Shown here one piece after another: positions 1-26,939 of a DNA stretch of 26,939 bases (position 1 is the first letter of the stretch; the number at the start of each line of letters is the position of its first letter). The position numbers and the translations under genes were made by a program. The notes beneath the pieces are model-generated. The model did no database searches. It was not told where the DNA came from and saw only the letters and a list, made by a program, of their open reading frames with translations. The stretch comes from a virus: IMG/VR virus record IMGVR_UViG_3300008999_000032, positions 1-26,939 of that record. The stretch is one strand, 5' to 3'.

Positions 1-78
1 ACCTTACTCCCGATGGCGATGAGTGCTGCGCTTGACCACTGGGAAGAAATTCAAAGGGACTTGCAGAGTACCTATTAA
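1..78 (+). CDS. C-terminal end of an unidentified protein (partial)
   Basis: An open frame enters from the left edge and ends at TAA 76-78, giving 25 residues that finish in LQSTY. The segment has no motif and the family cannot be named. The in-frame ATG codons at 13 and 19 have no ribosome binding site, so I read this as the end of a longer gene starting outside the window. A late promoter box (80-87) lies directly after the stop, so the next gene belongs to a new transcript. Confidence 0.5.
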   Translation, partial: TLLPMAMSAALDHWEEIQRDLQSTY

Positions 79-79
79 T

Positions 80-87
80 TATAAATA
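80..87 (+). promoter_or_regulatory. T4-type late promoter box
   Basis: TATAAATA exactly matches the -10 box that T4 gp55 recognises in late promoters. It lies about 20 bases before the ATG at 108, with a GGAG-type ribosome binding site between. There is no -35 element, as expected of this class. Confidence 0.6.
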
Positions 88-107
88 AAGTCTTTAAGGA
101 GTGTGTC

Positions 108-290
108 ATGCAAAAGGCAAAGAGAATAAAGTCTCGTCATGCACGAGTACTGTTTGATAAGGACAGTCCCTATCGACAGAAAGTCGTTCCCGACAAGACA
201 AAATACAATCGTAAGAAGAATCCTCGCAAAGTCGGGGATTTTTTTTTGTCTAAAATAAATCCACTTATAAAGGATAACTCGTATAAATAA
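108..290 (+). CDS. Small highly basic phage protein, unknown function
   Basis: Sixty residues, rich in Lys and Arg, with a central VVPDKTKYNRKK stretch. Small basic proteins of this style are common in marine T4-like phages, but I cannot assign a role. AAGGAG about six bases before the ATG supports the start. The 3' third of the gene overlaps a strong terminator hairpin (219-247), which encodes residues around NPRKVGDFF. The last roughly 15 residues may therefore be a spurious extension, or the hairpin may act on transcripts arriving from upstream. The stop codon at 288-290 overlaps the next late promoter. Confidence 0.6.
   Translation: MQKAKRIKSRHARVLFDKDSPYRQKVVPDKTKYNRKKNPRKVGDFFLSKINPLIKDNSYK
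219..247 (+). terminator. Factor-independent terminator inside the 3' end of a small gene
   Basis: AATCCTCG and CGGGGATT form an 8-base stem with one G-T pair and a 6-base loop (CAAAGT). Seven further T residues follow. The element lies within the open frame 108-290 and just before the late promoter at 282. Confidence 0.7.
282..289 (+). promoter_or_regulatory. T4-type late promoter box for the holin-like/curli/cyclase block
   Basis: TATAAATA ends only seven bases before the ATG at 297. T4 late transcripts start about six bases after the box, so the mRNA would begin at or next to the start codon and be nearly leaderless. No other promoter of comparable quality was seen before 6086, so it probably drives the whole block. 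Confidence 0.6.
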
Positions 291-296
291 AACTGT

Positions 297-575
297 ATGG
301 ATATATTTACTCTAATCAAAGAATTGGGGTTTCCCATAGCATCCGCCTTAATAGGCGGTTTCTTTATGTTTCTGACACTCAAGTATATAATGAATGGCGT
401 TATCGGTCAAGTGAAGTCATTACGTGGGATTGTGGGAAGTCTCGATAATCGTGTTAAGACTATGAACCATGATATGGTTCGTATGGACACTACTATGTGT
501 GTTGTTCTGGGAATAAGACCAGACCTTAACCGCATTAGTAGAGCAGATGGAAAAACTGATGCGAGGAGAGATTAA
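297..575 (+). CDS. Small membrane protein, holin/YvrJ-like
   Basis: Ninety-two residues. The N-terminus has LGFPIAS followed by a hydrophobic segment at about residues 12-33. A cytoplasmic-looking charged and partly helical tail follows. The KELGFPI opening is repeated in the gene at 1053 (KDFGFPI), so the two look like diverged copies on either side of the gene at 575. The pattern resembles short YvrJ or holin-like phage membrane proteins, but lysis function is not proven. No ribosome binding site lies before the ATG, and the late promoter box ends seven bases upstream. Its stop overlaps the next ATG by one base (TAATG). Confidence 0.65.
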   Translation: MDIFTLIKELGFPIASALIGGFFMFLTLKYIMNGVIGQVKSLRGIVGSLDNRVKTMNHDMVRMDTTMCVVLGIRPDLNRISRADGKTDARRD

Positions 576-1051
576 TGGTTGACCCATTTACCGCAGTAGC
601 AACTGCTACCGCTGCTTTCAACGGTATTAAGAAGATGGTTGAGGCGGGACAGAACATAGAGTCCACCTTTGGTCAGATTGGTAAGTGGTATGGTGCGGTT
701 TCTGATTTCAACGAAGCAAAGAGACAAGCAGAGAATCCACCACTATTTAAGAAGTTGGTAAACAAGGTTTCTGTTGAAGAAGAGGCGATGAACGTCTATA
801 TTCAAGAGAAAAAAATTAAAGAACAAGAAAGTCAGTTGCGTGAGTTACTGCTTTATATGTACGGCCCTGATGCATATAGAGAGTTAACCGAACTTCGCAG
901 AGTTATAAGAGAAAAAAGGGAGAAGGATGTCTACGCACAATCAAGAAGACAGAAAGCGTTCATGTGGAATGCTCTTGGTTGGTCATCAGTAGGTGTTCTT
1001 GGTTATCTAATATATCTGGTTGTTCTTGTTATCATAACAAACAGTCAGTGA
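575..1051 (+). CDS. Tail-anchored membrane protein of unknown function
   Basis: One hundred and fifty-eight residues. The N-terminus is alanine-rich (TAVATATAAFNGIKK). A long charged helical and probably coiled-coil region covers about residues 70-130, and a single hydrophobic segment near residues 132-155 ends the protein (GVLGYLIYLVVLVIIT). I recall similar proteins of unknown function in marine T4-like phages, but cannot name a family. It is coupled by one base to the gene before and separated by one base from the gene after. That places it in the same translational unit as two holin-like proteins. Confidence 0.65.
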   Translation: MVDPFTAVATATAAFNGIKKMVEAGQNIESTFGQIGKWYGAVSDFNEAKRQAENPPLFKKLVNKVSVEEEAMNVYIQEKKIKEQESQLRELLLYMYGPDAYRELTELRRVIREKREKDVYAQSRRQKAFMWNALGWSSVGVLGYLIYLVVLVIITNSQ

Positions 1052-1052
1052 T

Positions 1053-1313
1053 ATGGAAACAGAATTAGTTACGCATATAAAGGACTTCGGGTTCCCGATA
1101 GTTGCCGCTGTGGGTATGCTCTACATGATCTATTTCGTGTGGAAGACCATCACAGAAGAAGTGGAAAAAAATCTGGAAGAAACTACAACTACTCTAATCG
1201 GTTTGATAGATCGTATTAGAATGCTTGATAATGATATTATCCGATTGCAACAGAAGTTGGACACAGTAATCGAAATGAGGAATCAACAGAATGAAAAAGA
1301 AGACGAAAATTAG
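1053..1313 (+). CDS. Small membrane protein, holin/YvrJ-like, second copy
   Basis: Eighty-six residues with one N-terminal membrane segment at about residues 12-30 (FGFPIVAAVGMLYMIYF). An acidic helical tail follows and is likely to form a coiled coil (LIDRIRMLDNDIIRLQQKL). The KDFGFPI opening matches KELGFPI in the protein at 297. The tails also share the pattern of a short coil after the membrane segment. Its 3' end overlaps the csgF-like gene by 23 bases, so translation of the curli-like block is probably coupled to it. Confidence 0.65.
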   Translation: METELVTHIKDFGFPIVAAVGMLYMIYFVWKTITEEVEKNLEETTTTLIGLIDRIRMLDNDIIRLQQKLDTVIEMRNQQNEKEDEN

Positions 1314-1755
1314 TCTAGGAGTCTGTGTACTGATTATCGGTATTTTATCGGTCACATCGACAGACGCTTCTCCGATTGAACACAAGTTCAAGTCTCCATC
1401 GTTTAGTGGCATCAACCAATCCAGTCACTACCTTACGATTGAGAATCAAGAGACTTCTCGGAAAGACGCAATCAAACAAGAATTGAAAGACCTTCAAGAA
1501 CAGTTGGAGAGAGATGCCGAGAACACGACTCTCGCAAAGTTTATTAGAAATGTGGAAAGTAGAATCTACTCTACATTGTCGAGACAGATTGTTGACGGTA
1601 TGTTTGGGGAGAATCCTTCTACGAGTGGTGAGTTCAACATAGAAGGAACAGGTATATCATATGTCACCGATGGTGATGTAGTGATATTAACAGTTACAGA
1701 CGAGGATGGCAGTGTTACGACTATTACTATTCCCCTTGGTGATTTTGGTATCTAG
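1291..1755 (+). CDS. csgF: CsgF-like curli assembly protein
   Basis: CsgF is the periplasmic and surface partner of the CsgG pore; its N-terminus plugs the channel and it helps anchor the curli subunit. This 154-residue protein has a signal peptide (hydrophobic core about residues 8-22, likely cleavage after DAS or nearby). FKSPSFSG (33-40) follows and corresponds to the FRNPNFGG segment of Escherichia coli CsgF. The C-terminal beta-rich part also fits the family: a polar turn, then VVILTVTDEDGSVTTITI, comparable with the end of CsgF. Length is close to the usual 138. GAGG ten bases before the ATG supports the start. It overlaps csgG by 50 bases. The order csgF-csgG with no csgE is unlike the E. 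coli operon. Confidence 0.85.
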   Translation: MKKKTKISLGVCVLIIGILSVTSTDASPIEHKFKSPSFSGINQSSHYLTIENQETSRKDAIKQELKDLQEQLERDAENTTLAKFIRNVESRIYSTLSRQIVDGMFGENPSTSGEFNIEGTGISYVTDGDVVILTVTDEDGSVTTITIPLGDFGI

Positions 1756-2524
1756 TTGTGCTTCTATTGGTGGTAGTCAATTTGAAATACCGACAAGAGA
1801 GGGTGCAACAGTTCAGTTAACTTTACTACAAGAAGAACTGATCAGTGTGGGTCAACCTAAAAGAAAACCTACAGTTGCAATATACCAATTTACAGACCAG
1901 ACAGGGCAGAAGAGACAGAACAGTAGTGGCGGGACTAGTTTTAGTTCTGCGGTTACTCAGGCACCAGACGTATATCTGATACGTGCGTTGACTCGTGCCG
2001 GTGACGGAGAATTCTTTAGGGTAGTAGACCGTCAAATAATTGACCATGTGACGAGAGAACGACAGTTAATTCGTCAAACACGTCAATCTTACGAGGGAAA
2101 TGACTCTCAGAAGCTGCCAGCGTTAAGTTTTGCTGGTATGATAATTGCAGGAGGTATAGTAGGATACGATACTTCTATTGACACAGGGGGTGCAGGCGCC
2201 AGATATCTTGGTATAGGTACTTCTCGTCAATTTAGCATAGACACGGTGACAGTCAATTTACGACTGGTGTCAGTTGCAACAGGTGAAGTTTTACTTGATG
2301 TCATCTCAAGTAAAACCATACTCTCTACTGGAATCAGTGCAGATGTATTTAGATTTATAGAACAGGGTACAGAACTGGTTGAGGTTGAATCGGGTGTTAC
2401 TCAAAACGAATCGGTCTCGATTGCGACACAACGTGCGATAGAGACTGGAGTCCTCGAACTCATTAGACTAGGAGAGTCGAAGGGGTTCTGGGAATTAATG
2501 GAGAAAGAAGAGAATGAACGTTAA
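1706..2524 (+). CDS. csgG: CsgG-like curli secretion channel lipoprotein
   Basis: CsgG is an outer-membrane lipoprotein that assembles into a nonameric beta-barrel pore for export of curli subunits. The 272 residues match the family over the full length (E. coli CsgG has 277). A lipoprotein signal ends in LVSSC with Cys18. Family segments include VAIYQFTDQTGQ (57-68), GGAGARYLGIGTSRQF (161-176), VNLRLVSVATGEVL (183-196), SKTILS (202-207), FRFIE, and AIETGVLELI near the end. Start choice is uncertain: GTG at 1712 has GAGG six bases upstream, whereas the ATG at 1706 has that GAGG immediately adjacent. Either start keeps the signal peptide. The gene begins inside csgF and overlaps the curlin-like gene by 11 bases. 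Confidence 0.95.
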   Translation: MAVLRLLLFPLVILVSSCASIGGSQFEIPTREGATVQLTLLQEELISVGQPKRKPTVAIYQFTDQTGQKRQNSSGGTSFSSAVTQAPDVYLIRALTRAGDGEFFRVVDRQIIDHVTRERQLIRQTRQSYEGNDSQKLPALSFAGMIIAGGIVGYDTSIDTGGAGARYLGIGTSRQFSIDTVTVNLRLVSVATGEVLLDVISSKTILSTGISADVFRFIEQGTELVEVESGVTQNESVSIATQRAIETGVLELIRLGESKGFWELMEKEENER

Positions 2525-3233
2525 ACAAATAGGTTTTGTGATGATGTTCTTGATAGGCACCGCATACGCTGATAACCAAATCTACATCGACCAAGTTGGT
2601 GCAGCTGCAGTTATCGAAGTTATACAGGACGGTTCAGGAAACAAAGTTGGTGGGTCTGTTACAGATGATACTAAAATGTTACTGAGTGGTGATAACATGG
2701 ATTTCAATGTCAACCTCTCTGGTGGTAGTAATAACGTGATAGGTAGTGTTATTGGTACATCCACGGTAGATATTGATGTCGATGGTTCTACAAATAACAT
2801 AGGTTTCGATGTCGATAAGGATAATGTGTATGGCGCTACAGATGGGAACTACGTAATTAATGTTACTGGTGGTAATAATGATTTAGACATAGATGTTGCT
2901 TCACTAGATACTGCAAATGATGTAGACTTTGATTTTGTATTAACTGGTGATTTCAACGAAGCTGATGTCAATATCGATGCATCAAGTTTGACTTTTGACT
3001 TGGACGTGGCGGGAGATAACAACAGTTTACTATACAATGCAAGTGGATATGATGGTCACGAATTCATATTGACTGGTACTGGTAGTTACTGGGATGTTTT
3101 TGTAAATCAAGAGTCTACATTGCAATCCGATACATTGGAGATAGACTATGATGGTTCGGGGACTAGTGACACATCCTCTACATTATGTATTACTCAGTCT
3201 GATTCTGGTACTGCCACAGGTTGCTCACCCTAA
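2514..3233 (+). CDS. Secreted curlin-like / beta-solenoid protein
   Basis: Two hundred and thirty-nine residues with a clear signal peptide (cleavage probably after GTAYA, residue 19). The mature protein opens with curlin-style spacing: IDQVG at 25-29, then IQDGSGN at 37-43. This matches the Q-x-G-x-x-N pattern of CsgA and CsgB repeats. Irregular repeats of about 20-25 residues follow, alternating D/V/I strands with turns such as GGSNN (70-74), GSTNN, GGNN, GDFNE and GDNN. This is expected of a beta-solenoid or amyloid. Two Cys residues lie near the C-terminus (225, 237). Its place right after csgG makes it the likely substrate. It is larger and far more Asp-rich than E. coli CsgA (151 residues). 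A calcium-binding adhesin is the main alternative. Confidence 0.7.
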   Translation: MNVKQIGFVMMFLIGTAYADNQIYIDQVGAAAVIEVIQDGSGNKVGGSVTDDTKMLLSGDNMDFNVNLSGGSNNVIGSVIGTSTVDIDVDGSTNNIGFDVDKDNVYGATDGNYVINVTGGNNDLDIDVASLDTANDVDFDFVLTGDFNEADVNIDASSLTFDLDVAGDNNSLLYNASGYDGHEFILTGTGSYWDVFVNQESTLQSDTLEIDYDGSGTSDTSSTLCITQSDSGTATGCSP

Positions 3234-4269
3234 TACAGATGTGGGTTCCGTAGATCGTGCAGTTGGATGGAGACAGATACTTAGAGACACAACTAAGATT
3301 GAACCCTTAACGGGGCAGGACGTAATCTCGAAGGATGATCTTCGCACAGGCGAGGGTCGCCTTCAGGTTCGTTTTGTAGATGACAGTAAATTACGAATGA
3401 CCGAACACACCCGCATTGTTATTGACAATGTGGTCTTTGATGAAGACCCAAGTAAGTCAGACTTGGCGATGACTTTCGCCCAAGGAACTGCCAGATTTAT
3501 CTCTGGACAACTGGGTAAGGTTGACAAGGAGAACATCAGACTCAAGACACCCACCGCATCTATCGGTATTCGGGGAACAGACTTCACGGTCACAGTTGAT
3601 GAGTTCGGACAAACCCTCGTGGTACTCTTGCCCGATGTGGACGGAATATCATCTGGTGAAATTATTGTTTCGACAATGACAGGTGAAGTAGTACTCAACA
3701 AACCATTCGAAGCAACAAGAACAACTGTACAAGAAACCCCGCCTAGCGCACCCGCAATCCTAGACTTGACTCTGGATATGTTGGATAATATCATGATTAT
3801 CAATCCTCCCAAGAAGAAACAAACCGAAGAAGAATTTCTCATGGATGTGAATGCATCCAAGAACATCAACCCCCTTGACCTAGACTTTCTAGACCAAGAC
3901 CTGTTAAACGAAGAAGAACTGGAACGAGACTACCTTGAGTTTGGTGAACTTGATATTGACTACTTAGATGTAGAACTACTGGAGAACCTACTGGATACTT
4001 TCGATTCTTTGGGTGAAGAACTGTTGGAAGAGAGTCCGAGTACTGGTGAACTTAACCTTGAGGGAACCGAAGAGGGATACGACACGATTACCCAAGTCGC
4101 AACTATTGTTGAGGGCGATAAGGTGTCGGTCAATAGGGAAGTAAACGATACAGTCCATATATCGGTTGACAAGAGTTCGTACACAACGATCAATATAGAA
4201 CAAGATGGAAAAGAACTAGACCCCATAAAAATTAATGGACTTGGTACAACGATAAATATAGTACAATGA
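3148..4269 (+). CDS. Periplasmic FecR-domain protein with acidic C-terminal region
   Basis: Three hundred and seventy-three residues. The start has a good ribosome binding site (GGAG, seven bases spacing) and a signal peptide at about residues 12-26. It overlaps the curlin-like gene by 86 bases in another frame. A FecR domain covers about residues 35-185: VGWRQIL, a strand with LQVRFVDDSKLRM, then LKTPTASIGIRGTDF (132-146), whose GIRGTDF is diagnostic. FecR domains transmit signals across the envelope or bind cell-surface polymers. A very acidic Leu/Asp/Glu segment follows (about 225-295). The C-terminal beta part includes PSTGELNLEGT, shared with the CsgF-like protein, and curlin-like INIEQDG. 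No cytoplasmic sigma-factor partner is seen; the next gene, a CHASE2 cyclase, is the plausible partner. Confidence 0.85.
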   Translation: MMVRGLVTHPLHYVLLSLILVLPQVAHPNTDVGSVDRAVGWRQILRDTTKIEPLTGQDVISKDDLRTGEGRLQVRFVDDSKLRMTEHTRIVIDNVVFDEDPSKSDLAMTFAQGTARFISGQLGKVDKENIRLKTPTASIGIRGTDFTVTVDEFGQTLVVLLPDVDGISSGEIIVSTMTGEVVLNKPFEATRTTVQETPPSAPAILDLTLDMLDNIMIINPPKKKQTEEEFLMDVNASKNINPLDLDFLDQDLLNEEELERDYLEFGELDIDYLDVELLENLLDTFDSLGEELLEESPSTGELNLEGTEEGYDTITQVATIVEGDKVSVNREVNDTVHISVDKSSYTTINIEQDGKELDPIKINGLGTTINIVQ

Positions 4270-6086
4270 AAACATGGCACGTACTTATTACACTCGGTCT
4301 TCTGGTTGGTCTAAGGTTACTTGACCCATTCCTACTAGAAAGCACACGACTCTCATACTTTGATTCACTACAGAGATCACAAGACGTTACGTCAAGTGAA
4401 CAGATTGTACTGGTGGATATAGACGAGAAGACCCTAGACAAATTCGGACAATACCCGATTCCTAGAGAGGTCATGGCAGATGAGATAGACAAGATTGAGA
4501 GTAGTATCATTGCGTTCAATATCTTGTTCTCAGAACCAGACAGATTTGGGGGTGATGAACACTTTGCGGACATCCTATCATGGAAACAAGCAGTAGTTGC
4601 CATTGCACCATCCAACAGAACCAACACAGACTACAGACCACCTCGTATCGGTACTGCGACATTCGGTGACAGGGATGCCGAAGACTTCAGACCAGAACTG
4701 GGTGGTATGTTGTTTGCCCAACCAATAATACATGACAATGCATTTGGATATGGTACAATATCATCCGCACAGGATGTTGATGGTATCATTCGTAGACAAC
4801 CACTATTAGAACACTTTGATGGCAGACTCTATCCCGCATTTGCGTTAGATGTACTACGAGTTGCCGCAGGGGATTCATCTTACCAGATATCCACGGATGA
4901 CTATGGTATTCAGTTCGTTCGTATCCCCAAGTTCAAACCAGTAACCACAGATGCGACTGGTAATGTCACTATCGCATACTGGAATGAGTTCAAGAGGTAC
5001 TCGTTCACGGAACTGGACACTATACCAGAAGGTTCGATAATCATCGTAGGTGCGACTTTCGAAGGTTCTAGTGTAGTATCTACTCCGATGGGTTCTATGT
5101 ATCCCCACGATGTTCAAGCGAACCTAGTCAAGACGATGATTGATGGTGTAGTCTTAAAACGACAGTCAGAATTTATTTTCTATGAGGTATTGACAACTCT
5201 TGTTTTGTGTGTTATACTCTTAGCTCTGTTAGGGAAGGCTAATATACTCGTTTCAGGCGTGTCATTCTTCGTCATAATCGGTGGTATCCTGTACATAATT
5301 TATGATTTATTTCGCACATACTTTGTGCAACTAGACCCGACATTCCCTATCATAACACTGACCCTAGTGTTCGCTCATGGTTCCTTTGTACAGTTCTATA
5401 CACAGTTCAAAGCAAAACAAATGATTAAGGGACAGTTTGGTACATACCTTTCACCAGACATGGTTGATATGTTGGCAAAAGACCCTAGTCTGATGAAACT
5501 GGGTGGTGAGAGAAAGGAGATGACCTTCTTGTTTATGGATATATGCGGGTTTACTCCGATATCTGAACACTACAAAAACAAGAACGATGCAGAGGGTTTG
5601 GTCACATTAATTAACAATTATCTTAATGAAATGACTAATATTATCCTAAATAATGGTGGCACAATCGACAAGTACATGGGTGATTGTATTATGGCATTCT
5701 GGAATGCACCACTACCATGTGAAAATCATGCCGAGATGGCAGTCAAATCCGCAATAGAGATAGAAGAGAAGACGAATGAACTTAGACGACAATATAGTGA
5801 ACAGGGTTTACCCCCCATCAATGTTGGAACTGGTATCAATACAGGCACTTGCATTGTTGGTAATATGGGTAGTGAGTCAAGGTTTGATTATTCAGTCATC
5901 GGAGACTCCGTCAACCTTGCCGCAAGACTCGAAGCAACTGCCGCTCGAGGAGACTACCTCGAATATAAAACAATCTACTCCAGTAACACAATGGAACAAC
6001 TTACCAACATTGAATCGAGATCGATAGGTCAGATCAAGGTTAAAGGTAAAGAAGAACTCATTGACATCTATACTTTTCGTTCCTAA
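4266..6086 (+). CDS. CHASE2-domain class III adenylate cyclase
   Basis: Membrane-bound sensor enzyme predicted to make cAMP. One N-terminal membrane segment (about 5-20) precedes an extracytoplasmic CHASE2 domain (about 25-295: FDSLQR, IVLVDIDEKTL, IPREV, NILFSEPD, then VDGIIRRQPLL and DGRLYPAFALDVLR). Three membrane segments (about 302-375) and a cytoplasmic cyclase domain (about 410-606) follow. Catalytic residues are intact: metal ligands D425 (FMDICGFT) and D473 (DKYMGD), adenine-selecting K469, S543 in DYSVIGD where class IIIb cyclases usually have Thr, and transition-state N550 and R554 (VNLAARLE). The ATG overlaps the fecR stop (ATGA), so the two are translationally coupled. Guanylate cyclase activity is unlikely given Lys469. 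Confidence 0.93.
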   Translation: MKTWHVLITLGLLVGLRLLDPFLLESTRLSYFDSLQRSQDVTSSEQIVLVDIDEKTLDKFGQYPIPREVMADEIDKIESSIIAFNILFSEPDRFGGDEHFADILSWKQAVVAIAPSNRTNTDYRPPRIGTATFGDRDAEDFRPELGGMLFAQPIIHDNAFGYGTISSAQDVDGIIRRQPLLEHFDGRLYPAFALDVLRVAAGDSSYQISTDDYGIQFVRIPKFKPVTTDATGNVTIAYWNEFKRYSFTELDTIPEGSIIIVGATFEGSSVVSTPMGSMYPHDVQANLVKTMIDGVVLKRQSEFIFYEVLTTLVLCVILLALLGKANILVSGVSFFVIIGGILYIIYDLFRTYFVQLDPTFPIITLTLVFAHGSFVQFYTQFKAKQMIKGQFGTYLSPDMVDMLAKDPSLMKLGGERKEMTFLFMDICGFTPISEHYKNKNDAEGLVTLINNYLNEMTNIILNNGGTIDKYMGDCIMAFWNAPLPCENHAEMAVKSAIEIEEKTNELRRQYSEQGLPPINVGTGINTGTCIVGNMGSESRFDYSVIGDSVNLAARLEATAARGDYLEYKTIYSSNTMEQLTNIESRSIGQIKVKGKEELIDIYTFRS

Positions 6087-6132
6087 TACGAAAAAGTTCT
6101 AAGAAACGTCCCCCTTATTCCATTTTATTCTA

Positions 6133-6149
6133 CTTATTATTAAAATAAG
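6133..6149. promoter_or_regulatory. Palindrome next to the -35 box, possible operator
   Basis: CTTATT and AATAAG are separated by five bases, giving a 17-base inverted repeat. It ends two bases before the -35 hexamer at 6152. The same layout is seen at 6860-6876 and 9090-9106. An AT-rich UP element is the alternative reading. Confidence 0.4.
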
Positions 6150-6151
6150 AG

Positions 6152-6180
6152 TGGACAAACCCTGCCCGAAAGGTTATAAT
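6152..6180 (+). promoter_or_regulatory. Sigma70-like early promoter
   Basis: TGGACA (6152-6157), 17-base spacer, TATAAT (6175-6180). The -10 starts 38 bases before the ATG at 6213. The transcript leader contains AATGAGAAAAGAGAGAGAG, which also appears nearly unchanged after the promoter at 6879. Confidence 0.8.
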
Positions 6181-6212
6181 GTCTGTACAAAATGAGAAAA
6201 GAGAGAGAGATT

Positions 6213-6449
6213 ATGAGTTATCAACCCGCCCAGTACGATTTTTCGACTTCGAACGAGACTATGTCTTACTACTATGATGTGAGTGCAGACAAGTTTGTTT
6301 CCAAGATCGAGTTTCTTGACCAGAACCGTGTCATCGACTGTTTCGTTGTCGATAAGACTGCGACTGCCCAAGAGATCGATGAGATGTTTGATAAAGTTTA
6401 TCCGCACTACAATACTGATCTGAACCAATTATTAGAGGAGATTTCATAA
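6213..6449 (+). CDS. Small protein of unknown function, first gene of the early block
   Basis: Seventy-eight residues, acidic and Tyr-rich at the N-terminus (MSYQPAQYDF), with no membrane segment or known motif. I chose ATG 6213 over the in-frame ATG at 6192. The bases between them (GAGAAAAGAGAGAGAGATT) are a purine-rich leader and ribosome binding site, and the same leader stands untranslated before the gene at 6941. The stop overlaps the next ATG by one base (TAATG). Confidence 0.65.
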   Translation: MSYQPAQYDFSTSNETMSYYYDVSADKFVSKIEFLDQNRVIDCFVVDKTATAQEIDEMFDKVYPHYNTDLNQLLEEIS

Positions 6450-6601
6450 TGAATGTTGTTTATGGTTTGTTAGGAGGTTTTTTGATAATGGGTTCTGTCG
6501 GGAGTCTGGAACATGGCACTATGTCTATTGTTGAGTGTTTGATGTGGGCGACAGTTGGTTTTGGTTTTGCTGGTCTTGCTTTGAATAAGGATAAAATATA
6601 A
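6449..6601 (+). CDS. Very small double-membrane-span protein
   Basis: Fifty residues. Two hydrophobic stretches cover about residues 3-18 (VVYGLLGGFLIMGSVG) and 27-45 (CLMWATVGFGFAGLALN), separated by a short loop. It is joined on both sides by TAATG junctions, and GAGGAG sits about nine bases before its ATG. Those couplings are the main evidence that it is real. The function is unknown. Small membrane proteins like this are common in early regions of T4-like phages. Confidence 0.6.
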   Translation: MNVVYGLLGGFLIMGSVGSLEHGTMSIVECLMWATVGFGFAGLALNKDKI

Positions 6602-6870
6602 TGGCTCTTGCACCAATGAATGTTGAACCCCTGTTAGGTGAGTTCGTAGAGAAGGAGTTTGGTCACTACTTCCACTACTCTGTGAACGATGATATGGATA
6701 TGCCAGACTTTGCGAAGTATCCCCACAAGGTTTGGGTCGGTGGTCTAGCTAGACGGTATCGTTATGCGGAGGTCAAGAAGACTGTCGCCTATATTGTGAT
6801 TGATGAAGATGAGTATGGTAAACCTGTCATAGAGAAGTGGTTAATTAAAAAAAATATCGCTTATTCTTAA
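6601..6870 (+). CDS. Small acidic protein, unknown function
   Basis: Eighty-nine residues with no membrane segment. The middle has VWVGGLARRYRYAEVKKTVAYIVID, which looks like a short alpha/beta domain, and the end is basic (WLIKKNIAYS). AGGAT lies about eight bases before the ATG, which overlaps the previous stop. I do not recognise the family. It is the last gene of the first early transcription unit; the next promoter follows at once. Confidence 0.55.
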   Translation: MALAPMNVEPLLGEFVEKEFGHYFHYSVNDDMDMPDFAKYPHKVWVGGLARRYRYAEVKKTVAYIVIDEDEYGKPVIEKWLIKKNIAYS

Positions 6871-6876
6871 AAAAAG
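6860..6876. promoter_or_regulatory. Imperfect palindrome next to the -35 box
   Basis: CTTATT, five bases, AAAAAG (one mismatch from AATAAG). It ends two bases before the -35 at 6879, the same placement as at 6133-6149. The left arm lies in the last codons of the preceding gene. Confidence 0.3.
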
Positions 6877-6878
6877 AC

Positions 6879-6907
6879 TTGCCTTTAGTTGTGCCAGACT
6901 GTATAAT
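6879..6907 (+). promoter_or_regulatory. Sigma70-like early promoter
   Basis: TTGCCT (6879-6884), 17-base spacer, TATAAT (6902-6907). The -10 starts 39 bases before the ATG at 6941. The leader repeats the AATGAGAAAAGAGA sequence found after the promoter at 6152. Confidence 0.8.
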
Positions 6908-6940
6908 ACTTGTATTGAGAATGAGAAAAGAGAAAAGATT

Positions 6941-7138
6941 ATGAAAAATGTGTTACCGATGTCTGCAATTGAAAATACTTATGTTCGTTTGAACGAGACT
7001 CGTGATGAGTCTGTTTCTTCTTTATCCAAGTTTGTCTTTGCTCTGCGTGACCTGTACGAGAACGAAGAAACTGTTGTCCTTTACTCTGACGTTAATGAGT
7101 TCTGGAACAACCCAAACTTCATTTCTAAATTAGTTTAA
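6941..7138 (+). CDS. Small protein of unknown function
   Basis: Sixty-five residues, mixed charge, with no recognisable motif. The start follows a purine-rich ribosome binding region (AAAAGAGAAAAGATT). It opens the operon leading to the DUF932 gene. A short C-terminal part (VVLYSDVNEFWNNPNFISKLV) has alternating hydrophobic residues. I cannot assign a function. Confidence 0.55.
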   Translation: MKNVLPMSAIENTYVRLNETRDESVSSLSKFVFALRDLYENEETVVLYSDVNEFWNNPNFISKLV

Positions 7139-7153
7139 TAGAGAGATTATATT

Positions 7154-7291
7154 ATGAAAAATGAAATTGATGTGTTGATGAATGACCTCGTTATGCTGAT
7201 CGAAGCAAGTGAGTGTTACAACGAAACTTACTACAATAGTGAGTACGCACGAATCACCAATCGAATCATCGAACTCGGAGGTTTTCAATAA
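7154..7291 (+). CDS. Very small helical protein, unknown function
   Basis: Forty-five residues, mostly predicted helix (DVLMNDLVMLIEASECYNE), followed by YARITNRIIELGGF. The stop overlaps the next start (TAATG), and GAGAGATTATATT precedes its own ATG as in neighbouring genes. The support is therefore position and spacing rather than homology. Confidence 0.5.
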   Translation: MKNEIDVLMNDLVMLIEASECYNETYYNSEYARITNRIIELGGFQ

Positions 7292-7641
7292 TGGGAATTC
7301 ACGTAAACATTTACAAGCAAGCAAAACAAGGTGACTGGTTAGATGATGTCGATACTACTGCTGGTGGTGAGTCATCTTACGCAAAAGGTTTCACAGTGGT
7401 GAATGCGGATGGGCCGTTTGAACCGTGTGAGGATTATCCTGCCGCAGAGTTAGTGATGGCTGAACCCATCGGTGGGAGAAAGATTTTGAGACTCATTCCA
7501 GTCTCGAAAAAAGGTAAGTGGACACAGTTCGGTGGTAACTACGCTGGTTGTTCTGACTCAAGGTTTTCAGACCTTTGTGATCGGTTGCTCGGTGTAAATT
7601 TCTACGGTGCAGTTGCAGTCCATGATAGAGTAGAAGGTTAA
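7291..7641 (+). CDS. Conserved-looking phage protein upstream of DUF932
   Basis: One hundred and sixteen residues, soluble, with no membrane segment. The first half has an IHVNIYKQAKQGDW opening, and the C-terminal part has FGGNYAGCSDSRF. GGAG about nine bases before the ATG and the TAATG overlap with the preceding gene support the start. The gap to the DUF932 gene is 12 bases, so the two are co-transcribed. I cannot name a family. Confidence 0.6.
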   Translation: MGIHVNIYKQAKQGDWLDDVDTTAGGESSYAKGFTVVNADGPFEPCEDYPAAELVMAEPIGGRKILRLIPVSKKGKWTQFGGNYAGCSDSRFSDLCDRLLGVNFYGAVAVHDRVEG

Positions 7642-7653
7642 TAGGAGAAGATT

Positions 7654-8622
7654 ATGAGTCATGAAGTTGAAATGGTAGATGGGGTTGCTCAGATGGCGTA
7701 TGCTGGTGAGACACCTTGGCACGGATTAGGAACAAAGGTCGCACCCGACCTATCCCCAATCCAGATTATGAATAAGGCGGGTCTAGACTGGTCTGTTGAA
7801 AAAGAAGCGATGACTACTGCATCGGGTATCGAGATTGAAGGTAAGAAGGCGTTGGTTCGTTCTTCGGACAAGAAAGTTCTTGATGTTGTTGGTGATGGTT
7901 GGAATCCTGTACAGAACCAAGATGCGTTTGAGTTCTTCTCGGAGTACACTCTCGCTGGTGATATGGAAATGCACACTGCGGGTTCTCTGAAAGGTGGTCA
8001 GATGGTATGGGCGCTTGCGAAGGTCAAGGAGTCGTTCGATATCCTTGGTGGTGACCAAGTTGATTCTTACTTGTTGTTCTCTAACCCACACAAGTATGGT
8101 AAGGCAATTGACGTTCGGTTCACTCCGATTCGAGTGGTTTGTAACAACACTTTGTCAATGTCTCTGGGTGCGAACGTTGCGAACTCGGTGACAATGAATC
8201 ACCGCAATGCGTTCAACCCTGATATGGTTAAGGAACAAATGGGTATCGCATCCGAGAAGTTTGCGAAGTACAAAGAGATGGCAACATTCCTCTCTACCAA
8301 GAAGTTCTCTATGGATGCATTGGTTCAGTACTACAACGAAGTGTTCCCACGTACCTACCAAGGTAAGAAGGACATCAATGTTAAGAACTTTGCTGATCTG
8401 TCTACGAATGGTCAAAAGGCACACTCTTTCTTGGAGACTCAGCCTGGCGCTCATTTCGGTGAAGGTTCATGGTGGCAAGCACTGAACAGTGTGACCTACT
8501 TGACTGACCACAAAATGGGTCGTGAAGTAGATTCACGTTTGTCCTCTGCATGGTTTGGTGCGAACCAGACTCGTAAGATTCGTGCGGTTGAGAAGGCAGT
8601 TGAGTTCGCAAACGCTGCCTAA
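7654..8622 (+). CDS. DUF932 phage/plasmid-like protein
   Basis: This 322-residue protein matches the DUF932 (TIGR03299) family of phage and plasmid proteins. Family features are the N-terminal AYAGETPWHGLGTKV (16-30), a central FSNPHKYGKAIDVRFTPIRVVCNNTL stretch with the conserved RVVCNNTL, and a C-terminal ending in RKIRAVEKAVEFANAA. The length is normal for the family. No biochemical activity is established, though these genes often lie in early regions. AGGAGA at seven bases supports the ATG. A strong terminator follows (8640-8667), making it the last gene of its unit. Confidence 0.9.
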   Translation: MSHEVEMVDGVAQMAYAGETPWHGLGTKVAPDLSPIQIMNKAGLDWSVEKEAMTTASGIEIEGKKALVRSSDKKVLDVVGDGWNPVQNQDAFEFFSEYTLAGDMEMHTAGSLKGGQMVWALAKVKESFDILGGDQVDSYLLFSNPHKYGKAIDVRFTPIRVVCNNTLSMSLGANVANSVTMNHRNAFNPDMVKEQMGIASEKFAKYKEMATFLSTKKFSMDALVQYYNEVFPRTYQGKKDINVKNFADLSTNGQKAHSFLETQPGAHFGEGSWWQALNSVTYLTDHKMGREVDSRLSSAWFGANQTRKIRAVEKAVEFANAA

Positions 8623-8639
8623 TCCACGGATATATAATC

Positions 8640-8667
8640 GGGTGAGGAAAACCTCACCCACTTTTTT
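8640..8667 (+). terminator. Factor-independent terminator after DUF932
   Basis: GGGTGAGG and CCTCACCC form a perfect 8-base GC-rich stem with an AAAA loop. AC and six T residues follow. Confidence 0.95.
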
Positions 8668-8683
8668 ATAATAGGAATTGAAA

Positions 8684-8956
8684 ATGCAAAAGAATGATAT
8701 AGTATCGGTAATGACCGCATATGGTGAGTATGTTGGTAAGTTTCACGAACAGGGCAGTACCAAGGTTACGTTGAAAGACCCACGAATGATTGTCCAGACC
8801 GAACAGGGCATGGGGTTCGCTCATGGTATCTGTGCGACTGGTAAACCTGACCCACTGTCAGTTGATATTCAAATGGCACAGGTGGTGTTCATCACTGATG
8901 TGAATGAGAGTATTGAGAAGGAATATCGTAAAGCGACAAGTGGTCTTATCGTATAG
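8684..8956 (+). CDS. Small Sm-like candidate protein
   Basis: Ninety residues. A strand-rich pattern (DIVSVMTAYGEYVGKFHEQG, then KVTLKDPRMIVQ) resembles the Sm1 motif of LSm/Sm-like proteins, in which a strand-turn-strand is followed by a GKV/TLKDP-type loop. I recall similar phage proteins ending in KATSGLIV. RNA binding is inference. I chose the ATG at 8684 (AGGA eight bases upstream) rather than the in-frame TTG at 8678. The gene lies between two terminators with no obvious promoter, so it may depend on read-through from the DUF932 unit. Confidence 0.65.
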   Translation: MQKNDIVSVMTAYGEYVGKFHEQGSTKVTLKDPRMIVQTEQGMGFAHGICATGKPDPLSVDIQMAQVVFITDVNESIEKEYRKATSGLIV

Positions 8957-8968
8957 ACTAGGGTATTG

Positions 8969-8998
8969 TGCGTAGATCATGGAAGGTCTACGCATTTT
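8969..8998 (+). terminator. Factor-independent terminator
   Basis: TGCGTAGATC and GGTCTACGCA form a 10-base stem with one G-T pair and an ATGGAA loop. Four T residues follow. It ends the unit containing the gene at 8684. Confidence 0.85.
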
Positions 8999-9089
8999 CC
9001 ACAATTCTGGTGGTCTTATTCCGAGATTACCGACTATCCCCGCAAAAATAAATGAAAGTTTTTTGTAAGTCACTGATTTATAAAGGATT

Positions 9090-9106
9090 CTTATTTCAGA
9101 AATAAG
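9090..9106. promoter_or_regulatory. 17-base palindrome abutting the -35 box, possible operator
   Basis: CTTATTTC and GAAATAAG are perfect 8-base arms around a single central A. The site directly touches the TTGACA at 9107. It shares CTTATT-N5-AATAAG with 6133-6149. The rest of 8999-9106 holds nothing I can support. Confidence 0.45.
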
Positions 9107-9135
9107 TTGACAATAGTTGCCCAGTATCGTATAAT
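9107..9135 (+). promoter_or_regulatory. Consensus sigma70-like promoter
   Basis: TTGACA (9107-9112), 17-base spacer, TATAAT (9130-9135): a perfect match at both hexamers. The -10 starts 40 bases before the ATG at 9170. It should be a strong host-type promoter. Confidence 0.9.
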
Positions 9136-9169
9136 GTATATGTAAAGTCGAGTTGAGAGAGAGATTTAT

Positions 9170-9607
9170 ATGAAAACAGTATGTGTCCAAGGTGGTAACA
9201 AGTTTCAGCGTGAGATGGTTCTTAAACTTGCGAACTGGACTCTTAAAGAGTTACTTCCCAAACATCGTAGGGTCGATGTTGCGATTCGCCTGAAAGACCT
9301 GAGTAAAGATGGTGTTGAAGGGTGGTGCATGGAAGAAGAAGATCGATTCTTCATTGTTGATGTTGAGAAGAATCAATCTCTGAGAGACTTAGTGACTACT
9401 GTTGTCCATGAACTGATTCACGTCAAACAGTATGTTAAACGTGAGATGGTTGACTACTATGACCGAAAGGCACAGAGTCGCAAAATCCGTTGGAAGAAAA
9501 CTGTCTATGGTTACGGCACTGCATATGCTCGTCAACCTTGGGAAAAAGAGGCGTTCAAACTACAAGAAGTTTACGCTGATCGTGCTTGGAATGAGGGAAT
9601 TATATAA
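9170..9607 (+). CDS. SprT-like zinc metallopeptidase
   Basis: One hundred and forty-five residues. VVHELIHVKQY (78-88) has the zinc-binding HExxH (H80, E81, H84). A downstream PWEKEAFKLQE segment (123-133) can provide the third ligand, Glu125 or Glu127, as in gluzincin or SprT-type folds. The substrate is unknown. A GAGAGAGAG ribosome binding site and the perfect promoter at 9107 place it first in an operon with a second HExxH protein; the TAATG overlap couples the two. Loss of ligands would make it inactive, but all appear present. Confidence 0.8.
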   Translation: MKTVCVQGGNKFQREMVLKLANWTLKELLPKHRRVDVAIRLKDLSKDGVEGWCMEEEDRFFIVDVEKNQSLRDLVTTVVHELIHVKQYVKREMVDYYDRKAQSRKIRWKKTVYGYGTAYARQPWEKEAFKLQEVYADRAWNEGII

Positions 9608-10257
9608 TGAATGTTGATTACGATAAACTTGATTACGCAACCTACCTGTTGAATCACGAACAGAAACAAAACAAAGGGGCGAAGTCGAAAGACTCGGAAC
9701 GCACCAAAACTTACAAAGCGGAGTGGATGTTTCAACGTCAGATTCTAGACGTGACCTTTGCTGACATCACAGAGGCGCAGAAGTTCGCCAAAAAGATTTA
9801 CAAGACCAAGACTTGGCAGAAGTTGTGGCAAGAATCGATCAACGACAATGTTGCGAAGATTTTTGATGCGACCCCACGTATTGTTGCGATGAACGCTCGT
9901 AATAAGAAGAACTCTGGTTACACCAATGGTCGTACTGTGACTCTTGCTCAGTCTGGTCTGAATCGTTACACTCTACTCCACGAACTTGCCCACTGTCTTG
10001 GTCATATGCATCATGGTCGTTCGTTCCGCCAGTGTCTACTGAAACTGGTCGGTGTGTTCATGGGTGCGGAAGAGAAGGCGATTCTCAAGAATGAGTTCAA
10101 GAGAAAGGGTCTTGCTTCTGGTAATGCTCGTAAGGCATTGAGTTACGACAAGTGGATTGCTGCTCGTGATCGAATGGAGAAACTACGTGCCAAAACTCAA
10201 CGTGAACAGGAGAGAGTTGATCGTATGAAATGGGATAGGATAATGCAGGGTGTGTGA
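9607..10257 (+). CDS. Second zinc metallopeptidase, HExxH family
   Basis: Two hundred and sixteen residues. YTLLHELAHCLGHMHHGRSF (121-140) carries HExxH (H125, E126, H129). The spacing to H135 is the metzincin pattern HExxHxxGxxH. The following HGRSF also fits phage and actinobacterial putative metallohydrolases, in which His136 of HGxxF would be the ligand. The N-terminal 30 residues are polar and Lys-rich, and the C-terminal 60 are a basic helix (DRMEKLRAKTQREQERVDR). It is coupled to the SprT-like gene by one base. A role such as modifying host proteins is possible but not shown by the sequence. Confidence 0.8.
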   Translation: MNVDYDKLDYATYLLNHEQKQNKGAKSKDSERTKTYKAEWMFQRQILDVTFADITEAQKFAKKIYKTKTWQKLWQESINDNVAKIFDATPRIVAMNARNKKNSGYTNGRTVTLAQSGLNRYTLLHELAHCLGHMHHGRSFRQCLLKLVGVFMGAEEKAILKNEFKRKGLASGNARKALSYDKWIAARDRMEKLRAKTQREQERVDRMKWDRIMQGV

Positions 10258-10262
10258 ATAAT

Positions 10263-10499
10263 ATGAAGACTAAAATACACGTAAATATGCACAAGATTCG
10301 TGCCAATCTAAAGAACGGCACCGAAGAACCTGTGATAACAGTGAAGGATTATAAAAATAACAGATATACCAGTAATGCGATTATTCGTGATAAGGATGGT
10401 AATGAGGTTGCGAGGGTAATTTACTCCCCAACCAAACCACTTTCGTGTGGTGCTAGAGTATGGATTGAAACTAACTTAGAGGTAGATACTGATGGATGA
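10263..10499 (+). CDS. Small conserved-looking phage protein, unknown function
   Basis: Seventy-eight residues, basic at the start (MKTKIHVNMHKIRANLKNG) and strand-rich in the middle. The end has YSPTKPLSCGARVWIET. I recall related phage proteins with the same PLSCGA segment but know no function. A GTG at 10254 overlaps the previous stop as GTGA and would add MNN. I prefer the ATG at 10263 because of the AGGG twelve bases upstream and the usual MK opening. It overlaps the next gene by eight bases. Confidence 0.6.
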   Translation: MKTKIHVNMHKIRANLKNGTEEPVITVKDYKNNRYTSNAIIRDKDGNEVARVIYSPTKPLSCGARVWIETNLEVDTDG

Positions 10500-10680
10500 T
10501 ACAGCAACAAAATTATTGGGAGTGGTAACACTTTCTATGGTAACCTTTGTATTGGGGTCATGTCTTGGTGCGAGTTCTGTCCAAGATACATGGAGACTGG
10601 ATGCAGCTGCAACCGAGTGCGCTCAGTTCAATCCGAGTAATGGTCACTTTGAATGGATGACTGATGAAAAACAACCTTGA
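10492..10680 (+). CDS. Small membrane-anchored or exported protein
   Basis: Sixty-two residues. A hydrophobic N-terminal segment (about residues 7-27) ends in VLGSCLGAS and could be a membrane anchor or, less likely, a lipoprotein signal with Cys24. The polar remainder has ECAQFNPSNGHFEW, a pattern I recall from other phage small membrane proteins. The function is unknown. It overlaps the neighbours by 8 and 17 bases, indicating coupled translation within the 9170 operon. Confidence 0.6.
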   Translation: MDDTATKLLGVVTLSMVTFVLGSCLGASSVQDTWRLDAAATECAQFNPSNGHFEWMTDEKQP

Positions 10681-11188
10681 TATTTTATTTGACCGACTCC
10701 GAGAAGAGGGTTGGTATTGTGGATGGGGTTTGGCTTGCTGTCAATCTTGTGCGTGGGATGATGTTCCCTTCGAGCATGAAGTAGGCCCATTCAAAGGGAA
10801 AGATATCGATTTCGATAAGTGTCTGTTCAATCATGAACAAGACTGTGAGATCGATGTTTTCGAACTAGATGAGAATGCTGAAGAGTGTGAAGTGTGTTAT
10901 GGTGATGATGAGAATTGTCCACACTGTAAAGGCACTGGTTGGATTGTAGATGAGTCAGTTCTTGAAGAACTTGATATAGTTAATCGTAAGTATTCTGCGT
11001 ATCCTCACTACACTCATTACGAACAAACAAATTCAACATTCTGTTTCAATGGTGACAAAGAAGGTGTTAAGAATCTGAAGGCAATATTACCTATCATCGA
11101 AGAGTGTGGTATTGAGTGGCATTGGAACCAGAAGGGCAATTCTCGAATAGACTTAGATTGGAGTGAAATAACTGATGCGAACCAGTAA
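10664..11188 (+). CDS. Cysteine-rich zinc-finger protein, DUF6891-like
   Basis: One hundred and seventy-four residues. The N-terminus (LREEGWYCGWGLACCQSCAW, 12-31) resembles DUF6891-type proteins. A four-cysteine cluster at 75-88 (CEVC ... CPHCKGTGW) is a DnaJ-like zinc finger. Cys19, 25, 26 and 29 could bind a second metal. The C-terminal 70 residues have no recognised motif, though WHWNQKGNSRIDLDW suggests a small alpha/beta fold. Its role is unknown; protein-protein or nucleic acid binding is a guess. It overlaps both neighbours. Confidence 0.65.
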   Translation: MKNNLDILFDRLREEGWYCGWGLACCQSCAWDDVPFEHEVGPFKGKDIDFDKCLFNHEQDCEIDVFELDENAEECEVCYGDDENCPHCKGTGWIVDESVLEELDIVNRKYSAYPHYTHYEQTNSTFCFNGDKEGVKNLKAILPIIEECGIEWHWNQKGNSRIDLDWSEITDANQ

Positions 11189-11408
11189 TGGATTAGATTG
11201 GTATGTCAAGTGGTTTGCATCAGTTATGATGGTCTGTGCGATGTCCGTCCGAGGTGTTGAAGGGTATCAATTCTATGACCTGATGTTTTCTATAATAGGT
11301 GTGATAGGTTGGTTCTGGGTATCATGTCTCTGGAAAGATCGTGCATTGATACTGGTAAATGGTATCGGATTAACCTTTCTACTAAGGAATGTTGTCGAGT
11401 TATTGTAA
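11175..11408 (+). CDS. Small polytopic membrane protein
   Basis: Seventy-seven residues with two or three hydrophobic segments: about 9-23 (WYVKWFASVMMVCAM), 32-50 (FYDLMFSIIGVIGWFWVSC) and 55-73. The family is not recognised. It overlaps the zinc-finger gene by 14 bases and ends the 9170 operon; a new promoter begins nine bases after the stop. Confidence 0.55.
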   Translation: MRTSNGLDWYVKWFASVMMVCAMSVRGVEGYQFYDLMFSIIGVIGWFWVSCLWKDRALILVNGIGLTFLLRNVVELL

Positions 11409-11416
11409 GTAATTGC

Positions 11417-11445
11417 TTGCCAAAACAAATGTCATATAGTATAAT
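11417..11445 (+). promoter_or_regulatory. Sigma70-like early promoter
   Basis: TTGCCA (11417-11422), 17-base spacer, TATAAT (11440-11445). The -10 starts 40 bases before the ATG at 11480, the same distance as at the other early promoters. Confidence 0.8.
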
Positions 11446-11479
11446 GATACATATGAAACACAAACAAGAGAAATAGATT

Positions 11480-12157
11480 ATGAATTTTTTACATGAAACC
11501 GTTGAATTGACTGAGATGAATGCGGTGACTACCGAATCTGGTCGTAAGTATAGAACACCAGATGGTGTTGACCTACCTTCGATTACTACTGTCCTGTCGA
11601 TACTATCACGAGACTCTATTGCCAAATGGCGTAAACGTGTCGGTGAGGAAGAGGCAAATCGTGTATCATATCGTGCCTCTACTCGTGGTACTGCGGTTCA
11701 CGAAATCTGTGAGAAGTATGTTGACAATGACCCTGACTACAAGAAGGGTTACACCCCCGATATCATTGCATCTTTCCTTGATCTCAAACCTATCCTAGAT
11801 GAACGTCTTACCAAGGTCTACGCACAAGAAGCGCCTCTCTACTCTACCCATCTGGGTGTTGCGGGTCGTGTTGACTGTGTGGGTATCTTCGATGGTAAAC
11901 TATCCATCATTGATTACAAGACCTCTATGAAACCCAAGAAGAAAGACTGGGTCAAGAACTACTTCATGCAAGAAGCGGGTTACGCTGTAATGTGGGAAGA
12001 ACGTACAGGTATGCCGATTACTCAGTTGGTTACTATCATCTCGGTGGATAATAATGAACCTCAAGTGTTTGTTGAACACCGTGATAACTGGATTAATACT
12101 CTAAAAAACACAATTAAACAGTATAATGAGGAAAAATCGACTTCCATTTTATTATAA
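11480..12157 (+). CDS. MGME1/RecB-like PD-(D/E)xK exonuclease
   Basis: Two hundred and twenty-five residues of the RecB/Cas4/MGME1 nuclease superfamily. Family features are LPSITTVLSILSRDSIAKWR near the N-terminus, RGTAVHEICEKY (residues about 69-80) with the His-Glu of motif I, and the core GVAGRVDCVGIFDGKLSIIDYKTS. In that core Asp (RVD) and Asp-x-Lys (DYK) are the metal and catalytic residues. The predicted role is processing of single-stranded DNA ends in phage replication or recombination. All active-site residues are present. GAGAAATAGATT precedes the ATG, and it has its own promoter. Confidence 0.88.
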   Translation: MNFLHETVELTEMNAVTTESGRKYRTPDGVDLPSITTVLSILSRDSIAKWRKRVGEEEANRVSYRASTRGTAVHEICEKYVDNDPDYKKGYTPDIIASFLDLKPILDERLTKVYAQEAPLYSTHLGVAGRVDCVGIFDGKLSIIDYKTSMKPKKKDWVKNYFMQEAGYAVMWEERTGMPITQLVTIISVDNNEPQVFVEHRDNWINTLKNTIKQYNEEKSTSILL

Positions 12158-12160
12158 ATA
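12153..12160 (+). promoter_or_regulatory. T4-type late promoter box
   Basis: TATAAATA overlaps the stop codon of the exonuclease gene and lies 38 bases before the ATG at 12199. It marks the switch from the early block to the late accessory region. Confidence 0.65.
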
Positions 12161-12198
12161 GATGTATAATAACACTTTATAACAGATGGGAACACTCG

Positions 12199-13299
12199 AT
12201 GCAAAGGTTCAAACAATTTATTGGGGAAGCATATTCTTTCTTCCCCAAGACCGAAGATGAAATAACCAAGACTCTTGCGGACTGGCCACACGAAAGTGTT
12301 GCCGATGTAATTGCACTTTTCACATATCTGTCGAACAAAGGTATCGAAACACCTATCAACATCGACATGAAGAAACAGAAAGATATCAACGTTGCTCGTA
12401 CATTCAAGGCAGTAGAAGATATCGGAGACATCAAACGTAACGCTGGATTGAAGACTGTACGTATTAAGTATGGTAATGGTTCTAGTGGTAATCGTGGTGT
12501 GAATAATAGAGGTAACCTGTTTGAGACTGCGTTTGCGAAAGACCTAAACGCATGGTTCGCAGAAGGTAAGGATGCGGTATCTGATGAGGGTAACCTCAAG
12601 GCAATTATGCATCTTGATGAGTTGTATGACCTCAGTGGTTCTCAGACACTCAAGATCAATGTTGTTGGTGGTGAGAATACCAAGAGACCATTAAACTTTA
12701 AGTCTAATATCGTTTTAACCAATACTAAAGGTGTGGGTAATGATATTGGTAAGAGTGTTACTGACGTTACTCTAGTAAAGGATAATGGCGAACAAATTTA
12801 TCTCAGTCTCAAGTTCGAGACTACCACCACGTTCTTCAACGTAGGTGTTCGTACCAAGTTGACTCCCAAAGAAATCAAGGAAGGTAAGATTCAGAACGCT
12901 GACGGTCTGAAGTTGTTGCAGTTATTCGGTATTGACAACGAGAGATTCTGTGGTATATTCAATGACGATGTTAAGACCCAAGGTGGTAAAGTTGTTACCA
13001 GACCAAACCCAATGGCGATGAAGATGTTACTTGAAAGTGGTATCGGTCATGGTTATCATGTTATCCATAAGATGAAGAAGAACGTTTATTCCAAGAAGAT
13101 GGATGTTGCTGCGATGCAGGCTGCTGCTAAGGTAGGAACTTGTACGGTTCACTATGGTGGTAAGACTGGTCGTGGTAAACGTATTGACATGGAACTCAGT
13201 TCACCGTACTATAGATTCAAACTAAACATACGAGACACTCAAGGCAAGGATGGTTATCCCACACGAATGATGTGTGACTTCACCACCTTGAAATTCTAA
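12199..13299 (+). CDS. Putative head-packaged protein, possible PD-(D/E)xK fold
   Basis: Three hundred and sixty-six residues. The first ten residues, MQRFKQFIGE, end in IxE and resemble the capsid-targeting leader of T4 internal proteins, which gp21 cleaves after (L/I)xE. The centre has RGNLFETAFAKDL (104-116, Glu109) and KSVTDVTLV (185-193, Asp189), followed by QIYLSLKFE (199-207, Lys205). This order and spacing fit a PD-(D/E)xK nuclease core with Ser in the usual Asp/Glu position, but it is only a pattern. I recall similar uncharacterised proteins in marine T4-like phages with the same FFNVGVRTKLTP segment. It abuts the ligase-like gene (TAATG). Confidence 0.6.
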   Translation: MQRFKQFIGEAYSFFPKTEDEITKTLADWPHESVADVIALFTYLSNKGIETPINIDMKKQKDINVARTFKAVEDIGDIKRNAGLKTVRIKYGNGSSGNRGVNNRGNLFETAFAKDLNAWFAEGKDAVSDEGNLKAIMHLDELYDLSGSQTLKINVVGGENTKRPLNFKSNIVLTNTKGVGNDIGKSVTDVTLVKDNGEQIYLSLKFETTTTFFNVGVRTKLTPKEIKEGKIQNADGLKLLQLFGIDNERFCGIFNDDVKTQGGKVVTRPNPMAMKMLLESGIGHGYHVIHKMKKNVYSKKMDVAAMQAAAKVGTCTVHYGGKTGRGKRIDMELSSPYYRFKLNIRDTQGKDGYPTRMMCDFTTLKF

Positions 13300-14516
13300 T
13301 GGACTTTAAGAACTTCATAACAGAACAGAAGAACACTCACATGACCCATATCGAGGATAAGGTTCTCTATGGGGGTGTCAATGGTACTCGACAGGCAATC
13401 AATGCATTGAGAGAACTCCGTGATATGTTAGCGGGAGAAACCAAGAGTAAACTGTCCACCAAGTGGGACGGTGCTCCCGCAATCTTCTGTGGTCAAGACC
13501 CTAGTGATGGTGAGTTCTTTGTCGCAAAGAAAGGTGTGTTCGCAAAGAATCCTAAAGTCTACAAGACCGATGCAGATATTGATGCGGACATCAGTAGTCC
13601 TGACCTTGCGACCAAGATGAAACTCGCACTGAAACATCTACCAGAACTTGGTATCAAGGGTGTGATTCAAGGGGACTTCTTGTTCTCAAAAGGAGACACC
13701 AAGAACGAAACCATTGATGGTGAGAAGTATACGACTTTCCATCCCAACACAATCATCTATGCGATTCCCTATGACCAAGCAAAAGAAGTTCGTAGTGCTA
13801 AGATCGGTATTGTGTGGCACACAACCTATACTGGTAAAGACTTTATGTCGATGAAAGCGACATATGGTGTAAACGTGTCGAAATTTAACAGTTCTGTAAA
13901 CGTATGGTCACAGGACGCAATGTTGCGTGATGTGTCTGGTGCGACTATGGATAAGAAAGAAACCGCAGAAGTAACCAAACATCTGTCTGATGCGGGTAAG
14001 ATATTCAATAAGATCGCTGGTTCTACTCTACGTGAGTTAGAAGGTAATAAAGACCTTGCAACCCTGATTGAACAGTACAACAACACTTTTGTGCGGCAAC
14101 AAACCGTGATTGGCAACACTAATACGCACGTAACAGGTTTAATCAAGTGGTTGAACGATAAGTTCCAGAAAGAGAAAGACAAGAGAAGTACTGAGAGGGG
14201 TAAGGCAACCCAACAGAAGAAGTTGGATGACTTTATGAAGTTCTTCTCACAGAGAAACAAAAAGAATCTGGTAATGATGTTCGATTTGCAAAAAAACATT
14301 GTACTTGCAAAATTAAAACTTATAAATAAACTTAATAGTATTAGTTCTTTTGATACATTTGTTCAGACCAAGACAGGATATAAGGTCAAGACAGGTGCCG
14401 AAGGATTCGTTGCTATTGACAAATTAGGTGGTGATGCGGTCAAGTTGGTTGATCGTCTAGAATTTTCGTATAACAACTTCAGTCCAGATATACTGAAGGG
14501 ATGGGAAAAACCGTAA
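13299..14516 (+). CDS. Ligase-type covalent nucleotidyltransferase-like protein, possibly packaged
   Basis: Four hundred and five residues. The N-terminal MDFKNFITE fits the (L/I)xE capsid-targeting rule. The body shows DNA/RNA ligase superfamily motifs in order: motif I STKWDGAPAI (53-62, Lys55 as nucleotide-accepting lysine), a motif III-like GDFLF (125-129), motif IV EGFV (368-371) and motif V VKLVDR (381-386). A helical Lys-rich insertion of about 140 residues separates III from IV, which is unusual. Adenylyl transfer or strand joining is inferred; the substrate is unknown. An inactive relative is possible. A TATAAATA box lies inside the gene at 14321. Confidence 0.65.
   Translation: MDFKNFITEQKNTHMTHIEDKVLYGGVNGTRQAINALRELRDMLAGETKSKLSTKWDGAPAIFCGQDPSDGEFFVAKKGVFAKNPKVYKTDADIDADISSPDLATKMKLALKHLPELGIKGVIQGDFLFSKGDTKNETIDGEKYTTFHPNTIIYAIPYDQAKEVRSAKIGIVWHTTYTGKDFMSMKATYGVNVSKFNSSVNVWSQDAMLRDVSGATMDKKETAEVTKHLSDAGKIFNKIAGSTLRELEGNKDLATLIEQYNNTFVRQQTVIGNTNTHVTGLIKWLNDKFQKEKDKRSTERGKATQQKKLDDFMKFFSQRNKKNLVMMFDLQKNIVLAKLKLINKLNSISSFDTFVQTKTGYKVKTGAEGFVAIDKLGGDAVKLVDRLEFSYNNFSPDILKGWEKP
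14321..14328 (+). promoter_or_regulatory. Internal TATAAATA late-promoter-like box
   Basis: TATAAATA within the ligase-like gene, about 200 bases before the gene at 14527. It could start a transcript for the downstream genes, but in an AT-rich coding stretch it may be chance. Confidence 0.3.
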
Positions 14517-14526
14517 GGGGTAACAT

Positions 14527-14910
14527 ATGTCCAAACCAATGGGACTAAAAGAATTCATTAAGGTTGTTGAGTCACCAGACGAAGCGTTGAATATTCAACA
14601 ACGTCTGAAACTCTCACGATCTCTCAAGAAAAATAAAGCCAAGATTGCAATGGGTCGTAAACGTGCGGCTCGTAAAACTGCAAATATGGACACTCTCAAA
14701 AAACGTGCAATGAAACAAGCACGCAACATGATAATCAAAAAAATCACTAAGGGACAAGACAAGGGCGATATGTCAATGGCTCGAAAACAGTCTATTGAGA
14801 AACGTCTAGATAAGATGAAACCTAAGATTGCGAAAATTGCGAAGAAGATTCTTCCTAAAGTACGCAAGATGGAAATGGAAAGAAAAAAAGGTAAACAGTC
14901 CAGTGATTAA
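14527..14910 (+). CDS. Very basic small protein, likely nucleic-acid associated
   Basis: One hundred and twenty-seven residues, roughly a third Lys or Arg, with helical repeats (RKRAARKTANMDTLKKRAMKQ, MIIKKITKGQDKGD). I recall homologues of similar composition in cyanophage-like genomes, without a function. A start at Met5 (MGLKEFIKVVES) is also possible; the Val-Val-Glu there is only a weak form of the (L/I)xE leader. Such a basic protein could bind DNA in the head. AAGGGG before the ATG supports the start. It overlaps the following gene by eight bases. Confidence 0.65.
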   Translation: MSKPMGLKEFIKVVESPDEALNIQQRLKLSRSLKKNKAKIAMGRKRAARKTANMDTLKKRAMKQARNMIIKKITKGQDKGDMSMARKQSIEKRLDKMKPKIAKIAKKILPKVRKMEMERKKGKQSSD

Positions 14911-16489
14911 AGATTTTAAGTCGTATCTAGTAGAAGAAGCGAAGGAAGTTTATTTTACGTTTGGTAGAATGAATCCTCCCACTATCGGTCATGGTAAAGT
15001 ATTAGATACCATTGCAAAGAAAGCGAAAGGTGCAGACTGGAAAGTCTATGTGTCTCAGTCTACAGGCGCAAAAGACCCTCTGTCATATTCTGACAAGGTA
15101 AAACACCTACGCAAGATGTTTCCCAAGTATGGTCGAAACATCATGGTTGATAAAGAAGTAAAAACAGTATTTAATATCGCTGCAAAGTTGTATGACCAAG
15201 GATACAAACGAATCACTATGGTAGTCGGTCAAGATCGTCTACGTGAGTTCGAAGTGTTGTTGAACAAGTACAATGGTAAAAAGGCACGTCATGGATTCTA
15301 TAATTTCGAATCTATTAATATCGTTTCTGCGGGTCAAAGAGACCCTGATGCAGAGGGTGTGGAAGGTATGTCCGCATCTAAACAACGTGCCAATGCAAAA
15401 GATAACGATTACACAGCTTTCACACAGGGTGTCCCATCGACCATGTCGGACAGAGACACTCGTAAGTTGTTCAATGACGTAAGGAAGGGTCTTGGTCTCA
15501 AGGAAGAGACATCTTTCAAACGTCACATCGAATTACCAAGGGTATCTGACCTAAGAGAACAGTTTGTTAAAGGTGAACTGTTTGAACTGGGTGATACTGT
15601 TGTTATCAAAGAGTCCGAAGAAGTTGGTGTCGTGTCGGTCTTGGGTTCGAACTATGTTATCGTGGAATGCGGTGACAAGAAGGTTCGTAAGTGGTTAGAT
15701 GCAGTAGAACTGGTCGAGAAAAAAGCACCCCAAGACTCTGACATTAAAGATAAAGAAGGCACTCAACCCAAGAAGTACTATGCGGGTTTGGAGAAGTCTA
15801 CCAAATCAAAACGAGATGCACACTTCAAGAAACATGGTAAGAAAGCAGACGATGATGACTCTGCATATAAACCAGCTCCAGGCGATGCGACCGCAAAAAC
15901 AAAACCATCCAAGTACACCAAACAGTTCAAGGATATGTACGAGGAAGTATCTCAGAAACAACTCAATGATCTTGAGAAGTTTGCGGATAGACTCCTTGCT
16001 AAGTTTGATGTTGATGTTGAGTTTACACGTCACTTCGCTGATCGTATGAATGACAAACGTAATGACCCACCTATTACAGTGGCAGAGTTACAACGTGTAT
16101 TCAAGAAGATTGCGAAGAGAAAGGCGAAGAACATTCGTCAGAATCCTGATAGTGAAGCGGTCATCAAAGACTTACAGACTGACCTGAACCTTCCTGTTGT
16201 TATTAACTACGACCGTAAGAAAGAAGAGTTCGAAGTTATTAACAAAACAATAATGCGTAAGAAGAACTTCAAGACTACATCTAACGTTATTACTACAGAG
16301 AATGCTGGTGAGGAAGGTACTGACACACTCGTCAAGAAGTATAAGAAAGATACTCCGATGGAAGATGCAGTAAAGACTGCACAGACAAAAATTAAACGAG
16401 AGAAAGAATCGGATAGGAAGAAACACGATGCGATTCTTGATCGTGCAAGACTTGCACGTGCAAAGGCAAAGAATAGGTCAACAAAATGA
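14903..16489 (+). CDS. HIGH-type nucleotidyltransferase fused to KOW-like and DUF5872-like domains
   Basis: About 528 residues from GTG 14903; an upstream ATG at 14828 would add 25 basic residues inside the previous gene and seems unlikely. IKDFKSYLVE at the N-terminus fits the (L/I)xE capsid-targeting pattern. The nucleotidyltransferase domain (about 12-195) has GRMNPPTIGH (21-30, TxGH nucleotide-binding motif), VVGQDR (107-112) and MSASKQR (156-162), as in NMNAT/CTP-transferase enzymes. A KOW/SH3-like domain follows (about 226-273), then KSTKSKRDAHFKKHGKKADDD (DUF5872-like). The C-terminal domain (about 355-463) has FTRHFADRMNDKR. The substrate cannot be read from sequence; NMN adenylylation or protein/RNA modification are options. 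Confidence 0.75.
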   Translation: MIKDFKSYLVEEAKEVYFTFGRMNPPTIGHGKVLDTIAKKAKGADWKVYVSQSTGAKDPLSYSDKVKHLRKMFPKYGRNIMVDKEVKTVFNIAAKLYDQGYKRITMVVGQDRLREFEVLLNKYNGKKARHGFYNFESINIVSAGQRDPDAEGVEGMSASKQRANAKDNDYTAFTQGVPSTMSDRDTRKLFNDVRKGLGLKEETSFKRHIELPRVSDLREQFVKGELFELGDTVVIKESEEVGVVSVLGSNYVIVECGDKKVRKWLDAVELVEKKAPQDSDIKDKEGTQPKKYYAGLEKSTKSKRDAHFKKHGKKADDDDSAYKPAPGDATAKTKPSKYTKQFKDMYEEVSQKQLNDLEKFADRLLAKFDVDVEFTRHFADRMNDKRNDPPITVAELQRVFKKIAKRKAKNIRQNPDSEAVIKDLQTDLNLPVVINYDRKKEEFEVINKTIMRKKNFKTTSNVITTENAGEEGTDTLVKKYKKDTPMEDAVKTAQTKIKREKESDRKKHDAILDRARLARAKAKNRSTK

Positions 16490-16707
16490 TTAGACTATAC
16501 GAGGCAGATGAAGCACTGAAAAAGAAGTCAGAGAAGTCTGGTATTTCGTATGGGACTCTCAAAAAAGTTTATAACCGTGGTGTTGCCGCATGGAAGACTG
16601 GTCACAGGCCAGGCACTACACCACAACAATGGGGATACGCACGAGTAAATGCGTTCATAGTCAAAAAGAAAAAGGGTGGTTTGAACCACGATAAGGATTT
16701 AGCATAA
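16486..16707 (+). CDS. DUF5824-like protein
   Basis: Seventy-three residues. The segment ISYGTLKKVYNRGVAAWKTG and the following HRPGTTPQQWGYARVNAF match the DUF5824 family seen in phages and large viruses; the function is unknown. The first residues MIRLYEADE contain LYE, compatible with the (L/I)xE leader, but too short to be convincing alone. It overlaps the previous gene by four bases and is one base from the next. Confidence 0.8.
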   Translation: MIRLYEADEALKKKSEKSGISYGTLKKVYNRGVAAWKTGHRPGTTPQQWGYARVNAFIVKKKKGGLNHDKDLA

Positions 16708-16708
16708 C

Positions 16709-18040
16709 ATGAAAACTATAAAAGAAATACTTGCAGAATGTAAAGGTGAGGAAGATTTCAAACCACACATGATGTATGACCCCAAGACTGGGAAAGGTTA
16801 CAAGGCAGACACCTACGCAGACCATGTGAAGATGGACAAGATGGGTTACACCCACGACAAACCAGAAGTTAAGGAAGATTTTAATCCCGCTGGTGCAATC
16901 TTCATGACACAACTTGCCCTACTTACTCCATTTTTCTATATGTCTGGAAAAGGAATGATGAAGGAACTAGGACTGTTGAAGTCAAAATCTGCAAAGAAAG
17001 GATTCAACCCTAGTAAAGAAGACAAAAGTCTTCTACAAAAGTTCAAAGACCTCGTTAAACGCAAAAAACCTCAAGTGGTTAAAGATGTTGAGAAGAAGGC
17101 AAACGTAAAGGAAGGTGCAGAGAACTACACCATGAAGAAGGGTACATATACTCGTAAGGTGGATGGTAAGACTGCTGATAAAATGAAGAAACAGGGTTGG
17201 AAGTTAATTGCTCGTGAAGGACTTGAAGAAGCAAAGTCCTCGTCTGGTTACGAACTCTATCACCGTGACTTCTCTGGTGCAATGCAACACGCATATGCCC
17301 ATGCCAAGAAGAAAGGTTTCATCGTAGACAAAGACGATGTTGACCACAAGGTTGCAATGGGGCCGAAGAGACCATCTAGTGGTAAGACCAATAAGTATAT
17401 CCTAGATACTAACAAGAAACAGAAACTTCATGTACAGGTTGCAAACCTAGACAACAAACGATATGAGTTGAATATGTACATTGAAAGTGTACAACTTGAC
17501 GAGTCTGTAATCTCCGATGTCAAAGACATTGTTGCCAAGAAACAGGCAAAGAAAATCCAAGGTGTCATGGTTGACTTGTTCACTGCATCTGCCATCTCTC
17601 AGATTTACGATAAGGTAAATGACGGTAACAAGGCAAAGATGGACAAGATGAAAATTGCCCAACTCGCTAACGCTGCAATGAAACTGATGAAAAGAGAAGA
17701 TTTTATCGCAGAGAATGCTCGTGCGAAACGTGATGCAATGAGTGCGATGGGTAAAAGAGGTAAGGATAGTGCGGATATAGATACTGATGCAACAGACGAT
17801 GATCGCAAGGCGGCATCTAAGAATGTTCTGATGCAAATCCGTAAGTTGTCTGACCTACCCAAAGGTGGTGAGATTGAGTTTGAAAATGGTAAGAAAGGTA
17901 AGATTTCTCAAGACGATGCTGGTAAGGTTGTTAAGTTGTTTAACACTCTGAAGAAACCACAGGACAAAGCAAAGTTCCAGAAAGTAATTTCTAAGGACTT
18001 GAAGACGATTCAAGGTCTGTTAAAAAGATTAGGTAGATAA
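16709..18040 (+). CDS. Multi-module accessory head protein candidate with internal protease sites
   Basis: Four hundred and forty-three residues. The leader MKTIKEILAE is very like the ten-residue capsid-targeting leader of T4 internal protein III (MKTYQEFIAE, from memory). Modules follow: MYDPKTGKGYKADTYADH (22-39), a hydrophobic stretch at 61-80, YELYHRDFSGAMQHAYAHAK (181-200), a helical module with FTASAISQIYDKVND (291-305), and a C-terminal domain from about 336. Between modules lie further (L/I)xE matches: LEE-A (172), LDE-S (263) and IAE-N (333). I recall the same modules in marine T4-like phages. It may be cut into several small proteins in the prohead. Function unknown. Confidence 0.65.
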   Translation: MKTIKEILAECKGEEDFKPHMMYDPKTGKGYKADTYADHVKMDKMGYTHDKPEVKEDFNPAGAIFMTQLALLTPFFYMSGKGMMKELGLLKSKSAKKGFNPSKEDKSLLQKFKDLVKRKKPQVVKDVEKKANVKEGAENYTMKKGTYTRKVDGKTADKMKKQGWKLIAREGLEEAKSSSGYELYHRDFSGAMQHAYAHAKKKGFIVDKDDVDHKVAMGPKRPSSGKTNKYILDTNKKQKLHVQVANLDNKRYELNMYIESVQLDESVISDVKDIVAKKQAKKIQGVMVDLFTASAISQIYDKVNDGNKAKMDKMKIAQLANAAMKLMKREDFIAENARAKRDAMSAMGKRGKDSADIDTDATDDDRKAASKNVLMQIRKLSDLPKGGEIEFENGKKGKISQDDAGKVVKLFNTLKKPQDKAKFQKVISKDLKTIQGLLKRLGR

Positions 18041-18042
18041 GA

Positions 18043-18783
18043 ATGTCAAAGTCACATTATCTTGGAGACGGAAGAGTAGGTGAAGGTATTCACATTGCTC
18101 GTGGTGCGGTATCACAAACTTCGCACGTCAACAAGTTCGGTTACAACACTGCGGTAGGGGGAAGTTTTGAGATCGTGTCTGATCTCGGCACTAATTATCT
18201 TCCTACGTCTGCGGGTGTTGTTTCTGTTGTGTCCTCGGATGCAAATGATGATGACGGAGACACTGGTGCAAGGACTCTGGAGATTGAAGGTCTTGATGCC
18301 AACTACGATGAAATCAAAGAAACTATAACACTGAATGGTACAGGTGCGGTAACGACTACTGCATCATTCTATCGTGTTTTCAGAATGAGAGTTCTGACTG
18401 CGGGTTCTAGTGAAACAAACGAGGGTAACATCACCGCATCTATTGGTGGTAATAATGTCGCACAAGTTCATTCAAATAATGGTGGTCAGTCACTCATGGC
18501 AGTCTATACCATTCCCGCAGGACATAAGGGATATCTGATTAAGTTCCAAGGTTCTATTAGTAAAAACCAAGAAGCAACATATCAGTTGCGTGTCAAGAAT
18601 GGTACAGCCAATGCTGCATGGCAGATGAAAGGTCAGTGGGGAACATTTGCTCAACCTGTAACATTTGACTACATAGTACCATTAGAGATACCCGAAAAGA
18701 CAGACATTCAAATTCAAGCAAAGGCTGGTGCAACCTCAGAGGTTGGTGCCATCTTTGATTTAATTCTGGTTAAAGATATATGA
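18043..18783 (+). CDS. Putative virion structural protein, beta-rich
   Basis: Two hundred and forty-six residues with many alternating hydrophobic/polar strands and Gly/Asn turns. Examples are ASIGGNNVAQVHSNNGGQS and YTIPAGHKGYLIKFQGSI. IPAGHKGYLIK resembles jelly-roll or Ig-like phage structural proteins. I recall homologues in marine T4-like phages annotated as structural or hypothetical. It lacks the (L/I)xE leader of its neighbours, so it is probably a shell or surface component rather than internal. The ATG lies two bases after the previous gene. Confidence 0.6.
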   Translation: MSKSHYLGDGRVGEGIHIARGAVSQTSHVNKFGYNTAVGGSFEIVSDLGTNYLPTSAGVVSVVSSDANDDDGDTGARTLEIEGLDANYDEIKETITLNGTGAVTTTASFYRVFRMRVLTAGSSETNEGNITASIGGNNVAQVHSNNGGQSLMAVYTIPAGHKGYLIKFQGSISKNQEATYQLRVKNGTANAAWQMKGQWGTFAQPVTFDYIVPLEIPEKTDIQIQAKAGATSEVGAIFDLILVKDI

Positions 18784-19292
18784 AATCATTTAATGACCAT
18801 TGTAGTTGCGGTTCGGAATCCGATCTGGTAGAGAATAATATCTATCGGGTTGGTTCTGAGAAGTATTTCCAGTACTGGAGAGACTTACGTGAACAGTATC
18901 ACAGTGGTGAACTTGAAATCAAACCAAGTGAGATTGACATCATGGAGTCAAACCTTGGTGAGTTCGCACAGTTCGGTGGTGAGAATGTCGCACTAGACTG
19001 TATCTTCGAAGAAGAAGAGAAGAAAGAATTAAACAAACCAAAACGTGGTGGGCCGAAGAAGTACTATGTGTATGTCAAAGACCCCTCAACCGATAAAATC
19101 AAGAAGATTTCTTGGGGAGATACAACTGGACTCAAAGTCAAGTTGAATGACCCTGCCGCACGTAAGTCATTTGTTGCAAGACACAAGTGCGAAACCAAGA
19201 ACGATAAGATGACCGCTGGATACTGGGCGTGTAGATTACCTCGGTACGCAAAACAACTCGGACTCTCTGGTGGAGGAAGTTTCTTTTGGTAA
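18780..19292 (+). CDS. Conserved-looking accessory protein with Cys-rich start
   Basis: One hundred and seventy residues. The N-terminus has CSC at residues 8-10 and a DLVEN segment (LVE-N at 16-18) compatible with the (L/I)xE rule. The C-terminal half is distinctive: KKYYVYVKDPSTDKIKKISWG, then ARKSFVARHKCETKNDKMTA, then GYWACRLPRYAK. I recall this domain in cyanophage proteins of unknown function. Two conserved Cys (KCETK, YWACRL) might bind metal. The ATG overlaps the previous stop by four bases (ATGA). Confidence 0.65.
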   Translation: MKSFNDHCSCGSESDLVENNIYRVGSEKYFQYWRDLREQYHSGELEIKPSEIDIMESNLGEFAQFGGENVALDCIFEEEEKKELNKPKRGGPKKYYVYVKDPSTDKIKKISWGDTTGLKVKLNDPAARKSFVARHKCETKNDKMTAGYWACRLPRYAKQLGLSGGGSFFW

Positions 19293-19549
19293 AACCTTAC
19301 ACTGAGATAAAGGTTCGTAATGGTAGGGTAAGGGTTTTTAGAGAGAATGTCAGAGAAGAAGATTTGATCTGGCATAGAGACTTGAAAGACCGAAGTCTCC
19401 ATGTACTAGAAGGAAATGGTTGGAAGTTGCAGAGAGACAACGAAGAACCTATGGACTTATTAGAAGGACATAGTTATAGTATTGACAAGATGGAATATCA
19501 CCGAGTGATCAAAGGTGAAGGCGATTTAGTTGTTCGGATATATGAATAG
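19286..19549 (+). CDS. Small cupin-like protein
   Basis: Eighty-seven residues from a TTG start that overlaps the previous gene by seven bases. The pattern fits a single cupin barrel: WHRDLKDRSLHVLEGNGWKLQ, then PMDLLEGHSYSIDKMEYHRVIKG, then GDLVVRIYE. His at WHRD and YHRV could be metal ligands, but the usual paired HxH is not present. I recall small cupin-like proteins in T4-type marine phages. TGGAGGAAG about 11 bases upstream supports the TTG start. Confidence 0.65.
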   Translation: MVKPYTEIKVRNGRVRVFRENVREEDLIWHRDLKDRSLHVLEGNGWKLQRDNEEPMDLLEGHSYSIDKMEYHRVIKGEGDLVVRIYE

Positions 19550-19562
19550 AACATAAAAATCT

Positions 19563-19570
19563 TATAAATA
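19563..19570 (+). promoter_or_regulatory. T4-type late promoter box
   Basis: TATAAATA in the 38-base gap between genes, 18 bases before the ATG at 19588. It is intergenic and correctly placed, so it is more credible than the internal box at 14321. Confidence 0.65.
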
Positions 19571-19587
19571 GAACTATACTTAATTTA

Positions 19588-19920
19588 ATGGGAAAAGATG
19601 TAATGGCAACAAAGGAAACTCAAGCAATAAGACTTGCTCGAATTGAGACAGATTCGACTGCTCGTTTTGATCGTTTGGAAGATAAGATCGATAAGGTTGC
19701 GGAAGCTCTCGTTGCATTGGCCCGAGTAGAAGAGAAGATGATCGCCTTGGACAGGAATAACAGTAATAATTTTGATAGGATGAACAGATTCTCTCAGAAG
19801 TTAGATGAAATAGAAAAAAAAGTGGATGATAATGCCCACACTGTTGCAATTATCAATAAAGTTGTGTACTTAATAGGGGCTGCAATAATTGCGGGTCTCG
19901 TAAACTATTTGTGGATGTAG
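19588..19920 (+). CDS. Coiled-coil protein with C-terminal membrane anchor
   Basis: One hundred and ten residues. A long helical region with heptad pattern (IETDSTARFDRLEDKIDKVAE and on to about residue 85) leads into a C-terminal hydrophobic segment (VVYLIGAAIIAGLVNYLWM). This layout resembles XhlA-type hemolysin/holin accessory proteins and other tail-anchored phage proteins. ATG 19603 (MATKETQ) is an equally plausible start because GGGA stands ten bases before it. Late promoter box at 19563. Confidence 0.65.
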   Translation: MGKDVMATKETQAIRLARIETDSTARFDRLEDKIDKVAEALVALARVEEKMIALDRNNSNNFDRMNRFSQKLDEIEKKVDDNAHTVAIINKVVYLIGAAIIAGLVNYLWM

Positions 19921-19930
19921 GAGAAACACC

Positions 19931-21193
19931 ATGCAAAGTAAAGATATGAAATCATTAATGGATGCCTACTCCCAAGTCATCCTTGGTGAATCAGTAGAAA
20001 TTGACGAAGCACGTCAAATGAAAGACCCCAAGAAAGACTCTATGGTTCAGAAAGGTGGTAAAACAATCGTAATCGACAAGTCAAAAGAGAAAGAGTACTT
20101 GAAGAAAGGTTGGGAACTCGCAGAGAAGAAGAAACTCGACCCTGTTGATGATGCAGAAAACGACAAAAAATTCAAAGACCGTGAAGACAAAGACATCGAC
20201 AACGATGGAGATGTTGATTCGTCTGACGAGTATCTACACAAGAAACGTGCCGCAACTGACGATGCGATTGACGGTGGTAAGAAACCTGCTAAGAAAGAAG
20301 GTAATGCATTCACTCAGGCACTTAAAGCTGCCAAAGATAAGGGTGACGATACCTTTGTTGTTGCTGGTAAGAAGTACGATGTGACAACTAAAGAAGAAAT
20401 CGAAGACGAGGGTGACGAAGAAGAGAAAGAAGCACCTAAAGTTGCTGGTAAGAAAGATGACAAGAAGAAGGTTGCATCTAATGCCAAGACTGCGGAAATC
20501 TCTAAGATTGGTGAAGACTTCGACTTGACTGATGCAATTACTGACCTACACAAGATGTGGGAAAGTGCCGCACAGAAGTCTAATGCAACTAAACCCGAAG
20601 AGATTGATTCTAAAGAGTCACCTAAGTCTAAAGAGTTCTCTAAGAAACATACAGTTGATAAGACTGATGAAGAAGAGACACACGAAACTGCATCTAAAGC
20701 GGGTCGTGCAACCAAAGCAAACTCTGGTAAAGGTTCTATCGATTCTAAGAAAGGTGACAACAAAATTGTTAAGTCTACCGAAGTTAAGGAAGAAGTTGAA
20801 CTTGACGAAGCACTAAAGACTACTCATGTGATTGTTGATACTGCACAGGGTAACAAGATTATATCATCTGCCGCTGGTGCAAACGCAGAGAAGAATTTAA
20901 GAAATAATATCGCATCTGCTGAGAAACCTCCATTGAGTATCAAAGACAAAAAGACTTTGAAAATTGTTCAATTGAAGAAACCTGTTAGTCAAAAGAAAGC
21001 AGATGACATGATGGGTCAACCTCTGAAAGAAGAGGCTACACAGGACATCATTGCACAGGCACAGAACATCATCAATGGTAAGAGTATTGATGAGATTGCA
21101 GACCTGACTTCTGACAAACCAAAGAATGCATTTGATGGTCGTACCAGAGAAGCGAAAGCGTTTCTAGAACGTATGGCAAAGAGACGAGGATAA
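19931..21193 (+). CDS. Large acidic/basic accessory protein with EF-hand-like loop and leader site
   Basis: Four hundred and twenty residues, mostly low-complexity Lys/Asp/Glu and probably disordered. Leader-like SQVILGE-S ends at residue 20 and IDE-A follows at 24-26. More (L/I)xE matches occur later (LDE-A at 291-293, LKE-E at 365-367). Residues 88-99 (DIDNDGDVDSSD) fit a calcium-binding EF-hand or dockerin loop with Asp at positions 1, 3, 5, 7, 9 and 12. RQMKDPKKDSMVQKGG is a module I recall from other phage proteins. Structural or scaffold-like and possibly processed in the prohead; true function unknown. GGAG about eight bases upstream supports the ATG. Confidence 0.6.
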   Translation: MQSKDMKSLMDAYSQVILGESVEIDEARQMKDPKKDSMVQKGGKTIVIDKSKEKEYLKKGWELAEKKKLDPVDDAENDKKFKDREDKDIDNDGDVDSSDEYLHKKRAATDDAIDGGKKPAKKEGNAFTQALKAAKDKGDDTFVVAGKKYDVTTKEEIEDEGDEEEKEAPKVAGKKDDKKKVASNAKTAEISKIGEDFDLTDAITDLHKMWESAAQKSNATKPEEIDSKESPKSKEFSKKHTVDKTDEEETHETASKAGRATKANSGKGSIDSKKGDNKIVKSTEVKEEVELDEALKTTHVIVDTAQGNKIISSAAGANAEKNLRNNIASAEKPPLSIKDKKTLKIVQLKKPVSQKKADDMMGQPLKEEATQDIIAQAQNIINGKSIDEIADLTSDKPKNAFDGRTREAKAFLERMAKRRG

Positions 21194-21194
21194 C

Positions 21195-21461
21195 ATGAAT
21201 ACAATAGTACTTCAAGGAACAGAAGCAGCCTGTGGCGATTCCAGTGGGACTGCAAGTAATTTTGGTGGTGCATCCGCAGTAAGGTTGATTAATACTCATA
21301 CTGCGGTTCACTTGGTAACTTTGGAACAAGCAGGAGGTACTGATATCGGAACTCTTACTCTTGGTGCAAAGGATGTGGTTGTATTGAAGAAAGCACCTAC
21401 CGATAAAATATTCGCTGCAAATACTGGTGTTAAAGGTGTTGCAGTCGGATTCTCACATTAA
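21195..21461 (+). CDS. Small beta-rich protein, possible structural component
   Basis: Eighty-eight residues with alternating hydrophobic strands and Gly/Ser/Thr turns (SSGTASNFGGASAVRL, GTDIGTLTLGAKDVVVLKK). There are no charged clusters or membrane segment. I recall similar short proteins in marine phages next to head accessory genes. It begins one base after the stop of the previous gene. The style suggests a decoration or fibre-associated protein, without proof. Confidence 0.55.
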   Translation: MNTIVLQGTEAACGDSSGTASNFGGASAVRLINTHTAVHLVTLEQAGGTDIGTLTLGAKDVVVLKKAPTDKIFAANTGVKGVAVGFSH

Positions 21462-21479
21462 TAACGAAAGGTAAATATT

Positions 21480-21797
21480 ATGTCTATTAAAGCCCCCGCA
21501 TGGTGCGAAAACGCAGTCCCTACCGCAAATGGTTGGGAAGACCCTGTAACTGGTGAAGTGTTCAAGTCTGGTGGATTCACCCCTGAACAAATCGCAGAGT
21601 TTCACGGTGTTGCAGAAGTAATCACTGAAGTACCTGAACCAGTTATCCAAACTCTAACAGAAGCACCTATCGGTGACAAGTCTCTTGATGAGATGACCAA
21701 GTTAGAGTTAGAAGCACTGGGTCGTACTCACGGTGTTGAATTGGACAGACGTAAATCTAAAAAGTCATTGGTTGGACAAGTAAAAGACTTGTTTTAG
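21480..21797 (+). CDS. Small protein with C-terminal SAP/Rho-N-like helix region
   Basis: One hundred and five residues. The N-terminal segment has APAWCENAVPTANGWEDPVT and the middle is acidic. The C-terminal SLDEMTKLELEALGRTHGVE plus RRKSKKSLVGQVKDLF has the helix-turn-helix character of SAP or Rho-N domains, which bind nucleic acid. The family is not certain. ACGAAAGGT ten bases upstream supports the ATG. Stacked hairpins follow (21801-21833). Confidence 0.6.
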   Translation: MSIKAPAWCENAVPTANGWEDPVTGEVFKSGGFTPEQIAEFHGVAEVITEVPEPVIQTLTEAPIGDKSLDEMTKLELEALGRTHGVELDRRKSKKSLVGQVKDLF

Positions 21798-21800
21798 TAA

Positions 21801-21833
21801 ACCCCTAAGTAGAGGGGTATACAACAATACCCC
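21801..21833 (+). other. Two mutually exclusive hairpins in a short intergenic region
   Basis: ACCCCT (21801-21806) can pair with AGGGGT (21813-21818). The same central run, GGGGTAT (21814-21820), can instead pair with ATACCCC (21827-21833). Only one can form at a time. No T-run follows either, so this is not a normal terminator; an RNA processing or stability role is possible. Confidence 0.4.
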
Positions 21834-21850
21834 TTAACTTGGATTATATA

Positions 21851-22207
21851 ATGCAACTAACGAAAGACAATCTAACACTCTACGCTGCTAGACACTATCA
21901 GAATCCTAAGTGTATCGACAGTGACGAGTTCTTTGAAGACCTCAAAAAGTTCAAATATGTAAAACGATTATTAAATCGTTATAGAGACACCGATGTTCTT
22001 TCTGAACGTTTAATCCTTAATCATCTAATTGTAATCTTCAATGTGTTCGGTATTCAGCCTGGACTTGACATCCTAGAACTTAAAATCGAACTAGAACATT
22101 GGGGGGCATTGAAACCCTTCCTCATTTTCCTTAAAGTAATCAAGAACCACGAATATACCAATATAGAAATGGATAAATGTGTTGTTGATGCATTAAGAGA
22201 GATTTAG
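21851..22207 (+). CDS. Conserved-looking T4-like phage protein, unknown function
   Basis: One hundred and eighteen residues, largely helical: LTLYAARHYQNPKC, EFFEDLKKFKYVKRLLNRYR, then LSERLILNHLIVIFNVFG. I recall this protein, with the same LILNHLI segment, in many cyanophage-like genomes without a named function. ATG 21851 is preferred to the in-frame TTG at 21839, because GGA lies about seven bases before it. Confidence 0.7.
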   Translation: MQLTKDNLTLYAARHYQNPKCIDSDEFFEDLKKFKYVKRLLNRYRDTDVLSERLILNHLIVIFNVFGIQPGLDILELKIELEHWGALKPFLIFLKVIKNHEYTNIEMDKCVVDALREI

Positions 22208-22220
22208 AACTTTTTTCGAG

Positions 22221-22228
22221 TATAAATA
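22221..22228 (+). promoter_or_regulatory. T4-type late promoter box
   Basis: TATAAATA lies only five bases before the ATG at 22234. The expected transcript start, about six bases after the box, coincides with the start codon, as at 282-289. Confidence 0.65.
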
Positions 22229-22233
22229 GTATC

Positions 22234-22836
22234 ATGGGAATATTAAAATCAGCAGCAGACTTAGTTTACACTATCCGATTCTTGAAGTTACTTGTAACTC
22301 CGTTCGATAAGACCGAGGCGTTCAAGAAAGGCATCATTGATGCGGATGGTAAAAAGAACAAGGAATTTAATACTAATAGTATTGATGACCGTGAAGCGTA
22401 TCGTTCGCATTACACTCCATTCCACAGACTGGTATTCAATCTTAAAAAGATTATGGCGAAAGTGCCTGGCGGTCAATCGGTTGTTGCACGTTATGGTGCC
22501 GCACTTGCCTTGATTAAGGAACAGGGAGAGTTATCTGACACGAACCTCCAACGGATACACGAAGCAAGTGGGATTGATATTCTAGATTGTCTCGCTGAAG
22601 AATCACAGTGGTTTTTACTTGACGATAAACAACTATCGCCTGGCATCTATCGTATGAAACATGACACAGTAACCGCACTCTATTGCGAAGATATTGTGAA
22701 GAAAGGTGACCGAGTAAGAATTATAGAGACTCAGGCGTCACCTATTGACGAGGTTCTTGGGTTAGACATATATAAAGGACTACACGAAAATTCTAGTCAG
22801 TGGGTGTATTTTACTACAGGAGAGATTACCCGATGA
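22234..22836 (+). CDS. Conserved-looking T4-like phage protein, unknown function
   Basis: Two hundred residues. The N-terminus MGILKSAADLVYTIRFLKLL recalls a protein in cyanophage-like genomes whose role is not established. MAKVPGGQSVVARYGAALAL (75-94) is another recognisable segment, and the C-terminal part is beta-rich (TVTALYCEDIVKKGDRVRII). There is no signal peptide; the N-terminus is amphipathic and basic. Translation may be leaderless. The stop overlaps the next gene (ATGA). Confidence 0.7.
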   Translation: MGILKSAADLVYTIRFLKLLVTPFDKTEAFKKGIIDADGKKNKEFNTNSIDDREAYRSHYTPFHRLVFNLKKIMAKVPGGQSVVARYGAALALIKEQGELSDTNLQRIHEASGIDILDCLAEESQWFLLDDKQLSPGIYRMKHDTVTALYCEDIVKKGDRVRIIETQASPIDEVLGLDIYKGLHENSSQWVYFTTGEITR

Positions 22837-23015
22837 AGAGAGATTTTCATAAGTTTTATGAAGAGATGACAGGTACTAGCGCAGTCGCTGGTGCGGGAGA
22901 CGATAGTAGTACTGTCCCTGTCTATCTTGATAAGAAGAAAAAGAAGAAGAGACCTGATGTGGTCAAACGATTTTTACAGAATAGAAAAGAACAAAGAGAT
23001 AAGTGGAGTAAATAA
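22833..23015 (+). CDS. Small basic protein with packaged-protein-like N-terminus
   Basis: Sixty residues. MKRDFHKFYEEMTG resembles the leader style of its neighbours but lacks a strict (L/I)xE. TSAVAGAGDDSSTVPV (15-30) and a Lys-rich stretch follow. I recall the AVAGAGDDS segment from cyanophage small proteins. AGGAGAGA seven bases upstream and the ATGA overlap support the start at 22833. Confidence 0.6.
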   Translation: MKRDFHKFYEEMTGTSAVAGAGDDSSTVPVYLDKKKKKKRPDVVKRFLQNRKEQRDKWSK

Positions 23016-23611
23016 TGGAATTTGTTTTGGAACAATTAGTTAACTTTTGGCAGTTTACTGTAGTAGGTATTCTGATTATTATTGGGTTTGTTGTCAATGC
23101 GTTTGGTGTTGACCAAGATGAACCCCTCGTAAATCTTTCGTATAAAGAGATGCCTCACATGAAACCAATCGCTATCCCAACTGCGGGTAAGGGTTTCTGG
23201 GGTGCGGTCTGGATGTGGATTACTGGTGTACGCACTTGGGAAATCGCAAAGGACTGGTATTTCTCTGTAAATGGTGAGAACTATGTTATCCCCAAAGGAT
23301 TCGTGTTCGATGGTGCATCTGTACCTAAGTTCCTTGCATCATGGTTATCACCTACAGGTGTGTTGTTGGTTGGTGGTCTGGTACATGACTATGCATACAA
23401 ATACACAGTACTTCTGAAGAAGGGTAAGAAAGGTGCTTCCGCACCCATGACACAGAACGAAGCAGATCAGTTGTTCCGTGACATTAACATCGAACAAAAT
23501 GGTTTCCATCTGTTAAACAAACTCGCTTATTGGGCATTGGTCATTGGTGGATTTGTTGCGTGGAATGGTCATCGTGAACGTAACTGTACAATAAGAACTG
23601 GAGAAGAGTAA
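23015..23611 (+). CDS. DUF1353 protein with N-terminal membrane segment
   Basis: One hundred and ninety-eight residues. An N-terminal hydrophobic segment at about 10-28 (FWQFTVVGILIIIGFVVNA) precedes the DUF1353 domain. Its signature is YVIPKGFVFDGASVPKF, then GLVHDYAYKY, then NEADQLFRDI (about 90-162). A second hydrophobic stretch near 165-182 may also span the membrane. The function of DUF1353 is unknown. It sits just before the spanin pair, so an envelope or lysis-associated role is possible. Confidence 0.85.
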   Translation: MEFVLEQLVNFWQFTVVGILIIIGFVVNAFGVDQDEPLVNLSYKEMPHMKPIAIPTAGKGFWGAVWMWITGVRTWEIAKDWYFSVNGENYVIPKGFVFDGASVPKFLASWLSPTGVLLVGGLVHDYAYKYTVLLKKGKKGASAPMTQNEADQLFRDINIEQNGFHLLNKLAYWALVIGGFVAWNGHRERNCTIRTGEE

Positions 23612-23775
23612 TGTTAGATTTTATTACCTCAAGAATCAAAGAACGTACATCGGTTGATGGACTTGTACTGATTGGTGCTGGAATCACTTTCCTAATCCTT
23701 AAACCCATCGCTAACTTGGTTGCGCTTGGTGCAATCGCTTATGGTGCATGGACATTCTATAAGAAAGAAGACTAA
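23611..23775 (+). CDS. Very small membrane protein
   Basis: Fifty-four residues. A basic helical start (MLDFITSRIKERTSVDG) is followed by two hydrophobic segments (LVLIGAGITFLILKPI and NLVALGAIAYGAWTF). It has TAATG junctions with both neighbours, so it is very probably translated. I recall similar small phage membrane proteins next to spanin or DUF1353 genes. A holin-like role is possible but unproven. Confidence 0.65.
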   Translation: MLDFITSRIKERTSVDGLVLIGAGITFLILKPIANLVALGAIAYGAWTFYKKED

Positions 23776-24161
23776 TGTTCGGACTATACGCAAAACTCGC
23801 AGTCGCTGGTGTCATCGGAATGTTAGTGTTCGGTGCGGTGTCAGAGTACCAAGACATGAAGAATCGTATTGCAGTTCTAAGAGAAAACAATGCGAAGTTG
23901 GAACTGGTTGCGGAAAGTAATGCAAGAGCGCTTGACGAGATAACACAGTTCGCAACCCAAATGGAAGAACAGAACTTAGAACTACAAACAAACCTCCAAC
24001 AGGCAGAGGTGTACAAAGACAGTCTAATTGAAAAGTTTAGAGATCACAACTTGACTCGACTATCTTTGAAACGCCCTGGCATGATACAACAAAGGATTAA
24101 TGATGCGACAAAGAAAGTTTTTGACGATATTGAGTCTCTCACTACTATTGACTCTGAGTAG
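23775..24161 (+). CDS. i-spanin (Rz-like), inner-membrane lysis subunit
   Basis: One hundred and twenty-eight residues. A membrane segment at about 7-23 (KLAVAGVIGMLVFGAVS) is followed by a long coiled-coil region (about 28-85, MKNRIAVLRENNAKLELVAE). Then comes RDHNLTRLSLKRPGMIQQRIN, typical of T4-type Rz-like proteins. The overlapping lipoprotein gene in another frame (24100) is the expected o-spanin partner. Together they would fuse the inner and outer membranes at the end of lysis. Confidence 0.8.
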   Translation: MFGLYAKLAVAGVIGMLVFGAVSEYQDMKNRIAVLRENNAKLELVAESNARALDEITQFATQMEEQNLELQTNLQQAEVYKDSLIEKFRDHNLTRLSLKRPGMIQQRINDATKKVFDDIESLTTIDSE

Positions 24162-24504
24162 TGGGTGCGCCCTTTTACGAACGCCTGAAGCACAGGTAGT
24201 CGTACAAAAAGAAGTAGTCGAGAAAAAGATTCCCCTTCAACGTAGTCCCAAACCTGTAACTCTGGGTGAACCCAAGTTTTATGTTGTGACCGAAGAAAAC
24301 TTTGATGAATTCCTTACGGAGTATGTCAAAGACAATGGTCAACCTTGGGTCTTCTATGCAATGAGTGTTCGTTCCTACGAGACTCTTGCGCTTAATGTTG
24401 CTGAGACACGCAGATATCTCGAACAACAAAAGTCAATCATTATCTATTATGAGAATGCAATCACTGGTGAAATAAACAGTGAAAATAACTCAGAAAAAGA
24501 TTGA
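24100..24504 (+). CDS. o-spanin (Rz1-like) outer-membrane lipoprotein
   Basis: One hundred and thirty-four residues. A lipoprotein signal ends LTLSSGC, with Cys23 as lipidation site. A Pro-containing stretch follows (PLQRSPKPVTLGEPK), then NGQPWVFYAMSVRSYETLALNVAETRRYLEQQ. It overlaps the i-spanin by 62 bases in a different frame, the standard arrangement for spanin pairs. AAAGGATTA precedes the ATG; Met1 and Met2 are both possible starts. Confidence 0.8.
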   Translation: MMRQRKFLTILSLSLLLTLSSGCALLRTPEAQVVVQKEVVEKKIPLQRSPKPVTLGEPKFYVVTEENFDEFLTEYVKDNGQPWVFYAMSVRSYETLALNVAETRRYLEQQKSIIIYYENAITGEINSENNSEKD

Positions 24505-24529
24505 CATTTCTACCCATTTCGGGTAAAAT
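24501..24529 (+). promoter_or_regulatory. Sigma70-like promoter for nrdAB
   Basis: TTGACA (24501-24506, overlapping the o-spanin stop), 17-base spacer, TAAAAT (24524-24529, five of six matches). It lies about 80 bases before nrdA, further than in the early module, and a hairpin (24550-24571) sits between. Confidence 0.7.
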
Positions 24530-24549
24530 AACCTAATTGAAAAACTCTG

Positions 24550-24571
24550 GGGGTATAGATACTATTACCCC
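24550..24571 (+). other. Hairpin in the nrdA leader
   Basis: GGGGTA (24550-24555) pairs with TACCCC (24566-24571) around a 10-base loop. No T-run follows, so I do not call it a terminator. It lies between the promoter at 24501 and the nrdA start and could affect leader stability or translation. Confidence 0.35.
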
Positions 24572-24603
24572 TCAAGAAAACTACACTCTATGGAAAGTAA
24601 AAT

Positions 24604-26592
24604 ATGACCCTCAAGATTGATAAGAAGAAAGATTCCCTACTCGCTGAATATGCAGTAGGTATGTTAAAAGATTTTTATTTGAATGATTATGAAAAGAGTC
24701 CACAAGAGGGTTTCGCAAGAGCTGCAAAAGCATGGTCTAAGTACCGAGATGAAATGGATGACGAGTTAGCACAACGTCTGTATGACTACGTGTCTAATAA
24801 GTGGTTCATGTTCGCCTCCCCTGTTCTGTCAAATGCACCCAATGGACATGATGCAAAGAACAAAGGTATGCCTATCTCTTGTTTCCTCACATACGTACCC
24901 GACAGTCTTGAAGGACTGATCAGTCACTCATCTGAATTACGATGGTTGTCTGTAATGGGTGGTGGTGTCGGTGGACACTGGTCTGACGTAAGAACTGTAT
25001 CAGACATTGCGCCTGGCCCGATGCCATTCCTACACACTGTTGATGCAGATATGATTGCATATCGACAGGGTAAGACTCGTAAGGGTTCTTATGCCGCTTA
25101 CATGGATATCTCTCACCCAGATATCATTGAGTTCCTCAATATGCGTATCCCGACAGGTGATGTACAACGTAAAGCATTGAACCTACACAACGCTATCAAT
25201 GTCTCGGACGAGTTTATGGAAGCAGTAAAACAAGGAAATTCTTTTGATCTTCGTGACCCTAAAGATGGTAGTGTTAAAGATAGTACTGATGCACGTAAAC
25301 TATGGGAACGTATTCTAGAGACACGATTCCGCACAGGTGAACCTTACCTGAACTTCATTGATACCGCAAATCGTGATTTACCACAACCACTACAAGATAA
25401 AGGATTAAAGATTCATGGTTCCAATTTATGTAACGAGATTCATCTACCCACAGATGCAGATCGCACTGCCGTATGTTGCCTATCTTCTCTCAATCTAGAG
25501 TACTATGACGAGTGGAAAGACACTTCTATTGTACGTGACATTGTACGAATGCTCGATAATGTATTAGAGTACTTCATTGACAATGCACCCGACACTATCT
25601 CTCGTGCAAGGTATTCTGCACAACGTGAGAGAAGTATTGGACTAGGTGCAATGGGTTTCCATTCCTTGTTGCAGAAACATGGAGTTGCATGGGAGTCAGA
25701 AGCTGCACGAGAGATCAACCGAACTGTATTCCAACATATCAATGAGGAAGCAGTCGCAGAAACCAAACTACTTGCCGAAGAACGTGGTGAGTATCCTGAT
25801 GGTGAGGGGAGTGGACGAAGAAACTCTCACTTGATGGCAATCGCACCAAACGCATCATCTGGTGTTATTTTGAGTACAAGTCCTTCTATCGAACCATTGA
25901 AGGCAAATGCATATACTCACCGCACACGTGCTGGTTCTTTCCTAGTGAAGAACAAGTACTTGACTCAGTTACTTGATGATAAAGATGAGAACAACGAGTC
26001 CAACTGGACATCAATCATTACCAACAAAGGTTCGGTACAACATTTACCATTCTTCACAGAAGGTGAAAAGGCTGTATTCAGAACTGCGGATGAACTTGAC
26101 CAAACATGGGTTGTACAACACGCTGCAGAAAGACAACCATTTATATGTCAAGGTCAGTCAGTTAATTTATTCTTCCCTGCTGGTGCAGCGAAGTCTTATG
26201 TGAACAAGGTACACTTAAAGGCATGGAAGGATGGACTTAAAGGTCTATACTATCTACGCACCGAGGCGAAACAACGTGCCGAGAATGTATCGGAGAAGGT
26301 AGAAAGGGTCGCACTACAAGGTGACACCCGATCAATCGTCTATACTAAAGGTAACTGTCCATTCTGTGCAATGGCGATGGAAGAACTCAAGTTGAGAGGA
26401 ATACCATTCGACAAGGTTGATCTTGCAGATATCGGTAAGACCGCAAGAGAAGTGACAGGTCGAGATGTTAAGACAGTACCACAAATTTATATTGAGGGTG
26501 AGTATGTAGGTGGGTATGAGGATTTGATGGAACACCTAAACAAACCAATAGAAATAGAAGAGTCCGATGAATGTCGGGCTTGCGAAGGATAA
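24604..26592 (+). CDS. nrdA: Ribonucleotide reductase large subunit with glutaredoxin domain
   Basis: Class I ribonucleotide reductase alpha subunit, which makes deoxyribonucleotides for phage DNA synthesis. The 662 residues lack the N-terminal ATP-cone. Core features are MPISCFL (Cys93), SNLCNEIHLP (274-282, radical Cys276 and Glu278), AVCCLSSLNL (289-298, partner Cys), MAIAPNASSG (411-420) and the tyrosines GLYYLRTEA (547-555). A glutaredoxin domain (about 576-648) is inserted with NCPFCAM (Cys585, Cys588), VKTVPQIYI and GGYEDL. The last residues DECRACEG carry a Cys pair (657, 660) like the usual redox-shuttle tail, so the glutaredoxin sits between core and tail. nrdB follows nine bases after the stop. 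Confidence 0.95.
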   Translation: MTLKIDKKKDSLLAEYAVGMLKDFYLNDYEKSPQEGFARAAKAWSKYRDEMDDELAQRLYDYVSNKWFMFASPVLSNAPNGHDAKNKGMPISCFLTYVPDSLEGLISHSSELRWLSVMGGGVGGHWSDVRTVSDIAPGPMPFLHTVDADMIAYRQGKTRKGSYAAYMDISHPDIIEFLNMRIPTGDVQRKALNLHNAINVSDEFMEAVKQGNSFDLRDPKDGSVKDSTDARKLWERILETRFRTGEPYLNFIDTANRDLPQPLQDKGLKIHGSNLCNEIHLPTDADRTAVCCLSSLNLEYYDEWKDTSIVRDIVRMLDNVLEYFIDNAPDTISRARYSAQRERSIGLGAMGFHSLLQKHGVAWESEAAREINRTVFQHINEEAVAETKLLAEERGEYPDGEGSGRRNSHLMAIAPNASSGVILSTSPSIEPLKANAYTHRTRAGSFLVKNKYLTQLLDDKDENNESNWTSIITNKGSVQHLPFFTEGEKAVFRTADELDQTWVVQHAAERQPFICQGQSVNLFFPAGAAKSYVNKVHLKAWKDGLKGLYYLRTEAKQRAENVSEKVERVALQGDTRSIVYTKGNCPFCAMAMEELKLRGIPFDKVDLADIGKTAREVTGRDVKTVPQIYIEGEYVGGYEDLMEHLNKPIEIEESDECRACEG

Positions 26593-26601
26593 GGATAACA
26601 A

Positions 26602-26939
26602 ATGGCACTATTAGATTTTAGTAAGACGTACAAACCATTCCTCTACCCTTGGGCGGTAGAGTTAACAACCAAACACGAAGAAATCCATTGGGTAGAATCG
26701 GAAGCGGAACTGTCTGAGGATGTACAGGATTGGAGAACAAAACTCTCTGAACAGGAAAAGGAATTTGTTACCCAAGTACTACGATTGTTCACACAGTCAG
26801 ACGTACAGGTAGGGGAGAACTACCACGAACTGTTGATTCCGAAGTTTAAGAACAACGAGATTCGTAATATGTTATCATCGTTCGCAAACCGAGAAGGTGT
26901 ACACCAACGTGCCTATGCATTGTTGAACGACACTCTGGG
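26602..26939 (+). CDS. nrdB: Ribonucleotide reductase small subunit, N-terminal part
   Basis: The gene runs off the right edge after 112 complete codons. It starts MALLDFSKTYKPFLYPWAVE. Metal-site residues typical of NrdB/R2 are visible: Asp in TQSDVQVGENYHE (position of the E. coli Asp84 ligand), and Glu-x-x-His in NREGVHQRAY (E. coli Glu115 and His118). The radical Tyr and later ligands lie outside the window. AAGGAT about eight bases upstream supports the ATG. It forms the dimanganese or diiron radical subunit with the upstream NrdA. Confidence 0.93.
   Translation, partial: MALLDFSKTYKPFLYPWAVELTTKHEEIHWVESEAELSEDVQDWRTKLSEQEKEFVTQVLRLFTQSDVQVGENYHELLIPKFKNNEIRNMLSSFANREGVHQRAYALLNDTL

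Follow-up and report, generated by a model that had tools for sequence, protein, structure and literature searches.

Why would a T4-type phage carry genes of the curli secretion pore joined to a FecR-domain protein and a CHASE2 adenylate cyclase? The window, that is, the whole stretch of 26,939 nucleotides analysed here (IMG/VR virus record IMGVR_UViG_3300008999_000032, positions 1 to 26,939), has overlapping open reading frames on its + strand at 1291-6086, which read as CsgF, CsgG, curlin-like, FecR and CHASE2-cyclase proteins. The initial annotation had identified these five genes correctly: they share one strand and overlap, Pfam matches were obtained for CsgF, CsgG, FecR, CHASE2 and the cyclase, and the curlin is supported through its relatives. 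The T4-type setting that it proposed also stands, given NrdA, NrdB, cyanomyophage-like genes and copies of TATAAATA, the T4 late promoter consensus, exclusively on the + strand. Its limits of 1291-6086, however, were too narrow. The unit has at least seven genes and begins at about 282-297, with two small genes, smA and smB, ahead of csgF; its order in marine T4-type phages is smA-smB-csgF-csgG-curlin-fecR-(second curlin)-CHASE2 cyclase. Chimeric assembly of the contig, which would have weakened the case, was considered and is rejected, as a second contig agrees with it at 99.8% identity over 5,051 bp and the gene order recurs in all untruncated relatives.

The first gene of the unit, smA (297-575, + strand), encodes a protein of 92 aa assigned to phrog_18771. 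It is followed by a gene for a 158-aa protein with a C-terminal TM segment (575-1051, + strand), an optional insertion confined to the closest relatives of the window, and by smB (1053-1313, + strand), whose 86-aa product is a weakly holin-like paralogue of smA. Both small proteins, of about 90 aa, have one TM segment and a coiled-coil-like tail. The CsgF homologue (1291-1755, + strand), the curli chaperone or adaptor, has an N-terminal hydrophobic signal by hydropathy and matches PF10614 (2e-17). The homologue of CsgG, the outer-membrane curli pore (1706-2524, + strand), matches PF03783 at 6e-48, aligns over nearly its whole length with the E. coli CsgG structure in the PDB (E=1e-44) and has the lipobox LVSSC expected of a lipoprotein pore. 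The next gene (2514-3233, + strand) encodes a beta-rich repeat protein resembling CsgA/B. On its own the window's protein has no Pfam match, and it can be called a putative curlin only through its relatives: 20 of 28 orthologues match Curlin_rpt (PF07012) weakly, at E<=1 with a best value of 0.0018, and Q-x-G-x-x-N motifs are invariant in the alignment. Its predicted model is all-beta (pLDDT 76), and in a Foldseek comparison with the PDB no match reached E<=0.001, the neighbours being weak ones with a beta-helix. CsgE and CsgD were not among the Pfam-scanned block proteins, and their absence from the phage module is also reported by Wittmers et al. 2022 (PMC9599517). All seven block genes, curlin and FecR included, are under purifying selection, with dN/dS of 0.03-0.24 where measurable.

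Is the block kept together in other phages? The initial annotation had proposed to look for conserved co-occurrence of the five genes in this order, and the outcome is strongly positive: the complete block is present in 41 of 41 untruncated loci. At least one small protein of about 90 residues stands ahead of csgF in all 41, and two do in 38. An independent count of linkage from smB agrees, with csgF in 64/64, csgG in 61/61, curlin in 60/60, fecR in 54/54 and the cyclase in 42/43 of the loci with room for them; this search was seeded with smB alone, the mixed alignment of small proteins having no conserved stretches. The genes downstream of the block at 6601, 7291 and 7654 are common to the window's clade, while the neighbours differ in HTVC008M, Melnitz and other branches. 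Since the flanking genes differ between branches, the block behaves as a movable unit, in agreement with the implication of the transfer between phage families described in PMC9599517.

There is a further question of what precedes csgF. Wittmers et al. 2022 (PMC9599517) describe the phage T8SS module as preceded by one or two histidine kinases. At the level of sequence this label finds no support in the loci read here, because smA and smB have no kinase domain in a domain search. Nor was HATPase_c found in HTVC008M, in Melnitz or in any of eight viral records. Open reading frames of at least 180 aa directly 5' of csgF occur in 5 of 76 loci, and all five are radical-SAM-like, a label based on the CxxxCxxC motif. 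The comparison suggests that the correction extends to the nine podophage genomes of Wittmers 2022; in one podophage, MW574966, there are no annotated curli genes in the first 45 kb, and a CsgG search likewise gave no match there. Among 50,697 phage records only six have both small genes. These are HTVC008M and Melnitz strains, all of which have the curli genes. The linkage is thus observed directly, and from it we infer that smA and smB would be dedicated inner-membrane partners of the curli module.

When would the block be expressed? The window has six copies of the motif TATAAATA on its + strand and none on its - strand. One copy (80-87, + strand) precedes a small ORF at 108-290. Another (282-289, + strand) is the putative late promoter of the block, with its first base 15 nt before the start codon of smA. 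Of 49 distinct loci, 32 have the motif no more than 120 nt from the first gene of the block, and in 26 of these it lies at positions -13 to -16 relative to the first ATG. Upstream of the inner genes it was counted in 1/53 loci for csgF, 0/50 for csgG, 0/48 for the curlin gene cur1, 0/47 for fecR and 9/45 for the cyclase. An exact TATAAATA was not found before smA in HTVC008M. The block is probably expressed late and as one unit; given how the motif is distributed over the genes, the most likely arrangement is a single late start for the whole block, to which some loci would add another one before the cyclase.

The two last genes of the unit are those of a candidate sensor pair. The FecR protein (3148-4269, + strand; PF04773, 1e-11) consists of an N-terminal signal-like segment, the FecR domain, an acidic linker and a beta-rich C-terminal domain ending in IxIxQ. 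The FecR domain is present in 27 of 27 relatives, and its model resembles the PupR cell-surface signalling domain (6ovk, E=1e-4). The hydrophobic segment lies at residues 5-23 with no domain ahead of it, and the protein has no cytoplasmic N-terminal anti-sigma part with one internal TM segment. No sigma factor, and so no FecI-type partner, was found among the Pfam-scanned genes. The IxIxQ tail occurs in 33 of 34 FecR proteins and in 5% of background ORFs. By eye, the C-terminus resembled curlin or CsgF (STGELNLEGT against STSGEFNIEGT); such a fold is not claimed, because the profile comparison was not significant (P 0.01-0.04).

The CHASE2-TM-class III adenylate cyclase (4266-6086, + strand) matches PF05226 (CHASE2) at 6e-38 and PF00211 (Guanylate_cyc) at 8e-20. 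All six catalytic and substrate residues are present (D425, K469, D473, D547, N550 and R554), which keeps the two metal Asp, the adenine-type Lys/Asp pair, the Asn and the Arg. The active site is complete in 22 of 23 cyclase relatives, the exception being Melnitz with Asn to Ser. The cyclase is predicted to make cAMP. Does the pairing with FecR have a precedent in bacteria? In about 13 of 77 bacterial loci with the nearest cellular FecR relatives, a CHASE2 gene lies within about 8 kb of FecR; two further matches (L084 and L085), which are phage blocks in MAGs, are left out of the 77. The Burkholderia BiofilmReg operon pairs FecR with a CHASE2 histidine kinase (PMC5192318). In S. meliloti, CyaD1 without its CHASE2 makes cAMP constitutively, and a FecR-domain protein is among the targets of the same cAMP regulator. 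On the strength of this bacterial adjacency, BiofilmReg and the S. meliloti data, the phage genes can be seen as a signalling pair of bacterial type that has been attached to a curli exporter. Sensing by FecR and CHASE2, as the initial annotation had it, is therefore supported in so far as the two form a sensor pair in bacteria; as to what is sensed, we infer by analogy that it may be the pore or the curlin.

Then who would read the cAMP? To this end, a SAR11 family was picked among 385 genomes drawn from one bacterial class, by way of two genomes with what we take to be the SAR11 16S probe sequence. The cNMP-binding domain PF00027 was found in 5 of the 117 SAR11-family genomes and is absent from 112, though the genomes may be incomplete; the response-regulator domain PF00486, used as positive control, was found in 115. 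Class III cyclases are present in three of the 117 genomes and class I cyclases in none. Two of the class III cyclases are clear ones. Both resemble the phage CHASE2 cyclase and share their contig with a CsgG gene at a distance of 3-4 kb, so they are most likely the phage module within SAR11 bins. Ten phage records also have no cNMP-binding domain. Together with the 112 genomes, this makes CRP-style reading of cAMP unlikely in SAR11, and the change of host cAMP proposed in the initial annotation becomes doubtful for these hosts. Note that the SAR11 results do not necessarily hold for the window contig, whose GC content of 41.5% exceeds the 33.5% of the HTVC008M locus and whose host may own a cAMP receptor.

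What might the whole unit do? The reading we prefer, to which we give about an even chance, is a late envelope operon with curlin export, FecR-CHASE2 sensing, dedicated small membrane partners and adhesion at lysis. The block would be transcribed late in infection as one envelope operon, and the CsgG-CsgF pore would be inserted into the host outer membrane to export the curlin-like protein. The dying cell would gain an amyloid-like surface, presumably of fibres. The periplasmic FecR protein and the CHASE2 receptor would read the status of pore or curlin and set the cAMP output, as their adjacency in bacteria suggests, with smA and smB serving as inner-membrane partners of the module; in SAR11 hosts the cAMP would probably not be read by a CRP-type receptor. 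The most likely benefit would be physical aggregation, by which virions, debris and neighbouring cells are held together at lysis. In the Melnitz study no clumping was observed among infected cells as they were cultured there, and this counts against aggregation; the missing CsgE also weighs against the reading. Could the block instead be a repurposed lysis module, in which the CsgG-CsgF pore and a holin-like small pair permeabilise the envelope and time lysis while curlin is secondary? Such a module extends the pinholin/secretin idea proposed by the Melnitz authors, and it agrees with the late promoter and with the weak matches of the small pair to the holin family phrog_4898 (17 of 27 members, best 3.7e-5) and to YvrJ (6 of 27, best 0.017). 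But no phage record without curli genes has the small pair, which hence is not a general lysis gene, the curlin and FecR genes are conserved under purifying selection, and the CsgG pore is, according to the literature, too small for virions. We consider a lysis module unlikely, but it retains real weight. The two ideas could also meet in a cAMP signal private to the phage in SAR11 cells lacking both a cyclase and a CRP-type receptor of their own: FecR-CHASE2 would monitor curlin export and control a holin-like gate formed by the small pair, thereby coupling amyloid export to lysis. This we regard as improbable.

A coat of fibres might exclude superinfecting phages, as put forward in the initial annotation and in PMC9599517, and surface fibres could indeed shield receptors; it fits less well with a late promoter, which would leave the early phase of infection unprotected, and its probability is low. 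Late timing also speaks against an uptake pore, in which CsgG would import nutrients or cofactors during infection and FecR would be an iron-type sensor. The idea has been proposed in the literature (including PMC9599517) and the fold match to PupR (6ovk) agrees with it, but the conserved curlin and CsgF are not known to take part in import, and the FecR protein has neither the N-terminal anti-sigma part nor a FecI-type sigma partner in sight, so that we think an uptake pore quite improbable. There is only a very slight chance that the cyclase and FecR control the phage curli genes through host cAMP in the enteric style, with cAMP acting on a CsgD-like regulator, as proposed in Wittmers 2022 (PMC9599517). 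The cyclase is intact by its residues, but the cNMP-binding domain is missing from most SAR11-family genomes and from the phage records, the promoter of the block is of the phage late type, and the phage records contain no histidine kinase ATPase domain.

If the late operon with adhesion at lysis does make infected cells sticky shortly before they lyse, it would alter both the contribution of viral lysis to particle formation and the way in which phages locate new hosts. Many ocean T4-like phages carry this gene set, which should give curli-like export and cAMP in the infected cell, and through it cAMP is predicted to arise in SAR11 bacteria, most of which have no known means to read it. With no receptor in most SAR11 genomes, what was vaguely labelled 'regulatory' becomes the sharp question of the cAMP reader, and two small membrane proteins in place of the published kinase alter the model to be tested.

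How much of this system is already known? The module, its gene order and several of the proposed roles are published, including in Wittmers et al. 2022 (PMC9599517), where the module is described in SAR11 podo- and myophages, and the block is annotated in GenBank for HTVC008M and Melnitz. The initial annotation noted csgG/csgF-like genes in pelagic myoviruses but no FecR-cyclase continuation; the latter is published in that paper as well. The window has the order CsgF-CsgG-curlin followed by FecR and adenylate cyclase by which the module is defined there, and no histidine kinase precedes it. The two descriptions agree in CsgF, CsgG, CsgA/B, FecR, an optional second curlin and adenylate cyclase in the same order, and differ in that histidine kinases are reported there, whereas here we find two membrane proteins of about 90 aa and, in five relatives, a radical-SAM-like ORF. 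The second curlin, optional in the published module, is absent from the window's clade; in those passages of the paper that were searched, no mention was found of the late promoter or the missing cAMP receptor. HTVC008M (KC465899, infecting HTCC1062) and Melnitz (MZ577097, infecting OM43) share the gene order with the window, including the small pair, and their cyclases are 44% and 36% identical to that of the window, respectively. Unlike the window, both have a further curlin-repeat gene, placed after fecR and before that of the cyclase, as well as other flanking genes and lower GC. With the bacterial curli T8SS of E. coli, csgDEFG-csgBAC, the phage block shares CsgG, CsgF and, judging by weak matches of its relatives, the curlin repeats; it differs in that no CsgE or CsgD was seen, in the attached FecR and cyclase, and in being one polycistronic unit. 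In the bacterial FecR-CHASE2 pairs (BiofilmReg in Burkholderia and relatives, PMC5192318) a periplasmic FecR-domain protein likewise adjoins a CHASE2 receptor, but the CHASE2 output there is a histidine kinase, while in the phage it is a cyclase. Three things appear to be new relative to the papers cited here: the small membrane pair, obligatory where a kinase had been described; the late promoter; and how rarely SAR11-family genomes encode cAMP receptors or cyclases of their own.

Between smA and smB, the two small membrane genes ahead of csgF, the window encodes a 158-aa protein with a transmembrane segment at its C-terminal end (575-1051), and this insertion is limited to the nearest relatives of the window. 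In five related loci holding the curli block, the stretch that separates csgF from the small membrane genes encodes a protein, about 285-309 aa long, that has a radical SAM CxxxCxxC motif (L073, 4469-5389; L072, 6441-7367; L063, 2333-3184; L058, 6499-7353; L060, 5707-6561). The exported curlin might be the substrate that this protein modifies.

At the other end of the block, the cyclase of the OM43 phage Melnitz (L083, 11502-13553) may be weakened or altered, judging from its sequence, because the catalytic Asn is replaced by Ser. Whole curli blocks were also found on contigs binned to a Sphingobacteriales MAG and a Planctomycetaceae MAG (L084 and L085), which are almost certainly misbinned phage contigs.

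Elsewhere in the window, a 553-aa protein with a nucleotidyltransferase-like domain (PF01467) and a long C-terminal part is encoded amid T4-like genes (14828-16489). The ribonucleotide reductase large subunit (24604-26592) carries a glutaredoxin domain fused at its C-terminal end (PF00462, 5e-12); the corresponding protein of Phage C48C1, which is the nearest match among phage records, is almost equal in total length. The gene at 19588-19920, with its own T4-type late promoter motif TATAAATA upstream at 19563, encodes a 110-aa coiled-coil protein with a C-terminal transmembrane segment, a layout like that of XhlA-type accessory lysis proteins.

Follow-up and report, generated by a model that had tools for sequence, protein, structure and literature searches.

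The locus raises the question of why a phage encodes a membrane-bound nucleotidyl cyclase with its own sensor domain, and to what this enzyme is coupled. The window, as the whole stretch of DNA analysed is called here, is a virus contig of 26,939 bases. At positions 1291–6086 it carries CsgF, CsgG, curlin, FecR and cyclase genes in this order on one strand, the arrangement of the pelagiphage curli (T8SS) module, and the cyclase is the last gene of this five-gene curli (type VIII secretion) module. An earlier note on the same DNA had described the cyclase gene correctly, while the module around it was absent from that description. The features of the locus are given below; the 83 phage sources mentioned there are the best 80 of at least 598 cyclase relatives detected in a scan of viral contigs, together with HTVC008M, Melnitz and the window (L001, a duplicate copy of the window, was dropped).

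297–575, plus strand: second small one-helix membrane protein, with a start similar to that of the 1053–1313 product; kept in 53 of 83 phage sources
1053–1313, plus strand: small one-helix membrane protein; kept in 53 of 83 phage sources
1291–1755, plus strand: CsgF (Pfam, E 2.1e-17)
1706–2524, plus strand: CsgG, curli outer-membrane pore (Pfam, E 5.7e-48; lipobox-type cysteine C18)
2514–3233, plus strand: curlin-repeat-like protein, in the position where HTVC008M and Melnitz have proteins annotated curlin-associated
3148–4269, plus strand: FecR-domain protein (FecR at residues 63–158, Pfam E 1.3e-11; signal-like N-terminus; curlin-like terminal strand TTINIVQ)
4266–6086, plus strand: CHASE2 class III (IIIb-type) nucleotidyl cyclase of 606 aa, probable adenylyl cyclase (Pfam, residues, structure model)

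The Pfam search gave no match for the curlin-repeat-like protein at 2514–3233. The products of the two small genes preceding csgF, at 297–575 and 1053–1313, both start with a GFPI-type segment. Between these genes lies an ORF (575–1051) encoding 158 aa with a C-terminal membrane helix, which was found in only three of the 83 phage sources and is perhaps a recent insertion. No histidine kinase was detected before the module in ORFs 297–575, 575–1051 and 1053–1313 (Pfam, E 0.1; NCBIfam, E 0.01; positions 1 onward), whereas in podoviruses, according to the accessible text of PMC9599517, one or two histidine kinases precede the module; compared with that paper's description, short one-helix proteins take this place in the window.

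The carrier of the window cyclase is, judging by gene content, a marine T4-like phage. Phage-type genes neighbour the module; the large subunit of ribonucleotide reductase, encoded at 24604–26592, is 77.6% identical to that of Phage C48C1 (Kyanoviridae); and a T4-type capsid gene is present in another contig (L003), the cyclase of which is 92% identical to that of the window. On these grounds the contig is assigned to a phage, in line with the phage-encoded cyclase of the earlier note. The C-terminal end of the reductase gave a thioredoxin-like match.

Phage modules combining FecR, cyclase and curli genes have already been described in related phages, and the window is a further example. In the accessible text of PMC9599517, FecR and adenylate cyclase are reported in the curli module of pelagiphages of Podoviridae and Myoviridae, with CsgF, CsgG, curlin, FecR and adenylate cyclase ordered as in the window; the module is described as derived from an alphaproteobacterium, and FecR and cyclase as lying outside canonical curli clusters and as sometimes absent from the phage module. 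The term CHASE2 has no occurrences in the main text of that paper. Curli genes are also reported in pelagimyophages (PMC7029224) and in Melnitz (PMC9004378), the word cyclase being absent from the main text of the former and from the accessible text of the latter, and in the accessible parts of all three papers the purpose of phage curli modules is left open.

In a tblastn search the window cyclase matched nine phage records; for six (two HTVC008M entries and four Melnitz isolates) the match covered 80% or more of the query. In GenBank, the same module order, with an adenylate/guanylyl or adenylate/guanylate cyclase as the last gene, is annotated in Pelagibacter phage HTVC008M (AGE60353.1) and methylophage Melnitz-3 (QZI95054.1). 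The identity of AGE60353.1 to the window cyclase is 44% overall, 68.8% in the cyclase domain and 35.6% in CHASE2.

The cyclase ORF contains no internal stop, and its ATG shares four bases with the end of the upstream FecR-domain gene (stop at 4269). Residues 10–318 belong to the CHASE2 domain (Pfam, E 5.9e-38, above the curated cut-off) and residues 417–598 to Guanylate_cyc (Pfam, E 7.9e-20; 71.7 bits against a curated cut-off of 21.9). The catalytic set consists of D425, K469, D473, S543, N550 and R554, that is, the two metal Asp, the Lys and Ser/Thr pair, the Asn and the Arg by which class IIIb is defined. Hydropathy indicates one N-terminal transmembrane helix and three more after CHASE2, in accordance with the AlphaFold2 model (mean pLDDT 87.2), in which helices span residues 3–19, 303–324, 327–352 and 359–394; the lowest-confidence stretch of the modelled catalytic domain is residues 474–478. 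The modelled protein has the layout of a CHASE2 receptor-cyclase, with an N-terminal helix, a CHASE2 domain presumably on the periplasmic side, three helices and a catalytic domain presumably in the cytoplasm. The complete CHASE2 class IIIb-like cyclase previously proposed here, with these six residues at these positions and with intact CHASE2 and membrane segments, is thereby confirmed, and its product is an intact, complete enzyme that is probably active.

The nearest solved catalytic domain by sequence is that of the P. aeruginosa adenylyl cyclase CyaB (PDB 3r5g; phmmer E 4.2e-38), which also ranks with the best structural hits (Foldseek E 7.2e-13, with 41% identity over the catalytic domain in the Foldseek alignment); chain 3r5g comprises the catalytic domain only, and at the class IIIb position the alignment places Thr of CyaB against Ser543 of the window. 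Lys469 is aligned opposite the Glu of the guanylyl cyclase Cya2 (chain 2w01). A Lys with a Ser/Thr substrate pair is what we take to mark the ATP type, subclass IIIb of class III, and since Lys469 stands opposite that Glu, the Lys/Ser pair is of the ATP type. The predicted product of the window cyclase is most likely cAMP.

Of 133 distinct cyclase ORFs from phages, 128 have the full set D-K-D-(S/T)-N-R (104 with Ser and 24 with Thr), as do all 80 of the best bacterial loci (67 with Ser). In four of the remaining five phage ORFs, columns are missing at contig ends, and the fifth is Melnitz. Ser is the commonest residue at position 543 in relatives of both kinds, so that Ser543 is neither a special feature nor, as had been supposed, a departure from a usual Thr.

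The at least 598 cyclase relatives indicate that cyclase-bearing curli modules are widespread among viral contigs. In every phage source where the sequence before the cyclase reaches 4,200 bases or more (53 of 53), the genes are ordered CsgF–CsgG–curlin–FecR–cyclase. All five module genes are present in 54 of the 83 sources, and the remaining 29 all have less than 4,000 bases before the cyclase. Examined from the other side, curlin, FecR and cyclase genes accompany CsgG in 42 of 42 phage loci with 6 kb downstream (80 loci, of which 38 were too short). Both the cyclase-side and the CsgG-side sets consist of nearest relatives, and rarer arrangements may occur farther off. With so many viral relatives and a published phage cluster (accessible text of PMC9599517), the earlier note overstates the novelty in calling this an "unusual" way to alter host signalling, itself a predicted effect. 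Frameshifts in most phage copies, the result that was to speak against the gene, were looked for: one open frame extends over the available length in 83 of 83 sources, and one clearly broken copy (L290) occurs in the second phage set.

The dN/dS values between the window and its eleven nearest copies are 0.031–0.062 for the cyclase domain (six pairs with computable dS) and 0.037–0.124 for CHASE2 (seven pairs with computable dS); in the remaining pairs synonymous changes are saturated. Within the phage protein the cyclase domain changes most slowly, and its low dN/dS suggests that the enzyme is kept active. The Pfam domains, the catalytic residues and dN/dS rule out a chance ORF or a pseudogene at 4266–6086.

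In bacteria, FecR and cyclase genes do occur in chromosomal curli clusters, rarely. Among the 80 bacterial loci nearest by cyclase, CsgG is present in one, the contig L084 of a Caulobacteraceae MAG, where the order is CsgF–CsgG–curlin–curlin–FecR–cyclase. This module lies between glycosyltransferase genes and a group made up of a PycTM-family gene, a peptidase and a TonB-dependent receptor; G+C content is about 65% outside and falls to 52–55% at the module. Among 58 bacterial CsgF loci, taken from partly overlapping samples of 299, 385 and 398 genomes, one (L233) contains FecR and cyclase, L084 being the starting example outside the 58; of two weak CsgF matches, G481 (below the cut-off) was left out and G605 was included. 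The L233 module is the same as that of L084; its cyclase is 93% identical to the L084 cyclase, and its flanks differ. Among them is a metallophosphoesterase gene, placed ahead of CsgF, whose product is similar to cyclic-nucleotide phosphodiesterases (NCBIfam matches that stay under the curated cut-offs). PMC9599517, seen here in part of its text, may itself already show FecR and cyclase in bacterial curli clusters.

The FecR protein was modelled with a mean pLDDT of 72.3. The model contains a separate beta-rich C-terminal domain at residues ~301–373, and it shares its fold with the cell-surface signalling domain of PupR (Z 15.1; 137 residues at an rmsd of 2.7 A); for the C-terminal domain, matches among the solved structures compared are weak (Z under 4). 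An alignment of 38 FecR proteins has a mean column identity of 46%, yet Q373 never varies and I369 and I371 hardly do. The terminal strand of the phage FecR proteins resembles what we take, from general knowledge of curlin repeats, to be the last strand of such a repeat. This end was described by the pattern [IVL]x[IVL]xQ with no more than four residues after it, which was chosen after viewing the sequences. New here, against the literature searched and as judged by this pattern, is that a curlin-like strand ends every distinct complete FecR protein from phages (51 of 51), proteins which are mutually related and do not represent 51 independent events, and is absent from FecR-domain ORFs near non-curli bacterial cyclases (0 of 25). 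Of the 91 phage curlins, 47 end in the same pattern, as do 2 of 657 further complete ORFs of at least 150 aa from phage loci and none of 49 CsgF, 53 CsgG and 68 cyclase proteins; both bacterial curli-linked FecR proteins (L084 and L233) have a similar end. Comparison of the FecR tail with the curlin profile gave no homology (probability 9%), so it is a short motif, and no relationship at the profile level, that supports the curlin-like end. The idea that FecR ends in a CsgF-like domain was rejected, the profile comparison giving a probability of only 2.5%.

The reading that we favour, and consider somewhat probable, is that an active CHASE2 adenylyl cyclase serves as the signalling output of the phage curli module, paired with FecR, and that its cAMP acts on a host receptor. 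The secreted FecR protein would act as a sensor in the periplasm or at the outer membrane, probably of the export state of CsgG and curlin, and would pass the signal to the CHASE2 domain, FecR and the cyclase acting as a pair. The signal would then cross the membrane helices to a cytoplasmic cyclase dimer, which would convert ATP to cAMP in the infected cell. Several results count against parts of this reading. A second curlin gene follows FecR in 35 of 54 complete phage modules, so that FecR and cyclase genes are not always adjacent. A rare rearrangement is seen in one locus (L291:3157–4905), where the cyclase is encoded on the other strand from CsgG, curlin and FecR. The cNMP_binding domain (PF00027) had no match in any of the 24 phage records searched, of which two are complete genomes; the reader of cAMP, if any, would therefore belong to the host. 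The receptor and the host of the window contig are the weakest links of the cAMP reading.

FecR and CHASE2 are both periplasmic signalling domains, and comparable partnerships are reported in bacteria, in the accessible text of the papers concerned: clusters of a CHASE2 cyclase, a FecR protein and a cAMP phosphodiesterase in Campylobacterota (PMC9239204), and, in a biofilm operon, a CHASE2 histidine kinase together with a FecR protein (PMC5192318). The S. meliloti CHASE2 cyclases CyaD1, CyaD2 and CyaK respond to a signal via the outer-membrane protein NsrA and act via the CRP-family regulator Clr (PMC13001267, accessible text). By description, not by sequence, they resemble the window system in combining a CHASE2 sensor with a cyclase and in the relay of the signal by an outer-membrane protein, whereas their output passes through Clr and the window system has no known receptor.

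The intact cyclase and the curlin-like FecR end lead to a testable proposal, in which the cyclase serves as read-out for the export system. A bolder form of it is a self-monitoring amyloid exporter, in which the C-terminal strand of FecR would mimic a curlin repeat, dock on CsgG or the fibre and report the state of export or of the fibre to the CHASE2 cyclase, and so to cAMP. We regard this form as unlikely; if true, the phage would sense its own extracellular product and feed back to the host via cAMP.

An active cyclase could also be unrelated to curli, raising host cAMP and thereby resetting metabolism or transcription, if the block had been captured together from an alphaproteobacterium. 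This would suit the bacterial CHASE2 relatives, which mostly occur without curli, as the single CsgG-containing locus among the 80 nearest shows. It would also suit the phylogeny (FastTree, midpoint root, 148 tips), in which the viral cyclases (68 of 68) fall into a single clade (support 1.0), joined by the two chromosomal modules L084 and L233 as sister in a clade of 70 (support 1.0); the tree agrees with the alphaproteobacterial origin published in PMC9599517, as given in its accessible text. However, the order of the block is kept in every testable phage locus and its members in all 42 CsgG loci, and the FecR proteins have a curlin-like end, which makes this explanation rather unlikely.

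Melnitz bears on a further alternative, in which the protein is conserved as a sensor or scaffold and catalysis no longer matters. Compared with HTVC008M, it has 58.7% identity in CHASE2 and only 36.6% in the cyclase domain, and the Melnitz cyclase (L083:9917–11968) has Asp at the substrate position 543 and Ser at position 550 in place of the transition-state Asn. Most likely, as far as these comparisons indicate, Melnitz underwent an exchange of its catalytic domain, which suggests that the sensor part suits the module of the phage and that the output part would be replaceable. The broken copy L290 also counts in favour of the sensor or scaffold alternative, its cyclase extending over three frames and FecR over two with CsgF, CsgG and curlin open; here decay and an assembly error cannot be told apart. 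The retention of all six residues in nearly all distinct phage ORFs and the slow change of the cyclase domain argue against loss of catalysis, and this alternative is very unlikely.

Highly improbable is a role in which the nucleotide would interfere with or trigger a Pycsar-like cyclic-nucleotide defence of the host, as a decoy or a phage-borne exclusion system: PADLOC PycC models do match the catalytic domain (E 2.4e-25), which is counted against the curli-output reading, and in L084 a PycTM-family (Pycsar effector) gene directly follows the cyclase (12482–13075; PF18967 E 8.8e-25, with a PADLOC match), but the Lys/Ser substrate residues are those of adenylyl cyclases, five small nearby ORFs and FecR gave no PADLOC match that would represent an adjoining Pyc effector, and the explanation was demoted because PycTM (PF18967) is absent from ten related phage records and no ORF like the L084 PycTM protein is present in the sister module L233 (19.5 kb examined).

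Near bacterial CHASE2 cyclases in four other loci (L089, L133, L134 and L149), the FecR domain is located in ORFs of 2046–2300 aa on the opposite strand, which perhaps encode surface adhesins.
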